Assembly (NCBI GenBank): GCA_012729555.1
Contig: JAAYCX010000010.1
Span: forward strand, 149,746 to 213,745
Origin: Acidobacteriota bacterium
Lineage (GTDB): Bacteria; Acidobacteriota; UBA6911
Length of the DNA stretch: 64,000 nt
Direction of reading: 5' to 3'
The notes below the pieces were generated by a model. The model did no database searches. It worked only from the letters and a program-made list of their open reading frames with translations, and was not told the origin of the DNA. The translations under genes and the position numbers were made by a program. Positions 1 through 64,000 of this stretch are shown here, one piece after another (positions within the stretch are counted from its first letter, which is position 1; every line of letters starts with the position of its first letter).

Positions 1-1355
1 CGATTGGGATCGCGCAGGTCTTTGGCCCCCTTGAACAGGACCGGGGTGAGCGAGACCGAGTCGAGCGGCACCGTTCCCCTGCCCGTCCGGTCGGGGACCG
101 CCTTGGGCACCTCGAGGCCGCCCAGTTCCAGGATGGTGGAGAACAGGTCCACCCCGTTGACCCATTCGTCGCTCCGGGAGCCGGCCTTGATGCCGGGTCC
201 CCTCACGGCCATCGAAACGCGGACGCCGCTCTCGTACGCCGTCCCCTTGCTGCGCCCGCGCCGGGTGATGTACATGTTGTCGATGAACTCCCGCTTTTCG
301 CCGAACATCCAGGTGCCGTTGTCGCCGATGTAGATGACGTAGGTGTTCTTGTCCACCCGGTCCACGGTGTCGAGCAGGATGCGGACCATGGAGTCCATCG
401 AGTTGGTCATCGCCCGCATGAGGGCTTCCGAGGAGCAGGACCCGACCTGGGCCGTGCCGAACTTCCCGTCGGGGCCCATGCATCCCTCCATCTCCTTGCG
501 CGAAATTTCATCCATGGTGTCGGCGTTGGGGATGACCATCGGATTGGGCATCTGCTGGCCCGTGATATGCGACAGGTTGAACGCGAACCAGACGAACCAC
601 GGCTTGTCGGGATCCGTTTTTTCCTGGCGCGTGATCCAGTCGACGGCGTCGGCCGTCTTCACGACCGGGGCGAAGGTGGTCGGCGCGATCCCGGGCAGGG
701 ACCGGACCGGCGCCTTTTCCGTCCGGTACTGGTCGGGAGCGTCGGTGCCGTCCTGGATGTGGTAGTCCCATTCATGATAGGTCTGGACGCCGCCATGGAG
801 GTTGCCGCGGTAGAGGTCGAAACCCGCTTCCTTCGGTTTCATGCCGGGGTATTGCCCCAGGCCGGCGATGTGCCACTTGCCGAACGCGGCCGTGGCGTAG
901 CCCCCCTTTTCCTTCAGGTCCCGGACGAAGGAGTGATGGGTCTTGGACAGGTAGCCCATGTAATCCAGCACGCCGGTCTTGACGGAATAGAGCCCGGTGA
1001 TCATCGACGTGCGCGTGGGGGAGCAGAAGGTGTTCACCCATGCCTGGGAGAACCGCATGCCCGACTGCGCCAGGGAGTTGAGGGCCGGGGTGGACGCGGG
1101 GCGCCCCTGGATCATCTTGTAGTCGGCGTGATTGTGTCCCGAGGGCCCGTACTGCCTGACCAGGCCGTCGATCAACCCGGGATACATGTCGCTGCTCGCG
1201 TCCACGCCGATGTCGTCGCTGATGATGAGCAGGATGTTGGGGCGCGGACGCGCTCCGTCCCGGTTCTGCGCCGCGCCCGGGGGCGCGGAAGCCATCGTCA
1301 GCGCCGCCAGCAGGGCCAGACCGCGCAGGGTCGTACTGAAGGTTTGAAGTGTCAC
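1..1355 (-). CDS. Sulfatase (type I, formylglycine-dependent), C-terminus cut by window edge
   Basis: The 5' 450 codons or so of an exported sulfatase; the rest lies beyond the window. I start it at a GTG at 1355 because GGAGGGAAGG stands 7-8 nt upstream and the first residues form a signal peptide ending near a PGAAQ-like junction. The metal-binding NILLIISDD stretch follows at about residue 45. The sulfatase signature CSPTR lies near residue 111, where the Cys would be converted to formylglycine by an anaerobic or aerobic maturase not seen here. It is closely related to the complete gene at 58701-60326: same order of motifs and many identical blocks such as GKWH and SHTT. The substrate is unknown; the family hydrolyses sulfate or phosphonate esters in the periplasm. 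Confidence 0.9.
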   Translation of the reverse strand, partial: MTLQTFSTTLRGLALLAALTMASAPPGAAQNRDGARPRPNILLIISDDIGVDASSDMYPGLIDGLVRQYGPSGHNHADYKMIQGRPASTPALNSLAQSGMRFSQAWVNTFCSPTRTSMITGLYSVKTGVLDYMGYLSKTHHSFVRDLKEKGGYATAAFGKWHIAGLGQYPGMKPKEAGFDLYRGNLHGGVQTYHEWDYHIQDGTDAPDQYRTEKAPVRSLPGIAPTTFAPVVKTADAVDWITRQEKTDPDKPWFVWFAFNLSHITGQQMPNPMVIPNADTMDEISRKEMEGCMGPDGKFGTAQVGSCSSEALMRAMTNSMDSMVRILLDTVDRVDKNTYVIYIGDNGTWMFGEKREFIDNMYITRRGRSKGTAYESGVRVSMAVRGPGIKAGSRSDEWVNGVDLFSTILELGGLEVPKAVPDRTGRGTVPLDSVSLTPVLFKGAKDLRDPN

Positions 1356-1485
1356 CGTGTCCTTCCCTCCGTATGGTGGTGAGCCTATGGGTATTGGGAT
1401 ACTGTGGCATCCTACCCGTTTTGTTGTCAATCCCCGATTGGCCATCCTCCGGGGCGGAGCGAAAACCGGTACGGATCCCCAAGGC

Positions 1486-1498
1486 CTTCGGCTACAAT
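1486..1498 (+). promoter_or_regulatory. Possible -10 region for the redox-protein gene
   Basis: CTTCGGCTACAAT ends in a fair -10 hexamer (TACAAT) 62 nt before the gene at 1561. The identical 13-mer occurs at 63769-63781, also in a non-coding stretch, which suggests a lineage-typical extended -10. No convincing -35 box is visible. Confidence 0.3.
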
Positions 1499-1560
1499 GG
1501 CGCCGTGGCCGTGAGGGGACGGTCCCTGGCGCCACGGCTGGTCGGAGGGGGTGAGATTTC

Positions 1561-2199
1561 ATGGCGGATTACGAGGCGCTGCAGGCGAAACTGAGGGAGC
1601 TGGCCGGGCGGGAATGGGACATGACCGCGATCGAGGCCCGGTGCCGGGAGGCCGTCGCGGCGGGATTCCGCCGGAGGCTCCCCCGCCCGGATGAGGCCGT
1701 GCGCGAGCGGGAGCGGATCCTAGCCCGGGTCGAGCTGCGGGCCGAGGAGTACAACTGCTTCGCAAGGAACTGCGCGCGCAGCACGGCGCTGGCCGTGATG
1801 GAGGAATTCGGACTGGGGAGCGTCGAGGTCCTGCGCGCCCTCTCCCCGTTCCCCGGCTTCGGAAGCACCGGCTGGATGTGCGGGGGGGTCACGGGGGGCC
1901 TCGTCGCCATCGGGCTCTACCGGGGGAGCGACGACCTGGGGGACCGGGAGGCCGTGGGGGCTACCATGAGGCTGGCGAAGCGGTTCATGGAGCGGTTCGG
2001 GGAGACGGTGGGCGCCTACACCTGCCCCAAGATCCAGGAGGACGTCGTCTTCGGCCGGTACATGGACCCGGGCGCCAGCCCGGAAAACATGGCGAGGTTC
2101 GAGCGGGAGAAGGGGTTTGAAAAGTGCGGCCTGCTCCCGGGGATCGGGGCGAGGATCGCGACGGAGATCATTCTCGAGGACGTCGTCGAAAACGGCTGA
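1561..2199 (+). CDS. C_GCAxxG_C_C family putative redox protein
   Basis: A 212-residue protein with the spacing of the C_GCAxxG_C_C (CGCAxxGCC) family. It has Cys in NCARST (about residue 66), the glycine-rich MCGGVTGG block near 103, and a later Cys in TCPKI near 155. Members are small proteins thought to bind a metal or cluster and are common in anaerobes. The reaction is unknown. The start has a strong GGAGGGGGTGAG site just upstream. It converges on the sigma-54 activator gene, with stop codons 20 nt apart. Its position beside the Fe-S ATPase module is suggestive, but it is on the opposite strand and not in that operon. Confidence 0.7.
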   Translation: MADYEALQAKLRELAGREWDMTAIEARCREAVAAGFRRRLPRPDEAVRERERILARVELRAEEYNCFARNCARSTALAVMEEFGLGSVEVLRALSPFPGFGSTGWMCGGVTGGLVAIGLYRGSDDLGDREAVGATMRLAKRFMERFGETVGAYTCPKIQEDVVFGRYMDPGASPENMARFEREKGFEKCGLLPGIGARIATEIILEDVVENG

Positions 2200-2218
2200 C
2201 GGCCCGGACCGCCCTGGG

Positions 2219-3601
<1,383 letters not shown>

Positions 3602-3607
3602 GGCTTG

Positions 3608-4519
3608 TCAGACTTCCATGATTGCGGGGGCCGCACGGCTGTCCTGCACTTCGGCCAGGGTGCTCCAGACGGCACGGATGTCCTCGGCCGCCCCCCCCCC
3701 GTACTCCACGACCGTAATCCCCCGGACCTGGGCGTCGGTGACGGCCCGGTCGTAGCGGATCCTGCCTGCCAGCGAGACGCCGGACGCTTGCGCGGCGGCC
3801 TCGATCTGTTCGGTCATCTGCGGGTTGAGCTCCCATTTATTGACGCAGACGAAGGCCGGGACGGCGAAGTGCCGGGTCAGGTCGAGCACCCTTTGCATGT
3901 CGTGGATGCCCGAAAGGGTGGGCTCCACCGCGATGAGGGCGAGCGAACTGCCGGTGATGGAGGCGATGACGGGACAGGCGATCCCGGGCGGCCCGTCCAC
4001 CAGGATCCATCGCGCCCCGCGGGCCTCGGCGATCCTGCGGGCCTCCTTGCGGACGGTCGACACCAGCTTCCCGGAATTTTCCGCCCCGATCCCCAGCTGC
4101 GCGTAGATCATCGGGCCGAAGCGGGTTTCGCCCGTGCGGTATTCCCCGCACACCCGCTGCGGGAAATCGATGGCCTGCTCGGGGCAGAACCGGACGCAGA
4201 CGCCGCACCCCTCGCAGGCGACGGCGTCCACGGCATAGTGGGCCTTGCGCCCGTTTTTGAAGACCGGGCGGACGGCGTCGTAGCGGCACACGTCGCGGCA
4301 GATGCCGCAGGCGATGCAATCGCCGGACCGGATGGAGGCTTCGTGGCCGCTCCGGAACTCCCGGGTGTCGAGGACTTTGGGCGACAACACCAGGTGGAGG
4401 TCCGAGGCGTCGACATCGCAGTCGGCGATCACGGCGTCCCCGGCCAGGGCGGCGAAGGAGGCGGTCAGGCTGGTCTTGCCGGTCCCCCCCTTGCCGCTGA
4501 TCACGACCAGTTCTTTCAT
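3608..4519 (-). CDS. Mrp/MinD-type P-loop ATPase with 2x[4Fe-4S] ferredoxin insert (second copy)
   Basis: A 303-residue deviant-Walker ATPase with GKGGTGKTS at 9-17. The ferredoxin insert has two C-x2-C-x2-C-x3-C motifs (C68, C71, C74, C78 and C102, C105, C108, C112). A DGPPGIACP switch region follows. This is the MJ0085/MinD-with-ferredoxin family, usually found beside NifX/NifB-like proteins and implicated in Fe-S or metallocofactor handling. Start at 4519 because it overlaps the upstream gene by the four bases ATGA, indicating translational coupling. It is paralogous to its neighbour at 4516-5403, so the two may form a heterodimer (inference). Confidence 0.92.
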   Translation of the reverse strand: MKELVVISGKGGTGKTSLTASFAALAGDAVIADCDVDASDLHLVLSPKVLDTREFRSGHEASIRSGDCIACGICRDVCRYDAVRPVFKNGRKAHYAVDAVACEGCGVCVRFCPEQAIDFPQRVCGEYRTGETRFGPMIYAQLGIGAENSGKLVSTVRKEARRIAEARGARWILVDGPPGIACPVIASITGSSLALIAVEPTLSGIHDMQRVLDLTRHFAVPAFVCVNKWELNPQMTEQIEAAAQASGVSLAGRIRYDRAVTDAQVRGITVVEYGGGAAEDIRAVWSTLAEVQDSRAAPAIMEV

Positions 4520-5403
4520 GACACCCCCGGGGCGGACCCGCCGCAGGGGGGCGGAGCCGCAGCGCGGTTCTGGATCCTGGAGATGACCGAGGAACAGAGC
4601 CGCTCGAAGGATTCCCTGAGTTCGGGCACCGCCTCGACGATCAGCCTGCCGCGGGAGTAGGCCTCGGCCACCCTGCGATCGTCGGGGATTTCGAGCAGGA
4701 CCGGGATGTGCTCCTTCCTGCAGAACTCCCGGACCATGGCGTCGCGCGAGGTCGTCCGGTTGATCACGACCCCGAAATCGAGGTGGAGCAGGCGCATGGT
4801 GGCCACGGCCAGCTTCAGGTCGTGCAGCCCGAAAGGGGTCGATTCGGTGACGAGGACGGCGTAATCGCACCCCTTCACCGCGGCGATCACCGGGCAGGAG
4901 GTCCCCGGGGGACAGTCGATGATGGTCACCCCTTCCTCCGCGATGTGCTGTTTGACGGCCCGGATCAGGGGAGGACTCTGCGCCTCCCCCACGTCGAGAC
5001 GGCCCTGGACGAACTGCACGTGGCCGCTCGTCCCCGTTTCGACGGTGCCGATCTCGCGCTCGGCCTCGGTGATGGCCCCGGTGGGGCAGACCCTGAGGCA
5101 CCCGCCGCACCCATGGCAGAGGGAGGGGAACACCAGGGGTTTCGTCTTCAGCGAAACGATGGCGTTGAACTGGCAGATGCGGCCGCATTCGCCGCAGTTG
5201 TTGCACAGTTCTTCGTTGATGACGGGCACCGGAAGCGTGGCCCGTTCGCCGCCGTCAGCATCGGGTTTCAGGAAGATGTGGCAGTTGGGTTCCTCGACAT
5301 CGCAATCCAGCAGCCGCACGGGCTTCTGCAGGCACATGGCAAGATTGGCCGCAATGGTCGTTTTCCCGGTCCCCCCTTTCCCGGAAGCGATGGCGATGAT
5401 CAT
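4516..5403 (-). CDS. Mrp/MinD-type P-loop ATPase with 2x[4Fe-4S] ferredoxin insert (first copy)
   Basis: A 295-residue ATPase with GKGGTGKTT at 8-16. The ferredoxin-like insert has C67, C70, C73, C77 and C96, C99, C102, C106, each set able to ligate one [4Fe-4S] cluster. The conserved DCPPGTSCP segment follows. It lies between the NifX-like gene (ATGA overlap at 5400-5403) and its paralogue (ATGA overlap at 4516-4519), so all three are tightly coupled. Family knowledge links these ATPases to loading or moving Fe-S or Fe-Mo-type clusters. The actual client is not identifiable here, as no nitrogenase or other molybdoenzyme gene is in the window. Confidence 0.92.
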   Translation of the reverse strand: MIIAIASGKGGTGKTTIAANLAMCLQKPVRLLDCDVEEPNCHIFLKPDADGGERATLPVPVINEELCNNCGECGRICQFNAIVSLKTKPLVFPSLCHGCGGCLRVCPTGAITEAEREIGTVETGTSGHVQFVQGRLDVGEAQSPPLIRAVKQHIAEEGVTIIDCPPGTSCPVIAAVKGCDYAVLVTESTPFGLHDLKLAVATMRLLHLDFGVVINRTTSRDAMVREFCRKEHIPVLLEIPDDRRVAEAYSRGRLIVEAVPELRESFERLCSSVISRIQNRAAAPPPCGGSAPGVS

Positions 5404-5765
5404 TTCCAGTGGCCCCTGACGTCGGAGGCGGCGGCCGTCCGGAGCTGGCCGGCCTGGAACTTTTCGATGGCCTGACCTACCGTGAGCCCGTCGGCGCCGG
5501 TGTAGATCGCGATCCCGGCGGCGGAGAGGGTCTGGAAGGCGTTGGGGCCGCAGTGGCCCGTGATCAATGCCCCGGACCCCAGGCTCGAGAGGGTCTCGGC
5601 GGCCTTGATGCCCGCGCCCTGCGCCGCGTTGAGGCTCTGCTCGTTGGAGACCACCTCGAACTTTTTCGTTTCCGTATCATAGAGAATGAACTGCGCCGCC
5701 CGTCCGAAGCGGGGGTCCACCATGGAATCGAGGGTGTTCCCCTGGGAGCTGATGGTGATTTTCAT
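5400..5765 (-). CDS. NifX/NifB-type (dinitrogenase Fe-Mo cofactor family) protein
   Basis: A 121-residue single-domain protein of the dinitrogenase iron-molybdenum cofactor superfamily (NifX, NafY, NifB C-terminus, MTH1175-like). Visible family features are the KITISSQG start, DPRFGRA near residue 18, and GHCGPNAF near 70. Such proteins bind Fe-S or Fe-Mo cluster precursors. The start is at 5765 with AAGGAGGT 8 nt upstream. It is the first gene of the minus operon (NifX-like, two ferredoxin-ATPases, sigma-54 activator) and has a sigma-54 promoter at 5834-5849, giving a leader of about 58 nt. Confidence 0.9.
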   Translation of the reverse strand: MKITISSQGNTLDSMVDPRFGRAAQFILYDTETKKFEVVSNEQSLNAAQGAGIKAAETLSSLGSGALITGHCGPNAFQTLSAAGIAIYTGADGLTVGQAIEKFQAGQLRTAAASDVRGHWK

Positions 5766-5833
5766 TCGGTTAAGACCTCCTTGGATAAAGACCGTTGCGC
5801 GGCGCCGTACCCCGGCGCCACCCCGAATGTCAA

Positions 5834-5849
5834 TGCAGGAGTCGTGCCA
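5834..5849 (-). promoter_or_regulatory. Sigma-54 (-24/-12) promoter of the minus-strand NifX/ATPase operon
   Basis: On the minus strand the sequence reads TGGCACG, four bases, then CTGCA. The -24 box is perfect and the -12 element keeps the essential GC at exact spacing. Predicted transcription start is near 5823, 58 nt before the start codon at 5765, which has its own strong ribosome site. It fits the sigma-54 activator encoded at the end of the same operon. Confidence 0.8.
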
Positions 5850-5922
5850 GAAGCCCGAGACCCCCGCCGGGGCCAAAAACGGGGGATTTCGACCCGCCGG
5901 ATGCCGGAGGGGGGGGCGGCCA

Positions 5923-5968
5923 TTGCAAAATGCCCGCAGTGGCGCGGTTGGATTCGGTTATATTGCAT
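5923..5968. promoter_or_regulatory. Candidate shared upstream activator sites (TGCA-rich half sites)
   Basis: TTGCAAAATGC at 5923-5933 and TTGCAT at 5963-5968 lie between the two divergent sigma-54 promoters. The first sits about 100-120 bp from both predicted transcription starts, the usual distance for an enhancer-binding protein. Similar elements occur at 14257-14268 and twice at 16117-16161 near the second activator. Function is inferred from position and recurrence only. Confidence 0.45.
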
Positions 5969-6018
5969 GGGTATCGGGCCCCCATGGGGAAAAAGGCCGC
6001 AAAGACGGCTGGAGGGTC

Positions 6019-6034
6019 TGGCACGCCATTTGCA
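6019..6034 (+). promoter_or_regulatory. Sigma-54 promoter of the plus-strand NifX/radical SAM operon
   Basis: TGGCACGCCATTTGCA is a full consensus match (TGGCACG, N4, TTGCA). The predicted transcription start is about 6045, one base before the apparent ATG at 6046, so the message would be essentially leaderless if that start codon is right. Confidence 0.88.
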
Positions 6035-6045
6035 ACGCCGAAGGC

Positions 6046-6441
6046 ATGAGAGTCGCAATCCCCCTGTGGGAAGGACGGGTTTCCCCGGTTTTCGACGAGG
6101 CCAGCAGGATCCTGCTCGTGGATGTCGAGCAGGGGCGGGAGCGGCATCGGCGGGAAGAGGCGCTCGTGGCGCACAACCCGTTCGAGCGGGCCGAGTTGTT
6201 CCCCCGGTTGGGGGTGGAGGTCCTGGTCTGCGGCATGATATCCCAGACCCAGCGGGCGGCCCTCTCCTCCGCCGGCATCCGGATCATTCCCCACATCTGC
6301 GGTTCGATGGACGAGGTGATCGGCGCGGTCCTCGACGGGAGAATCGAAAGCGGCGCCCTGCTGATGCCCGGGTGCGGCGGTGATCGCGTCCGGCGCCGGC
6401 GCTGCCGTTCGGCGCGGGAAAAGACGCGCGGAGTCGAATGA
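6046..6441 (+). CDS. NifX/NifB-type (dinitrogenase Fe-Mo cofactor family) protein
   Basis: A 131-residue member of the same cofactor-binding superfamily as the gene at 5400-5765. It opens with MRVAIPLWEGRVSPVFDEA, typical of NifX-like proteins, and has a CGMIS block near residue 64 and PHICGSMDE near 84. The tail is basic (RRRRCR) and unlike its paralogues. Start at 6046 is the only ATG that keeps the family N-terminus, yet the sigma-54 promoter would start the transcript at about 6045 and there is only a weak AAGG upstream. It overlaps the radical SAM gene by 4 nt (ATGA). Confidence 0.85.
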   Translation: MRVAIPLWEGRVSPVFDEASRILLVDVEQGRERHRREEALVAHNPFERAELFPRLGVEVLVCGMISQTQRAALSSAGIRIIPHICGSMDEVIGAVLDGRIESGALLMPGCGGDRVRRRRCRSAREKTRGVE

Positions 6442-7406
6442 TGGAGCGTTGCCGTTACATCTACGGGCCTGTCCCGTCGCGCCGCCTGGGGCGGTCCCTG
6501 GGCCTCGACCTCGTGCCCTACAAGACCTGCAGCTACGACTGTGTCTACTGCCACCTGGGCAGGACCACCGACAAGACCGTCGAGCGGAGGGAGTATGTCC
6601 CCGTCGCCGATCTTCTCGAGGAGTTGAGGCGAAAGCTGGCCGAGGGGAAGGAGGCCGATTACGTCAGTCTTGCGGGGTCGGGGGAGCCGACGCTCCACAG
6701 CGGAATGGGGGAGTTGATCCGCAGGATCAAGGAAATGTCCGATATCCCGCTGGCCGTGTTCACCAATGGTTCCCTTTTGTGGAAGCCGGAAGTCCGGGAG
6801 GCGCTCGCGGGGGCCGATCTCGTGCTCCCGTCGCTGGACGCCGGGGACGGGGACCTCTTCCATTACGTGAACCGCCCGCACGAGGAGGTCACCTTCGAGC
6901 GGATGGTCGAAGGGCTCGAGGCGTTCACCCGGGGATTCCGCGGTCGGGTATGGATGGAAGTCCTGCTTCTCGGAGGTGTTACCGGGATCCGGGGCGAGGT
7001 CGAAAAGATCGCGCGCCATCTCTCTCGCTGCCGCGTCGACCGGATTCAGCTGAGCACGGTGGCGCGCCCTCCCGCCGAAGGGTTCGCCCGGCCGGTAACC
7101 CGGGAGCAGTTGAGCCGCCTGCAGGAAATCTTTGCGGGCAGGTCCGAGATCATCGCCCCCCCCGCAGCGGATGAGGACGGGCCTCCCGGCCCGGGGGCCC
7201 CGTACGGCTCCGTCCCCTCCGGGGATGCGGTAATGGCGCTGCTCGAGCGGCGCCCCGCGACACCCGGGGACATCGCCCGCGGCCTCGGCATGCATCCGAT
7301 GGAGGCGCTGAAGCTGCTCGAGGCCCTGAAGGCGGCCGGCAGGGTCGAAACCGTTTCGACCGGGGGACGGACTTTCTACGCCGTCCCGGGGCATAAGCGA
7401 TTATAA
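6438..7406 (+). CDS. Radical SAM protein with C-terminal winged-helix-like region
   Basis: A 322-residue radical SAM enzyme. The cluster motif CSYDCVYC (C-x3-C-x2-C) is at about residues 31-38, and the GSGEPTL SAM-binding stretch is near 82. The N-terminus (IYGPVPSRRLGRSLG) matches the COG0731-type group often found beside NifX-like genes. The last 60 residues (SGDAVMALLERRPATPGDIARGL region) look like a small winged helix, possibly for substrate or partner binding. The reaction is unknown; given the context a metallocluster or tRNA/protein modification is possible. Either ATG at 6438 or 6441 could start it; the overlap with the NifX-like gene indicates one operon under the promoter at 6019. 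Confidence 0.88.
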   Translation: MMERCRYIYGPVPSRRLGRSLGLDLVPYKTCSYDCVYCHLGRTTDKTVERREYVPVADLLEELRRKLAEGKEADYVSLAGSGEPTLHSGMGELIRRIKEMSDIPLAVFTNGSLLWKPEVREALAGADLVLPSLDAGDGDLFHYVNRPHEEVTFERMVEGLEAFTRGFRGRVWMEVLLLGGVTGIRGEVEKIARHLSRCRVDRIQLSTVARPPAEGFARPVTREQLSRLQEIFAGRSEIIAPPAADEDGPPGPGAPYGSVPSGDAVMALLERRPATPGDIARGLGMHPMEALKLLEALKAAGRVETVSTGGRTFYAVPGHKRL

Positions 7407-7455
7407 TCATGGCCGGTTTCGGTCGATCCGGCGCGCCGCCGGGAAAGGAGAGAGC

Positions 7456-9144
7456 GTGAAAGTCGTCATCATCGGGGGGGTGGCCGCGGGCCCCAAAGCC
7501 GCGTCGAAGATCATCCGCATGGTGCCGGACGCCCATGTCACCATCATCGAAAAGGGGTCGTTCCTCTCCTACGCGGGATGCGGCCTCCCCTATTACGTGT
7601 CGGGCGAGATCAAGGAACAGCGGGAACTGATGGAGACCTCGGCCGGCGTGATCCGGGACACCGCGTTCTTCCGGAACGTGAAAAACCTCGAGGTCCGGAG
7701 CGGCACCGAGGCGCTCGAGATCGACCGCGCCGCCCGGCGCGTCCGCATCAAGGACCTGGCCACGCGGCAGGAGTCGACGCTCGAATACGACAAGCTGGTG
7801 CTGGCCACCGGGGCGACCCCCGTGATCCCCCCGATCCCCGGGGTGGACAAGGGGAACGTCTTCACGCTTCACGGCGTCCACGACGCCGAGGGGATCAAGA
7901 GCGTGCTCGCCGAGCGCACGGCCAAGGACGTGGTCGTCGTCGGCGGCGGCCTGATCGGGGTGGAGGCCACCGAAGCCCTGGTGACGCACGGCTGCCGGGT
8001 CACCATCGTGGAGATGATGCCGCAGATCCTCGGCATGCTCGACTGGGAGATGGCGCGCCTGGTCGAAAACTACATGGAATCGAAGGGGGTACGCGTCCTG
8101 ACCGACACCCGGGCGATGGCGCTCGAGGACCGTGGCGGCGGGGGGAATGTCACCCACGTGAAGACGGACAAGGGGGAGATACCCGCCGACATGGTCATCC
8201 TCGCCATCGGGGTGCGGCCCAACGTGGCGCTCGCCCGGCAGGCGGGGCTCGAGATCGGGGACAAGACCCGCGCCATCCGCGTCAACGACCACCTCCAGAC
8301 CTCGGACCCCGACATCTACGCCGCGGGGGATTGCGTCGAGTGCGTCGACCGGATCACGGGGGAGGCGTGCTTCGTGCCGCTCGGTTCCACGGCCAACAAG
8401 CAGGGGCGCGTGGTCGCCGTCAACATCTGCGGCGGCGACGAGGCCTTTCCGGGCATCGTCGGGAGCTCGATCTGCAAGGTCTTCGATTATTGCGCCGGGC
8501 GGACCGGGTTGACGGAACGGGCGGCTGCAAGCGCGGGGTACGAGGTGATCAGCGCGATGGTCCCGGGTTCAGACAGGGCCCATTACATGTCCGAGTCCAA
8601 ACCGCTCCTGGTGAAGATGGTGGCCGACCGGAAGACCGGGAGGCTGCTGGGGGTGCAGATCACGGGGCCCGGGGAAGGGGCCAAGCGGATCGACGTGGCG
8701 GCCACCGCGGTCACGGCGGGGATGACGATCGACGACGTCGCCGGGCTGGATCTCAGCTACGCCCCCCCCTACGCCTCCGCGATGGACAACCTCATCACGG
8801 CGGCCAACGTCGTGCGCAACAAGCGCGACGGTTTCATGGTCGGGATCACGGCCGAGGAACTCCAGCGCAAACTCCAGGCAAGCGAGGACTTCTTCCTGCT
8901 CGATGCCCGCTCCCCGGAGGAGTACGCGGAGGTGCGGCTCCCTAAATCCACCCTGGTCCCGCTCGGCGCCCTGCGCCGGAGGCTGGCGGAGATCCCGCGC
9001 GACAAGGAGGTCGTCTGCTATTGCGCCATTTCGCTCCGGGGATACGAAGCGTCGCGCGTCCTGGCCGGGGCGGGATTCGGCAACGTGAAGGTTCTCGACG
9101 GCGGGCTGGCCATGTGGCCGTTTGAGAAGGAAATGGGCTCCTGA
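7456..9144 (+). CDS. CoA-disulfide/NADH oxidase-type flavoprotein with C-terminal rhodanese domain
   Basis: A 562-residue FAD-dependent pyridine-nucleotide disulfide oxidoreductase. The N-terminal FAD motif is GGVAAGPKAA, the redox-active single Cys is in YAGCGLPYY near residue 44, the NAD(P)H motif is VVGGGLIGVE near 160, and the second FAD motif is DIYAAGDCVE near 290. A rhodanese domain follows (about 460-560) with active-site CYCAISLRG. This architecture is known from CoA disulfide, polysulfide or persulfide reductases (CoADR-RHD), so a role in sulfane-sulfur reduction is likely. It starts 49 nt after the radical SAM gene with AAAGGAGAGAG, so it may be cotranscribed, giving a link between sulfur mobilisation and cluster chemistry (inference). 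Confidence 0.92.
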   Translation: MKVVIIGGVAAGPKAASKIIRMVPDAHVTIIEKGSFLSYAGCGLPYYVSGEIKEQRELMETSAGVIRDTAFFRNVKNLEVRSGTEALEIDRAARRVRIKDLATRQESTLEYDKLVLATGATPVIPPIPGVDKGNVFTLHGVHDAEGIKSVLAERTAKDVVVVGGGLIGVEATEALVTHGCRVTIVEMMPQILGMLDWEMARLVENYMESKGVRVLTDTRAMALEDRGGGGNVTHVKTDKGEIPADMVILAIGVRPNVALARQAGLEIGDKTRAIRVNDHLQTSDPDIYAAGDCVECVDRITGEACFVPLGSTANKQGRVVAVNICGGDEAFPGIVGSSICKVFDYCAGRTGLTERAAASAGYEVISAMVPGSDRAHYMSESKPLLVKMVADRKTGRLLGVQITGPGEGAKRIDVAATAVTAGMTIDDVAGLDLSYAPPYASAMDNLITAANVVRNKRDGFMVGITAEELQRKLQASEDFFLLDARSPEEYAEVRLPKSTLVPLGALRRRLAEIPRDKEVVCYCAISLRGYEASRVLAGAGFGNVKVLDGGLAMWPFEKEMGS

Positions 9145-9145
9145 G

Positions 9146-9185
9146 CCGGCGGGGGGGTGCGGAGTGTCCCGCTCCCCCCCGCCGG
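9146..9185. terminator. Bidirectional hairpin between convergent genes
   Basis: CCGGCGGGGGGG at 9146-9157 pairs perfectly with CCCCCCCGCCGG at 9174-9185. It sits between the stop codons of two convergent genes and can serve both strands. There is no clear U-tract. Confidence 0.6.
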
Positions 9186-9194
9186 TCGGCCGGG

Positions 9195-10562
9195 CTAGGC
9201 CGCCTTCTTTTCCTGCAGCTGCTCTTTCTGTTTGAAGTTTCCCTTCCGGTCGATCTCGAAGGAGTCGATGGTCGTCCCGTCCAGTTTCAGCACCCTCACC
9301 GCGAGCTTCTTTTTCGAGACCTCCAGCACCCAGTAGTTGGGCTGGTCGAGGGGGTTGTAGAAGAAGCCGTGGAACTCCTTCTTCACGTTGTCCTTGTAGG
9401 TCTTGCCCCCGCTCTGCCCCACGACGAGGTAGATCGTCCCCTCCGAGGCCTTTTTCATCGCGACGCCCCCCTTCATGGGGGGGGTGCGGGCGATCCCGTG
9501 GTCGTGGGCGCTGAAAACCAGGTCGACGCCGTGACGCTCCAGGATGGGGCAGAAGGCGTCCCGGATTTCGGCCTCGTCCCGGTTCATCTTGGTTCCGTAG
9601 GGGGGGCGGTGGAAGAAGGCGATCTTCCAGGGGGCCGCACTCGCCGCCAGGTCCCGCTCGAGCCACGCCTTCTGGGCCGTGAGGATGTCCCCCTGCTGGC
9701 GCTGCTCCACCTGCTGGCTGTCGAGCACCACGAAATGCACCGGGCCGTAATCGTAGGAATAGGCCTGGCCCCGGAGTCCCTCGGGCCCGTTCCCGGGCAG
9801 GGTGAACTGCGCGAGGTAGTAATCCTGCCTCGAGACCTTCCTGGACCCGTAATGCTCGTGGTTCCCCGATACCGGCATGAGGGGGAGCCGGTCGATGATG
9901 CCCCGGGAGGCGGCAAACCAGGCGTTCCAGTGGGCCTGCATCAGCCCCCAGTCGGTCAGGTCGCCGTTGATGACCATGAAGCGGGCGTCCGGGTTCTCGC
10001 CGATCGCCCGGAGCGCCGTGCGGCGCCAGAGGCCGAAGGGGGCGTCCCCGGTGATCGGGGCCTGGCTGTCGCCGAAAAGGAGGAATTTGAACCGGTCGAC
10101 CTTCTTCCGGGCGGTCTCGAAACTCGAGGTATCGCTCCACCGTTCGCCGCCGCCGACCCGGTAGGCGTAGCGCTTGCCCGGGGTGAGCCCCGTCAGGGTG
10201 GCGGAAAAGACGCGGGCCGTTCCCAGGTCGGAGGTGAAGTCATGCGCCGTCCCCGGCGCCCGGAGCGCTTTGCCCGTGAGGGTGGGCCCCTGCCCGTACT
10301 CGACGAAGCTCTCCCCGACCGTGCCGTCCGTTCTCCAGGTGACCGTCATCGTCGTGGCCGGGTCTCCCGTCCAGGTGAGGGTGACATGATCGGGCGTCGC
10401 CGAGGCCCCTGTAGTCGGGGCCTCGGCCGTCGCCGTGGCCCCCGTCGTTGGGGCCTCGGGCGTCGCCGTGGCCCCCGTCCCCGGGGTCTGGGCCGTCACC
10501 GCCAGGGATAGGCCGACCGCCAGGGCCGCCGCCGCCAGGATCCTGATGCCGGAAATCTTCAT
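9195..10562 (-). CDS. Exported metallophosphoesterase with N-terminal fibronectin-type (purple acid phosphatase-like) domain
   Basis: A 455-residue protein. A signal peptide (about 1-25) is followed by a short Ala/Thr/Pro repeat linker (about 27-58), a fibronectin III-like domain as in purple acid phosphatases, and a calcineurin-like phosphoesterase domain. Metal-binding motifs are visible: GDSQ, NGDLTDWG, SGNHEHYG, and a late SAHDHG. It likely hydrolyses phosphomonoesters or diesters in the periplasm. I start it at 10562 (MKISG), where the signal peptide begins and an AGAGG site lies upstream; an earlier in-frame ATG adds 12 residues with no recognisable role. It is a monocistronic gene between two terminator or promoter regions. 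Confidence 0.88.
   Translation of the reverse strand: MKISGIRILAAAALAVGLSLAVTAQTPGTGATATPEAPTTGATATAEAPTTGASATPDHVTLTWTGDPATTMTVTWRTDGTVGESFVEYGQGPTLTGKALRAPGTAHDFTSDLGTARVFSATLTGLTPGKRYAYRVGGGERWSDTSSFETARKKVDRFKFLLFGDSQAPITGDAPFGLWRRTALRAIGENPDARFMVINGDLTDWGLMQAHWNAWFAASRGIIDRLPLMPVSGNHEHYGSRKVSRQDYYLAQFTLPGNGPEGLRGQAYSYDYGPVHFVVLDSQQVEQRQQGDILTAQKAWLERDLAASAAPWKIAFFHRPPYGTKMNRDEAEIRDAFCPILERHGVDLVFSAHDHGIARTPPMKGGVAMKKASEGTIYLVVGQSGGKTYKDNVKKEFHGFFYNPLDQPNYWVLEVSKKKLAVRVLKLDGTTIDSFEIDRKGNFKQKEQLQEKKAA
10400..10490 (-). repeat. Tandem in-frame repeat encoding a PTTGATAT-type linker
   Basis: About two and a half near-identical units, each 33 nt (11 codons), encode alternating PEAPTTGATAT / AEAPTTGASAT segments right after the signal peptide of the phosphoesterase. 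This looks like an expandable Pro/Thr linker, prone to slippage. Confidence 0.7.
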
Positions 10563-10691
10563 CGCACAACCTCTTCGTTCAGGGTGGAACATGGACATCC
10601 TCCGCCGCAGGCGTCCTTTCGGGCCGCCGCGTTACGAGATTGGAGCCCACCGGGGAGCCGCTGTCAACGATAAAGAGCGCGGTCGGGCGTC

Positions 10692-10707
10692 TGGCCGGAT
10701 TCTTGCT
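10692..10707 (+). promoter_or_regulatory. Sigma-54 promoter upstream of the MBL-fold gene
   Basis: TGGCCGGATTCTTGCT keeps GG at -24, GC at -12 and the exact spacing. Predicted transcription start is about 10718, 22 nt before the ATG at 10740. It links the MBL-fold gene to the same regulon as the NifX modules. Confidence 0.65.
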
Positions 10708-10739
10708 TGGATTCCTTTGTTTCACAACCAGGGGGAATT

Positions 10740-11690
10740 ATGGTGCAATCTGACCGGATGGTGGAAGCGGACGAGGTCCGCGTCTGGGTTCTCACGGACA
10801 ACTACTACGACTCGCTGAGGCCCGATTCGGAGGTGTCGACCCACTACCGCGTGGGCGCGGGCGAATGTGTCCACGCCGAGCATGGGCTTTCCTACTACAT
10901 CGAGGTGGCCACGGGCGCGGGGACGAGCCGCTGCATGTTCGATTTCGGCCTCGACGGGGAAAGGATCCTGGACAACGCGCGGCTCCTGGGCCTGGACCTC
11001 GGGAAGAGCGAGGCTTTTGTCCTGAGCCACGGGCATTTCGACCACTGGTCGGGGGCGGAGGAGATCCTCCGGCGGATCGGGAGCCCCGGGAGCCTCCCCT
11101 TTTATGTCGGGGAGGAGGCGTTTCTCCGCCGGGGGTCGTTGCGCCCCGGCACCACGGAGGTGCAGGATATCGGCAAGCTGGAAAGAGGCGGGATCGAGGC
11201 CCTGGGGGTGCGCCTGGTCGAGGTCCGGGAGCCGGCCTGGATCCTCCCCGGAATCGGGGTGACGGGAAAGATCGGGCGGGAGACCGATTACGAAACTCCG
11301 AATCCCGCCCTGCTGGTGCGGCGGGGGGGGCGGATGGAGCCGGACGATTTCCGGGGGGAGCTGGCCCTCTTCTTCGTGTTGAAGGGGAAGGGGCTGGTGG
11401 TGGTTTCCGGCTGCGCCCATGCGGGAATCGTCAACACCGTCCGGCACGCGCAGAAGGTTTCGGGCGTCCGGGAGGTCCATGCCGTCATCGGCGGTTTCCA
11501 CCTGATCAACGCCCCCTCCGACAGGATCCGGAGGACGCTCGAGGCGATCCGGGAACTGGAGCCCCGGCACCTGGTCCCGGCCCACTGCACCGGCTTCGAG
11601 GCTCTCGCCGCCTTCAGCCGGGAGATGCCCGTAGTTTTCGAACTCAATACGGCGGCGACCCGGTACCGGTTTTCCGCCTTGACCCGCTAG
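10740..11690 (+). CDS. MBL-fold metallohydrolase (dihydropterin aminobenzene phosphate synthase-like group)
   Basis: A 316-residue metallo-beta-lactamase fold protein. Metal ligands are visible in SHGHFDHWSG (about residue 97), SGCAHAG near 222, and GGFHL near 246. The long insert and the late CTGF/HCTGFE region resemble the COG1237 group (archaeal 7,8-dihydropterin-6-methyl-4-(beta-D-ribofuranosyl)-aminobenzene-5'-phosphate synthase and bacterial relatives of unknown substrate). Start at 10740 because AGGGGGAATT precedes it. It sits just behind a sigma-54 promoter and 70 nt before the DUF169 gene, with which it may be cotranscribed. Confidence 0.85.
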   Translation: MVQSDRMVEADEVRVWVLTDNYYDSLRPDSEVSTHYRVGAGECVHAEHGLSYYIEVATGAGTSRCMFDFGLDGERILDNARLLGLDLGKSEAFVLSHGHFDHWSGAEEILRRIGSPGSLPFYVGEEAFLRRGSLRPGTTEVQDIGKLERGGIEALGVRLVEVREPAWILPGIGVTGKIGRETDYETPNPALLVRRGGRMEPDDFRGELALFFVLKGKGLVVVSGCAHAGIVNTVRHAQKVSGVREVHAVIGGFHLINAPSDRIRRTLEAIRELEPRHLVPAHCTGFEALAAFSREMPVVFELNTAATRYRFSALTR

Positions 11691-11760
11691 ATGGAGAGGC
11701 CTATAAGGGGACATCCACGGAAATCCCCGGCTCGCGCATCGGATCATCGGAGGAGACCGC

Positions 11761-12609
11761 ATGAAAAACAGATACACTCGACGTGAGGCGCTGGAACTGG
11801 GGTTGGGCGCCGTCGCGCTGGGAGCTTCCGCGACTTTGACTTCCGCGGCCCAAACCCCGAAAACCGTTACCAAGGAGGAGCGCATGCCCGCAGTGAAGGA
11901 CTTCAATACGTACGGGGAAAAACTGGAACACACCCTGATCCTGAGGACATCCCCCATTGCCCTGAAAATGCTGGAGACCGAATCGGAGATTCCGCCCGGC
12001 GCCTTCCGCCCCTCCAGGGACGGCAAGTGCCACATCGCCCAGTGCCAGGCTTTCGCCCTGTCGCGGCGTGAAGGGAAGACCGTGGCGATGCTCAAGGAGG
12101 ACCACTGGTGCCCGACCGCGCTGATGGCTTACGGGATGGTGGAGAAACCCGATTCGATCTCTGCCTGGACCCACCCCTACGACTCCTTCGAGCGGGGGAA
12201 GTATATCGGGGTCCTCTCCGCCCCGCTCAAGAGCGCCTCCTTCGTGCCCGACCTGGTCGTCGCCTACATGAACAACGCCCAGCTCCGGGCGCTGCTCCTG
12301 TCGATGAAGGTCGAGGAGGTGCCCGAGGTCCGGGGCCACTTCTTCCCCCCCTCCTGCGGCTACTCGGTCGTGGACCCGATCAAGACCGGGAAATCGTGGG
12401 TGGTGCTCCCCGACCCGGGGGAGTACCAGCGGGCGCTGACGGCCGAGGACGAGATCATCTTCTCCGTCCCCCGGGACCGGATGCCGGGCCTCGTCGCGGG
12501 GCTCGAAGCGGGGGGGATGTTCTCCTACAAGGGGCACAACATGGTCATGCTCCCCGATTTCGAACAGCCGCAGTTTTACAAGGACCTGTTCAAGAGCTGG
12601 GGGCTGTAG
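11761..12609 (+). CDS. DUF169 protein with Tat-like signal sequence
   Basis: A 282-residue protein whose residues 45-280 match the DUF169 family (HIAQCQAFAL, CSY-type and HFFPPSCGYS blocks). The family's function is unknown. Unusually it begins with a TRREALELG stretch and a hydrophobic run (about 6-30) resembling a twin-arginine signal, so it may be exported folded, possibly with a bound cofactor; conserved Cys are present near residues 85, 103 and 193. GGAGG lies about 7 nt before the start. It probably belongs with the MBL-fold gene upstream. Its last 20 nt overlap the convergent nifS-like gene. Confidence 0.8.
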   Translation: MKNRYTRREALELGLGAVALGASATLTSAAQTPKTVTKEERMPAVKDFNTYGEKLEHTLILRTSPIALKMLETESEIPPGAFRPSRDGKCHIAQCQAFALSRREGKTVAMLKEDHWCPTALMAYGMVEKPDSISAWTHPYDSFERGKYIGVLSAPLKSASFVPDLVVAYMNNAQLRALLLSMKVEEVPEVRGHFFPPSCGYSVVDPIKTGKSWVVLPDPGEYQRALTAEDEIIFSVPRDRMPGLVAGLEAGGMFSYKGHNMVMLPDFEQPQFYKDLFKSWGL

Positions 12610-13759
12610 GCCGCTGGATCGACGAGATGGCGCGCAGGCGGGCGACCGTCCTGCCCAGGGCGTCCACGGCGGCTTCGAGCTCCTTCTCCTCCGTATGCCG
12701 GCCGAGCGAAACCCGGACGGAGCCCTGCGCCTCCTTCGGGGAAAGCCCCATGGCCAGAAGGACGTGGGAGGGCTCCGGGTCCCCGGTGGAGCAGGCCGAG
12801 CCGGTCGAGATGCAGATCCCGCCCAGGTCGAGTCCCAGCACGATCGACTCCCCGTCGACGGCGTCGAAGCTCAGGTTCGAAGTGTTGGGCACGCGCGGCG
12901 CCCCGCGCCCGTTGACGCGCGAGCCCGGAATGGTCTCGAGGACCCGGATCTCGAACCGGTCCCTCATGCCGGCCAGCCTTTCGGTTTCCGCCGCGGCCGA
13001 TTCCACGGCCAGGGAAAGGGCCGTGGCCAGGCCGACGATGCCGGGCACGTTTTCCGTCCCGGCGCGCAGGCCGTGTTCATGGGGGCCGCCGGTGATCCGG
13101 GGAGAGATCGGGGTCCCCTTGCGGACGTAGAGCGCGCCGACCCCCTTGGGGCCGTAGAACTTGTGCGCCGAAAAGGAGAGGAGGTCGGCGCCGGTTCCGC
13201 ACAATTTTTCCGGCAGTTTCCCCGCCGTCTGGACCGCGTCGGAATGGAACACGATTCCCCGCTCCCGGGCGATCCGGGCGATCTCCCCGACCGGCTGGAG
13301 CACGCCCGTTTCGTTGTTGGCGTGCATGACGGTGACGAGGATGGTTTCCTCCGTGAGGCTCTTCTCCAGTTCCTCCAGCCGGACCAGGCCGTCGCCGTCG
13401 ACCGGGAGATAGGTGACGCGATACCCTTCGGCCTCGAGCGCGCGGCAGGTGTAGAGCACGGCATGGTGCTCCACGGAGGTGGTGACGATGTGGTTGCCGC
13501 GGGCGCGGAGCGCGGCCGCGGCCCCGCGGACGGCGAGGTTGTCCGCTTCCGTCCCGCTCGCGCAGAAGACGATCTCGCCGGTTTCGGCGCCGATGCACTC
13601 TGCGACCCGCGCCCGCCCCTTTTCCATGGCGATCCGCGCCTGGTTGCCGAAGCGGTAGGGGCTCGAGCTGTTGCCCCACCGTTCGGTCATGTAGGGGGTC
13701 ATGATCTCGAACACCCGGCGGTCGAGCGGGGTGGTGGCGTTGTGATCGAGGTAAATCAC
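12590..13759 (-). CDS. nifS: Cysteine desulfurase (NifS/IscS type)
   Basis: A 389-residue PLP enzyme that takes sulfur from cysteine and delivers it as persulfide for Fe-S assembly. The PLP lysine lies in SFSAHKFYGPKG near residue 200, the catalytic Cys loop is STGSACSTGDPEPSH near 323, and the N-terminus is the typical YLDHNATTPLD. Length is normal. It overlaps the scaffold gene by 4 nt (13756-13759) and is the last gene of the operon NifX-like, thioesterase, NifU, NifS. It is convergent with the DUF169 gene, overlapping by 20 nt. Confidence 0.95.
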   Translation of the reverse strand: MIYLDHNATTPLDRRVFEIMTPYMTERWGNSSSPYRFGNQARIAMEKGRARVAECIGAETGEIVFCASGTEADNLAVRGAAAALRARGNHIVTTSVEHHAVLYTCRALEAEGYRVTYLPVDGDGLVRLEELEKSLTEETILVTVMHANNETGVLQPVGEIARIARERGIVFHSDAVQTAGKLPEKLCGTGADLLSFSAHKFYGPKGVGALYVRKGTPISPRITGGPHEHGLRAGTENVPGIVGLATALSLAVESAAAETERLAGMRDRFEIRVLETIPGSRVNGRGAPRVPNTSNLSFDAVDGESIVLGLDLGGICISTGSACSTGDPEPSHVLLAMGLSPKEAQGSVRVSLGRHTEEKELEAAVDALGRTVARLRAISSIQRPTAPSS

Positions 13760-14205
13760 GGCCGCGCCCCCCCGTTCTCCGGTGTCCGGCTTTCCCAGTC
13801 CTGGATCGCCGCCTGCAGCGCCATCACTCCCAGCAGGGAGCAGTGCTTCTTCCTTTCGGGGATGCCGCCGAGGGCTTCCACCACGTCGTCGTCGGTGATC
13901 CGGCGCGCCTCCTCGATCGATTTTCCCCGGGCCAGTTCGGTCAGCATGCTGCTGGTGGCGATGGCGCCGGGGCAGCCGAAGGACTTGAAGGCGATCTTCT
14001 CGATCCGGCCCTCCCGGACCTGGATCCAGAGCTTCATCTGGTCCCCGCAGGAAGGGTCTCCGACCAGGCCGTAGCCGTCCGTCTCCGCCTCGGGGAGTTC
14101 CCCCACGTTGCGCGGGTTGGTGAAATGCTCGATCACCTCTTCGTTGTAAAAAAGGATGGGTCCCGCGAAATCGGGCTGTTCCATCCCTTCGTCAGGGTTG
14201 TCCAT
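13756..14205 (-). CDS. nifU: NifU/IscU-type Fe-S scaffold protein
   Basis: A 149-residue scaffold with the three cluster-ligating Cys in DPSCGD, FGCPGAI and KKHCSLLG, plus the Asp that favours cluster release. It is the N-terminal NifU domain alone, lacking the ferredoxin and Nfu domains of full nitrogen-fixation NifU. Start at 14205 because AAGGGAG lies 9 nt upstream; a longer in-frame start adds 26 residues with no family match. It works with the adjacent desulfurase, to which it is coupled by overlapping codons. Confidence 0.93.
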   Translation of the reverse strand: MDNPDEGMEQPDFAGPILFYNEEVIEHFTNPRNVGELPEAETDGYGLVGDPSCGDQMKLWIQVREGRIEKIAFKSFGCPGAIATSSMLTELARGKSIEEARRITDDDVVEALGGIPERKKHCSLLGVMALQAAIQDWESRTPENGGARP

Positions 14206-14256
14206 GAAATCGTCTCCCTTGATCGCCTGTGAACTCGGAATTCTGGCGGGAATCCG

Positions 14257-14268
14257 TGCAAAATGCAA
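14257..14268. promoter_or_regulatory. TGCA-type element upstream of nifU
   Basis: TGCAAAATGCAA resembles the elements at 5923 and 16117-16161. It lies 52 nt before the nifU start, inside the operon. A -12-like TTGCA is present, but the nearest GG is one base too close for a sigma-54 promoter. Confidence 0.3.
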
Positions 14269-14289
14269 CCGCGATCGGGGCAAAAACCG

Positions 14290-14718
14290 CTATTGCTCCC
14301 GGTCGATGAACTTCCCGGAGGCCCGTACCAGCACCCGGCCGTTCTGCTCGAGTTCCGCCTCGAGAACATAGAGGGGGGGTTCGTATTCGCGCAGCCACGC
14401 CCTGACCGTCGCCGCCTGATCGATTTCGACCGGGAGCTGGTAGCGGAGGATCATCCGGGCCGTCAGGGCGCTGATATCGTGGGCGAAAAGGCAGTTGGCC
14501 ATCGCCGCGTCCAGGAGCATGGAGCTGACGCCGCCGTGGAGCAGGCCGGGATAGCCCTGGTAGATGCGGGCGCACTGAAACGCCGCCTGTACCCCGCCGT
14601 CGTCGCAGACGGCGAACTCCAGCCCGAGGCCGGGGATTTTACCCGGGCTGCAGGCGACGCAGCCCGGGTGCTCCCGTTCCCTGCACTTTTCGAGATGCTG
14701 TTGCGTGGGGGTAGGCAT
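14290..14718 (-). CDS. PaaI-family hotdog thioesterase
   Basis: A 142-residue hotdog-fold protein. Visible features are the HGGVSSMLLDAAMANCL stretch (about residues 70-87; an HGG motif with the catalytic Asp region) and a Cys-rich N-terminal segment (CREREHPGCVAC). It would hydrolyse an acyl-CoA thioester. Its place between a NifX-like protein and NifU is unusual, and its role in cluster assembly, if any, is unknown. It begins 33 nt after the NifX-like gene, so it is probably in the same operon. Confidence 0.82.
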   Translation of the reverse strand: MPTPTQQHLEKCREREHPGCVACSPGKIPGLGLEFAVCDDGGVQAAFQCARIYQGYPGLLHGGVSSMLLDAAMANCLFAHDISALTARMILRYQLPVEIDQAATVRAWLREYEPPLYVLEAELEQNGRVLVRASGKFIDREQ

Positions 14719-14751
14719 ATAACGTTTTCCGGATCGGGCGGGGAGCCCGGG

Positions 14752-15126
14752 CTAATGGGCGCAGCCCCCTCCGTGTCCCTGGCAGGTGTCGTCGGAGGAG
14801 AATTCCCGCAGCCCGTTTTCCCGGAGCAGGGCCAGGTTTTCGCCCACGGTGGGCGCGGCCGCCCGGTAGATCTTCACGCCCATCTCGCCCAGGCGCATGA
14901 TGGCCCCCATCCCGATCCCGCCGACCACCAGGGCGTCGGGGAGGTTGCCGCCGAGCGTCCGGACCGGGTTACAGGCGCCATGTTCCTTGTGTTCGCCGGA
15001 GCCGCTGATGGCATCGACCTGGTCGAGCTCCGTGTCGACGATGAGAAATGCCGGGGCGGAGCCGAAATGTCCGCATACCTGGCTGTCCAGCCCGTTGTCT
15101 GCCTCTATGGGGAAACCTACCTTCAT
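14752..15126 (-). CDS. NifX/NifB-type (dinitrogenase Fe-Mo cofactor family) protein, His/Cys-rich tail
   Basis: A 124-residue third member of the superfamily in this window. It begins MKVGFPIEADNGLDSQV, has a GHFGSAP block near residue 19, and ends in a metal-binding-like CQGHGGGCAH tail. This tail is typical of the subgroup adjacent to Mrp-type ATPases. AAGGAG lies 9 nt before the start. It heads the operon with thioesterase, nifU and nifS, with a candidate sigma-54 promoter at 15214-15229 about 77 nt upstream of the start codon. Confidence 0.88.
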   Translation of the reverse strand: MKVGFPIEADNGLDSQVCGHFGSAPAFLIVDTELDQVDAISGSGEHKEHGACNPVRTLGGNLPDALVVGGIGMGAIMRLGEMGVKIYRAAAPTVGENLALLRENGLREFSSDDTCQGHGGGCAH

Positions 15127-15213
15127 CTGTTCTCTCCTTGTCTGTTACCGGGTTTTCATCAACCGGCACGAAAGTATAGGCCCATCCGTGATACTTTCAT
15201 ACCCCGGGACCGA

Positions 15214-15229
15214 TGCAATTTGGGGGCCG
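15214..15229 (-). promoter_or_regulatory. Candidate sigma-54 promoter of the nifX-like/nifU/nifS operon
   Basis: On the minus strand CGGCCCCCAAATTGCA has GG at -24 and a perfect TTGCA at -12 with correct spacing. Predicted start is about 15203. Confidence 0.6.
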
Positions 15230-15248
15230 CAAGCGACGGCGCCGCGGC

Positions 15249-15264
15249 GGGAATGCCGATTGCA
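15249..15264 (+). promoter_or_regulatory. Candidate sigma-54 promoter of the DUF364 gene
   Basis: GGGAATGCCGATTGCA has GG and GC at -24/-12 spacing and TTGCA, with a weaker -24 flank. It lies back to back with the minus-strand element at 15214-15229. Predicted start is near 15276, about 50 nt before the gene. Confidence 0.5.
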
Positions 15265-15325
15265 TGCTCCGGAAAGGGGCGGCGCCCCGGACGGGCGAAC
15301 GCGACAGAGGAAAGGGAGGATGCGG

Positions 15326-16072
15326 ATGCTGGCGAACCAACTGGTGGATTACGTGAAAGAACGGGGCGCGGGCCGGAAGGCGGCCGATGTCAGGATCGGG
15401 CTGGGCTATACGGCCGTCCGGGTCGAGGACGCGGGCTGCGGCCTCGCCTACACCCTTCACGAGGGGGAGTACGAGTCGTGCTGCGTGGTGGCCGAGGCCG
15501 GCCGGGTGGCCGGGCGCTCGGCTTCGGAACTGGTCGGGTGGCTGCAGAACCCGGACGTGACGGCGGCGGCCGTGGGCCTGGCGGCGCTCAACGCCCTCGT
15601 TCCCGCTCCTCCGGAGGCGGTGGACGCGGATATCGCCGACGTCCTCCCGGTCCGGGCGGGGGACGCGGTCGGCATGGTGGGGTATTTCGGGCCCCTGGTC
15701 GGCCCCATGAGGGAACGCGCCGGTTCGCTCCGTATCTTCGAGCGGAAAACGAACCCCGCGCTCGACATCCTGCCCGATACGGAGGCGGGCGCCTATCTCC
15801 CGGACTGCGACGTGGTCATCCTCACGGCTTCCGCGCTCCTGAATCGGACGATGGACCGGCTCCTGGAACTGTGCGGGAACGCGCGCGAAATCGCGGTGCT
15901 CGGACCTTCCACCCCCCTCGTCCCCGAGGTCTTCCGCCCGCGCGGGGTCACGCTCCTGTCGGGTCTCGAGGTCGTGGACCCCGCCCGGATCCTCCAGATC
16001 GTGAGCGAGGGGGGCGGGACACGCCAGTTCGGCCGCGCGGTCCGCAAACTGTCGCTGCGGTTGCGGGAGTAG
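15326..16072 (+). CDS. DUF364/DUF4213 family protein (putative heavy-metal chelation domain)
   Basis: A 248-residue protein. The N-terminal half (about 1-85) resembles the enolase-like DUF4213 domain and the C-terminal half the Rossmann-like DUF364 domain (VGYFGPLV near 117, ILGPSTPLVPEVF near 192). Family members are predicted metal chelators and often lie near molybdenum or cobalamin genes. Start at 15326 because AAAGGGAGG is 6 nt upstream; the ATG two codons earlier would abut that site. It is divergent from the NifX-like operon and precedes the second activator on the same strand. Confidence 0.82.
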   Translation: MLANQLVDYVKERGAGRKAADVRIGLGYTAVRVEDAGCGLAYTLHEGEYESCCVVAEAGRVAGRSASELVGWLQNPDVTAAAVGLAALNALVPAPPEAVDADIADVLPVRAGDAVGMVGYFGPLVGPMRERAGSLRIFERKTNPALDILPDTEAGAYLPDCDVVILTASALLNRTMDRLLELCGNAREIAVLGPSTPLVPEVFRPRGVTLLSGLEVVDPARILQIVSEGGGTRQFGRAVRKLSLRLRE

Positions 16073-16116
16073 CCCCCCGTCGCTCCGCCGCCTGCCTCTT
16101 TTTCCCACTTCGGGAG

Positions 16117-16161
16117 TTGCATAATGCAAACAACATGGTATGTTTATCTTGCATTTTGCAT
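16117..16161. promoter_or_regulatory. Paired TGCA elements before the second sigma-54 activator
   Basis: TTGCATAATGCAA at 16117-16129 is a perfect 13-bp palindrome, and TTGCATTTTGCAT at 16149-16161 is an imperfect copy 20 bp further on. Both lie within 60 nt of the activator's GTG start, as expected for autoregulation. They resemble the elements at 5923 and 14257. Confidence 0.5.
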
Positions 16162-16176
16162 TGTTTTGGGGGAATT

Positions 16177-17496
16177 GTGAGCCGGCAGCAGGACGAAAGG
16201 GAACAGACCATCCTGGATTCCATCAACGAGGGGGTCTTCACCGTTGATCTGCAGTGGCGCATCACGGCCTTCAACCGGGCGGCGGAGGAGATCACGAAGG
16301 TTCCCCGGGCCGAAGCTTTGGGGCGGCGCTGCTCGGACGTCTTCCGCGCCAGCATCTGCGAGAACGCCTGCGCCCTCCGCAGGACGATGTCGAGCCGCAA
16401 GCCGGTCCTGAACGCCACCGCCCACATCATCAGCCGCAGCGGGGAGCGCATTCCCATCCGCATTTCCACGGCCCTGCTCAGGGACAACGACGGGGAGGTG
16501 ATCGGGGGGGTGGAGACCTTCCAGGACCTCAGTCCCATCGAGCAGCTCCAGAAGGAGCTCAAGGCGCGCTACACCTTCGAGGACATCGTCGGGCACAGCG
16601 CGCCGATGCTGAAGCTTTTCGAAATCATGCCGCAGATCGCGGCGAGCTCCAGCACCGTGCTGATCGAGGGCCCCAGCGGGACGGGGAAGGAGCTGTTCGC
16701 CCGCGCGATTCACGGCCTGTCGCCGCGCAGGAACCGGCCCTTTGTCGCCGTCAATTGCGGCGCGCTCCCCGACACGCTCCTCGAAAGCGAGCTGTTCGGC
16801 CACAAGGCGGGGGCCTTTACCGACGCCCGGCGCGACAAGCCGGGACGCTTCGCCCTGGCGAGCGGCGGCACCCTCTTCCTGGACGAGATCGGCGACGTTT
16901 CCCCGGCGATGCAGGTGCGGCTGCTGCGCGTGCTGCAGGAGCGCATGATCGAGCCCCTGGGCTCCGTGGAACCGGTAAAGGTCGACGTGCGCGTGGTGGC
17001 CGCCACCAACCGGGACCTCGGCCGGCTGGTCCGGGAGGGGGCCTTCCGCGAGGACCTCTATTACCGGGTGCGCGTGGTCAGCCTGCGTCTCCCCGGCCTC
17101 AGCCAGCGGCGCGAGGATATCCCCCTGCTCGTGGATCACCTGCTGGGGAAGTTCAACCGGCTCCAGGGGAGGGAGATCGAGGGGGTGTCCGAAGAGGTCA
17201 TGGCCCGGCTGATGGAGTACGAATACCCGGGGAACGTGCGGGAGCTGGAGAACATCCTCGAGCAGGCGTTCGTCCTCTGCCGCGGCCGCATGATCGAGCT
17301 GCACCACCTGCCGGCCGAACTCCGGCCCGCGGCCCCGGCCGGCGGCAATCCCATGTCGCTCGAGGCGATGGAGAAGCTGCTGATCGGCGAGGCGCTGCGG
17401 CGCCACCGCGGGAACCGGCGCCGGGCGGCGGCGCAGCTGGGGATCGACCCCAGCACCCTGTACCGGAAGCTGAAAAGCCTGAAAATCGAATTCTGA
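16177..17496 (+). CDS. PAS domain sigma-54-dependent transcriptional activator (GAFTDA variant)
   Basis: A 439-residue paralogue of the activator at 2219-3601. The PAS domain (about 8-115) carries C52, C61 and C65 in the same C-x8-C-x3-C pattern. An AAA+ domain with EGPSGTGKE and Walker B LFLDE and a Fis-type helix-turn-helix (about 400-435) follow. The sigma-54 contact loop reads GAFTDA instead of GAFTGA. I start it at GTG 16177, preceded by GGGGGA; an upstream in-frame ATG lies within the operator repeats and would add residues unlike the family. It probably controls the promoters at 15214 and 15249. Confidence 0.92.
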   Translation: MSRQQDEREQTILDSINEGVFTVDLQWRITAFNRAAEEITKVPRAEALGRRCSDVFRASICENACALRRTMSSRKPVLNATAHIISRSGERIPIRISTALLRDNDGEVIGGVETFQDLSPIEQLQKELKARYTFEDIVGHSAPMLKLFEIMPQIAASSSTVLIEGPSGTGKELFARAIHGLSPRRNRPFVAVNCGALPDTLLESELFGHKAGAFTDARRDKPGRFALASGGTLFLDEIGDVSPAMQVRLLRVLQERMIEPLGSVEPVKVDVRVVAATNRDLGRLVREGAFREDLYYRVRVVSLRLPGLSQRREDIPLLVDHLLGKFNRLQGREIEGVSEEVMARLMEYEYPGNVRELENILEQAFVLCRGRMIELHHLPAELRPAAPAGGNPMSLEAMEKLLIGEALRRHRGNRRRAAAQLGIDPSTLYRKLKSLKIEF

Positions 17497-17531
17497 AAGC
17501 CCCTGGAACGGGGCGGAAGCGGAGAGGAAGG

Positions 17532-18026
17532 ATGCATTTGCTGCAGGACATCAAGGCGATCGGGACCCTCTATTCCCCATACGAAACGGCTGCGGGAACC
17601 CCCATTCAGAGCGCCTATGCCGGGGGGGCCGAGGGGCGGGTGGTCCTGGAGCCTGCCTACGAGCGGGCCCTGGACGATATCGAGGAGTTCGAGCGCCTCT
17701 GGCTCCTCTACTGGATGGACCGGGTCGGGCCGTTTCGGCCGAAGGTGACGCCCTACCGGGACAACCGGGAGCACGGGCTGTTCGCCACGCGCTCCCCCAC
17801 GCGTCCGAACCCGATCGGGATGAGCCTGGTGCGGCTTCTGGCCAGGGAGGGGTGCACCCTTTACGTGGCCGATATCGACGTGCTCGACCGCACGCCCCTG
17901 CTCGACCTCAAGCCCTATGTCCCCGAATTCGACGCCCGCCCGGTTTCCCGGGCGGGCTGGTTTGATTCGGCCGCCGTGGACCGGCGCCAGGCCGACGGCC
18001 GGTTCCACGGCGGCCGGAAGGAATGA
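17532..18026 (+). CDS. trmO: TrmO-type tRNA methyltransferase (TsaA/YaeB family)
   Basis: A 164-residue single-domain beta-barrel SAM-dependent methyltransferase. Family hallmarks are IGTLYSPY at the start, FERLWLLYWMDR near 54, FATRSPTRPNPIGMS near 87-101, and LDLKPYVPEFD near 130. The E. coli member N6-methylates t6A37 in tRNA-Thr(GGU). Some anaerobe homologues of this size lie near metal-cofactor genes, so another substrate cannot be excluded. It starts 36 nt after the sigma-54 activator with GGAGAGGAAGG, hence probably the same transcript. Confidence 0.82.
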   Translation: MHLLQDIKAIGTLYSPYETAAGTPIQSAYAGGAEGRVVLEPAYERALDDIEEFERLWLLYWMDRVGPFRPKVTPYRDNREHGLFATRSPTRPNPIGMSLVRLLAREGCTLYVADIDVLDRTPLLDLKPYVPEFDARPVSRAGWFDSAAVDRRQADGRFHGGRKE

Positions 18027-18029
18027 CGC

Positions 18030-18701
18030 CTACTCCTCCGCCTCGGCCGCGAGCGTCCCGTAATCGGTCCTCCAGCGGTTCATGATCTGCTCGATCTCAC
18101 GCGCGCGCTCGGCGTTCCGGGCCCCGTCGGGATCGGCCCGCTGCTCCGCCTGCATCTCGGCGATATGGGTGCGCAGCTGCTGCCGCGTCTCCTCCATATT
18201 GCGGATCTGGTTTCTCCAGGCTTCCTTCTGGGCGTCGTCGAGCCCCGTCATCAGGCGCTCGTGCTGCTGATCCATCTTCCGGACCTGTTCCCCCAGCGCC
18301 TTGCGCTGTTTGGCCGCTTCCCGGGCGTCGTACTTGTCGCCGCTGTTCTGGGCCATCTTGCGCGCCTGCTTCCCCACATTTTCGGCCGCCTGGTCGCAGT
18401 CGCGGATCTGCTTGCGCTGCCGGCTGGTCGTTTTCACCCGCTTGTGTTCGGCCTGGGCCTGGTCGGCCCGGGGGCTGCGCTGCATCTGCCCCTGGCCCCG
18501 GTTCTCGTCACGGCCCACTCCGCGGTTCTGTCCCTGGGGCTGGCCCTGTCCGCGGGCGGCGCCGAAACCCCCCTGGCCGGATCCCTGGCTCATTCCGCCG
18601 CCCCCTCCCCGCTGACCGCCGCCTCCGCCCCGCCCCTGGGCATAGCCGGTTGCGAGCGCGAGCGTCAGGATGGAACCCATGATCAAAGTTTTCTTCAACA
18701 T
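18030..18701 (-). CDS. Exported Gly-rich/coiled-coil protein of unknown function
   Basis: A 223-residue protein. It has a signal peptide (about 1-22, ending ATGYAQ), then a Gly/Gln/Arg-rich low-complexity region (about 23-75), then a long charged helical region with heptad-like repeats (about 80-220). The latter resembles periplasmic Spy/CpxP-like or coiled-coil stress proteins, but I see no LTxxQ motif, so I do not assign it. AAAAAGGAGAAA lies upstream of the start. It is convergent with trmO, the stops being 3 nt apart. Confidence 0.75.
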   Translation of the reverse strand: MLKKTLIMGSILTLALATGYAQGRGGGGGQRGGGGGMSQGSGQGGFGAARGQGQPQGQNRGVGRDENRGQGQMQRSPRADQAQAEHKRVKTTSRQRKQIRDCDQAAENVGKQARKMAQNSGDKYDAREAAKQRKALGEQVRKMDQQHERLMTGLDDAQKEAWRNQIRNMEETRQQLRTHIAEMQAEQRADPDGARNAERAREIEQIMNRWRTDYGTLAAEAEE

Positions 18702-18902
18702 AACCGTTTCTCCTTTTTCCTGGCAAAGCCGATGCCGCTCCGTTTGCGTCCCCGTCGCGCCGTCGGTCGATCGGCGATTCTGATGGCTACACCCCTTATA
18801 AACAACCGGGCGCGTGAAAAGTTCCGCCGGGCGGACCCCCGCTCCTTTCCGGTATCGCTCCCGCCCGCGATTTGTGCATAATAGGCGCCAAAGGGGCTCC
18901 CG

Positions 18903-20162
18903 ATGAAAGACACCACCCGAACGCGCGCAAAAGCCACCTTCCCCCGGCGCTGGGTCCTGGCCGTCGCCATGCTGGTCAGTTTCGGGCTCCTGGCCAACGC
19001 CGTCTACACCTGCCTCACGCTTACGCGCCTGCGCTCGCAGTATCTCGACAACCGCGGGTACGAAATCGCCGCGGCCCTCGACACCCAGGCGCGGGGGGCC
19101 GGCAGGCGGAACAACCCCGAGTACTGGCAATCGCTGCTCGACACGCACTACGAGGTCTACTCGGGCAGCGCCGCCTTCCTCGCCGTCGTCGGTCCGGAAG
19201 GCCGCATCCTCGCTTCGGCCGGGGACGCCGGCGCCCTAGCCGATCCCGGGCCCGACCTCTTCCTCTTCGAGGACGCGCTCGGGCATCCCCGCCGGGGGCG
19301 CCGGGAGGCGTCCCCCGGGATGAACGACTGGAAGATGCGGATCGGGCTCTACACCTCCTCCGCCGACTTCATCCGGCGCCTGGCCCTGTTTCAGCTGGCA
19401 ATCTCCGCGATGGCGGTCCTCATCATCCTCGGGCTCACCTTCTTCCTCCTGCGCACCCTCGACCGCTTCCTGAAACTGAAGGCGCGGGAGGGGGAGGAGG
19501 CGCAGCTGCGGGCTCTCGGGGTCATGTCCGCCTCCCTGGCCCACGAGATCCGCAACCCGCTGGGGGCGATGAAGGGGCTGACGCAGCTGGCCCAGGAGGA
19601 TCTCGCTCCGGGGCACCCGGCCCAGGAGCGGCTCCGGACGGTGGTGGGGGAGGCGGAGCGGCTGGAGCGGCTGGTCAGCGACCTGCTCGACTTCGCCCGC
19701 CCCCGCGAGCCCGAGATCCGCGAGTTCGACCTGGTCCCGCTGCTGGGCGACCTCCGGTCGATGCTCCAGCCGAAGCTCGCCGCCGCGGGCATCACCCTCG
19801 ATCTCCCCGACGGCCCCGTCACCCTCCGTTCCGACCCGGCCGGGATGCGCCAGGTGCTCCTGAACGTCCTCCTGAACGCCCTGGAGGCCTCTCCCCCCGG
19901 GGGCGCGATCGGGGTGACCCTCGCCCGGGAGGGGGGATTGCTCGAAATCGGGGTCGACGACGCGGGCCCCGGTTTCGGCGGCCGCGACCCCGAGGAGCTC
20001 GTGCGCCCCTTCGTCACCGGGAAAACCCGCGGGACGGGACTCGGCCTGGCCGTATCGAGCCAGATCATGGAGCGCCTCGGCGGCTCCCTCACCCTGGGCC
20101 CGAACCCCGGCGGCGGCGCCCGCTGCACCCTGCGCCTCCCCGACCCCGGCCCGCGCCCATGA
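18903..20162 (+). CDS. Membrane sensor histidine kinase
   Basis: A 419-residue kinase. It has TM1 (about 17-38), a periplasmic sensor region (about 40-155), TM2 (about 160-183), a short linker, and a HisKA domain with phosphoacceptor SLAHEIRNPLG near residue 216. The HATPase_c domain has N box NVLLNALEASPPGG, DDAGPGFGG, and G2 GTGLGLAVS. No response regulator is adjacent, so it is an orphan as far as this window shows. The start follows a weak AAAGGGG. Its stop overlaps a possible ATG of the next reading frame (ATGA), suggesting coupling with the RNase/barstar genes. Confidence 0.93.
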   Translation: MKDTTRTRAKATFPRRWVLAVAMLVSFGLLANAVYTCLTLTRLRSQYLDNRGYEIAAALDTQARGAGRRNNPEYWQSLLDTHYEVYSGSAAFLAVVGPEGRILASAGDAGALADPGPDLFLFEDALGHPRRGRREASPGMNDWKMRIGLYTSSADFIRRLALFQLAISAMAVLIILGLTFFLLRTLDRFLKLKAREGEEAQLRALGVMSASLAHEIRNPLGAMKGLTQLAQEDLAPGHPAQERLRTVVGEAERLERLVSDLLDFARPREPEIREFDLVPLLGDLRSMLQPKLAAAGITLDLPDGPVTLRSDPAGMRQVLLNVLLNALEASPPGGAIGVTLAREGGLLEIGVDDAGPGFGGRDPEELVRPFVTGKTRGTGLGLAVSSQIMERLGGSLTLGPNPGGGARCTLRLPDPGPRP

Positions 20163-20182
20163 ACCAGGAACCAGGGGACAGG

Positions 20183-20623
20183 ATGAATAACAAGAAGAGA
20201 AACCTTCGAGCCTTCGCCCCGCCGCTCCTGATGGCCGTAATCCTGCTCGCGCTCGCTCTCCTGGGGCTTTCGGCCTGCGGGCAGACCACCGCACCCGAAG
20301 CCGCCCGGCTCGAAATCGCCCCCCCGGTCCAAACGGCGGAGGAGGGCCTCCCCGAAATCGCTCTCGGGGATCTCCCGCGCGAGGCGCGCCGCACCCTGGA
20401 CCTGATCCGCACGGGCGGCCCCTTCCCCTACGGCAGGGACGGGACCGTTTTCGGCAACCGGGAGCGGCTGCTCCCGACAAAAGCGCGCGGCTACTACCGC
20501 GAATACACCGTCGTCACCCCGGGGTCGCGCGACCGGGGCGCGCGCCGCATCGTCGCCGGCGCCGGCGGCGAGTACTATTACACCGACGACCATTACGACA
20601 GCTTCAGGCGTATCCGGGAGTGA
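20183..20623 (+). CDS. Lipoprotein guanyl-specific ribonuclease (barnase-like)
   Basis: A 146-residue protein with an N-terminal membrane anchor and lipobox LSAC (Cys about residue 32), followed by a microbial N1/T1-type ribonuclease domain (about 65-146). Catalytic candidates are Glu in REYTVVTPG, Arg in RGARRIV and His in DDHYDSF, in the barnase order. Family members cleave RNA after guanine. Start at 20183 because AGGGG lies 5 nt before it; a second ATG at 20159 overlaps the kinase stop. The next gene is a barstar-like inhibitor, 4 nt downstream, completing the toxin-inhibitor pair. Confidence 0.85.
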   Translation: MNNKKRNLRAFAPPLLMAVILLALALLGLSACGQTTAPEAARLEIAPPVQTAEEGLPEIALGDLPREARRTLDLIRTGGPFPYGRDGTVFGNRERLLPTKARGYYREYTVVTPGSRDRGARRIVAGAGGEYYYTDDHYDSFRRIRE

Positions 20624-20627
20624 ACCG

Positions 20628-21086
20628 ATGACACAGTGGGACCACCTATTCGCCGACCCCCGCCGTTCGGGCGTCTACGACCTCCTGCCTGCGGCCGTGC
20701 CCGAATTCCGCCGCGCCGCCGCCCGCTCCGGCCTCGAGCTCTTTCACCTCGACCTCGCCGGCATCGACGACAAGACCGCCTTTCTTTGCGCCGCCGCCGA
20801 TCTGCTCCGCTTCCCCCCCTACTTCGGCTCCAACTGGGACGCCTTCGAGGAGTGCCTCACCGACCTTTCCTGGCTCGAAACGGAAGGCTACGTCCTGCTC
20901 GTCGAAAACCCCGACTCCTTCCGGGAAAACGCCCCGGAGGAGTTGGCGACCGCGCGCGACATCCTCGATGCCGCCGCCGCATTCTGGAATGAGCAGGGGG
21001 TCCGCTTCTTCGTGGGCATAGTTTCGGCACCCCGGGACAAAAAGGATTGCGAGGACAAGGAAAGCCAGGAGGAGGATGATGAATAG
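20628..21086 (+). CDS. Barstar-family ribonuclease inhibitor
   Basis: A 152-residue barstar-like protein. Core features are FHLDLAGIDDK, the FPPYFGSNWDAFEECLTDLSWL stretch that in barstar plugs the RNase active site, and a terminal acidic tail (KESQEEDDE). It is about 60 residues longer than classic barstar (90). It would be the cytoplasmic antidote to the lipoprotein RNase just upstream. Confidence 0.9.
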   Translation: MTQWDHLFADPRRSGVYDLLPAAVPEFRRAAARSGLELFHLDLAGIDDKTAFLCAAADLLRFPPYFGSNWDAFEECLTDLSWLETEGYVLLVENPDSFRENAPEELATARDILDAAAAFWNEQGVRFFVGIVSAPRDKKDCEDKESQEEDDE

Positions 21087-21143
21087 CGTGGTCATTTTGT
21101 GCTGCCCCAGTGACGGAGACAATATGGTTACGATTGGCAGCCT

Positions 21144-22013
21144 ATGGTTATGACGCACTCCGGTTTTTGCACAACAGCGCAGCGTCCGGCTTTCGTGCCC
21201 CGGTTCACCGGCAAAGAACGGGATGCGGAGACGGGACTGGATTACTTTGGGGCAAGGTACCTATCAGCAGCTCAGGGGCGATTCACCAGCGTCGATCCGA
21301 TATGGATTACAAAAGAACGGCTCGCTGACCCGCAGCGACTTAATCTCTATGCATATGGTCGAAACAATCCTCTAAAGTACATAGATCCAGATGGAATGGA
21401 TATTGTCATGGGCCAATGCGGGATTGGATCAATTCAGGACTGCTTCAATGAAATGCTCACAGGGCTCAATAAGGAAGATAGATCGCATGTACGCCTGATC
21501 AAAGGTGACGGCAAGAATGGTTTTGCAAAAGGTGAATATGGAGTTGAAGTTGATACCGATTATTCGAGCGAATCGGGCAACATGCAAACGCTACAGAAGT
21601 TGGCAGGCGATCATTCGGCAACTGCAAAGATTGATGTATTAAATCCTGACGATCAATTTAGCGTGTTGAGTGCTACTCATTGGGATGCGAGGACGGGCAA
21701 TACAGATCTTGCTCCTACAACCATGACCCCCGGAAATCCTAACGACTCAAACAGCAACAGTTTCCTGGGGTACACGTTTTTCCCATATGGAAAGGGTGTT
21801 CCGGGGCCTTGGTCAACGGGCAATTTTACCAACGTTGTAGTAAACTCTATGTCCCTGGATGGCATTTCCGTCACGATACATCACGAACTTCGGCATGTGC
21901 TACTTGGCGATTTTGGGCGTATTGCTCCGCATGGCAGACATGGGACTGGGATTGTTGACCAACAAACGGAAGAGGCGGAAAAGGAAGCCATAAAAAATCA
22001 GAGGGTGAAATGA
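21144..22013 (+). CDS. RHS-repeat core C-terminal fragment with zincin-like tip
   Basis: A 289-residue reading frame. Residues about 20-80 are the RHS-associated core end (FTGKERDAETGLDYFGARY ... LNLYAYGRNNPLKYIDPDG), which normally marks the junction to a polymorphic toxin tip. The following 210 residues have an HExxH-like HHELRH near 250 with a further PHGRH, so the tip may be a zinc metallopeptidase. The bulk of an RHS protein (YD repeats) is missing upstream; a fragment in another frame (AAYGYDALRF, around 21140-21170) hints at a frameshift. Base composition is clearly lower in GC than the flanks, indicating acquisition. Confidence 0.75.
   Translation: MVMTHSGFCTTAQRPAFVPRFTGKERDAETGLDYFGARYLSAAQGRFTSVDPIWITKERLADPQRLNLYAYGRNNPLKYIDPDGMDIVMGQCGIGSIQDCFNEMLTGLNKEDRSHVRLIKGDGKNGFAKGEYGVEVDTDYSSESGNMQTLQKLAGDHSATAKIDVLNPDDQFSVLSATHWDARTGNTDLAPTTMTPGNPNDSNSNSFLGYTFFPYGKGVPGPWSTGNFTNVVVNSMSLDGISVTIHHELRHVLLGDFGRIAPHGRHGTGIVDQQTEEAEKEAIKNQRVK
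21204..21257 (+). repeat. RHS core DNA repeat, copy 1
   Basis: 54 nt encoding FTGKERDAETGLDYFGAR; it recurs with about six mismatches at 22454-22507. Confidence 0.85.
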
Positions 22014-22423
22014 TGGGCGCTTTGTTGTTTCTTCTCTTGCCGTTCCTTTTCATGCAGCCTAACGGAGGCTCCTGCTGTGAATATCAGCGGAACCTTGAGA
22101 AAACCTCTGCGATGATTTTTTTTAGTGCCGAAGATATGCGCACTCATGTGGAATATTTTGAGCCACTCTATCCACCGGGCTTGGATAGAAAATTAAACAT
22201 CTCGGGGGTAATTGAAATGGAGGTGCGGTATGATCCCCAAGGTAAGGCCGAGTGTATTCGGATATTATCGGGAAATCCTATTGGCGTTTCAGCGATGATG
22301 GAATCTATTGATAGGTGGCGGTTCAAACCGGCTAAGATTAACGGGATCCCAACATGGTGTTGCGGGCGTATTGTAGTTGAGTATCGTTTCCATAAGGGAA
22401 GTGCTGCTAGTAGGCTTAAATAG
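22010..22423 (+). CDS. Small exported protein with TonB C-terminal-like domain
   Basis: A 137-residue protein. It has a hydrophobic N-terminus (about 3-15, signal peptide or anchor), several Cys (CC near 22, CC near 118), and a TonB_C-like fold: LNISGVIEMEVRYDPQGK then IDRWRFKPAKINGIP near 100. It overlaps the RHS tip gene by 4 nt (ATGA), the position usually taken by an immunity gene of a polymorphic toxin. Function is otherwise unknown; low GC like its neighbour. Confidence 0.7.
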   Translation: MMGALLFLLLPFLFMQPNGGSCCEYQRNLEKTSAMIFFSAEDMRTHVEYFEPLYPPGLDRKLNISGVIEMEVRYDPQGKAECIRILSGNPIGVSAMMESIDRWRFKPAKINGIPTWCCGRIVVEYRFHKGSAASRLK

Positions 22424-22435
22424 TACATCTAGGCT

Positions 22436-22611
22436 TATGACGTTGCCAAAATATTCACCGGCAAAGAACGGGATGCCGAAACGGGGTTGGATTACTTCGG
22501 GGCGAGGTTCTTTCCCGAATCATCCCGCGAGTATGAGCCGGTTGGTTTTCACGGGCTGCATGTTCAAATTTGTCTCTTGCATCGATTCGACCGCTCTTAT
22601 ATTCCTTGACG
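22436..22611 (+). pseudogene. Decayed RHS core remnant
   Basis: In frame it reads YDVAKIFTGKERDAETG and continues LDYFGARFF for about 20 more codons before a stop. It lacks a start and all upstream RHS repeats, and contains the second copy of the 54-nt core repeat (22454-22507). It is a leftover of an earlier RHS tip or a recombination scar. Confidence 0.75.
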
Positions 22612-22635
22612 AAGTGTGTACAAGGTGTGTATTAT
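22606..22635 (+). promoter_or_regulatory. Sigma-70-type promoter of hicAB
   Basis: TTGACG at 22606-22611, an 18-nt spacer and TATTAT at 22630-22635, ending 21 nt before hicA. The spacer has GTGTGTAC/GTGTGTAT repeats that could be an operator for the antitoxin. Confidence 0.55.
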
Positions 22636-22656
22636 GTGCATGCTAAGCGGGGGGCT

Positions 22657-22866
22657 ATGGATAGTCGGGAGGTAATCAGGCTGCTCAAAAAGGGTGGATG
22701 GTACGAGGTCAATCAGGTCGGCAGCCATAAGCAGCTTAAGCATCCGGAGAGAAAAGGGCGCGTTACGATCCCGCATCCTAAAAGAGATATCCCGGGGGGG
22801 ACGCTGAAGAGTATTGAAAAACAAGCCGGAATCAAGCTTGAAAAACATCTGCACAGCCGCGATTGA
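22657..22866 (+). CDS. hicA: HicA-type mRNA interferase toxin
   Basis: A 69-residue HicA: dsRBD-like fold with MDSREVIRLLKKGGW at the start and the catalytic His in GSHKQLKHP near residue 24. It is normal size for the family. The start is the ATG after GCGGGGGG. It lies 37 nt before the antitoxin, giving the usual hicA-hicB order. It cleaves mRNA when free. Confidence 0.92.
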   Translation: MDSREVIRLLKKGGWYEVNQVGSHKQLKHPERKGRVTIPHPKRDIPGGTLKSIEKQAGIKLEKHLHSRD

Positions 22867-22903
22867 TAAAGGGCGGCTCCATGGAAACGAAGGATGTATA
22901 TAA

Positions 22904-23290
22904 ATGCAATACATCGCCTATCTGCACAAAGAGAAAAAATCAGATTACGGGGTGAGTTTCCCGGATTTTCCCGGATGCATAACTGCCGGTAAAACTCTCG
23001 AGGAAGCGCGCAGAAACGCAGTCGAGGCTTTGACCCTGCATATGGAAGGAATGCTGGAGGATGGGGATGAGATCCCGGAAGCTTCCAATCTTGACAATCT
23101 AACCCGCGATAAGGCGTTGAAAGACGCTATAGCTTTTTTGGTGGATGTAACTATCTCGGACAAGGTCGGACGATTCAATATCACGGCTCGAAAAAGCCAG
23201 ATGGAGGAAATCGATCGACTGGCAAAACAGCACGGGATGTCGCGATCGGCCTATATTGTTTCTTCCGCCCTTAACAGAAAGGCGTCATAA
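22904..23290 (+). CDS. hicB: HicB-type antitoxin
   Basis: A 128-residue antitoxin. The N-terminal degenerate RNase H-like domain (YIAYLHKEKKSDYGVSFPDFPGC) is followed by a C-terminal ribbon-helix-helix segment (ITARKSQMEEIDRLAKQHGMSRSAYIV), which would bind the operator. AAGGA lies 9 nt before the start. Partner of the HicA toxin upstream. Confidence 0.93.
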   Translation: MQYIAYLHKEKKSDYGVSFPDFPGCITAGKTLEEARRNAVEALTLHMEGMLEDGDEIPEASNLDNLTRDKALKDAIAFLVDVTISDKVGRFNITARKSQMEEIDRLAKQHGMSRSAYIVSSALNRKAS

Positions 23291-23342
23291 ACCCGCGAAG
23301 GGGCACTGTCCATCTCTTGCTGCGGTCTTGAGGAGATTGGCT

Positions 23343-23690
23343 CTACAGATCGAGAAAGTCCCTGAGCGCAGCCTTTGTGTTTTCGATGAGGGCTTCGGGC
23401 AAAACTCCGAGTTCTCTGCGGAATAGCGAATTGTCCCAGGCCAGGACCTGGTCCACGAGGACGTCGCGGTCGGACTCCAGCCCGCACGTCCCCAACGGAA
23501 TGCGCACGCGCAGGGGGAAGGCATCACCGTCAGTCAGTCTCGTAGTCAGGGGCAGAACGACTGTGCTGCCAAGCCCCGCCTCGGCGAATTCCAACGGCTG
23601 GATGGCGAGGCAGGGACGCTGCTTGCCGGGTTTTGTCCCGACACGTGGCTCAAGATCTACGACATATAGATGCCATTGACGGGGGTTCAC
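23343..23690 (-). CDS. MazF/PemK-family endoribonuclease toxin
   Basis: A 115-residue toxin with the family opening (WHLYVVDLEPRVGTKPGKQRPCLAIQ, where the Arg of KQRP is catalytic) and VLPLTT near 45. It starts 2 nt after the antitoxin stop. It cleaves RNA in a sequence-specific manner. Confidence 0.92.
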   Translation of the reverse strand: MNPRQWHLYVVDLEPRVGTKPGKQRPCLAIQPLEFAEAGLGSTVVLPLTTRLTDGDAFPLRVRIPLGTCGLESDRDVLVDQVLAWDNSLFRRELGVLPEALIENTKAALRDFLDL

Positions 23691-23692
23691 CG

Positions 23693-23929
23693 TCAGCTCC
23701 TTTTCAGCCTGGAGTATGGCTGGAAGTCGGCATTCACCTCCCGGCTGGTGGCGGCGGCCATCGCGGCGGCCCGTTTCCAGCGCAGGATTCGGTCCCGGCG
23801 ATCCGCTTCCTTCTCGAGCAGCTCGAGCCCGGCCCTGACGATGTCCACCTTGCGGGCGATCTTCAGTCGGCGCTTGAGGACATCGATGCGGCGATCATCC
23901 TCTTCCTGGATCATCAGCGGTTTGCCCAT
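23693..23929 (-). CDS. MazF-partner antitoxin
   Basis: A 78-residue small basic/acidic helical protein (EEDDRRIDVLKRRLKIARK near 9-27, with VDIVRAGLELLEKEADRR next). It resembles RHH-type antitoxins by size and position immediately before the MazF-like toxin. Start at 23929 because GGAG is 8 nt upstream; the longer reading frame is not family-like. Confidence 0.75.
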   Translation of the reverse strand: MGKPLMIQEEDDRRIDVLKRRLKIARKVDIVRAGLELLEKEADRRDRILRWKRAAAMAAATSREVNADFQPYSRLKRS

Positions 23930-23938
23930 ATATATCTC

Positions 23939-23959
23939 CAAGTATATTATCAAGTATAT
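23939..23959. promoter_or_regulatory. Direct-repeat operator before the MazEF-like operon
   Basis: CAAGTATAT occurs twice at a 12-nt period (23939-23947, 23951-23959) immediately upstream of the antitoxin start on the minus strand, overlapping AT-rich -10-like sequence. This is typical of toxin-antitoxin autoregulation. Confidence 0.5.
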
Positions 23960-24275
23960 CGAGAAAAGCGGAAATGAAAAGGTGTTTTTGCCCGAAACAA
24001 ACAGACATAAGGGCTGGATTTGCTGGTTCGCAACCCAAGGAGGCCGAAGGTCAATAGGCGGGTATTGGGCTGGTCGCGAGGGCATCTGCTCTTTGTGGTC
24101 CTCGTCCCGTGCTTTCGGGAATCATGATGCCCGTGAGAAGGGCGACCGGAGTCCTTCAATCGCCCTTTATCGAGAGACGGATCCTTCGATGTCGGTGACA
24201 GTTCGATGCTATAGAATGGTCATGAAACCGGTGCTATCAAAAGACTTGGTAAACGGTCCAGCCGAGGGTACGGTC
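23960..24275. other. Non-coding spacer between two toxin-antitoxin operons
   Basis: No credible gene is seen here. A hairpin at 24138-24167 (AAGGGCGA ... TCGCCCTT followed by TAT) could terminate a transcript. The sequence TATAGAAT near 24211 could be a -10 for the downstream antitoxin. Confidence 0.5.
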
Positions 24276-24545
24276 ATGAATAAAAAGTTTTCCAAGGATT
24301 TGGTCACTGTCGGTGACTTTGAAATCAACCCCGGCTGTGTGTTGAAGCAGGTCGCGGCCACTCGCCGCGCGGTCCTGCTGACCATCCAAGGGCGAGGGGT
24401 TGCCGTCGTCCAGTCCGTCGCCGAATACGAAAAGTCTGAAGAAGAGCGGGCTTTCATGCGCGCCGTCGTCGAGGGACTGGCGGACCTGGAGGTAAAGCGC
24501 GAAATCGGTATCCGGGAAGCCAAAGCGCGCCTGGGTCTGGAGTAA
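24276..24545 (+). CDS. Phd/YefM-like antitoxin
   Basis: An 89-residue antitoxin of the prevent-host-death type: MNKKFSKDLVTVGDFEINPG then a VLLTIQGRGVAVVQSVAEYE segment, with a charged helical tail that would wrap the toxin. Start at the ATG of MNKKF with GAGGG about 10 nt upstream. It precedes a ParE/RelE-like toxin by 4 nt. Confidence 0.85.
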   Translation: MNKKFSKDLVTVGDFEINPGCVLKQVAATRRAVLLTIQGRGVAVVQSVAEYEKSEEERAFMRAVVEGLADLEVKREIGIREAKARLGLE

Positions 24546-24549
24546 TCCC

Positions 24550-24882
24550 GTGCCTCGAAGCATCCCCGTCGGATTTGCCGAATCCGCCGTGCGGGATCTG
24601 GAGGAATTGCAGGCGTGGTACATCGAGCAGGGTGCGCCGGAAGTCAGCCAGCCGCTCGCGGCGGGGATATTCCATCGCATTGAAGGACTCCCCGATCATC
24701 CGGATATGGGCCGCACGGTTCCGGAATTCAAGCATCCGTTTTTGCGGGAGCTGATTCATCCTCCTTCCCGCATGGATTATCGGCGAGATGCCCTGCGCAA
24801 CAGAATCGTGCGCGTGTGGCGGAACGAGCGACTGCTCAAGCTGCCCCGGGAGGCCTTTGGGCCGAAAGCGTTTGGAGCATGA
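24550..24882 (+). CDS. RelE/ParE-superfamily toxin
   Basis: A 110-residue toxin (GTG start) with the ParE-like opening (VGFAESAVRDLEELQAWYIEQG) and RIVRVWRNERLLKLPR near the end. Whether it inhibits gyrase (ParE) or cleaves mRNA (RelE) cannot be told. It is paired with the antitoxin just upstream. Confidence 0.85.
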   Translation: MPRSIPVGFAESAVRDLEELQAWYIEQGAPEVSQPLAAGIFHRIEGLPDHPDMGRTVPEFKHPFLRELIHPPSRMDYRRDALRNRIVRVWRNERLLKLPREAFGPKAFGA

Positions 24883-25000
24883 ACGGGTCGCTGAAAGTTT
24901 GACAAAAGCGGCATTTTATTTGAATATTGCGATACCATCTTGGTTATCTGTGCAGCGCGGGTCCATATTTCGGCAGACTTTTGCAACCGGAGTGAAGAGA

Positions 25001-27484
25001 GTGAAACGAATGAGCCTGTTCCTGTCGTCCATCCTGGGTTTCGCGCTTTTGGCCGCTGGCGCTGATCTGTCCGAGGCTCCGGCCGAAGAACTGATGGCGG
25101 TTTATAACGAGCTGCGCGCCATCCATGCCGGCACCGAAGTAGCCGAAACGGAAAATGTCGTCTTCCAACGCGATTCGGCCACCTTCACCTTTCTCAGCGG
25201 CCGGATCACTTTTGCCGCGCCCGTTGGCGGGCATATTCTCGCCGCCCATTTCCGGGGCGAAGGCACCTTCGAGTTGCAGCCACCCTCGGATATCGACCGG
25301 AGACAGATGGCGCGATACACCGGTAGCCCTTATCTGAAGGACACCTTTCAGGAAGCCGTCTTCTTCTTTACCGACGACAGCATGGAGGAGCTCGACAGGC
25401 TCGTTACCCGGCGGCCGGTGCAGGCGGCGGGGGATCCCCTGATTGAGGCCTCCCGGAAGCGGTACGGAGAACAATTCAACGACTGGGTGGACAACCGGCG
25501 CCGGGGAAACCCCGTCATGCGCAACCTCGCGGCGCGGATGCTCTCCGACCTCACCGACAGCGGCAGCAGGGGGTTTTTCCTCGCCGATTTCAAGGCGAAG
25601 GATCAAGGCGATCTGCTCTATCACATCAGCTGGAACCGCGATTCGCTGCTGCTTCCCGCCGCCGGCCGTGGCGAGGAGGTCACCCTGCTCCACGTGAATC
25701 CGGGAAACTATTACGAGTGGGTGGCGGGATTCCATCTCGCGTCCGAGTATTCCGGAGGGACGGTCGCAGACCATCACACTCTCCTCGCGGACTGCGAGTC
25801 GATGGAGATTGAACTGGATCTCACCCGGGACAATCGCGTCTCGGCCGCCGTGAAGATGGAATTTGCCGTCGCAGCCCCCGTCCGGGTCGTTCCCTTTCAT
25901 CTCAACGGCGTCCTGCGCATCGGCTCCATCGAAGACGGCAGCGGGGCCAGGCTCGCCTTCATCCAGGAGGCGCGTGATCTCGACAGTGACCCCTGGCTCA
26001 TTCTTCCGAAGCCTGCCGGGCCGGGAGAGAAGTACACGATCACGATGGCCTACCTGGAAGACTCGACCGGGGACAGCCAGATCGTGCATCGCGAGGGAAG
26101 GGGACTGTATTATGTCACGTCCCGTGAATCGTGGATCCCCGGGTTCGGAGCGTTCAACGACAGGACCCATTTCAGGCTGCGTGCTCGTTCTCCCAAAAAG
26201 TTCCAATTCGTCGCCAGTGGCGCACGGATCTCGTCCGAGACCGTCAAGGACGAACGGATCACCGTCTGGCAGTCCGAGATCCCTTTCTGTGTTTTTGGGT
26301 TCAACTATGGGGAATTCGTGGATTCGTCGCAGAAAGTGGCCAATCTTGAGGTCACCGCCTATGCCGGCAAGGAGGTGCCGGATGAGCTCAAGGGAGTTCA
26401 GGCCGGGCTGTCGCTGATCGAACTGGCGGACCAGCGGCGTCGTCTGAGCGAATCGTCGGAGCCGCTCGTTCATGGAATCATGACGGGGGGGTTCAGTACG
26501 GCGGCGAACGTCAAACACGCCGCGAGCGTCAGCATGCAGGCTTTCCGGCTTTGCGAGATCCTCTACGGCCCGCTTCCCTTCAAGGCGGTATCGATCACCG
26601 AACAGCCCGTGCGCGGCTTCGGCCAGAGCTGGCCGAACCTGGTTTTCCTGCCCTACGACGCTTTCCTGGACGCCACGACGCGCCACAACCTGCAGCTTGC
26701 GGTAAGTCCCGAGGATCGCGAATTCTACAACCTGATCGCGGTTCACGAGATGGCGCACCAGTGGTGGGGGCACCTGGTCGGATGGAAGACCTATCATGAC
26801 CAGTGGCTTTCCGAAGGATTCGCCGAACACGCGGCGGCCCTTTACCTGCGCCAGCTCGATCCGAAGCAATGGAGTTCCTACTGGGATCTGCGCCGGAACT
26901 GGCTGCTCTCCAAGAACAATTCGGGTTACCGGCCGGTCGATGCCGGACCCATCTGGTTGAATCATCAGCTCGACGAATATGATCAGCCCGGAAACTCGCG
27001 CCTCATCTATTACAAGGGCGCCTATGTCCTCGAAATGCTGCGCGCGCTCATGTTCACCAACAAGGAGAAGGACGACCGCTTCATCGCCATGATGCGCGAT
27101 TTTGCCAGGAGTCATGCGGAACAGAATGCTTCCACGAAGGACTTCCAGCGGATCGTCGAAAAGCACATGGAGGAGCCCATGGACTGGTTTTTCAACCAGT
27201 GGGTCTACGGCTCCGAAATCCCGCGCTACACCTTCAGCTACAAGCTCTCCGATGCGGGCGCCGGGCAGACCGAACTGGCGATGACGCTCGTGCAGTCGGA
27301 CGTCTCCAGCGATTTCCGGATGCGGCTGCCGCTGTTTGCCCTCGTCGATGGCACCCAGCGCTATCTCGGTAACATCCAGATCAACGGCACCGAGCCGTAC
27401 AACGCGGTCGTCAAGCTGCCCATGAAGCCGGAAAAGGTACTGCTGGACCCCGACCACAGCATCCTGGCCGAGATCCGGCAATAG
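25001..27484 (+). CDS. M1-like zinc metallopeptidase, exported, lacking the GxMEN exopeptidase motif
   Basis: An 827-residue protein. It has a signal peptide (MSLFLSSILGFALLAAGAD), a long N-terminal beta domain, and a gluzincin catalytic core with HEMAHQWWGH (H-E-x2-H) and the third ligand Glu in LSEGFAEH 18 residues later. The usual GAMEN substrate-anchoring sequence before the core is replaced by a GFGQSWPNLVF stretch, as in M1-like peptidases that are not classic aminopeptidases. Start at GTG 25001 because GGAG is 8 nt upstream; ATG 25010 is the alternative. It stands alone, with no obvious operon partner, inside the accessory island. Confidence 0.87.
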   Translation: MKRMSLFLSSILGFALLAAGADLSEAPAEELMAVYNELRAIHAGTEVAETENVVFQRDSATFTFLSGRITFAAPVGGHILAAHFRGEGTFELQPPSDIDRRQMARYTGSPYLKDTFQEAVFFFTDDSMEELDRLVTRRPVQAAGDPLIEASRKRYGEQFNDWVDNRRRGNPVMRNLAARMLSDLTDSGSRGFFLADFKAKDQGDLLYHISWNRDSLLLPAAGRGEEVTLLHVNPGNYYEWVAGFHLASEYSGGTVADHHTLLADCESMEIELDLTRDNRVSAAVKMEFAVAAPVRVVPFHLNGVLRIGSIEDGSGARLAFIQEARDLDSDPWLILPKPAGPGEKYTITMAYLEDSTGDSQIVHREGRGLYYVTSRESWIPGFGAFNDRTHFRLRARSPKKFQFVASGARISSETVKDERITVWQSEIPFCVFGFNYGEFVDSSQKVANLEVTAYAGKEVPDELKGVQAGLSLIELADQRRRLSESSEPLVHGIMTGGFSTAANVKHAASVSMQAFRLCEILYGPLPFKAVSITEQPVRGFGQSWPNLVFLPYDAFLDATTRHNLQLAVSPEDREFYNLIAVHEMAHQWWGHLVGWKTYHDQWLSEGFAEHAAALYLRQLDPKQWSSYWDLRRNWLLSKNNSGYRPVDAGPIWLNHQLDEYDQPGNSRLIYYKGAYVLEMLRALMFTNKEKDDRFIAMMRDFARSHAEQNASTKDFQRIVEKHMEEPMDWFFNQWVYGSEIPRYTFSYKLSDAGAGQTELAMTLVQSDVSSDFRMRLPLFALVDGTQRYLGNIQINGTEPYNAVVKLPMKPEKVLLDPDHSILAEIRQ

Positions 27485-27535
27485 CCGGAGCAGGCGGCAT
27501 ACGCGGGATCGGCGACGGGTGAAGCGACAAAAGCA

Positions 27536-28342
27536 TCATTTGCGGGCTGAAAGCAATCCGGACAGGTTCTCCCTGGTCAGGAGGGAAGCGTCCTGAGGGT
27601 GTTCCAGGAAGGGCTGGACGTCGCCGGCGATGTCCTTGATGTCGATGGACGCCAGGCGCCGGATCACCAGGCTCTGCCACTCGCGGGCATCGTATTTGGC
27701 CGGACGATGAGTCTGGTCCAGGGCGTTCTGAAGCAAGGGGAGGTTCGGTTCAACCGGCGGGCGTTGCGACAGATACCACAGCAGGTCGTACCAGTCGCGG
27801 CCCTTGACGTATTTGCGCGTGATGGCCGCATGAAGCTTGCCCGCCATCATGGACGGCAGATCGTAGTGCTGGACGAGAAAAGTCACCGTGCGCGTGATGA
27901 TGGTTTTTTCACACCGGGCGCCTCCGGGCGGTCGGGTGTCGATTTCCAGCTTGATGGCCAGTTTCTGCCCCGGCGCTCCGGAAATGCCGGTGTCATAAAG
28001 AATCCCTGCCAGCCTGACCCATCCGGTATGAATGGTCGTGCTGTCGTTCCAGGTGACGTGGGGATCGAAGCCCGCCAGGGAGAGATCGCGTTTGATCTTG
28101 GCCATCCACTCCATGCCCGCATAGCCGTTTTCAGACTCCAGCGAGAAATCGAGATCTTCCGAATAGCGCGGCAGGTTATGGAGAAAGCGCAGCGCGGTGC
28201 CGCCGACGAATGCCAGGTTGCGGAAAGCCTCGCACTCATGCAGAGAGCGCAGGATGAGCGTCTGCAGGTATTCGCGCAGCAGGTTGAGTCCCTGCCCCGG
28301 GTCTTTCGTTCCACGTACGAGCGACAGCGCCTGCTCCTTCAT
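27536..28342 (-). CDS. abiEii: AbiEii-type nucleotidyltransferase toxin
   Basis: A 268-residue nucleotidyltransferase of the AbiEii family. The nucleotidyltransferase motif GGTALRFLHNLPRYSEDLDFSL (G-S/T-x-DxD-like) is near 48-69, with the later conserved KLHAAITRKYVKGRDWYDLLW near 168. It is the toxin half of the AbiE abortive-infection or type IV toxin-antitoxin system, which modifies tRNA acceptor ends. It overlaps its antitoxin gene by 4 nt. Confidence 0.92.
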   Translation of the reverse strand: MKEQALSLVRGTKDPGQGLNLLREYLQTLILRSLHECEAFRNLAFVGGTALRFLHNLPRYSEDLDFSLESENGYAGMEWMAKIKRDLSLAGFDPHVTWNDSTTIHTGWVRLAGILYDTGISGAPGQKLAIKLEIDTRPPGGARCEKTIITRTVTFLVQHYDLPSMMAGKLHAAITRKYVKGRDWYDLLWYLSQRPPVEPNLPLLQNALDQTHRPAKYDAREWQSLVIRRLASIDIKDIAGDVQPFLEHPQDASLLTRENLSGLLSARK

Positions 28343-28986
28343 AGGGTCACCGTCCCTTTCTCTTCCGCGGCCGTCACGGCTAGCCAGCGTTCAAGGGCCC
28401 GATGCAGACGCGGACTCCGGAACCGATCGGCATAGGCCTGAAGCTTGTCCCTGTCTGCCTGCTGGCAGTGCTGGTAGCGCGTTTCCTCCAGGCGCGCGCG
28501 CGTCCACTCGCCGGGGGTGAGATGCCAGTGGTCCAGCAGCGCCTTTTCGGGTTCGGCGATCCACAGGGAGCGGTCGCCGTAGGGGACCGCGGCATATCCA
28601 AAAAACGCCTCCTGTTTGATATGGCGATATTCGAAAACGCCGAACGCGTTGTCGAAACGGCGGGGAACCCGGGAGGTCGCGCTGGTCAGCCATACGACTC
28701 TCTCGGGGATCATGTCGTAGAAGCCCAGGGCCCACACGCCGCTCAGATAGGAGGGCCGGTAGAGCTGATTGGCCAGGCTTGCCGGCAGCACGGTTGCGCC
28801 GCGGTAGGCGTCGGGGAGCGTGTAGATACCGCGACGCAGGCCCATGATCCTGCCGTCACTCATCCACCGGGATAACTGGACCCGGATGGCTTCGCGCGGT
28901 TCGTCGAAGGCCTGGACAAGCAAAGGCAGATCAAAGCATTCCATGGAGCCGACTAACTCGACCAGCGACCCATACTTCATATACAA
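28339..28986 (-). CDS. abiEi: AbiEi-type antitoxin (winged-helix regulator)
   Basis: A 215-residue antitoxin. The N-terminal winged helix (FDLPLLVQAFDEPREAIRVQLSRWMSDGRIMGLRRGIYTL) is followed by the AbiEi C-terminal domain. It probably represses its own operon and neutralises AbiEii, completing a phage-defence type toxin-antitoxin pair. Confidence 0.9.
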   Translation of the reverse strand: MYMKYGSLVELVGSMECFDLPLLVQAFDEPREAIRVQLSRWMSDGRIMGLRRGIYTLPDAYRGATVLPASLANQLYRPSYLSGVWALGFYDMIPERVVWLTSATSRVPRRFDNAFGVFEYRHIKQEAFFGYAAVPYGDRSLWIAEPEKALLDHWHLTPGEWTRARLEETRYQHCQQADRDKLQAYADRFRSPRLHRALERWLAVTAAEEKGTVTL

Positions 28987-29082
28987 TAATTAACATAAAT
29001 GATAATTATTGTAAACAAAAACGGTGTTTTGGGGAGCGTGACACCTTGAATACTTCCCGGGAAGCCGGGCTTCGCCGGATGT

Positions 29083-29289
29083 TTGCTGGCGAAGATTTTG
29101 CAGGCGGTGGCCATTGACGAGGAGACGCTCGAGGCCGGGTGCGAATATGCACGGCGGCACCGGACGACGCTCAGTGCGCTGGTGCGCGAGCTGCTGAGAA
29201 TAACTGTTCTTACCGATCGAAGGGCCGCGGTAACGGAGATGTTCCGGTTGATGGATGAGCACCCGGGCAATCTTGTGCATAAGCCTTGA
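29083..29289 (+). CDS. Small orphan antitoxin-like protein (DUF6364/VapB-like), possibly truncated
   Basis: A 68-residue frame beginning at TTG, with VAIDEETLEAGCEYARRHRT then TLSALVRELLR, the ribbon-helix-like signature of small antitoxins. No toxin follows; a GC-rich hairpin and a convergent gene do. A better start is not visible, so it may have lost its N-terminus and partner. Confidence 0.45.
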   Translation: MLAKILQAVAIDEETLEAGCEYARRHRTTLSALVRELLRITVLTDRRAAVTEMFRLMDEHPGNLVHKP

Positions 29290-29325
29290 GGGGGGGCGCC
29301 GGCACCAGCGCCGGCGCCGCCCCCC
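29290..29325. terminator. GC-rich hairpin between convergent transcripts
   Basis: GGGGGGCGCCGGC, a short loop, then GCCGGCGCC/GCCCCCC form a strong hairpin between the small gene and the UroD-type gene. No U-tract is present, so termination is inferred. Confidence 0.5.
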
Positions 29326-29360
29326 ACGCCCAGGATCCCGAGGGTTCGGGGAAAGCGGGG

Positions 29361-30347
29361 CTATTTGAAGTAGAGTTTGTTCTGGTTCCGGATCTCGTCC
29401 ATGATGCAGTCGTTGACGCCGGGAAAGATGCTGCCTTCCCCCCCGTAGGTCAGGCAGGGGATGAACATTCCGCCTTCATGATATTCCTTGCACGCGCGGG
29501 CGACCTCGGCGCGCACGGTCTCCTCGGTCCAGTCCTCGCGGTCGACGATGGAGGCGTCGATCCCCCCCATGAGCGTGAGCTTGTAATCGGTGTCCTTCTT
29601 GACCTGCTGGATGTCGTTGGAAGGCAGGATCCCCTCCCAGATGTCGATGCCGACGTCCACCATGTCCCTGGCGATCGGCTGGCAGAAGGAGTCGGCGTGG
29701 TGCATCGTGATGACGCCGTGCTTTTTCATCAGGCCGTAGATCTCCTTGTAGGGTTCCTTGAAGAACTCGCGCCAGACGTCGGGGTGCATGAACAGGGCGT
29801 GCTTGGCCCCCCAGTCGTCGTGGAAATTCATGACGTCGGGGTGCAGGTTGTCGACGAGGATCTGGATCTGCTGCAGCTTCCAGTCCTTGATGTAGGCGGT
29901 CAGCTCGTGCATCGCCTCCGGCTCCTCCAGGAGATTCATGAGCGTGTCCTCGAACCCCATAAGGAAGTGGAGCTGTTCGAAGACCCCCGTCGGGAGCCAG
30001 ACATGGACGAACTTGCCTTCCGCCCGGATCTTCTCGGCGTCGGCCTTGGCCTGGGTCCAGTCCAGCTCGAGCGCGTAGAGGTCGGGGGCCTTGACGTATT
30101 CGCGCCACCGGGTCACGTCGGGGCAGACCTTGGTCTCGGCGTTGACGATGGGCATGATCCCGGGCTCGTTCTTCCCCCAGTAGATCTTCACGCCCCAGGG
30201 ATTGATGGCCTCCCCCCCGGGAGCCACGTTGAACAGGTGGTAGAAGACCGGGTCCCATACCTGCGGGAAGGGTTCCCACTCGTTGACGAAGGCGTCGGGC
30301 TTGCCGTTTTTCATGGTTTCCAGGACATTCTGTTTCAAAGACAGCAT
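29361..30347 (-). CDS. UroD-family methyltransferase (uroporphyrinogen decarboxylase fold, MtaA/MtbA-like)
   Basis: A 328-residue TIM-barrel protein of the URO-D superfamily. The family includes haem-pathway UroD and Co-methyltransferases (MtaA, MtbA) that move methyl groups between corrinoid proteins and coenzyme M or others. Visible are DDWGAKHALFMHPDVWREFFKEPY blocks near 200, HHADSFCQPIA near 242, and GGIDAS near 285, closer to the methyltransferase branch than to UroD proper (which starts with an RxPVWxMRQ motif not present). Start at 30347 with AAGGAG upstream. No corrinoid protein is adjacent. Confidence 0.8.
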   Translation of the reverse strand: MLSLKQNVLETMKNGKPDAFVNEWEPFPQVWDPVFYHLFNVAPGGEAINPWGVKIYWGKNEPGIMPIVNAETKVCPDVTRWREYVKAPDLYALELDWTQAKADAEKIRAEGKFVHVWLPTGVFEQLHFLMGFEDTLMNLLEEPEAMHELTAYIKDWKLQQIQILVDNLHPDVMNFHDDWGAKHALFMHPDVWREFFKEPYKEIYGLMKKHGVITMHHADSFCQPIARDMVDVGIDIWEGILPSNDIQQVKKDTDYKLTLMGGIDASIVDREDWTEETVRAEVARACKEYHEGGMFIPCLTYGGEGSIFPGVNDCIMDEIRNQNKLYFK

Positions 30348-30381
30348 TCGGATTCTCCTTGTTCCGTTAAAAGGGCGTTCA

Positions 30382-30407
30382 CGTGCCGGCCGCTGCGGGC
30401 CGGCACG
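30382..30407 (-). terminator. Hairpin terminator of the esterase operon
   Basis: CGTGCCGGCC and GGCCGGCACG form a 10-bp stem with a 6-nt loop. On the minus strand it follows the small Cys protein gene and is followed by CCCTTTT, fitting a terminator, with the UroD-type gene's leader beyond. Confidence 0.55.
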
Positions 30408-30478
30408 GGCGATCTTATTACGATCGGGCGGGGATTTCACGCACTATCCCGCGGTCGTGTGCGGCCGGCGGAGCGGGG

Positions 30479-30673
30479 TCAGTCGAACTTCCCGGCCGGG
30501 AAACGGTAGGCCTCGACCAGCGCCTTCTTCTCCTCCGGGGGGAGCGACTTCATGTAGGCCTTCCACCCGGGGCAGAAATTGGCGTGCCAGCGCCATAAAC
30601 GGCCCAGGAGGGATTTTGGCTTCGCGTCGTAGCGGGCGCGAAAGCTGCAGGTGGAACATCCCGGCTCACTCAT
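30479..30673 (-). CDS. Small conserved Cys-containing protein
   Basis: A 64-residue protein with CSTCSFRARYDAKPKSLLGR near the start and WRWHANFCPGWKAYMKSLP near 28, three Cys in all. I recognise the CPGWK-type layout as a small conserved family but not its role. It overlaps the esterase gene by 8 nt, so they are translationally linked. Confidence 0.65.
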   Translation of the reverse strand: MSEPGCSTCSFRARYDAKPKSLLGRLWRWHANFCPGWKAYMKSLPPEEKKALVEAYRFPAGKFD

Positions 30674-31625
30674 GACCCTTTTCCTCCTTTTGTGCCTGCG
30701 TACCAGGGGCCCGATGTTCGGCGACCAGCCCCCGATCGGCGAGCCAGGCGGCCAGGGCCGACGGCCAGGCGGAAGCCAGGCCGAAGCCGGGGCGCATCCC
30801 GATCCCGTGCGGGGCGGAGGGGACGACATGGAGGGCGAAGGGGCGGTCGTGGCGCGCCATCGCCAGGGCGAAATGAAGGCTGTTCTCCACCGGGACGGCC
30901 TCGTCATCGGCGGAGTGGAAGAGGAACACCGGCGGCGTGTCCGCGGTTACCTGGCGCTCGAGCGACAGCTTCGCGATCGTCTCCGGCGCCGGGGAGTCCC
31001 CCAGAAGGTTGGCGCGCGATCCGTTGTGGGTAAGGGGATCGGACATGGTGACGACGGGGTAGGCGAGAACCGAAAAGTCGGGCCGGGCCGAAACCTTGTC
31101 GAGCGCCCCCCCGGTGAGCGCGTCGGGGGAGGCGTAGAGCGTCGTCGCCATCGCGGCCGTGTGTCCGCCGGCGGAAAAGCCCAGGATCCCGATTTTTGCG
31201 GGGTCGATCCCGCGCTCTGCGGCGCTCGCGCGCAGGAAGCGGATCGCCAGGGCCGCGTCCTGCAGCGGCGCGGGATACCCGAATTCCCGGAGGCGGTACT
31301 TGAGGACGTAGGCGTCGATCCCGAGGGCGTTGAACCAGCGCGCGACCTCGTACCCTTCCTTCACGATCGCCAGGATGGAGTAGCCGCCGCCGGGGCAGAG
31401 GACCACGGCCGGCCGCGGCGCGTTCCCGAGGGTGGACCGGAAGACACCCAGGCTCGGATGACGCACGTTCGACACGCGCTCGTTTTCGAACCGCTCCGTT
31501 TCGGTGTCCCCGGGCGCCGGGGGCGCGAGCTGGATCCATTCTGCGGGCCGCTCCGCCCCGCGGCCGGAAGGGACCGCGAGGGCCCCGAACGCCAGCAGGA
31601 CGACGGCTGGAAATTTCATCTTCAT
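30666..31625 (-). CDS. Exported alpha/beta-hydrolase esterase
   Basis: A 319-residue protein with a signal peptide (about 1-23) and a BD-FAE/esterase-like alpha/beta-hydrolase fold. Catalytic Ser is in GFSAGGH near 156, Asp in SADDEAVPV near 256 and His in PSAPHGIG near 287. CPGGGY near 87 forms the oxyanion region. It likely acts on carbohydrate esters outside the cytoplasm. Confidence 0.87.
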   Translation of the reverse strand: MKMKFPAVVLLAFGALAVPSGRGAERPAEWIQLAPPAPGDTETERFENERVSNVRHPSLGVFRSTLGNAPRPAVVLCPGGGYSILAIVKEGYEVARWFNALGIDAYVLKYRLREFGYPAPLQDAALAIRFLRASAAERGIDPAKIGILGFSAGGHTAAMATTLYASPDALTGGALDKVSARPDFSVLAYPVVTMSDPLTHNGSRANLLGDSPAPETIAKLSLERQVTADTPPVFLFHSADDEAVPVENSLHFALAMARHDRPFALHVVPSAPHGIGMRPGFGLASAWPSALAAWLADRGLVAEHRAPGTQAQKEEKGHE

Positions 31626-31757
31626 GTCAGGGCCTCCATGCGACTGCGCCGTCCGATTGCGCCGATCGGTCGGTTTCCCGGGACATCGGTATTGTCACGA
31701 AAGAGGAGGGAAATTGCAATACGATGTATACTGTCGGGTTCAGCGTGAGGGGGCGCG

Positions 31758-33110
31758 ATGCTCGAAAGACTGTTCAAGCTCAGGGAACACCACACGACCG
31801 CGCGCACGGAGATCGTGGCGGGGCTGGTCACCTTCCTGACCATGGCCTACGTGATCTTCGTCAACCCGGCGGTGCTCTCGACCGATTTCGCCGGGCAGCC
31901 GACTGGGTTGAGTTTCGACGCGGCGATGCTGGCCACCTGCCTGGCCGCCTTCGTCGCGTCGGTGCTGATGGGCCTATGCGCCAACCTGCCGATCGCGCAG
32001 GCGCCGGGGATGGGGGAGAACTTCTTTTTCGTCACCGTGGTGATGGGGGTGACGGCGGCGGGGGTGGCCGACGGCTGGAAGACGGCGCTCTCCATCGTCT
32101 TCATCTCCGGGGTGCTGTTTCTCCTCCTGTCGCTGCTGCGCTTCCGCAAGGCCGTCATGGACGCCGTCAGCCCCAGCCTCAAGAACGGCATCGCCTTGGG
32201 GATCGGCCTCTTCATCGCCTTCATCGGGCTCAGGAACGCGGGCGTCATCCTCGATGCCCCGCCCGGCTCCCTGGTGATGCTCAACAAGTCGTTCGCCCAG
32301 CCCCACGTGGCCGTCTTCTTCGGCGGGCTGCTGGTGACGGCCGTCCTGCAGGCGCGCCGGGTCAGGGGCGCGATCCTCTGGGGCATCCTCTTCTCGGCCG
32401 CCCTGGGGGTCCTGTGGGGCAAGATCCGGTTCGCCGGCGTGTTCGGGCTCCCCTCGGACCACGCCTTCTTCCAGTTCGACTTCCGCCACGTCCTGCGCCC
32501 CGATTTCATCGCCTTCATCGTCGTGTTTCTTTTCATGGACCTGTTCGACACCGTGGGCACCCTGATCGGGGTGGGGGAGCAGGCGGGCATCATGCGGGAC
32601 AACCGGCTCCCCAACGCCAACCGCGCCCTGGTCTCCGACGCCGTCGGCACCGTCGTGGGGGCCGCGAGCGGCACCAGCACCGTGACCTCCTACATCGAGA
32701 GCTGCGTGGGGGTGGAAGCGGGGGGGAGGACGGGGCTGATGGCGGTATCGGCCGGCTGTTTTTTCCTCGCGGCCCTTTTTTTCACCCCGCTGGTGGGGAT
32801 GATCGGCGGCGGCTGGATGACGGAGGGGGGATCGGTGAACCCGGTCACCGCCCCGGCCCTAGTCATCGTCGGGGCGATGATGGTGCGCAACGTCGTCAAG
32901 ATCGACTGGCAGGACGCGACCGAGGGGATCCCCGCCTTCCTAGTCCTGATCGGCATCCCCCTCAGCTACAGCATCGCCGACGGACTGGCCCTCGGCTGTA
33001 TCGCCTACCCGGTCCTCAAGCTGGCTGCGGGGAGGGGCAGGGAGGCGAACGGGCTGATCTGGGTGGTGGCGGTTCACTTCGTTCTGCGGTACCTTTTCAT
33101 TCATGTATAG
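31758..33110 (+). CDS. AzgA-type purine (adenine/guanine/hypoxanthine) permease
   Basis: A 450-residue NCS2/AzgA transporter with about 12-14 hydrophobic segments. Family hallmarks are the TEIVAGLVTFLTMAYVIFVNP opening, MGLCANLPIAQAPGMGENFFF near 78, FMDLFDTVGTLIG near 265, and SDAVGTVVGAASGTSTVTSYIES near 300. It is a proton symporter of nucleobases. GAGGGGG precedes the start. Confidence 0.93.
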   Translation: MLERLFKLREHHTTARTEIVAGLVTFLTMAYVIFVNPAVLSTDFAGQPTGLSFDAAMLATCLAAFVASVLMGLCANLPIAQAPGMGENFFFVTVVMGVTAAGVADGWKTALSIVFISGVLFLLLSLLRFRKAVMDAVSPSLKNGIALGIGLFIAFIGLRNAGVILDAPPGSLVMLNKSFAQPHVAVFFGGLLVTAVLQARRVRGAILWGILFSAALGVLWGKIRFAGVFGLPSDHAFFQFDFRHVLRPDFIAFIVVFLFMDLFDTVGTLIGVGEQAGIMRDNRLPNANRALVSDAVGTVVGAASGTSTVTSYIESCVGVEAGGRTGLMAVSAGCFFLAALFFTPLVGMIGGGWMTEGGSVNPVTAPALVIVGAMMVRNVVKIDWQDATEGIPAFLVLIGIPLSYSIADGLALGCIAYPVLKLAAGRGREANGLIWVVAVHFVLRYLFIHV

Positions 33111-33157
33111 TTTGCCGGGACAACTCTGGAATCATCATCGTCTGAAGGGGAATCATC

Positions 33158-34357
33158 ATGTCCAGTCAGAACACGTTTGAAACCGAAGATCGATACATGG
33201 CCCCGTTTTTCGTCAAGCAGAGGATTGCCATCGACCGGGGGGAGGGGGTATACGTCTGGGACGAGGACGGGACCCGCTACCTGGACTTCACCGCCGGCTG
33301 GGGCGTGACCTGCATCGGCCACGCCCACCCGGTGATCGCGGAGGCGCTCGAGCGCCAGAGCCGCAAGATCCTCCAGGGACCCAATTCCGGGCTCACCTAT
33401 TCCCCGGCCCGGGCCGGACTCCTGTCGGAACTGATGAAGGTGCTGCCGCCGAACCTCTGCCGGGTGTTTTTCTCCAATTCCGGGGCGGAGGCCAACGACG
33501 CGGCCATCAAGCTGGCCCGGAAGGTGACGGGCCGGCTGGACGTGATCTCCACCCACCAGAGCTTTCACGGCCGCACCATCAGCACCGCCTCGGCCACCGG
33601 GCAGGCGAGCCACCGGGAGAAATTCAATCCCCTGATGCCCAACTACCGCTTCGTCGCCTACGGGGACCTGGCCGAGCTGGAGCAGGCGCTGGATGGCAAC
33701 GTGGCCGCTTTCATCATCGAGCCGGTCCAGGGAGAGGGCGGGGTCCATATCCCCTCCCGCGAATACCTCCGCTCCGCCTCCCGCCTCTGCCGGCAAAACG
33801 GCACCCTCATGATCGCCGACGAGGTCCAGACCGGGTTCTGCCGCACCGGCCCGATGTTCGTCACCGGCGAGATGGGGGTGGAGGTGGACTTTCTCACCAT
33901 GGCCAAGGGGATCGCCGGCGGCTTCCCCTTCGGCGGGTTCGCCATGACCGACGCGGTGGCCCGGAAGCTCGAGATCGGGGACCACGGCGGCACCTACTGC
34001 GGGAACCCCCTGGGCTGCGCCGTCTCGGCCGCCGTCATCCGCTACCTCCGGGAAAACAACGTCTCCGCCCACGTGGAAGAGATGGGCCGGATCTGCCTCG
34101 ACGTCATGGCGGGGTGGAAACGCGACCACCCAGCCGCCATCCGCGAAATCCGGGGGAAGGGGCTGCTGATCCTGGTCGAGTTCGCGGACGCCGACACGGC
34201 GAAGAAGGTGAGCGACGAATGCCTCGCCCGCGGGCTCTTCGTGCGCCAGACCCAGGGGGTCGGCATCCGGGTATTCCCGGCGCTGACCATCACCGCGGCG
34301 GAACTGCGCGAGGGGCTCGGCATCATGGCGGAAGCCGTCCGGGCGGTGGCGGGCTGA
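33158..34357 (+). CDS. Class III aminotransferase (acetylornithine/GABA type)
   Basis: A 399-residue PLP enzyme. The PLP lysine is in TMAKGIAGGFPFGG near 250, SNSGAEANDAAIKLAR is near 107, and the FIIEPVQGEGG block near 188. It resembles ArgD/succinylornithine and GABA aminotransferases; which substrate cannot be fixed. No arg genes are nearby. It starts 47 nt after the permease with AAGGGG upstream. Confidence 0.9.
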   Translation: MSSQNTFETEDRYMAPFFVKQRIAIDRGEGVYVWDEDGTRYLDFTAGWGVTCIGHAHPVIAEALERQSRKILQGPNSGLTYSPARAGLLSELMKVLPPNLCRVFFSNSGAEANDAAIKLARKVTGRLDVISTHQSFHGRTISTASATGQASHREKFNPLMPNYRFVAYGDLAELEQALDGNVAAFIIEPVQGEGGVHIPSREYLRSASRLCRQNGTLMIADEVQTGFCRTGPMFVTGEMGVEVDFLTMAKGIAGGFPFGGFAMTDAVARKLEIGDHGGTYCGNPLGCAVSAAVIRYLRENNVSAHVEEMGRICLDVMAGWKRDHPAAIREIRGKGLLILVEFADADTAKKVSDECLARGLFVRQTQGVGIRVFPALTITAAELREGLGIMAEAVRAVAG

Positions 34358-34374
34358 TCTGAAAAGGCACGGGC

Positions 34375-34953
34375 CTATTCCGATTCCACCGTCAGGTTGT
34401 TGGTGACGCTGAAGACTCCGGGGACCCCCCGCGCGGCGATCCCCGCGAGGTCCTTGTCCATCCGGTTTGCCGTCACCCCTTCCAGGGTGATATGACCGTT
34501 CTTGACGATGATGTGGATCGACTGGACCGCCCGCACGGCATAGCGATCGAGCCCCTCCTGGGAATAGATGGCCCGGAAGGCGGCGCGCCGGATGGCGTCG
34601 TCGCTGGGCGACAGGGGCAAGACTTCGATCTTGTTTTCGACCCTGCCGACCGCTTCGATCGAGCGCACGGCGTTTTCCGCGTCCTGCTTGAGGTTGGGCC
34701 TCACCACCTGCCCCGTCAGGACCACCCCGTCGATCCCATCGATCCGGAACGCGAGGTTGTCGAAGACCGAATGATCCGCGAGCATGGCCAGCTCGTACCG
34801 GACCTGCCGGGCGAGCCGGTCACGCATGGCCCCGGGATCCCGTTTCCCCAGGTCAACCTGGGCCGGGGCCGCCGCCGCGAAAAAGACCGCCAGCAGGACC
34901 AGGCCTGCGCCCCGGGCGACGCCGTTTCTTGTCTGGGTGTTCCGTATGCTCAT
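34375..34953 (-). CDS. Exported protein with two BON domains
   Basis: A 192-residue protein. The signal peptide (about 13-32) is followed by two BON-like domains (about 45-110 and 120-190), each with the GVVLTGQV or HITLEGVT core and VENKI/VTNNLTVE end. BON proteins of this kind (OsmY-like) protect the envelope under stress. GGAGG lies 6 nt before the start; a longer in-frame ATG is less plausible. Confidence 0.88.
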   Translation of the reverse strand: MSIRNTQTRNGVARGAGLVLLAVFFAAAAPAQVDLGKRDPGAMRDRLARQVRYELAMLADHSVFDNLAFRIDGIDGVVLTGQVVRPNLKQDAENAVRSIEAVGRVENKIEVLPLSPSDDAIRRAAFRAIYSQEGLDRYAVRAVQSIHIIVKNGHITLEGVTANRMDKDLAGIAARGVPGVFSVTNNLTVESE

Positions 34954-35210
34954 GGTTGTCCTCCATCCGTTGTGTCCTGTGTCGGTGCCCGGGAGGCGAT
35001 GGCGGCTCTTTGCATCAACCCGGGATTCCATACAATCATTATACTCCCGGAGGAAGCGCGTTCTCCGGCCGGGGGGCGGCGGTGGAGGTCAGGGCCGCGC
35101 TGACTTCGCCTACAGCATCAAGAGGAGGGAGTCCGCAGGCAGAGGGTGCGATCGGGATAATTGACGATGGTATCGTTGATTGTCCGGTCAAACGGCGGTA
35201 GAGTGGTTTC

Positions 35211-36362
35211 ATGGCTGTCGATCGAACTCTCAAACTGACTGAATTGCTGGACAGAAAATCCTTCTTTCTGTTCGGCCCCCGGGCGATCGGGAAATCCACG
35301 CTGGTCAGGCAACAGCTTTCGGGCTCGGCCACCATTATCGACCTCCTGGATTCGCGGATTTTCCTGAGGTTGTCCTCCGCACCCTATGACCTGGAATCCC
35401 TTATCGATGCCGGCGATCACGCGCTGGTTGTCATCGATGAAATTCAGCGCATCCCTGAATTGCTCAATGAGGTCCACCGGCTGATTGAAGGCCGCGAAAT
35501 CCGGTTTCTTCTGACCGGCAGCAGCGCCAGGAAGTTGAGGAGGGGGCAGGCCAATCTGCTGGCCGGCCGTGTCTGGGAAGCCGGATTATTCCCCCTGACC
35601 TGGAAGGAAGCCCCGGATTTCAATCTGCAGCGATACCTTCGTTATGGTGGGCTGCCGACGGTCTATCTCAGTCCATTACCGGAAGAGGAACTCGACGCAT
35701 ACGTCAATACGTATCTGAAGGAGGAAATTATGGCTGAAGGGCTGATACGGAACCTGCCGCCCTTTACCCGTTTCCTTCGGTCCATCGCCCTTGCAAACGG
35801 TGAAGTGATCAATTTCACCAAACTGGCGAATGATTGCCAGGTGGCCGCGACTACGGTGAGGGAATATGTGAGCCTCCTGGACGATACCTTGGTTGGATTT
35901 TTCCTGCCTGCATGGAGCGAATCCAGGAAGAGAAAGGCAATCAAATCGGGAAAATTTTATTTCTTCGACCCGGGAGTCACCCACACCCTTACCGGAACCC
36001 GGACCATCGACCGCAATTCCGATTTGTTCGGAAGGAGTTTCGAACAGTTCATCGGGATGGAGATTCGAGCGTACCTGAGTTACCGCAGGAACAAGCTCCC
36101 GCTGACCTACTGGCGATCCACGCATGGCCACGAAGTGGATTTCTTGATCGGGGAAAAGACCGCGGTGGAGGTCAAGGCTGCCGCACATTTGACGCCTGGG
36201 GATTTTAAAGGGCTCAAGGCGCTTGCCGAGGAACGGGTTTTTACTGATTATTTCCTGGTAAGTCAGGACCCCGTTGCCTCGCGGCAGGCGGACATCCGGG
36301 CAATACACTGGGAGGATTTCCTGAATCGACTGTGGCGGGATGAGATCATGGCCGCCGGCTGA
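35211..36362 (+). CDS. AAA family ATPase with DUF4143 domain
   Basis: A 383-residue protein: N-terminal P-loop GPRAIGKSTLV near residue 22, Walker B VVIDEIQRIPEL near 72, sensor LLTGSSARKL near 102, then the DUF4143 C-terminal domain with nuclease-like VDFLIGEKTAVEVKAA near 310. The role of the family is unknown; members are frequent in accessory regions. Note GPRAIGKST instead of the usual GPRQTGKST. It stands alone. Confidence 0.92.
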   Translation: MAVDRTLKLTELLDRKSFFLFGPRAIGKSTLVRQQLSGSATIIDLLDSRIFLRLSSAPYDLESLIDAGDHALVVIDEIQRIPELLNEVHRLIEGREIRFLLTGSSARKLRRGQANLLAGRVWEAGLFPLTWKEAPDFNLQRYLRYGGLPTVYLSPLPEEELDAYVNTYLKEEIMAEGLIRNLPPFTRFLRSIALANGEVINFTKLANDCQVAATTVREYVSLLDDTLVGFFLPAWSESRKRKAIKSGKFYFFDPGVTHTLTGTRTIDRNSDLFGRSFEQFIGMEIRAYLSYRRNKLPLTYWRSTHGHEVDFLIGEKTAVEVKAAAHLTPGDFKGLKALAEERVFTDYFLVSQDPVASRQADIRAIHWEDFLNRLWRDEIMAAG

Positions 36363-36469
36363 GGTCGGGCAGACCGGGTGCGACGCATGGACGGATTCCG
36401 TGCCGCCCCGGCGTCCCGTTTTTTATAATGACACCTTTTCCCGACCGGGAAAACCAGCGGAAGGACACC

Positions 36470-36781
36470 ATGCCGGAATTGAAGGGATTTCAGAAGACGT
36501 ACCTCAGGGGGCTGGCGCACGAGCGCAAGCCCATCGTCATGATCGGGAAGGAAGGGCTCGTGCCGGGGGTCGTCGAATCGGTGAAGGACGGCCTCGCGCG
36601 CCACGAACTCGTCAAGGTCCGGTTCGTCAGCTTCAAGGAGAAGGAGCAGAAGGAGGCGCTGGCCGCCCGGCTCCTGGAGGAGACGGGGGCGGAGCGGGTC
36701 GGGATGGTGGGGCATACGCTCCTCCTCTACCGGCGCCAGGACGACGCGCGCAAACGCCGGATCGAGCTGCCGGCCCGGTAG
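36470..36781 (+). CDS. yhbY: YhbY/CRM-domain RNA-binding protein
   Basis: A 103-residue single CRM-domain protein that associates with pre-50S ribosomal subunits in E. coli. The core is FQKTYLRGLAHERKPIVMIGK then GLVPGVVESVKDGLARHELVKVRF. The start at MPELKG has GGAAGGAC upstream. Confidence 0.92.
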   Translation: MPELKGFQKTYLRGLAHERKPIVMIGKEGLVPGVVESVKDGLARHELVKVRFVSFKEKEQKEALAARLLEETGAERVGMVGHTLLLYRRQDDARKRRIELPAR

Positions 36782-36882
36782 CGGCCGGCGGGGCGCCCCC
36801 CCTTTGACAAAGGGCCGGGTCTGACTTATACATGGAGAAAAGCCGGATTCCGGACCGAAACTTCAACCGGGAGCTGATCGCC

Positions 36883-39800
36883 ATGACCCGCATCGTTTCG
36901 ATTCTGTTCTGGATAGGTCTCGTCGCCACCGCCGCCCAGGCGCAGTATTTCGGGCAGAACCGGGTCCGGTACCGGAGCCCCGATTTCAAGGTCCTCAAGA
37001 CCGATCACTTCGACATCCACTACTACGACGACCACGAGGCGGCCGCCGTCGATTTCGGCCGGATGGCCGAGCGCTGGTACGCGCGCCTGGGCGCCGTCCT
37101 GAACCACGAGCTCTCCTCGCGGCAGCCCATCATCCTCTACGCCAGCCACACCGATTTCCGGGGGACCACCGTGATCGGCAACGAGATCGGGGAGACGACG
37201 GGGGGCGTGACGGAAGGGCTGCGGCGCCGGATCGTGATGCCGCTCGCGGGCCCGCTCGGGGACACCGACCACGTGCTCGGCCACGAGCTGGTGCACGCCT
37301 TCCAGTTCGACATCTCCTCGCGCACGAGCACCCTCGGCGGCAGCGGCGTCCCCACCGCGCTGATGCTCCCCCTCTGGTTCGTGGAAGGGATGGCCGAATA
37401 CCTGACGATCGGGGCGGCCGACCCCCACACCGCCATGTGGATGAGGGACGCGGTCCTGCGGGGGCAGCTCCCCGCCGTCTCCGAACTGGACGATCCCGAA
37501 TACTTCCCCTACCGCTGGGGGCAGGCCTTCTGGAGCTACGTGGCGGGCCGGTACGGCGACCAGGTGATCGGGGAGGTCCTGAAGGCGGCCGCGAGCGACG
37601 GGAACGCCGAAGGGGCCATCGCCGCGGTGCTCGGGATCGGCCTCGACGAACTCGGCCGGGACTGGCACGCCGCGATGGAATCCATCTATCGCCCCGTGCT
37701 CCAGGCGACGGTCCCGCTCGACCCGGCGCGCGAACTGATCGGAAAAGAGCGGGGGGGCGCGATCAACGTGAGCCCCTCCCTGAGCCCCGACGGCGCCTGG
37801 GTGGCCTTCTTCTCCGAGAAAAACCTGTTCTCGATCGACCTCTTTCTGGCCGACGCCCGGACGGGCCGGGTCCGGCGCACCCTGACCCGCACGGTCCTCG
37901 ACCCTCACTTCGACAGCCTGCAGTTCGTCAACGCGGCCGGCGCCTGGAGCCCCGACGGGCGGGAGTTCGCCTTCGGGAGCGTGCGCTCCGGCCGGCCGGA
38001 GGTCTCGATCTACAACCTGGCCTCGGACAAGGTCACCCGCCGGCACCGGCTCGGCGACCTCTCCGACCTTTTCAGCCTCTCCTGGTCGCCCGACGGGGGC
38101 TCCATCGTATTTTCGGGCATGGCGGGCGGGTACACCGATCTTTTCATCCTGGACCTGGGGCGGGGGACCACCCGGCGGCTGACGGACGACGCGTACTCGG
38201 CGCTCCACCCGGCCTGGTCGCCCGACGGCCGCTCCATCGTGTTCTCGACCGACCGCTTCAGCTCCGACCTCTCGCGCCTCTCCTTCGGCGACCTGCGCCT
38301 CGGCCTGATCGACGTCGCGACCGGGGAGATCCGGCCGGTCGAGGCCTTCCCCTCCGGCAAGCACCTGGGGGCGCAGTGGAGCGCGGACGGCGGCGAGCTC
38401 TTTTTCGTCTCCGACCGGGACGGGATCCCCAACGTGTACCGGCTGAACCTCCAAAGCGGCGACATCCGCCAGCTGACCCGCCTGCAGACGGGGGTGAGCG
38501 GCATCTCGAAGTGGAGCCCCGCCTTCTCGGTGGCGACGCGGGCCGGGCGGCTGGTCTACAGCGCCTACGCCGGGGGGGACTACGCCCTCTACCGCCTCGA
38601 GGGGGAGGAGGCGCTGGCGGGAGGCCCGGTGGATGAAGCCGTGGCCGCGCTGGGGGCGGGGGGCCTCCCCCCCCGGGAGCGCGGAAGGGAAGTGATCCGG
38701 CCGTACCTGGCCCAGCCCACGGCCGGGCTTGCGGCCCCGGCCGGGTTCGAGAAGACCGATTACGAGCCCAGCCTGGGGCTCGACTACGTCGCCCCCCCCT
38801 CCGTCAGCGTCGGGTTCAGCAACTTCGGGTCGATGGTCGGCGGGGGGATCGGGTTCTACTGGAGCGACCTGCTCGGGCACCACAACCTGATGACGGCCTT
38901 CCAGACCGCCACGACCATCGACGGCGGCAATTTCCTCAACAGCCTCTCGGGCATCGCCGCGTACGAGAACCGGAAATCGAGGTGGAACTGGGGCCTGAGC
39001 GGCGGGCAGGTGCCTTACCTGACCGGCGCCTACGGCCGCACCTTCGAAACGATCGAGGGGGAGCCTTACGTGCTCGACCGGACGGTGCGGTTCTGGGAAA
39101 TTTCGCGCCAGGCCGCCGTGACGCTCGCGCGCCCCGTGAGCCGCGCCCGGCGTTTCGAATTCTCCGGCGGGTTCCAGAACATCTCCTACGACGCCGAGGG
39201 GACGATCGAGGTCTACTCGGGGGTGACGGGGGAGTTCCTGGGCGAAGAGCGGTACGATATAGACGCCCCCGACTCCCTCAACCTGGGGATCGGGAGCGCG
39301 GCGATGGTCTACGACACCTCCGTGTTCGGCGGCACCAGCCCCATCATGGGGGAGCGTTACCGCCTGGAGGCGGGGATATCGGGGGGCTCGCTCAATTTCT
39401 CGACCCTGCTCGTCGATTACCGCCGATACGCGCGGATCGCGGGCCCGCTGAGCCTGGCCGGGCGGGTCCTCCACTACGGGCGATACGGCGGCGATTCGGA
39501 GGACGGGCGCCTCGGTGAACTTTCGCTCGGCTACCCGTCGCTCGTGCGGGGCTACGAACCGGGATCCTTCTCGCCGAAGGAGTGTACCCAGGGGACCGGC
39601 GGCGCGCTCTCCTGCCCCGCCTTCGACCGCATCTTCGGAAGCCGGATGCTGGTGGGGAACGTGGAGGCGCGCCTGCAGACCCTGGGGCCGCTCGGCATCA
39701 TCCCCAGCCGCGCCTTCCCGCCGGTCGAGACCGCCGTGTTCTACGACGCGGGCCTGGCCTGGCGCTCGAAGAAGATCTCGAGCGCGCTCGGGATCCCGCG

Positions 39801-39939
39801 ACGCCCCGTCTCGAGCTGGGGGGGCTCCCTCCGGTTCAACGCCCTGGGCTTCTTCATCGCCCAGCTCAGCTACGTCCACGCCAACGACCGTCCCCAGCGG
39901 CGCTGGGGGTGGGAGTTTTCGATCATCCCCGGCTTCTAG
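36883..39939 (+). CDS. Large exported protein: gluzincin-like domain, TolB-type beta-propeller and C-terminal barrel
   Basis: A 1018-residue protein. The signal peptide (about 1-20) leads into a peptidase MA-like region with HELVHAF near 143 and WFVEGMAEYL about 40 residues on (H-E-x2-H ... E). Five or so TolB/WD40-like repeats (SPDGA, SPDGR, SPDGG) span roughly 290-600. A BamA/surface-antigen-like C-terminal beta-rich region ends in W-E-F-S-I-I-P-G-F, whose aromatic last residue fits an outer-membrane barrel. Start at 36883 because GGGAG precedes it and a signal peptide follows; the upstream ATG (36832) adds 17 residues. Confidence 0.82.
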   Translation: MTRIVSILFWIGLVATAAQAQYFGQNRVRYRSPDFKVLKTDHFDIHYYDDHEAAAVDFGRMAERWYARLGAVLNHELSSRQPIILYASHTDFRGTTVIGNEIGETTGGVTEGLRRRIVMPLAGPLGDTDHVLGHELVHAFQFDISSRTSTLGGSGVPTALMLPLWFVEGMAEYLTIGAADPHTAMWMRDAVLRGQLPAVSELDDPEYFPYRWGQAFWSYVAGRYGDQVIGEVLKAAASDGNAEGAIAAVLGIGLDELGRDWHAAMESIYRPVLQATVPLDPARELIGKERGGAINVSPSLSPDGAWVAFFSEKNLFSIDLFLADARTGRVRRTLTRTVLDPHFDSLQFVNAAGAWSPDGREFAFGSVRSGRPEVSIYNLASDKVTRRHRLGDLSDLFSLSWSPDGGSIVFSGMAGGYTDLFILDLGRGTTRRLTDDAYSALHPAWSPDGRSIVFSTDRFSSDLSRLSFGDLRLGLIDVATGEIRPVEAFPSGKHLGAQWSADGGELFFVSDRDGIPNVYRLNLQSGDIRQLTRLQTGVSGISKWSPAFSVATRAGRLVYSAYAGGDYALYRLEGEEALAGGPVDEAVAALGAGGLPPRERGREVIRPYLAQPTAGLAAPAGFEKTDYEPSLGLDYVAPPSVSVGFSNFGSMVGGGIGFYWSDLLGHHNLMTAFQTATTIDGGNFLNSLSGIAAYENRKSRWNWGLSGGQVPYLTGAYGRTFETIEGEPYVLDRTVRFWEISRQAAVTLARPVSRARRFEFSGGFQNISYDAEGTIEVYSGVTGEFLGEERYDIDAPDSLNLGIGSAAMVYDTSVFGGTSPIMGERYRLEAGISGGSLNFSTLLVDYRRYARIAGPLSLAGRVLHYGRYGGDSEDGRLGELSLGYPSLVRGYEPGSFSPKECTQGTGGALSCPAFDRIFGSRMLVGNVEARLQTLGPLGIIPSRAFPPVETAVFYDAGLAWRSKKISSALGIPRRPVSSWGGSLRFNALGFFIAQLSYVHANDRPQRRWGWEFSIIPGF

Positions 39940-39971
39940 ACGCCCCCGGGCGCGCCGGACGGGAGACCCGA

Positions 39972-40304
39972 ATGAACATCCAGATCTTCGGCACCCTGAA
40001 GTGCCGCGACACGAAGAAGGCGCAGCGCTATTTCCAGGAAAGGCGCATCCCGTTCCAGTTCGTGGACCTCGCGCGCAAGGGACTCGGCAAGGGGGAGCTC
40101 GCCGCCGTCGGCGCGGCGGTGGGGATCGACAACCTCATCGACCGGGAGGGGCGCGCCTACGAGGAGCGGAACCTCGCGTACGTCATCCACGACGTCGCCG
40201 AGCAGCTGCTGGGGGACCCGCGCCTGCTGAAGACGCCCATCGTGCGAAACGGCCGCGCGGCGACGGTGGGGTACCGGCCGGAGCGGTGGAAGGAGTGGAC
40301 CTAG
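39972..40304 (+). CDS. ArsC/Spx-family protein (arsenate reductase-like)
   Basis: A 110-residue thioredoxin-fold protein of the ArsC/Spx family (IFGTLKCRDTKKAQRYF, a single N-terminal Cys; LKTPIVRNG late). Without more Cys it is either a glutaredoxin-dependent reductase or a non-arsenate relative. Stop codons overlap with the convergent methyltransferase. Confidence 0.8.
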   Translation: MNIQIFGTLKCRDTKKAQRYFQERRIPFQFVDLARKGLGKGELAAVGAAVGIDNLIDREGRAYEERNLAYVIHDVAEQLLGDPRLLKTPIVRNGRAATVGYRPERWKEWT

Positions 40305-41104
40305 CCGCCGGCCGGCTCGCGCCGGATCGCGTAGCCGATGTAGGAGATCGAGAGGTCGCGGCTCGGGCCGAAGGCGAGGCGGCGGCCCAGTTCCTCGAAG
40401 GAGATGGCGCCACGGGCGCGGCGGCGCAGGGCGAGGAGGGCGGAGAGCGGGTGGCAGCGGGGGGAGAGGCCCCGCATCGCGCCGGGAGTGAGGTGGTTTG
40501 TCTCGAGCATCCGTTTCAGGTCCCGCGGCTTGATGAAATTTTTATAGGCATGGGTGTCGGGGGGCACGAAGGCCGTAGCGCGCCAGCGCTGCATGGCGCC
40601 GATGACGGCGACGCGGCTGCGGAGGGTGCGGTTGATGGTGTCGAAGAAGAAGAGGCCGCCGGGGCGGAGGACGCGGGCGATTTCGGCGACGACGGCTTCG
40701 GGGCCGTCGACGTGCTCGAGGACGTCGCAGCAGGCGGCCAGGTCGAAGGAGGCCGGCGGGAAGGGGAGGCGCTCGGCGCGGCCGGCGACGTAATCGATGT
40801 CGAGTCTGCACGCGGCGGCGTGGCGGCGCGCGGCCGCGAGCGATTCGGGCGCGGCGTCGAGGCCGGTGACGCGGCAGCCCGAGCGGGCGAACTCCTCGGC
40901 CAGGTACCCGCCGCCGCAGCCGACGTCGAGAAGCGTCGGCGCCCCCGGGCCGGCCGGGGGGCGGGCCTCGAGGATGCGGCGGAACCAGCCGCAGCGGGCG
41001 GGGTTGATGAAATGGCGGATGGTGCTGAAGGCGCCGTCGTCGTCGTCCCACCAGGAACCGGCCCGGTTGCGGTATAGCGAGTTGTCCACGCTGCTTGTCG
41101 TCAT
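40301..41104 (-). CDS. SAM-dependent methyltransferase (UbiG-like)
   Basis: A 267-residue class I methyltransferase: SAM-binding LLDVGCGGGYLAEEFA near 59, DAAPESL near 82, and DVLEHVDGPEAVV near 125, as in UbiG-type quinone or other O-methyltransferases. The N-terminal SLYRNRAGSWWDDDDG stretch resembles UbiG's substrate-proximal part, but there is no quinone cluster nearby, so the substrate is open. Start MTTSS at 41104; no strong ribosome site is seen. Confidence 0.83.
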   Translation of the reverse strand: MTTSSVDNSLYRNRAGSWWDDDDGAFSTIRHFINPARCGWFRRILEARPPAGPGAPTLLDVGCGGGYLAEEFARSGCRVTGLDAAPESLAAARRHAAACRLDIDYVAGRAERLPFPPASFDLAACCDVLEHVDGPEAVVAEIARVLRPGGLFFFDTINRTLRSRVAVIGAMQRWRATAFVPPDTHAYKNFIKPRDLKRMLETNHLTPGAMRGLSPRCHPLSALLALRRRARGAISFEELGRRLAFGPSRDLSISYIGYAIRREPAGG

Positions 41105-41217
41105 GGTCGGGATCGTTCCGGCTTTCCGGTTCCGGCTTTTCGCCTTGGTCCGCCCGTCAACTGTAGTAAAATCCAGCCCGGACATTCAAGCCGGCAGGCA
41201 AGGCCGGCGGAGACAAC

Positions 41218-41877
41218 ATGAAGGTATTCGATCGTTTTCACGTCTATCTCTGGAACGGGCGGGACAACAACTGCAACAGCTGCCTCTTCCCGGGCGTGCT
41301 GCCGGGCGGGCGGCACGTGCTGGTCGACCCCGGACACATCCTCACCCCCTCGACGGGGGAGCCGGCGCTCGAGCGGCTCCTCGCGGAAATCGGGCGCGAC
41401 GGTCTCGATCCCTCCGCGATCGGGCTCGTGATCCTCACCCACGGGCACCCCGACCATGTCGAGGGAGCCGTGGAACTCCGGCGGCTGGGGGCGAAGGTGG
41501 CGATGCACCGGCAGGACGAGGAGCTGTTCGGGCGCATGGGAGGGAAAGCGGACATACACCTGGAGGAGGGGACGCTCGAACTGGGAGCGGAATGCCGGCT
41601 CGAGGTGCTCCATTCGCCCGGGCACTCCCCCGGGCATGTCACCCTCTACTGGCCCGAGCGGAAGGTGCTGATCGCCGGGGACTGCGTGTTCTACCGCAGC
41701 ACCGGGAGGACCGACTTCCCCGGCGGGGACCCGGACCAGCTCTTCCGGAGCATCGAGCGGATGGCCGCGCTCGACGTCGAGGAGCTGCTCTCGGGGCACC
41801 CCTACGGGCATTCGGGCTTCCTCCGCGGCCGCGAGGCGGTCCGGGATAATTTCGAGTACATCCTCAGATATCTTTAG
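41218..41877 (+). CDS. MBL-fold metallohydrolase (glyoxalase II-like)
   Basis: A 219-residue metallo-beta-lactamase fold hydrolase. Metal ligands are in LTHGHPDHVEG near 76, HSPGHSPGHV near 131, GDCVF near 155 and GHPYGH near 196. Substrate unknown; the short form resembles hydroxyacylglutathione hydrolase-type proteins. Confidence 0.88.
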   Translation: MKVFDRFHVYLWNGRDNNCNSCLFPGVLPGGRHVLVDPGHILTPSTGEPALERLLAEIGRDGLDPSAIGLVILTHGHPDHVEGAVELRRLGAKVAMHRQDEELFGRMGGKADIHLEEGTLELGAECRLEVLHSPGHSPGHVTLYWPERKVLIAGDCVFYRSTGRTDFPGGDPDQLFRSIERMAALDVEELLSGHPYGHSGFLRGREAVRDNFEYILRYL

Positions 41878-41887
41878 GGAGAGCGTT

Positions 41888-42463
41888 TTGGAGGACGAAG
41901 GGATCAAGAGCGCGCTGGAACTCGCCATGGAGCGGGTGTCGAAACTGCCCGAACTCTCCGCGGAGGAGATCGCCCGGCAGCGGGAGAAGGAGTACCGCCC
42001 GCTCGGGGAGGCGATCGGGCACAGGTACCTCGAGGGGATCCTCGCGGCGCAGGAACTGGCGGTCGAAGCGGGACGGCACGAGGGGGACGCCGGGCGCATC
42101 GTGCGCCGGGGGCTGATGGAATGCCTCTCCGGGGCGATCGGGCTCGGGAACCCGGCGGCGGCCGAACGGGCGCTGGCGGGACTAGGCGCGCTGGCGGGGA
42201 AGGGGGACGACGCAGAGGCCGCGGCGGGGTGGAAACGGACACTCGACGAATTCGAGGGACGCCGTGCCGCGCTGGCGGCAGAACAGGCTGCGGGGGCGCG
42301 GGAACGGCTCGCGGCGCTCGGGATTTCGGGTTCGGCGGTGGTGCCGGTGATGGAGCGGGACGAAGGGTACCTCCGGGCGCTCGAGGCGCTGCGACGGGAG
42401 TTCGAGCCGGCGCTCGAGCGGTTGCGCGCCCGGCTGCGGCGGGAGGCGGAAGAAGCCCGATAG
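41888..42463 (+). CDS. Conserved helical protein of unknown function
   Basis: A 191-residue protein (TTG start, AGGGAG upstream) with no Cys-metal motif beyond a single MECL. It is strongly helical and Ala/Glu/Arg-rich, with a coiled-coil-like C-terminus. It begins IKSALELAMERVSKLPELSAEE, a recognisable opening of short uncharacterised proteins. It follows the MBL hydrolase by 10 nt, so it is probably in an operon with it. Confidence 0.6.
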   Translation: MEDEGIKSALELAMERVSKLPELSAEEIARQREKEYRPLGEAIGHRYLEGILAAQELAVEAGRHEGDAGRIVRRGLMECLSGAIGLGNPAAAERALAGLGALAGKGDDAEAAAGWKRTLDEFEGRRAALAAEQAAGARERLAALGISGSAVVPVMERDEGYLRALEALRREFEPALERLRARLRREAEEAR

Positions 42464-42494
42464 GGGGCGTTTCGGAAAATTCCGAAACGCCCCC
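42463..42494. terminator. Bidirectional terminator between convergent genes
   Basis: A perfect 15-bp inverted repeat (GGGGGCGTTTCGGAA and its complement) with a 2-nt loop lies between the helical protein gene and katG. Confidence 0.75.
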
Positions 42495-42512
42495 CGGTCA
42501 GACGGGGCCGGA

Positions 42513-45238
<2,726 letters not shown>

Positions 45239-45284
45239 GAGTGTATCCTTCCGCCCGACTGAATTCAACGGAAAAAAGGGGGGC

Positions 45285-46298
45285 TTACCAGCCCGATTCC
45301 ATGCCGTAAGGCACCGTGGTCAGCAGCGCCTCGATCCGGCGGATCCGGCCCTCCTCGATCTTGAAGATCTCGGCGATCATGGAAGAGTAGGGCTGGCGCA
45401 GCATCGGGCGGACATCGACCATCTCCCGGTCCGGGGTTCGCGAATAGCGGGCGACGCTCCCGTCGTGGTCGAAAAAGCCGAAAGCCATGGCCAGGCCCGT
45501 GACCGGGTCTACCGCCTCGAAGCGCCTTTCGCGGATGTCGGTGGTGATCACCGAGAAACCTGTGTCGAACTGCTCCCGGCAACCCAGGGCCTGCATCGAG
45601 CCAGCCGGGAAATCGGGGTTGTTGGAGGTGATGATGCCGTTTTCCCTCCGCTGGCAGTCGGGGTGGAAAGGGACGTTCCCGCCGTGGTTGTCGGTGTCGA
45701 GGCCGGTGAAATAGCTGTTGCCGACGGCGACCAGTTCGGCCCGCGACCGCCGCCCATCGGCCGGGACCGGCTCCATCATGCGCGGGTGCGGCTCCGTATG
45801 CGTGACGTAACGGGCGCCGGCCGCCACCGGTACGACCATGGAGTCGTTGCGGACCACGATGCTTTCGATCTCGGAGATCCACCCCCCAGCCTCGATCTTC
45901 AGCCGCGTCGCGAGGAAGTTCCGGTTCCCGTTTTCGTTGATGTTGCCGAGGAGCGCCACGGCCCCCGCCTCCTCGTCGATCACGTCCACCCGGTAGGTGG
46001 GCATGGCCGAGGCGGTCCGCCAGAGCCCCTGACCGATGTTCAGTCGGATCCCGTTTTCGGTGTATTTGGCCCCCGGGGTGAGGGGGAGGCGGGAAGGCTC
46101 GTGGGCGACCAGGGCCTTGAGGTATCGGGTCATGAATCCGGCCAGGCACTCCCGGTCGCACGCGACCTTCACCCTGAACCCGCCGGCCGCATCCCCGGCC
46201 GGGACCTCGTCGGCAGCGGGGGGACCGGTGCGGGTGCCGCACGCGGCCGCCGCGAGCAGGGGCCAAAGACAGGCTGCAACCCTCAGGAACTTCCTCAT
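45285..46298 (-). CDS. Lipoprotein with NTF2/SnoaL-like region, function unknown
   Basis: A 337-residue lipoprotein: signal with lipobox AAAC near residue 20. The remainder has two parts resembling NTF2/SnoaL-like folds (about 50-150 and 180-330), including HTEPHPRMMEPVPADGR near 166. I recognise no catalytic motif. It is monocistronic. Confidence 0.6.
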   Translation of the reverse strand: MRKFLRVAACLWPLLAAAACGTRTGPPAADEVPAGDAAGGFRVKVACDRECLAGFMTRYLKALVAHEPSRLPLTPGAKYTENGIRLNIGQGLWRTASAMPTYRVDVIDEEAGAVALLGNINENGNRNFLATRLKIEAGGWISEIESIVVRNDSMVVPVAAGARYVTHTEPHPRMMEPVPADGRRSRAELVAVGNSYFTGLDTDNHGGNVPFHPDCQRRENGIITSNNPDFPAGSMQALGCREQFDTGFSVITTDIRERRFEAVDPVTGLAMAFGFFDHDGSVARYSRTPDREMVDVRPMLRQPYSSMIAEIFKIEEGRIRRIEALLTTVPYGMESGW

Positions 46299-46406
46299 GG
46301 CACGCTCCCCCTATCCTCCCGGAGGCGCGCGGCGGGGCGGCCTCCGGCCGATGCCCTAATGTATCCTTTTTCGTGCGGCCCGCACAATGGGAATGGGTGC
46401 CCGGCC

Positions 46407-47168
46407 CTACCTGGCCGAATAGCCGCCGTCGACGACCAGGTCGGCGCCCGTCACCCAGCGCGCGGCGTCCGAGAGGAGGTAGACGCAGGCGTGCGCGACG
46501 TCCTCGGGGGTTCCCAGCCCCAGCGGGTGCCGCTCCTCGAGCTTTCTCCGCTTTTCCGGATCGGCGATGTGGGGGAGGGTTTCGTTGATGGGGGTGATGA
46601 CGGCGCCGGGGGAAACGGTGTTGACCCGGATCCTCCTGGGGGCCAGCTCGCAGGCCAGCGAGCGCGCCCCGGCCAGCAGCGCCCCCTTCGTCATGGAGTA
46701 GAGGGTTTTTCCCGTTTCGCCGCGGCTTCCCATCACCGAGGAGATGAACAGGACGCTGCCACCTTCCGCGGCGAAGGAGCCGGCCCTCGCGATCTCCCGG
46801 GTGAGATAGAGGGCCGAGTAGACGTTGACGTGAAACAGCGCGTCGATCCGCGCCCGTGTCGTCGAACGCAGGGGGAGGGTGGCGGAGGCGCCGGCGCAGT
46901 GGACCAGGCCGTGCACCCGGCCGCACGTTTCGCCGAGGGCGCGCGCGAGGGCGACGACCGCGGCTTCATCGGTCAGATCGGCGGCGAAGAGGCGATGGCC
47001 GCCCGCGGGGTCCATCGAGGCGAGCGTCCGGCCGAGCCGTTCCCGGTCGCGGCCGATGAGGGCGACCGAGGCCCCCATGGCGGCGCAGGCGAGGGCGCAT
47101 TGCCGGCCGATCCCGGAGGACGCCCCGCTGACGACGACCCGTTTTCCCTCGAGGCCGAAGGGGTTCAT
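46407..47168 (-). CDS. SDR-family reductase (FabG-like)
   Basis: A 253-residue short-chain dehydrogenase/reductase: cofactor motif SGASSGIGRQ near 13, catalytic Ser in SSVMGSRG and YSMTKGALLAG (Y-x3-K) near 155. It ends the cassette PglD-like, ACP, KAS III, SDR and overlaps KAS III by 4 nt. In this context it probably reduces a 3-oxoacyl-ACP to 3-hydroxyacyl-ACP. Confidence 0.9.
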   Translation of the reverse strand: MNPFGLEGKRVVVSGASSGIGRQCALACAAMGASVALIGRDRERLGRTLASMDPAGGHRLFAADLTDEAAVVALARALGETCGRVHGLVHCAGASATLPLRSTTRARIDALFHVNVYSALYLTREIARAGSFAAEGGSVLFISSVMGSRGETGKTLYSMTKGALLAGARSLACELAPRRIRVNTVSPGAVITPINETLPHIADPEKRRKLEERHPLGLGTPEDVAHACVYLLSDAARWVTGADLVVDGGYSAR

Positions 47169-48223
47169 ACTTCCACCATCTCGCTGATCCGGCAGTCCAC
47201 GAAGGGGACGATGGCCGACCCCCAGGTCATCCCCACCCCGAACGCGCTCATCAGCAGCAGCCGGTGCCCGTCCATCCGGCCCCGGAGCTCGCTGACGATG
47301 GTCAGCGGGAGGGAGACCGAGGAGGTGTTGCCGTACTTCCCGATGGTGGACGGGACCTTTTCCGGGTCGAGCCCGAGCCTGCGGGCCACGTGCGCGTTGA
47401 TGAAGCTGTTGGCCTGGTGCAGGACGATGTAATCGAACCCGTCCAGGCCGCGCCCCGTGCGCGCCAGGAGGGCGCGGATGTCGCGCGGCACCTCGCGGTT
47501 GACGAAGGTGAACACGTCCGCCCCGTGCATGTACCCCTGTTCCTCGCTGCGGACGTTCCCGTGCCCGTCCACCACCCGCTCCCTGACGGTTTCGGCCGAA
47601 CTCGGGCGGCGGTATCCCCCGGCGTCGATCCTGATGAGGTCGCCGCGCGACCCGTCCGAGTGGAGCGAGAAGTGGGACGCGCCGAACCTGGTGTCCCGCT
47701 CGACGAGGGCGGCGGCGCCGGCGTCCCCGAACAGGAAGGCCGTAGTGCGGTCTTTGGGGGAATAGACCTTCGAACGGGTTTCCCCGTCGAGGACCAGGCC
47801 CCTTCGCAGCCCGGAGGCGAGCATCAGCGAATAGGCCACCGCCATGCCGTAGAGGAAGGCGGAGCACCCCAGGTTGATGTCGAAGGCGAGGGTCGACCGG
47901 GGGAGGCCGAGGCGGTCCTGAAGCAGGACGGAGGTGGCGGGCATGCGGTAATCGGGGGTCTGGGAGATGAAGACCAGCAGGTCGATCTCCTCCCGGTCGA
48001 CCCGGTTGTCGGCCAGCAGCCTTTCGGCCGCGGCGAAGCAGAGATCGGACGCCGTCGTCGACGGATCCGCGAACCGCCGCTCGCGCACGCCGATCTTGTC
48101 CACGATCTCCCTGACATCGGCGGCCGGGAAGTGCCCCGTGTACCGGTAGTTGTCGATGACGGTGCGCGGGACCGCCGCGGCCAGCGCGGTGATGCCGGCT
48201 CCCGTGAAGTCCAGGTACGCCAT
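47165..48223 (-). CDS. 3-oxoacyl-ACP synthase III-like ketoacyl synthase
   Basis: A 352-residue KAS III/FabH-like enzyme with catalytic Cys in DINLGCSAFLYG near 118, His in LHQANSFINAH and Asn in GKYGNTSS. It condenses an acyl-CoA with malonyl-ACP. Its start overlaps the ACP stop by one base (TAATG) and its end overlaps the SDR. Confidence 0.9.
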   Translation of the reverse strand: MAYLDFTGAGITALAAAVPRTVIDNYRYTGHFPAADVREIVDKIGVRERRFADPSTTASDLCFAAAERLLADNRVDREEIDLLVFISQTPDYRMPATSVLLQDRLGLPRSTLAFDINLGCSAFLYGMAVAYSLMLASGLRRGLVLDGETRSKVYSPKDRTTAFLFGDAGAAALVERDTRFGASHFSLHSDGSRGDLIRIDAGGYRRPSSAETVRERVVDGHGNVRSEEQGYMHGADVFTFVNREVPRDIRALLARTGRGLDGFDYIVLHQANSFINAHVARRLGLDPEKVPSTIGKYGNTSSVSLPLTIVSELRGRMDGHRLLLMSAFGVGMTWGSAIVPFVDCRISEMVEV

Positions 48224-48444
48224 TATGCCCCGGTCGCCGCGCCGTACACCTGCCCCACGGTGCGCAGCTCGCGGAACTCGGCTTCCTCGAGCCGCAGGTC
48301 GTAATCCTCGTCCAGCATCGCGATCAGCGACAGGTAGGCGAGCGAATCCCACTCCTCGTATTCGCGGAATTCGTCGTCCATGTGGATGTCGCGGTCTTCG
48401 AGCTGCAGGCTTTCCCTGAACCGTTCGATGAATTTCTGCTTCAT
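48223..48444 (-). CDS. Acyl carrier protein
   Basis: A 73-residue ACP with the phosphopantetheine Ser in EEWDSLAYLSLI at residue 34. It is distinct from a housekeeping ACP (no standard DSLD), so probably dedicated to this pathway. It lies 19 nt after the acyltransferase. Confidence 0.9.
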   Translation of the reverse strand: MKQKFIERFRESLQLEDRDIHMDDEFREYEEWDSLAYLSLIAMLDEDYDLRLEEAEFRELRTVGQVYGAATGA

Positions 48445-48463
48445 GGGATCCCATCCAAAAAGG

Positions 48464-49108
48464 TCAAAGATTCTTCATGATTCTGGCCGGGTTTCCGAAA
48501 TAGGTCACCCCGTCGCGCGTCCTGCGTATCACCACGCTCCCGGTCCCGATCCGGGTGCCGCGGCCGATGGCCACCCCCTGGAGCACCAGGGCGCGGGCGC
48601 CGAAAAAATTGCCGTCCCCGACAGTCACCGCGCCCGAGAGGCGCACATCGGGCTGCATCACGTTGAAGCTCCCTGTTTTCACGTCGTGGCCCAGGGAGAC
48701 CTCCCCGTTGAGGAGGTTGAAGTCGCCGAGCTCGACGTCGCAGCTGATGCGGCAGTTGTGGCCCAGGATGTTGCCCCGGCCCATCCCGACGCTCTCCCGG
48801 TCGAAAAAGAGCACGGTGGGGGCGACCAGGTTGGGGAAATGGACCAGGGGGTTGGTGATTTTCGAAACCAGGGCGCGCACCGTGTCCGGGGACGCGATCG
48901 CCATGACCACGGCCAGCGGCCTTTCATGACGGTTCAGGGCCCCGAGGCCGCCGATGACGCCGCCGTAGCGGTTGGATCGGCCCTCGGGCACGCCGTCGTC
49001 GAAATAGCCGATGACGTTCCACCGGGGCGCCGCCTCGTTGATCGAGCGGACGATCGCGGCCAGTTCGCGGCCGAACGCTCCAAACCCGTATATGGCAAGA
49101 TCCGTCAT
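48464..49108 (-). CDS. PglD/NeuD-type sugar N-acyltransferase (left-handed beta-helix)
   Basis: A 214-residue acyltransferase: N-terminal Rossmann-like domain (LAIYGFGAFGRELAAIV near 4-20), then hexapeptide repeats (about 105-205). This is the PglD/NeuD family that N-acetylates amino sugars. It would transfer the acyl group built by the adjacent genes (inference). Start MTDLAIYG at 49108; ribosome site weak. Confidence 0.87.
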   Translation of the reverse strand: MTDLAIYGFGAFGRELAAIVRSINEAAPRWNVIGYFDDGVPEGRSNRYGGVIGGLGALNRHERPLAVVMAIASPDTVRALVSKITNPLVHFPNLVAPTVLFFDRESVGMGRGNILGHNCRISCDVELGDFNLLNGEVSLGHDVKTGSFNVMQPDVRLSGAVTVGDGNFFGARALVLQGVAIGRGTRIGTGSVVIRRTRDGVTYFGNPARIMKNL

Positions 49109-49298
49109 CAGGCGCTGTCCACCCAATCGCCCCGCCCAGCCGCGGGACAGAAACATCCCCTAATCTGTTTATATCCCTGATGCCGCGGATAGACAATAGG
49201 TTCATCCCCGGCAGGATCCCCGTGCGGGCCGGGACCGGCAACTACCCCCATAGTTTTCGATCAAATTCCGTAACATCCGCCGGCGGGCACAGTATCTA

Positions 49299-50606
49299 AT
49301 GAACGTGAAGATCAAAAGACCCATGGGCACATTGCGGGGCGGGGGAGGCGCCGCCGCCGAGGCGGAGAGGGCGGGGTCCGCCAGGAGCGCGGTGACGTAC
49401 CTGGCCATCCCGAGACCGTGGTTCATCTCCCTGCTCGTCATCCTGGTCGCGCCCTGGCTCGCGGTGGCCGCCTTCCTCCTCAAGCCGGAGGCGCCGGCCG
49501 AAGGCCGCCCCCCGGACCCGGCGCAGGAAAGACGCGTGGGGCGATGGGGGAAACTGACCCTCCTCCCCATCGTCATCGCCCCTCCCATGGAACTGGTGTT
49601 CACCGACTGGGGATTTTCGCCGCACCCCGCCTGGTTCTTCCCCGGGACGGACGCCGACGGGGCCGTCGCTCTCCTGCGGGCGGTGGGGGTGCCCGGGGAA
49701 GACGCCGACCGGCTGCGGGGAAAGATGAGGACCGAGCGGCGCACCGGCGGGGTGCTCCTCCTGCCCGACCCGGCCTGGGTTCGGGGACTCGAGCCGGGGC
49801 TGCGCGGCCGACTCTACCACTTGCTGGCCGGCAACGGATTCAATCCAGACCAGGTGCAGGCTTTCCGGTTCCGGGGGGCGAGCCTGGAGGAGTGGCTCGG
49901 CGGCGCGATGATCGACGGGCGCACCCGGGGCCTGGTGGAGCCCCTGGTCTACCGCGACGGCGACTACATGCTCTTCTCCGACATCGAACTGGTGCGCGCG
50001 GAGATCGGTGAAGAGGAGCTGCGGCGGCTGGGCAAGGGGCTGTTCCGGCAGCGGACGGTCCTGGCTGGCCTTTCGGTGGGGGCGCCGGGCGATCTCGACG
50101 CGCTCGTCGAGTACTGGGGGCGCGGGGGGCGGCGCACCGAAATCAGGCCCTTGCTGGAATCGATCTCCCGCGGGGAGAGCGAGACGGTGGACGTGGTCCA
50201 CCTCCTCCCCCCGTTCGCCCGCGACCGCCTTTACAGCTACCCGCAGCTGTCGGTGGCGGACCTGGACCGCCCCACGGTCGCCAACTGCCTCTGGACGGCG
50301 CTCAACTTCTTCTCGTCCCGGCCCGACGACCGTTTTCTCGACGACGCCGTCGCCCTCCGGACCCTCCGGGAGGACTACTTCATCGTCGAGGGGGAGCTGG
50401 AACTGGGGGACATCATCGCCTTCGTCGACGAGTCGGGCGACTTCTTCCACGCCGTCGTGCAGATCGCGGACAACCTGGTGTTCAGCAAGAACGGGATTTC
50501 GGCCCTGTCGCCCTGGACCCTCATGACGCTCGAGGAGGTCAAGGGCTACTACCGGTGGCGGTCCGAAAACCCGCGCCTGATCGTCCACCGGCGGAAGGGC
50601 CTCTGA
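49299..50606 (+). CDS. Membrane-anchored protein with NlpC/P60-like C-terminal region
   Basis: A 435-residue protein with one transmembrane segment (about 42-62). Its C-terminal third has a Cys in PTVANCLWTALNFFSSRP near 331 and a His in SGDFFHAVVQIADNLVFSKNG near 388, the Cys-His order of NlpC/P60 or related papain-like hydrolases. The central region has no match I know. A role in cell-wall turnover is possible but unproven. Confidence 0.5.
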   Translation: MNVKIKRPMGTLRGGGGAAAEAERAGSARSAVTYLAIPRPWFISLLVILVAPWLAVAAFLLKPEAPAEGRPPDPAQERRVGRWGKLTLLPIVIAPPMELVFTDWGFSPHPAWFFPGTDADGAVALLRAVGVPGEDADRLRGKMRTERRTGGVLLLPDPAWVRGLEPGLRGRLYHLLAGNGFNPDQVQAFRFRGASLEEWLGGAMIDGRTRGLVEPLVYRDGDYMLFSDIELVRAEIGEEELRRLGKGLFRQRTVLAGLSVGAPGDLDALVEYWGRGGRRTEIRPLLESISRGESETVDVVHLLPPFARDRLYSYPQLSVADLDRPTVANCLWTALNFFSSRPDDRFLDDAVALRTLREDYFIVEGELELGDIIAFVDESGDFFHAVVQIADNLVFSKNGISALSPWTLMTLEEVKGYYRWRSENPRLIVHRRKGL

Positions 50607-50711
50607 GCCCTCCGGCCGCCCGCGGGCGCCTTCGCCTTTTCTTTCCCCCTCCCATGCATTAAGCTGCTCTGAGGTTCCCGGTCGACGGGACCGGTTCGAT
50701 CCGGAGGACGC

Positions 50712-52091
50712 ATGACCCGACACTATGATCTCGCCGTCATCGGCAGCGGCCCCGCGGGGCACTCCGCGGCGATCCAGGCCCGGCGGCTGGGCGCGCGGGT
50801 GGCGATCGTGGAGAAGCGGTACGCCGCCGGCGGCGAGTGCGTCAACACCGGGACCATTCCCAGCAAGGCGATGCGCGAGGCGGTGCTGCACCTCACCGGG
50901 TACCGCCAGCGCGGCTTTTACGGCGCCGGGTATACGGTCAAGGAGACGATTACGGCCGAAGACCTGCGCCGGAGGACCTACCAGGTGGTCGAACTGGAGA
51001 GCGGGGTCTTCGACCGGCAGCTGCGCCGCAGCGGCGTGGAGGTGCTCCGGGGGGAGGCGTTTTTCCTCGACAGCCGCCGGCTGGGCCTGGAGGGGTGCGC
51101 CGATACGGACGAGGTCCGGGCGGACTCCATCCTCGTCGCCTCCGGTTCCACCCCCGCGCGCCCCGCGTCGGTCCCGTTCGACGGCGCCGCCGTGGTGGAC
51201 TCCGAGAGCTTCCTCTCCATCCCCTCCCTGCCGCGCTCGATCATCGTCATGGGGGCCGGGGTGGTGGGGGTGGAGTATGCCTGCATGACGGCGGTCCTGG
51301 GCATCAGCACCGTGCTGGTGGATAAGCGGGAGGGCCTGCTCGATTTCCTCGACCGGGACATCGTGGAGGGGCTCAGGGCCCACCTGGGCGAACTGGGGGT
51401 TTCGCTCCGGCTGGGGGAGGAGGGCCGGATCGAGAGGGCGCCCGGCGGGGTGCGCGTGGAACTGGGAGGGGGGGCGCTCGAGGCGGAGATGCTGCTCTAC
51501 GCGGTGGGGCGGCAGGGGAACGTCGAGGGCCTCGGCCTGGAAAAGGCGGGACTCGAGGCGGACGCCCGGGGGAGGATCGGGGTCGACGACCATTTCAGGA
51601 CCCGCACTCCCGGCATCTTCGCCGCCGGGGACGTCATCGGGTTCCCGAGCCTGGCCTCCGTGTCGATGGAACAGGGGCGTCGGGCCGCCTGCTGCGCCCT
51701 CGGGGCACCCGCCCCGCCGATGGCGCGGCCGCTCCCCTCCGGCATCTACACGATCCCCGAAATGTCCACCGTGGGGGCGACCGAGGCGCAGCTGAAGGCC
51801 GAGGGGGTTCCCTATGAGACCGGCCTGGCGCGCTTCGGGGAGATCGCGCGCTCGAACATCGTGGGCGACACCCGCGGCCTGATGAAGCTCCTCTTCCACC
51901 GCGGGACCGGGCGCCTCCTCGGGGTCCACATCCTCGGGGAGGGGGCGGCCGAACTCGTCCACATCGGGCAGGCCGTGCTCGCCTTCGGCGGGGGCCGCGA
52001 CTACTTCCTCGAGACCGTCTTCAACTATCCCACCCTGGCCGAATGTTACAAGGTGGCGGCCATGACGGGGAGCGACGGGGATCGTTTTTAA
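50712..52091 (+). CDS. Soluble NAD(P) transhydrogenase (SthA-like flavoprotein)
   Basis: A 459-residue FAD disulfide-oxidoreductase-fold enzyme. The FAD motif GSGPAGHSAAIQA is near 10, GGECVNTGTIPSKAMRE near 40 keeps only one of the two redox Cys, as in Si-specific transhydrogenase SthA, and the NAD motif GAGVVGVEYACM is near 181. It equilibrates NADPH and NADH. Confidence 0.88.
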   Translation: MTRHYDLAVIGSGPAGHSAAIQARRLGARVAIVEKRYAAGGECVNTGTIPSKAMREAVLHLTGYRQRGFYGAGYTVKETITAEDLRRRTYQVVELESGVFDRQLRRSGVEVLRGEAFFLDSRRLGLEGCADTDEVRADSILVASGSTPARPASVPFDGAAVVDSESFLSIPSLPRSIIVMGAGVVGVEYACMTAVLGISTVLVDKREGLLDFLDRDIVEGLRAHLGELGVSLRLGEEGRIERAPGGVRVELGGGALEAEMLLYAVGRQGNVEGLGLEKAGLEADARGRIGVDDHFRTRTPGIFAAGDVIGFPSLASVSMEQGRRAACCALGAPAPPMARPLPSGIYTIPEMSTVGATEAQLKAEGVPYETGLARFGEIARSNIVGDTRGLMKLLFHRGTGRLLGVHILGEGAAELVHIGQAVLAFGGGRDYFLETVFNYPTLAECYKVAAMTGSDGDRF

Positions 52092-52110
52092 ATCGTCACC
52101 CCGGGGGAAT

Positions 52111-53202
52111 ATGAGCAGATCCAGCGTAGCCGTCGTCAAGACTTCGCCCCAGCGGGTGATGCAGGATATCCAGCGTCTGATGGAACTGGCCGGGTTCCGG
52201 GAGGCCCTGCCGCGCGATCGCGCGACCATTCTGAAGGACAACATCACCTGGCATCTGCCCTTCCTGAGCGCAAACACCACACCCTGGCAGCTGGAGGGCG
52301 TGATCCGGGCTTTGAGGGATGCCGGATATCGCGATATCGTGGCGGTCCATAACGACACCGTTGTCACCAACCCGCACAAAGGGGGGCGGCTGAACCGGCT
52401 CACACCGATCTACCGGAAATATGGCGTCAAAGAACTCTTCAATTTCGACCCGCGTGACATTTCCTGGATACGCTACACCCCAAACGCCCCGATGCGCGTA
52501 CTGCACCGGATATACCCGGAGGGGATCAGGATCCCCGAATATTTCGTGGGGAAAAACATCCTTCATCTGCCCACGCTCAAAACCCACATCTACACGACCA
52601 CCACCGGGGCCATGAAGAACGCGTTCGGCGGGCTCCTGAACACGAAGCGGCATTATACCCACAGCTGGATCCATCAAACCCTCGCGGACCTGCTGGCCAT
52701 CCAGAAGGAAATCCATTCAGGCATTTTTTCGGTCATGGACGCCACGCTCTGCGGCAACGGCCCCGGTCCCAGGACCATGGTCCCGGTGGAAAAGGATTTC
52801 ATGTTGGCGAGCGCCGACTCGGCCGCCATCGATGCGGTCGCCGCAAGGATGATGGGGTTCGACCCGATGGCCATCGACTATATCCGCCTGGCGGATGAAA
52901 GCGGCTGGGGAACGGGAAAAATGGAGGAGATCGACGTCCTCGGGCATGACATCGCCGAGGCGAATTTCGGCTTCTCGGTGGGCGACAACATGGCGAGCAG
53001 GGTGGGAGACGCCATCTGGTTCGGGCCCTTGAAGGCGCTCCAGAAAATCCTCGTCCGCACGCCGCTGGTCTACACCCTGATCTTCGGCTCCTACCTCTAC
53101 CACGACTATCTTTGGTGGCCCCTGAGAGGGAAGAGGCTGCAGCGGATTCATGCAAGGAACACGAAGTGGGGAAGGCATTTTGAGTCCTATCCGGAGGTAT
53201 AG
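52111..53202 (+). CDS. DUF362-family protein
   Basis: A 363-residue protein of the DUF362 group. NITWHLPFLSANTTPWQLEG near 44, HLPTLKTHIYTTTTGAMKN near 152, and DAVAARMMGFDP near 237 are the family blocks. Many members carry ferredoxin domains; this one does not. Activity unknown. The downstream prenyltransferase gene overlaps its end. Confidence 0.85.
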   Translation: MSRSSVAVVKTSPQRVMQDIQRLMELAGFREALPRDRATILKDNITWHLPFLSANTTPWQLEGVIRALRDAGYRDIVAVHNDTVVTNPHKGGRLNRLTPIYRKYGVKELFNFDPRDISWIRYTPNAPMRVLHRIYPEGIRIPEYFVGKNILHLPTLKTHIYTTTTGAMKNAFGGLLNTKRHYTHSWIHQTLADLLAIQKEIHSGIFSVMDATLCGNGPGPRTMVPVEKDFMLASADSAAIDAVAARMMGFDPMAIDYIRLADESGWGTGKMEEIDVLGHDIAEANFGFSVGDNMASRVGDAIWFGPLKALQKILVRTPLVYTLIFGSYLYHDYLWWPLRGKRLQRIHARNTKWGRHFESYPEV

Positions 53203-54064
53203 CGGCCTGCTCAGGCTTCTGCGGCCCCGGCAATGGGTGAAGAATCTCTTCGTGTTCCTGCCCGCGTTCTTTGCCGGCCGCATAATGGATCCCGGGCTCC
53301 TGGCGGGCACGGGCATCGCCTTCACGGCGTTCTGTCTTGTCGCCAGCGCCGCCTATATCGTCAATGACGCACGGGACAGGAAGATGGATCGTCGTCATCC
53401 AGTGAAGCGGGACCGGCCACTGGCCGCCGATCTGGTGTCGGTGAGGGCGGCCGCTGCCGCGGCGGCGCTCCTGGGCGGTTTCGGCCTGGTCCTGGCTTTC
53501 CAGCTCAGACCTCCCTCGTTCCTCCTGATCGGGCTGTACCTGCTGATGAATCTCGCCTACAGCCTGGGACTGAAACACATTCCCGTACTGGACGTCATCA
53601 TCGTGGCCTTCGGCTACGTGATCCGCATATATGTCGGGGGGGTTGTCGGCGGAGTCGAGATCTCGCGTTGGATCGTTGCCCTGTCGTTCCTGCTGGTCCT
53701 GTTCCTGGCGGTCGGCAAGCGCAGGGAAGATGTGCTTCTGCTGACCGGATCCGGCCTCGTGACGCGCCGGGCGGCCGGCAGCTACAGACCTTTCGTCGAT
53801 GCCGCCACGGCTGCGCTGGCCCTCATCCTCCTGGTCGCCTACAGCGTCTATGCGGTTTCATCGGGGGCCGCCCAGAGGTTTCAGAGCGAAAGGCTTTATC
53901 TGACAACCGTCTTCGTGCTGCTGGGCATCCTGCGCTACCTGCATCTGACCTGCATCAGGAAGGAAAGCGCGGACCCGACGGAGTTGCTCTACGGGGATCC
54001 CTGCATGAAAGCCGCGCTGCTGGGATGGATCGTGACGTTCGCAGTGATCATCTACCGGGGATGA
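53180..54064 (+). CDS. UbiA-family prenyltransferase (decaprenyl-phosphate phosphoribosyltransferase-like)
   Basis: A polytopic protein of about 294 residues. The opening RPRQWVKNLFVFLPAFF and the aspartate-rich NDARDRKMDRRHPVKRDRPL block match the DPPR synthase (Rv3806c-type) branch, which transfers phosphoribosyl to polyprenyl phosphate. Nine or so hydrophobic segments follow. I start it at TTG 53180 because GGGGAAGG precedes it; ATG 53150 is the alternative. It overlaps the DUF362 gene. Confidence 0.85.
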   Translation: MSPIRRYSGLLRLLRPRQWVKNLFVFLPAFFAGRIMDPGLLAGTGIAFTAFCLVASAAYIVNDARDRKMDRRHPVKRDRPLAADLVSVRAAAAAAALLGGFGLVLAFQLRPPSFLLIGLYLLMNLAYSLGLKHIPVLDVIIVAFGYVIRIYVGGVVGGVEISRWIVALSFLLVLFLAVGKRREDVLLLTGSGLVTRRAAGSYRPFVDAATAALALILLVAYSVYAVSSGAAQRFQSERLYLTTVFVLLGILRYLHLTCIRKESADPTELLYGDPCMKAALLGWIVTFAVIIYRG

Positions 54065-54102
54065 CGTCCACCCCGGATGATTCCGATGGAAGGGGACACC
54101 TG

Positions 54103-55269
54103 ATGCGCGCCCTTTGTTCCCGCCCTTTCGCTGGCCGGGACCTTGAGGTGAACGCCTGGCGGCCGGCGATCGTGGCCCTGGCCGGCCTGTGCCTCGTGGC
54201 GGTCTGCGCCCATTACGGTGTTCAGGTCGGGCGCGGTGGACACGAATGGAAGACGGCCGATTGGCTGATCAATTTCGAGGGGGGGTGGGTCCGGCGCGGA
54301 CTGACGGGACAGCTCCTCCACGGCCTGTCGGGGCTGGGGTTCCCGCTCCTCTGGAGTACGTTCTGGCTCCAGGTGCTGGTTCACTCCACCGTCGCCGTTC
54401 TCGTTCTGCGGCTCTTTTTCTCCGAGCGCCGGAGCGCCGGCTGGCTGGCGTTGCTCTTTTCCCCGGCATTCATCCTCCTGTTTCCTCTCTATGACATGGA
54501 GGCGGGCTTCAGGAAGGAGATCCTGGTATTTCTTTCGTTCAGCCTCCTGGCCCTCGGATCCATGAAGGGCCGGCTGCGTCACCCGTATGCCGCGGCATCG
54601 CTCGGATGCTATGCACTCGGGGTGTTCTCCCATGAACTGGTCTCGCTCTGCGTCCTGTTCTTCGTCTGTCTCCTCTGGAGGTTCCTGCAGGCCAACCCGG
54701 GGGAGAGAGCCGCCGGGAAGATGTACCTCGCGGGCTTCCTGGCGCTCGCGGCGGCGGGGCTCCTGTTCTCCGCCGCCTTCCGCGGAACGGAACGGACGGC
54801 ACAGGAGATCTGCCTCTCGCTGCAGGGGAGGGGCTTGAACCCGGAGATCTGCGGCGGGGCCATCCGCTGGCTTGCCCTGGATTCCGAGCATGCCTGGGAC
54901 CGGGTCGTCATTCCCCTGCCCCGGTACCTGCTGCTGTACCTTTTCCCCCTAACGGCCGCCCTCGTCCCCCTGTTTCTGGCCCGTAAACCGAGGCGCCTGA
55001 GCCTGTGGCTTCTGGCATGCATGATCCCGCTTGTGCCGCTGTTTGTCTTCGCCACCGACTGGGGGCGGTGGATTCATGCAGGGTTCACGCTGGCCGGCAT
55101 CGTGCTCCTGACCGAATCCCGCAGGGAAAAGGTGTTCCTGCCGAAGGTGCCCATCGCCGTGGTTGTTCTCTATGCGAGCGTCTGGAGCGTGCCCCACTGG
55201 ATTCCGGAGGGAGGCTCCGGCTTTTTCGGTGCATTCAGTTTCCTTGCCCGCTGGTGGGGGAAATTTTAG
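54103..55269 (+). CDS. Polytopic membrane protein of unknown function
   Basis: A 388-residue protein with about 8-10 hydrophobic segments and a periplasmic-looking WLINFEGGWVRRGLTGQLL motif after the first one. This resembles glycosyltransferase-like membrane proteins of glycan clusters but has no definite motif. AAGGGGAC lies before the start; ATG 54061 overlaps the prenyltransferase stop and is an alternative. It is probably in one operon with the prenyltransferase and DUF362 protein. Confidence 0.6.
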   Translation: MRALCSRPFAGRDLEVNAWRPAIVALAGLCLVAVCAHYGVQVGRGGHEWKTADWLINFEGGWVRRGLTGQLLHGLSGLGFPLLWSTFWLQVLVHSTVAVLVLRLFFSERRSAGWLALLFSPAFILLFPLYDMEAGFRKEILVFLSFSLLALGSMKGRLRHPYAAASLGCYALGVFSHELVSLCVLFFVCLLWRFLQANPGERAAGKMYLAGFLALAAAGLLFSAAFRGTERTAQEICLSLQGRGLNPEICGGAIRWLALDSEHAWDRVVIPLPRYLLLYLFPLTAALVPLFLARKPRRLSLWLLACMIPLVPLFVFATDWGRWIHAGFTLAGIVLLTESRREKVFLPKVPIAVVVLYASVWSVPHWIPEGGSGFFGAFSFLARWWGKF

Positions 55270-55400
55270 CGCCCGGCGTTGCTGTCGCCGCAAGTGGGCG
55301 AAAGCCGCAATTCCAGCCTCCCGCAGCCGAACCCGGACTGTTTCCCTCAGACCGTTCTCCCATGGAAACCTGGATGACGGCCATCGATTGGCGGCAGGAT

Positions 55401-55433
55401 TTGCTTTGTGTAGAAATATTTAGTATACTAAAT
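55401..55433 (+). promoter_or_regulatory. Promoter with overlapping palindromic operator before the MttB homologue
   Basis: TTGCTT at 55401-55406, a 17-nt spacer and TATACT at 55424-55429 form a good sigma-70-type promoter. ATTTAGTATACTAAAT at 55418-55433 is a perfect 16-bp palindrome covering the -10, so a repressor bound there would block transcription. It lies 72 nt before the gene. Confidence 0.7.
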
Positions 55434-55504
55434 GATTCTCGGCCGGTGTCCTGACCCGGGGCAACGACCTGCATGGACCAATTCCCCCAAAAGAAAGGAC
55501 ACCG

Positions 55505-56986
55505 ATGGAAGGCTACACCCTGGAACTCACCCCTCCCACATTTCGCCGCCTGGATGACGGGCAGCTCGAGCGTATCCACGAGGCGACGCTCGAGATCCTG
55601 TCCCGCGTCGGCGTGACGGTCGACTGCCCGGAGGCCCTGGAACTCCTCGACGGCGCCGGAGCGGACGTGTCCGATCCCCGAAAGGTCCGCATCCCCGGGG
55701 ACGTGATCGAGAAGGCCCTGGCGAGCGCGCCGGGCGCCATCGTGCTCCACAAGCGCGACGGCACCCCCTACGTCACCCTTTCGGGCAGCCGCTGCACCTT
55801 CGGCGGGACCCCGGACCAGCCCGACATCCTGGACCCCCGGGACGGGCGGAGGCGCCCCTGCCGGATTTCGGACGTGGTGGCCAATGCCCGCCTCATCGAC
55901 GCGCTCCCCAACCTGGCGTGGTCCTTCACGAGCATGTGGGCGGGTTACCCCCAGGGGCTCCCCGCGGTCCTGGCGGGGAAGGTGTCCTTCATGATCCAGC
56001 TCGAAAACAGCGATAAGCCGCTCGGGTCCTCCATGGCCAACCTCCAGAGCCTGCGGGACCAGCTCGAGGTGTGCGCCCTCGTGGCCGGGGGCGCCGACGA
56101 GCTGCGCCGCCGCCCCTTCTTCTTCGGGTCGGTGGAGCCGATCAGCCCGCTGGTCCACGGCCGGGACGCGCTGGAGAAGAGCCTGCTCCTGGCGGAGCAC
56201 GGGGTCCCCAACGTGGTCTACTCGATGCCGATGGCGGGAGCCACCGCCCCCGCCACCTTCGCCGGGACCCTGGCCGTGATGAACGCCGAGGTCCTGAGCC
56301 ACCTCGCCATCATCCAGCTCAAGAGGGCGGGCGCCCCCGTGGTCTACGGCGGCATGCCGAACGTCATCGACATGAAGACCACGATCTACCCCTACGGCTC
56401 CCCGGAACTCAATCTCCTCGTGATCGCCGCCACGGAACTGGCGCACCACTACGACCTGCCCATGCTGGGGACGGCCGGCTGCACCGACGCCAAGGTCCTC
56501 GGGCTCCAGGCCGGCATCGAGGCGGCGCAGCAGTGCCTGGCTTCGGTTCTCTCGGGCGCCAACATGGTCCACGACGTGGGCCTGATGGACCACGCGACCA
56601 TGATCTCGCCCGAGCTGATGGTCCTCACCGACGAGCTGATCGGGATGACGGGGGCGATGACGCAGGGGCTGGAGGTCAGCGACGAGACCCTCGCCCTGGA
56701 CCTGGTCGGGAAGGTGGGGCCGGGGGGGAGCTATTTCGCCGAGGAGCACACCTTCGAGCATTTCCGGGACTTCTGGGCGCCCTCGGTTCTCGACCGGAGC
56801 CGGGGGGCGAAGGCCGCACCGGCCGCCCCCGTGCGCCACAGCGAGGAGCTCCTGCGGGAGAAAACGCTCGGGCTCCTCGGGCATACCCCGCCGCCGCTTG
56901 CGCCCGGCCTCCTGGCGGAGATCAAGAAGCTGGAAAAAAGCTGGTTCCAGCGCCTCGGCCTCGACTACGCCTACCCGGAGGAGTGA
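55505..56986 (+). CDS. MttB-family methyltransferase (non-pyrrolysine trimethylamine/betaine type)
   Basis: A 493-residue TIM-barrel methyltransferase of the trimethylamine methyltransferase superfamily. It has [20 protein letters not shown] near 100 and [20 protein letters not shown] near 323. There is no in-frame amber codon, so it lacks pyrrolysine, which groups it with MtgB-type enzymes acting on glycine betaine or other quaternary amines. It needs a corrinoid protein, none of which is in this window. AAAGGA precedes the start. Confidence 0.88.
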
Positions 56987-58704
56987 GGAGGCCGGCCGCG
57001 CCTGCGCCCGGGATTGCGCGGCCGCAGCTGCCGCATCTGCGCGCGCCGTCCGGCCAGTCCCCGCACCACCGGGACCGGCTCGCCGGTTTCGTAATCGAGA
57101 CCGGCCGCGTAAACGGCGGCGGCCGGCGTCATCGGCAGCGGGATGAAATCCTGGACCTGTTGCAGCTTCCACCCCTCCCGGCGGACAAAATGTTCGACGG
57201 CTTCCATCTCCCTCTCCGTCGAACCGGGGAAATTGGAGATGAAGTAGGGCACCAGGTACTGCCGGCGCCCCGCCGCGCGGCTTTCGGCCTCGAACGCCTC
57301 GCGGAAGGCGTGGAAGGTCTCCGGGCCCGGCTTGCGCATTTTCCGGAGGACCCGGGGGTGCAGGTGCTCCGGGGCCACCTTCAGATGGCCCGACACGTGA
57401 TGGCGCGCCAGTTCCCGGACATATTCCGGGCTTCGGAGGGCCACGTCCATCCGGATGCCCGACTGGATGAACACGTGCCGCACCCCCGCGACCTCCTCCA
57501 CCCGCCGCATGAGGCGGATCGCCGCTTCCGGGTGGAGTTCGAGGTGCGGGCAGAGGGAGGGGAAGAGGCAGCTCGCCCGGCGGCAGACGCGGCAGGCGGC
57601 GACCGCGCCGTTGACGCAGCCGTACAGGTTCGCCGTCGGCCCCCCCAGGTCGGTGACGGTGCCGCTGAAACCGGGGGAGGCCGCCATGATCCGCACCTCC
57701 CCCAGGATCGATTCCTCCGAGCGGCTCGAGAGCAAGCGGCCCTGGTGCAGGCCCAGCCCGCAGAAGGAACAGCCTCCGGCGCAGCCGCGCACCACGGTCA
57801 CCGAATCCCGGATCATCGTAAAGGCGGGGATCGGTTCCCCGCCGGAGGGGTGCGGCGCCCGCGCGAAGGGGAGGCCGTAGACGCGGTCCATGTCCGCCGT
57901 GTTGAGGGGGGGCGCCGGGGGCTCGATCCGCACGGCGCGCGCCCCGTGCCGCTGCACGAGCGGCCTGCCGCAGAAGGGGTTCTGCTCCCGTTCGGTCAGC
58001 CGCGTGAGTTCCCGCACCTTCCGGATGTCGGCGCGGCACTCCTCGAGCGACGGCAGGAGGACGCAGTCGGCGAAACGGTCGGTGTCCGACTCCCGGGCGC
58101 CCGGCATCCGGGCCGTCCCCGCGATCCCCTCCAGGGGGAGGCCCCGGGCGATGCGGCGGGCGATCTCGACGACGGCCCGCTCCCCCATGCCGTACACCAG
58201 GATGTCGGCCTTCGCGTCGGCGAGGATGGAGGGGCGCACCTGGTCCCGCCAGTAGTCGTAGTGCGCCGTCCGGCGCAGGCTGGCTTCGATCCCCCCGAGC
58301 ACCGTCGGGACTCCCGGAAACGCCCGCCGCGCCAGCTGCGCGTACACCACCGTGGCCATGTTGGGGCGGCGGCCGACGGCGCCGCCGGGGGTGTAGGCGT
58401 CTTCCTTCCGCCTGCGGCGCGCGGCGGTGTAGTGCGCCAGCATCGAGTCGAGGTTCCCCGCGGTGACCCCGCAGAAGAGGCCGGGGCGCCCCATGACGGC
58501 GAGCGACGCCGGGTCGGCCCAGTCCGGCTGGGCGACGACGCCCACGCGCCACCCCTCGGCCTCCAGCACCCGCCCGATGACGGCCGCCCCGAAGGAGGGG
58601 TGGTCGACGTAGGCGTCCCCGGTGACGAGGAGCACGTCGAGTGCGTCCCAGCCGCGGGCCTGCATCTCCGCGCGCGTCGTGGGGAGGAAGGCACAGGATT
58701 TCAG
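56971..58704 (-). CDS. YgiQ-type radical SAM protein
   Basis: A protein of about 577 residues. An N-terminal UPF0313/YgiQ part ([33 protein letters not shown]) leads into a B12-binding-like region and a radical SAM core with [15 protein letters not shown] (C-x3-C-x2-C). Function unknown; the family is widespread. The best start is CTG at 58704, which shares CTGA with the sulfatase stop and has GGAGG 7 nt upstream. ATG starts upstream (58767, 58788) would lie inside the sulfatase gene. Confidence 0.8.
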
Positions 58705-60326
58705 CGGATGTCCTCCGACAGGAAGGAATCCCGGGCGACGACGCCCGCCAGGTGACAGTAGTGCCATTCGGGATCGGCCGGCGTCCACCCGCCGTTTTCG
58801 TAATCGGCGCAGCCGGCGGGCCTCGAGAGCGGGTACTCCTCGAGCGGGTCGCGCTTCAGGTTGTAGAACAGGCAGTCGTCGGCGCCGCCGGTGCAGACGA
58901 CCTTGTAGGTCGCGTTGCGGGCTCCCACCATTTTGGTGCCCCCCGTCATGAGATTCTCGGTTTCCGTGAGGATGTAGTCCCGGTCCGGGTCACGGACGGT
59001 TTTCTCCCTGTTGAACAGGATCGGGGCGAGCGACACGGCGTCGAGCGGCACCTTCGCGGCGCCCGTGCTGTCGGACACCGTCCCGGGCGGGGTGAGGCCC
59101 GCCAGGGCCAGGACGGTGGAGAAGAGGTCGGCCACGTGGACGAACTCGGCGCTCTCGCCGCCGGCCGGGATCGAGGGTCCCCGGACGGCCATGGCGACGC
59201 GGGCCCCGCTCTCGTAGGCTGTCCCCTTGCCGCGCTCCTTGCGCGTGATGTACATGTTGTCGATGAAGTCCAGCTGCGGCCGGCCGTACATCGGGGTGCC
59301 GTTGTCGCTGACGAAAATGACGTAGGTGCCGGGGGCGACGGCGTCGACCGCCTCCAGGAGCCGGCCGAAGACCGTGTCGAGCGAGTTGGTCATCGCCCGG
59401 TTGAGAGCCTCGCCGCTGCAGGAACCGACGGTGTTCGAGCCGAAGGTACCCCCGCACGCCTTCATCTCCGCGAGGCTCGGCGCGTCGAGGGTGTCGGCGT
59501 TCGGCACGGCCATGGCGCTCGGCTGCTGGATGATGGTGGTATGGGAGAGGTTGAAGGCCAGCCAGGCGAACCAGGGCCGGCCCTCCTTTTCGCGGGCGGT
59601 GATCCATTCGATGGTGTCGGCGACCTTGACCACGGGGGCGTAGTTGGTGGGAGCGATCGCGCGGAGCGATTTCACCGGCATCGGCTCGGAGCGCCACCGG
59701 TCCGCCGGGGTCGCGGCGTCCTGGACCAGGTACTCGTAGTCCCAGAACGAATTGATGGCGGCGTGGAGGTTCCCCCTGAAAAGGTCGAACCCCGCCTGCT
59801 TCGGCTTCATGCCGGGATAGTCCACCGGCTTGCCCGGCAGCCCGGCCATGTGCCACTTGCCGAAGGCGGCGGTGCTGTACCCCCCCTGTTCCTTGAGCAT
59901 CCGGACGAAGCTCGTGTGTTTCGATGAGAGGGCGTCGGCGTAGGTCGTCACCTTGGTTTTGGCCGCGAACAGCCCCGTGAGCACCGCGGCGCGGGTGGGG
60001 GAGCAGAAAGGGTGCGCCCACACGTTGGCGAACCGCATCCCCTGCCGGGCGAAGCGGTCCAGCACGGGGGTGGAAGCGGGTTTGCCGTCGATCCTGCCGT
60101 AATCGGGATGGTCGAAGCCCTCCGGACCGTACCGCCGGACGAGGTCCGCGATCATGCCCGGGTACATGTTGGTGGTGGCGTCCATGCCGACGTCGTCGGC
60201 GATCACGAGCAGGATGTTCGGGCGGCGGGATTTTGCTCCGTCCCCGGCCGGTTCCTGCGCCGCGGACAGCCCCGTCCAGAGGAGGGCGGCCGCAATCATG
60301 GGCGTTGCCTTGGTCGTCGCTTTCAT
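58701..60326 (-). CDS. Sulfatase (type I, formylglycine-dependent)
   Basis: A 541-residue sulfatase: signal peptide (about 1-23), metal-binding [10 protein letters not shown] near 40, formylglycine motif [12 protein letters not shown] near 110, GKWHMAG near 157, and SDNGTPMYG near 304. It is clearly a paralogue of the partial gene at 1-1355. GGAGG lies upstream of the ATG at 60326. Substrate unknown; acts outside the cytoplasm. Confidence 0.93.
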
Positions 60327-60374
60327 CAGGATGTATTCCTCCAGTTTCGTCACACAGCCCAGGCCCCCTGCCGC

Positions 60375-61580
60375 CTACTCCGGGGTTTCGCCGAGCAGGG
60401 AGCGGGCCTTGCGGTAGACCTTGTCGATCCCCACCAGGGAGTCGTTGTGCAGCGTCCGGTACACGATCTCCAGCCGTTCCTTCGCCCTGGGCGCGACGGG
60501 GCCCCCCATCAGTTCGGCGGCCGCATAGTAGGGGAGGGCGCCTTCGATATCCTTCGCGCTGTCCAGGCTCAGGCCGATGCCGTAAAACCCTTCCGCGTAT
60601 TTCTCCGACGCCAGGGCCTTTTCATATTCCGCGACCGCCGCGGCGTGGTCCCCCCTTTCGGCCAGGGAGGCGGCCACGATGTGGCGGCAGACTCGGACGA
60701 GTTTGCGCACGAGGTCCCGGTTTTCCCCGTCGGACATCGCCGCCCGGTCGATCGATTCGAGCGCGAGGCGGGCGTAACGGGCCGCCCGCTCGAGATCGCC
60801 GGCGGCGTAAAGGCGCGTGGCGAGGTCATACCGGAGGGCGTAATCGCCGGCGAACTCGGGCATGGCGAAGGTCTTTTCGGCCCATTCGACCGTCTTCTCC
60901 CGGTGACCGGCTTCGAGGTGACAGGCCAGGATCTGCCGCGCCAGGGCGGGAGCGGGCGAGGCCTCGTACACCGGCTCGAGTCGCGCGGCGCACTCCGCGT
61001 GCCGGCCCAGCTGCAGGGCGGCGTTTCCGGCGAAGGAGGACACCCTCACATCCGCAGGGCTACCCCGGAGCCACCGCTCCCCCAACTCGAACACCGCCTC
61101 GTATTTTCCGTCCTGGTAGAGGGAACTCAGGGCCGCGAGGAAGTCGTCCCCGGCCCGTGCCGCGAAGCCCGAGTCGGGGCTGCGCGCGAGAAATTCGAAC
61201 AGCGCGGCCGCCCGCCTTTCCGCGTCCGGCTCCCCGAGGACCGTATAGTAGGCGCGGTACTCCTGTTCGACGCGCACGACGCCGTCATAGTCCTCGTTCC
61301 GTATCTGCTTGATGAGGGGGGATTCGGGGTGCTTCTGGATGAATTCGAACAGCCGCTCCGCGCGCCGCTCGGGGTCCGGTTCGCTCCTGGCGGACTCGAA
61401 GGCGTCGTACTCCTCGCTCATGATCGAATGGATTTCCGCCTGGGCGCCGGCCTCCCCGGGCGGGTCCTGGGCGCCGAAGGAGGTGAGGGCCCCGGGAGCG
61501 ATCAACGCCAGCCACCCCATACTCGTGAGCGCCAGGCGGCGGGGCAGGGTCGACATTCCCGTTTCAAAGAGATGGGGCAT
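60375..61580 (-). CDS. Exported tetratricopeptide-repeat protein
   Basis: A 401-residue protein with a hydrophobic N-terminus (about 12-37) and several TPR-like helical pairs (e.g. LYAAGDLERAARYARLALE near 254, AAVAEYEKALASEKYAEGFYG near 304). No catalytic motif. The start could be 61580 or 61556. It lies 48 nt upstream of the sulfatase gene and may be cotranscribed. Confidence 0.75.
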   Translation of the reverse strand: MPHLFETGMSTLPRRLALTSMGWLALIAPGALTSFGAQDPPGEAGAQAEIHSIMSEEYDAFESARSEPDPERRAERLFEFIQKHPESPLIKQIRNEDYDGVVRVEQEYRAYYTVLGEPDAERRAAALFEFLARSPDSGFAARAGDDFLAALSSLYQDGKYEAVFELGERWLRGSPADVRVSSFAGNAALQLGRHAECAARLEPVYEASPAPALARQILACHLEAGHREKTVEWAEKTFAMPEFAGDYALRYDLATRLYAAGDLERAARYARLALESIDRAAMSDGENRDLVRKLVRVCRHIVAASLAERGDHAAAVAEYEKALASEKYAEGFYGIGLSLDSAKDIEGALPYYAAAELMGGPVAPRAKERLEIVYRTLHNDSLVGIDKVYRKARSLLGETPE

Positions 61581-61704
61581 GGCCGTCTTCTTTCTCCCGC
61601 TGAAGGTTTCGGGCGCGATACCGCGATGGAGACGATTTTACTATGAAAACGAACCGGCGACACCAAATTCTGCGGCCGGAATGCCCCCGGACGGAAGTTC
61701 GGGA

Positions 61705-62382
61705 TCAGCGGATGAGGGGGATCAGCAGGCGGTGCAGGGCGTCGTTGTCCTCCCGGCTCATCCCCTCGAAGATGCAGGCCAGGCGGTCCCTGCCGACCAT
61801 CCGCAGGGCCCTGGCTTCGATGGTGATGACGTCGGTCCCGGGGGGGAAGACCGAAAGGCGCACCGCACTGCCTGCGGGGACGGGCCGGGACACGCGCGCC
61901 AGGAGCCCGTTCAGGCTGATGTCCTCCGTCGTGGCGTGCACGGTTCCGTTCTCCGTTTCCATGGCGAGCGGGAGGGCGAGCAGGATGCGGCGGAAGCGGC
62001 GCTGCTCGCGCAGGATGAAGCCCTCGGAGGCCTTGACGAAGCGCAGGATCCGGCGCCGGTCCAGCGGCTTGAAGAGAAAGAAGTTGCCCCCGGCCTCGTA
62101 CCCGCGGTTCATGACCCCGGGATCCTCGTCCCCCGTCATCATGACTATGGGCGTGTGCATGTTGAATCCGCCGGAGCGCTGCAGGCGAGCCAGCTGGAAG
62201 CCGTCCGGGGCGGGCATGTGAACGTCCAGGAACACCGCGTCGAACTTCTCGCCCGGGAGGCGCTCCGCCGCCCGGGCGCTGTCGGTTTCCAGGATCGCGT
62301 CGATCCCCGCGCGGGCCAGGACGGCCTTCACGACGCGGCCCACGGCCGGTTCGTCGTCGACCAGGTAGAATCTCGTGCCCAT
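61705..62382 (-). CDS. Response regulator with C-terminal PilZ domain
   Basis: A 225-residue regulator. REC domain: acidic pocket LVDDE near 8-11, phospho-acceptor Asp in VFLDVHMP near 53, Lys in FLFKPLD near 105. A PilZ-like domain (about 120-220) for c-di-GMP follows, though its RxxxR/DxSxxG motifs are only partly kept (RRFRR, DISLNG). No kinase is adjacent. Start MGTRFYL at 62382. Confidence 0.85.
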   Translation of the reverse strand: MGTRFYLVDDEPAVGRVVKAVLARAGIDAILETDSARAAERLPGEKFDAVFLDVHMPAPDGFQLARLQRSGGFNMHTPIVMMTGDEDPGVMNRGYEAGGNFFLFKPLDRRRILRFVKASEGFILREQRRFRRILLALPLAMETENGTVHATTEDISLNGLLARVSRPVPAGSAVRLSVFPPGTDVITIEARALRMVGRDRLACIFEGMSREDNDALHRLLIPLIR

Positions 62383-62646
62383 TTCCTCACAACTCCCGCG
62401 CGGCGGACGGATCTCCCCCCCGGGAGGCGCCGACCGCCCTCGGGGTTCATATCGTGCGGGCGGGGGGAAAGCATGAGCCCGGCGGGCGATATTTGCGAAA
62501 AAGTCGGGTCGGGGCCGCGCCCGGCCCGTTCTGTAGTAATATCAAGTCTGGCATCATTGAGGGTCAGAACCGAAGGACCTGCGCCATTCCGGCCGGGTCG
62601 TGTCGGCCGGGAATGAAACAACAATTACTTCTGGAGGGAAACAAAG

Positions 62647-63543
62647 ATGAAACATGGCCGATGGAGCCTGATGACGGGCGTATTGGCGGCGGTCCTGGCC
62701 GTGGGAGGGGGGCTCGCGGCCTTCCAGCCTTCGGCCCAGGCCGGGGAGTGGAAAATGGTCGATCCCCAACCGAAGGTCGGGGAGAAGATGAGAATGGCCT
62801 CGTTCCTCGACGGGAAGATAGGGTTCACGGGCGGGGCCGGGGACGTCGGCAAGGCGCACCTCACCTTCGACGGCGGCCAGACCTGGACGGTGGCCGACAC
62901 CAGCGGCGGTTGACTCTACTTCGTGGACATCGTGGATGTCCAGACGGTATGGCAGTGCGGGATGAAGACCGTCAGCGTGAGCACGGACGGCGGCAAGACC
63001 TGGAAAACCCTTGAAGGAAAGGCGGGGGGCATGGGGTGCATCATGGCCTTCGCGGACGCAAAAACGGGCTGGCTCGGCTTCGGCGACAAATTCGAAATGA
63101 CGGCCGACGGCGGCCAGACATGGAAGCCCCTCGCCCTGCCCCAGGGCGTGGCCAAGGTGGCGGCCGTGTCGCTCCGCACCCCCGCGGAAGGGTACCTCCT
63201 TGACGACGCGGGCGTGCTCCACGTCACGACGGACGGGGGCAAGAGCTGGACCGCGCGTCCCCTGGGCCTCAGCGCCCCGAAAATCCAGGGATTCGCGGGC
63301 GGCCCCTTCATCAACGAGATCCCGCAGGCGGCCGTACGTTTCACCGACGCCGGCCACGGGGTCGTCGTCCTCGGCCTCGAGGGGAAGAGCGGCATGATGG
63401 CCCTGCGCACGGCCGACGGCGGCAAGACCTGGAAGGAGGAACCCCTCCCCGCCCGGTTCGGCGCGCCCTACGTTTCGCGCGACGGCAAGTTCCTGGCCGT
63501 GAACAAATGGAACGAGGGGGTCCAGCTGCTCCGGTACGAGTAA
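62647..63543 (+). CDS. Ycf48-like repeat protein with in-frame TGA: candidate selenoprotein
   Basis: A 298-residue exported protein. The signal peptide (about 1-31) is followed by four or more Ycf48/BNR-like repeats with the DGGxTW motif (FDGGQTW, TDGGKTW, ADGGQTW, TDGGKSW, ADGGKTW). The frame is open throughout except a single TGA at codon 89 (62911-62913). After it the repeats continue perfectly, and the protein ends at a normal stop. Downstream of the TGA lies a hairpin matching the bacterial SECIS layout (see the separate entry). Aligning repeats places the TGA opposite C131 of the next unit, and C104 could pair with it. The strong GGAGGG site before the ATG shows it is expressed. Either Sec is inserted, or this is a point-mutated pseudogene. 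Confidence 0.7.
62924..62942 (+). promoter_or_regulatory. Candidate bacterial SECIS hairpin
   Basis: TGGACATC and GATGTCCA form a perfect 8-bp stem with loop GTG. It begins 10 nt after the TGA, so the loop is 19-21 nt downstream of it, within the 16-37 nt window described for bSECIS elements, and has G in the first two loop positions. One bulged G at 62923 allows two more pairs below. Confidence 0.55.
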
Positions 63544-63570
63544 GCGGCTCCGGGTTCGGGTATTTCAGAT

Positions 63571-63598
63571 CAGGGCAGGGCCGTCGGGTCCTGCCCTG
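63571..63598 (+). terminator. Rho-independent terminator
   Basis: CAGGGCAGG and CCTGCCCTG form a 9-bp stem with a 10-nt loop, followed by TTTCATTTT, 28 nt after the stop of the Ycf48-like gene. Confidence 0.8.
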
Positions 63599-63612
63599 TT
63601 TCATTTTGATCG

Positions 63613-63636
63613 GGGGGACAGTCACCACTGTCCCCC
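63613..63636. repeat. REP-like palindrome
   Basis: GGGGGACAGT and ACTGTCCCCC form a perfect 10-bp inverted repeat with loop CACC. It resembles short GGGGACAG-type palindromes seen between genes in many genomes, sometimes linked to RAYT transposases. No transposase is in the window. Confidence 0.55.
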
Positions 63637-63640
63637 TTGG

Positions 63641-64000
63641 TGGATCAAGATCCCTATATAGTCGAGATAATGCGGATCAGGCTGGTCGGTCCGATCCGCC
63701 CGGTTTGGCGCGATTGTGTGCCTGCAACAAATACCCGTGCGTAATTAATCCATTTTGATCGCGCCGGGCTTCGGCTACAATACCTCCAAATCAAGAGGAT
63801 GCCTCCCGGGCAAATACGGCAGAGGATCCTTCCTGTCCTTGGTAAAACCTGAATTTTAAATAATTGCCGGGCATTAAACCGCTTCATTCACGAAGCGCAC
63901 CGAAAACAGCATTGTAATGCGGTTCTGGCTCCTTGGAAACAAGATTGCGGTGGTGACTTCAGAGAAAACGGTGACCAAGGACCATTGAAATGGGTCCGAA
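63641..64000. other. Non-coding tail of the window
   Basis: No credible gene is seen in this 360-base stretch. It has a -10-like TACAAT at 63776-63781 (shared 13-mer with 1486-1498). An ATG at 63990 preceded by AAGGA might start a gene that runs out of the window. Confidence 0.5.

Follow-up and report, generated by a model that had tools for sequence, protein, structure and literature searches.

A frame with a single internal TGA

At the 3' end of the window (the whole stretch of 64,000 nucleotides that was analysed) lies a forward-strand gene whose frame runs from an ATG to a TAA at 63541-63543, 457 bases before the end of the contig, with one internal stop codon, a TGA (Table 1). A preliminary description of this DNA had reported a lone TGA at 62911, 209 further codons and a normal stop; re-reading the frame, we count the same 209 sense codons between the TGA and the TAA. 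The frame has two Cys codons, for C104 and C131, so that the thiol-type residues of the predicted protein are these and U89. An Rfam scan of the window at gathering scores returned no match. Divergent from the gene, on the reverse strand at 61705-62382, is a fusion of a response regulator receiver and a PilZ domain. Further upstream, at 55505-56986 on the forward strand, is an MttB-family methyltransferase (PF06253, 265.6 bits) that is open without an internal TAG and scores under the TIGR02369 cut-off (338.2 vs 525).

Table 1. Features of the propeller gene (window positions)
Feature	Position	Strand	Basis
Shine-Dalgarno-like GGAGGG 5' of the ATG	62633..62638	+	read from the sequence
Full-length frame, predicted selenoprotein of 298 residues with U89	62647..63543	+	orthologues with the same layout
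Putative signal peptide, residues ~1-31	62647..62739	+	sequence pattern; pLDDT under 50 for residues 1-31
In-frame TGA, predicted Sec codon 89	62911..62913	+	TGA in 5/6 orthologues of the genus; TGC in G006
Candidate SECIS hairpin (8-bp stem, GTG loop at 62932-62934)	62924..62942	+	folding, orthologue comparison
C104, candidate partner of U89	62956..62958	+	QCG in 59/59 covering clade database proteins and 5/5 TGA genes
C131, candidate partner of U89 at the equivalent place of the next blade	63037..63039	+	Cys in 120/120 of the clade; Ser in 31/31 of the sister clade
Terminator-like hairpin and T tail directly 3' of the gene	63571..63598	+	1 found vs 1.2 expected in shuffles

We searched for the gene, with E up to 1e-20, in the window's genome and 59 relatives (60 in all) and found it in six, all among the ten examined from the window's genus; in the other four genus genomes the same search did not find it. 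A phylum-wide search at the same E limit, in which no more than six candidates per genome were scored, returned the same six genomes out of 396, and P0001 found no relative in the viral contigs searched. All six genes have GGAGG upstream of the start. Five of them, in the window's own genome (G000) and in G003, G007, G008 and G009, carry one in-frame TGA each, at the same aligned codon, and no further internal stop; the sixth, in G006, contains no in-frame TGA and reads TGC (Cys) at this codon. DNA of the TGA form was seen in this one genus only. Since the codon is kept in five of the six genomes that have the gene, the window's own included, the TGA is more than a chance occurrence.

Relatives at the TGA site

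Three protein searches, from which we took the best 120 of 702, 3712 and 591 matches respectively, yielded 146 proteins (P0002-P0147); P0002 is the window's own and was left out, and the remaining 145 relatives were classed by what they have at the TGA site. Among these matches, all 27 proteins that cover the site have Cys, and the other 118 start just after it, 117 of the latter being judged from the annotated start position in protein records only. No residue other than Cys was seen at the site among the 145. The preliminary description had proposed looking for Cys in homologues, and Cys is indeed what the 27 covering proteins and G006 have, with neither Trp nor Arg. The late starts are what gene callers would produce with a TGA at the site. 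In the first 120 relatives listed, P0002 included, the late starts number 100 and use four positions only, residues 90, 93, 96 and 106; the last three of these, not 90, correspond to the first start codons 3' of the TGA in the five TGA genes. If the TGA is indeed decoded as Sec, the whole clade would be mis-annotated, given these 118 late starts among the 145 matches listed.

The family splits into two clades in a midpoint-rooted FastTree tree of 151 sequences (support values not examined; residue 131 among its columns). The larger one (n = 120) holds the five TGA genes and 115 late-starting proteins, all with C131; its sister (n = 31) holds the 27 Cys database proteins, G006 and P0129-P0131, all with Ser at 131. 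Every member of the C131 clade that covers residue 104 has QCG there (64 of 64, 59 database proteins and the five TGA genes), while 56 start later; in the sister clade an SC pair occupies the 104-105 place in 31 of 31. The Cys clade (G006, P0003, P0122 and others) is a close comparator: it has the same length and the same site, and its full-length members are 50-58% identical, but it differs in having Cys for the TGA, SC rather than CG at 104-105, and Ser instead of C131.

P0129, P0130 and P0131 lie within the Cys clade, at tree distances of 0.13-0.29 from the nearest Cys form, and each starts exactly at Met90. From their sequences they perhaps represent a separate switch to Sec; if their DNA has a TGA, Sec and Cys would have been exchanged more than once.

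Candidate SECIS hairpin, Sec genes and the reading of the TGA

The published bSECIS model asks for a loop of 3-9 nt, a stem of 4-16 bp, a spacing of 16-37 nt, a G in the first two loop bases and a minimum free energy of at most -7.5 kcal/mol (PMC13188914). The hairpin downstream of the TGA, TGGACATC-GTG-GATGTCCA, pairs 62924-62931 with 62935-62942 and is the perfect 8-bp stem with a GTG loop that had been pointed out before; with -9.7 kcal/mol, a 3-nt loop beginning with G and a gap of 18 nt between TGA and loop, it passes the model. The earlier argument from the published SECIS rule is nevertheless weaker than it had looked, given the orthologues and the shuffles, and the hairpin exceeds chance only modestly. 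At L059, L060 and L061 the stem is GACATC-GTN-GATGTC, 6 bp and -4.8 kcal/mol as a bare stem, satisfying the model except in energy (-4.8 vs -7.5 kcal/mol in our own scoring), and G003 has an A-C mismatch in the hairpin, its best rule-passing stem being another one at -4.3 kcal/mol. Synonymous shuffles equal the hairpin in 22 of 1000 cases for the window and in 126-151 of 1000 for the other orthologues, and 36 of 269 codon positions in the gene pass the same hairpin rule. Folding had been suggested as a check: four of the five TGA genes have the hairpin in the minimum-energy fold of their first 50 nt, and in G009 this fold is a different structure. The 66-nt stretch of the window has no stability beyond that of shuffled sequences (z -0.44), 59 of 200 of which fold at least as well.

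RNAalifold and pair counts revealed no covariation in the hairpin. The stem codons GAC, ATC and GAT are identical in all five TGA genes, whose loop codon is variously GTG, GTT or GTA, D97 is the sole one among 13 invariant Asp columns to be fixed as GAT, and in the Cys orthologue G006 the stem is broken by ATA and GAC at the stem codons. These fixed third codon bases, and the broken stem in G006, are at most suggestive of a selected SECIS hairpin. The hairpin is the weakest evidence for Sec, and the conservation of the TGA and of Cys is stronger.

The genome of the window (3.83 Mb, 98.9% complete) encodes the four Sec genes that the preliminary description had named for checking: selB (380.4 bits), selA (563.7), selD (368.7) and selC, a tRNA-Sec with anticodon TCA (72.4), each above its cut-off. 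We detected selB in all ten genus genomes, among them G006 with its Cys form and the four that yielded no propeller gene; having selB therefore supports Sec decoding and does not discriminate. The selD gene of the window's genome (L074, G000:C9:39575-40507) itself contains one in-frame TGA (TTAAG, stop, AAKMG) and is likely a Sec-type SelD. In the genome with the Cys form there is a second, partial SelB match (L072, G006:C5:13130-14224; 276.5 bits, model positions 2-349).

Because the frame is otherwise open, the TGA is kept in five species and the covering relatives have Cys, it is likely, and well supported by sequence comparison, that TGA 62911 is read as Sec. The explanation that best joins the evidence, to which we give a probability of about 0.88, is that the SelA/SelB/SelD/tRNA-Sec set of the genome would decode this codon as Sec, with the hairpin 18 nt downstream recruiting SelB. 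We infer further, from a signal-peptide pattern and a structural model, that the product would be exported and fold as a six-bladed Asp-box propeller, in which U89, C104 and C131 may make up a redox-active selenol/thiol site where the central channel opens.

Were the TGA a true stop, the gene would be split or decaying, giving an exported 88-residue peptide and perhaps a separate, re-initiated protein of 206 residues, and the databases do hold the 3' part as a protein of its own, P0002 and the 118 others starting past the site. However, the first possible restart 3' of the TGA lies at +4, +17, +17, +7 and +7 codons in the five TGA genes and no Shine-Dalgarno-like motif was seen 5' of it in any of them; re-initiation is disfavoured because the restart position varies between species and has no such motif. 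The same TGA also persists among orthologues that are 65-68% identical to the window sequence, without a second internal stop, and pN (0.11-0.21) stays well under pS (0.34-0.67) on either side of it in all ten pairs of TGA orthologues. Selection is thus purifying 5' and 3' of the TGA; a pseudogene is rejected on this ground, in agreement with the earlier view that random decay was less likely. A stop here would moreover truncate the modelled propeller within its fold, where a strand begins, and the stop-free relatives have Cys at the site. We regard termination as very improbable, and reading of the TGA as an ordinary amino acid (Trp, Arg or Cys), through leaky decoding or codon reassignment and without Sec, as hardly more probable. 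It is the codon alone, not the residue, that is seen, and four orthologues have a weak hairpin, both of which would suit such readthrough; it is opposed by relatives that have Cys rather than Trp or Arg, by the full Sec gene set with its TCA anticodon, and by two orthologues that end normally at TGA, on which codon reassignment is rejected. A sequencing or assembly error at 62911 would need one codon change to open the frame, and the preliminary description had allowed for it; its probability is negligible, five genome assemblies having the same TGA, four of them in diverged DNA.

Predicted propeller, candidate redox site and known systems

The likely exported product is Ycf48-like and not Ycf48 proper. 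It matches PF14870 (PSII_BNR) over residues 133-207 with 49.7 bits against a gathering cut-off of 27, but scores 55.1 bits on the Ycf48 equivalog NF010237, whose curated cut-off is 326; NF010237 and NF045728, both under cut-off, are the only NCBIfam models found at E up to 0.01. Like Ycf48/HCF136, a photosystem II assembly factor, it has DGGxTW Asp-box repeats and a profile match to Ycf48 chains, and the top Foldseek matches to its predicted model are the Ycf48 structures 5oj5 and 5ojr. The superposition on Ycf48 structures is nevertheless loose (TM 0.48-0.60, 5.5-9.1 A rmsd), the best structural Z of the model is to Pizza6 propellers rather than Ycf48, and the Cys/Sec site is a further difference from Ycf48. 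Pizza6 propellers are six-bladed and Ycf48 is seven-bladed; the fold predicted here is a six-bladed Asp-box propeller.

In this predicted model U89 lies just ahead of the first strand of one blade, C131 takes the equivalent place in the next, and C104 sits on a neighbouring strand, in line with the earlier alignment of adjacent repeats, which had put the TGA opposite C131 and near C104. A selenylsulfide bond between U89 and C104 or C131 is possible on sequence grounds.

A crude frame caller gave 63 frames around the gene in the window and at five further loci, and 19 neighbouring frames, none from G003, were scanned against Pfam. In this material no gene recurs at every locus, and no shared neighbour points to a function. 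Two genomes have a URO-D-like gene near the propeller gene, G009 (43.1 bits) and, marginally below the cut-off of 23.9, G006 (23.0); G009 and G007 share, about 5 kb downstream, a frame with a near-identical N-terminus and without a Pfam match. In G006 the gene 45 nt downstream of the Cys form, on the same strand, belongs to the MauE family (PF07291, 88.3 bits). MauE is associated with disulfide chemistry during methylamine dehydrogenase maturation. At this locus (L080, 6865-10032) the Cys form stands between the MauE gene and a Tat-like protein without a Pfam match, all on the same strand, and the three could possibly constitute an operon.

The likeliest function would be that of a periplasmic selenol/thiol redox site at the opening of the channel, favoured because of the conserved Cys partners and the MauE family gene 3' of the G006 Cys form. 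Its main rival, which we find unlikely, is that Sec is inserted and U89, C104 and C131 bind a metal or metalloid ion without thiol redox chemistry. Three soft ligands with no further Cys in the window's protein would suit metal binding; it is at odds with the sister clade, which has Ser at 131 while keeping Cys at 89 and 105, and with the scanned part of the neighbourhood, where no metal-handling family appears among the frames.

The preliminary description knew of no Sec member in the Ycf48-like family, and none turned up in NCBIfam or in Table 1 of a 2026 review covering 119 selenoprotein families and subfamilies (PMC13188914), which has no Ycf48, BNR or propeller entry. The words propeller, YCF48 and BNR are absent from the main text of that review, the main text of the deep-Sep paper contains no Ycf48, BNR or propeller term, and among the papers listed from an open-licence library, preprints excluded, none reports Sec in a YCF48 or propeller family. 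We lean, with some reserve, towards regarding this as the first Asp-box beta-propeller selenoprotein family, exported and six-bladed, its channel mouth holding a Sec-Cys-Cys redox site, occurring in bacteria that carry the labels Acidobacteria and Desulfobacterota, and with Sec and Cys exchanged more than once (in the main TGA clade, and in P0129-P0131 within the Cys clade). If so, the close Cys forms would offer a direct test of the role of Sec in a propeller.

The gene resembles known bacterial selenoproteins decoded at UGA, which likewise combine an in-frame TGA, Cys homologues, a downstream hairpin and sel genes (PMC13188914). SelD (TIGR00476), from a known selenoprotein family, has in this same genome an in-frame TGA within an otherwise open match, as the propeller gene has; the 55 nt from its TGA fold at -26.6 kcal/mol, vs -15.6 kcal/mol for 50 nt of the propeller gene. 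Most selenoproteins characterized so far adopt a thioredoxin-like fold (PMC13188914), and a propeller carrying Sec at a conserved position would, if confirmed, be a new selenoprotein scaffold.
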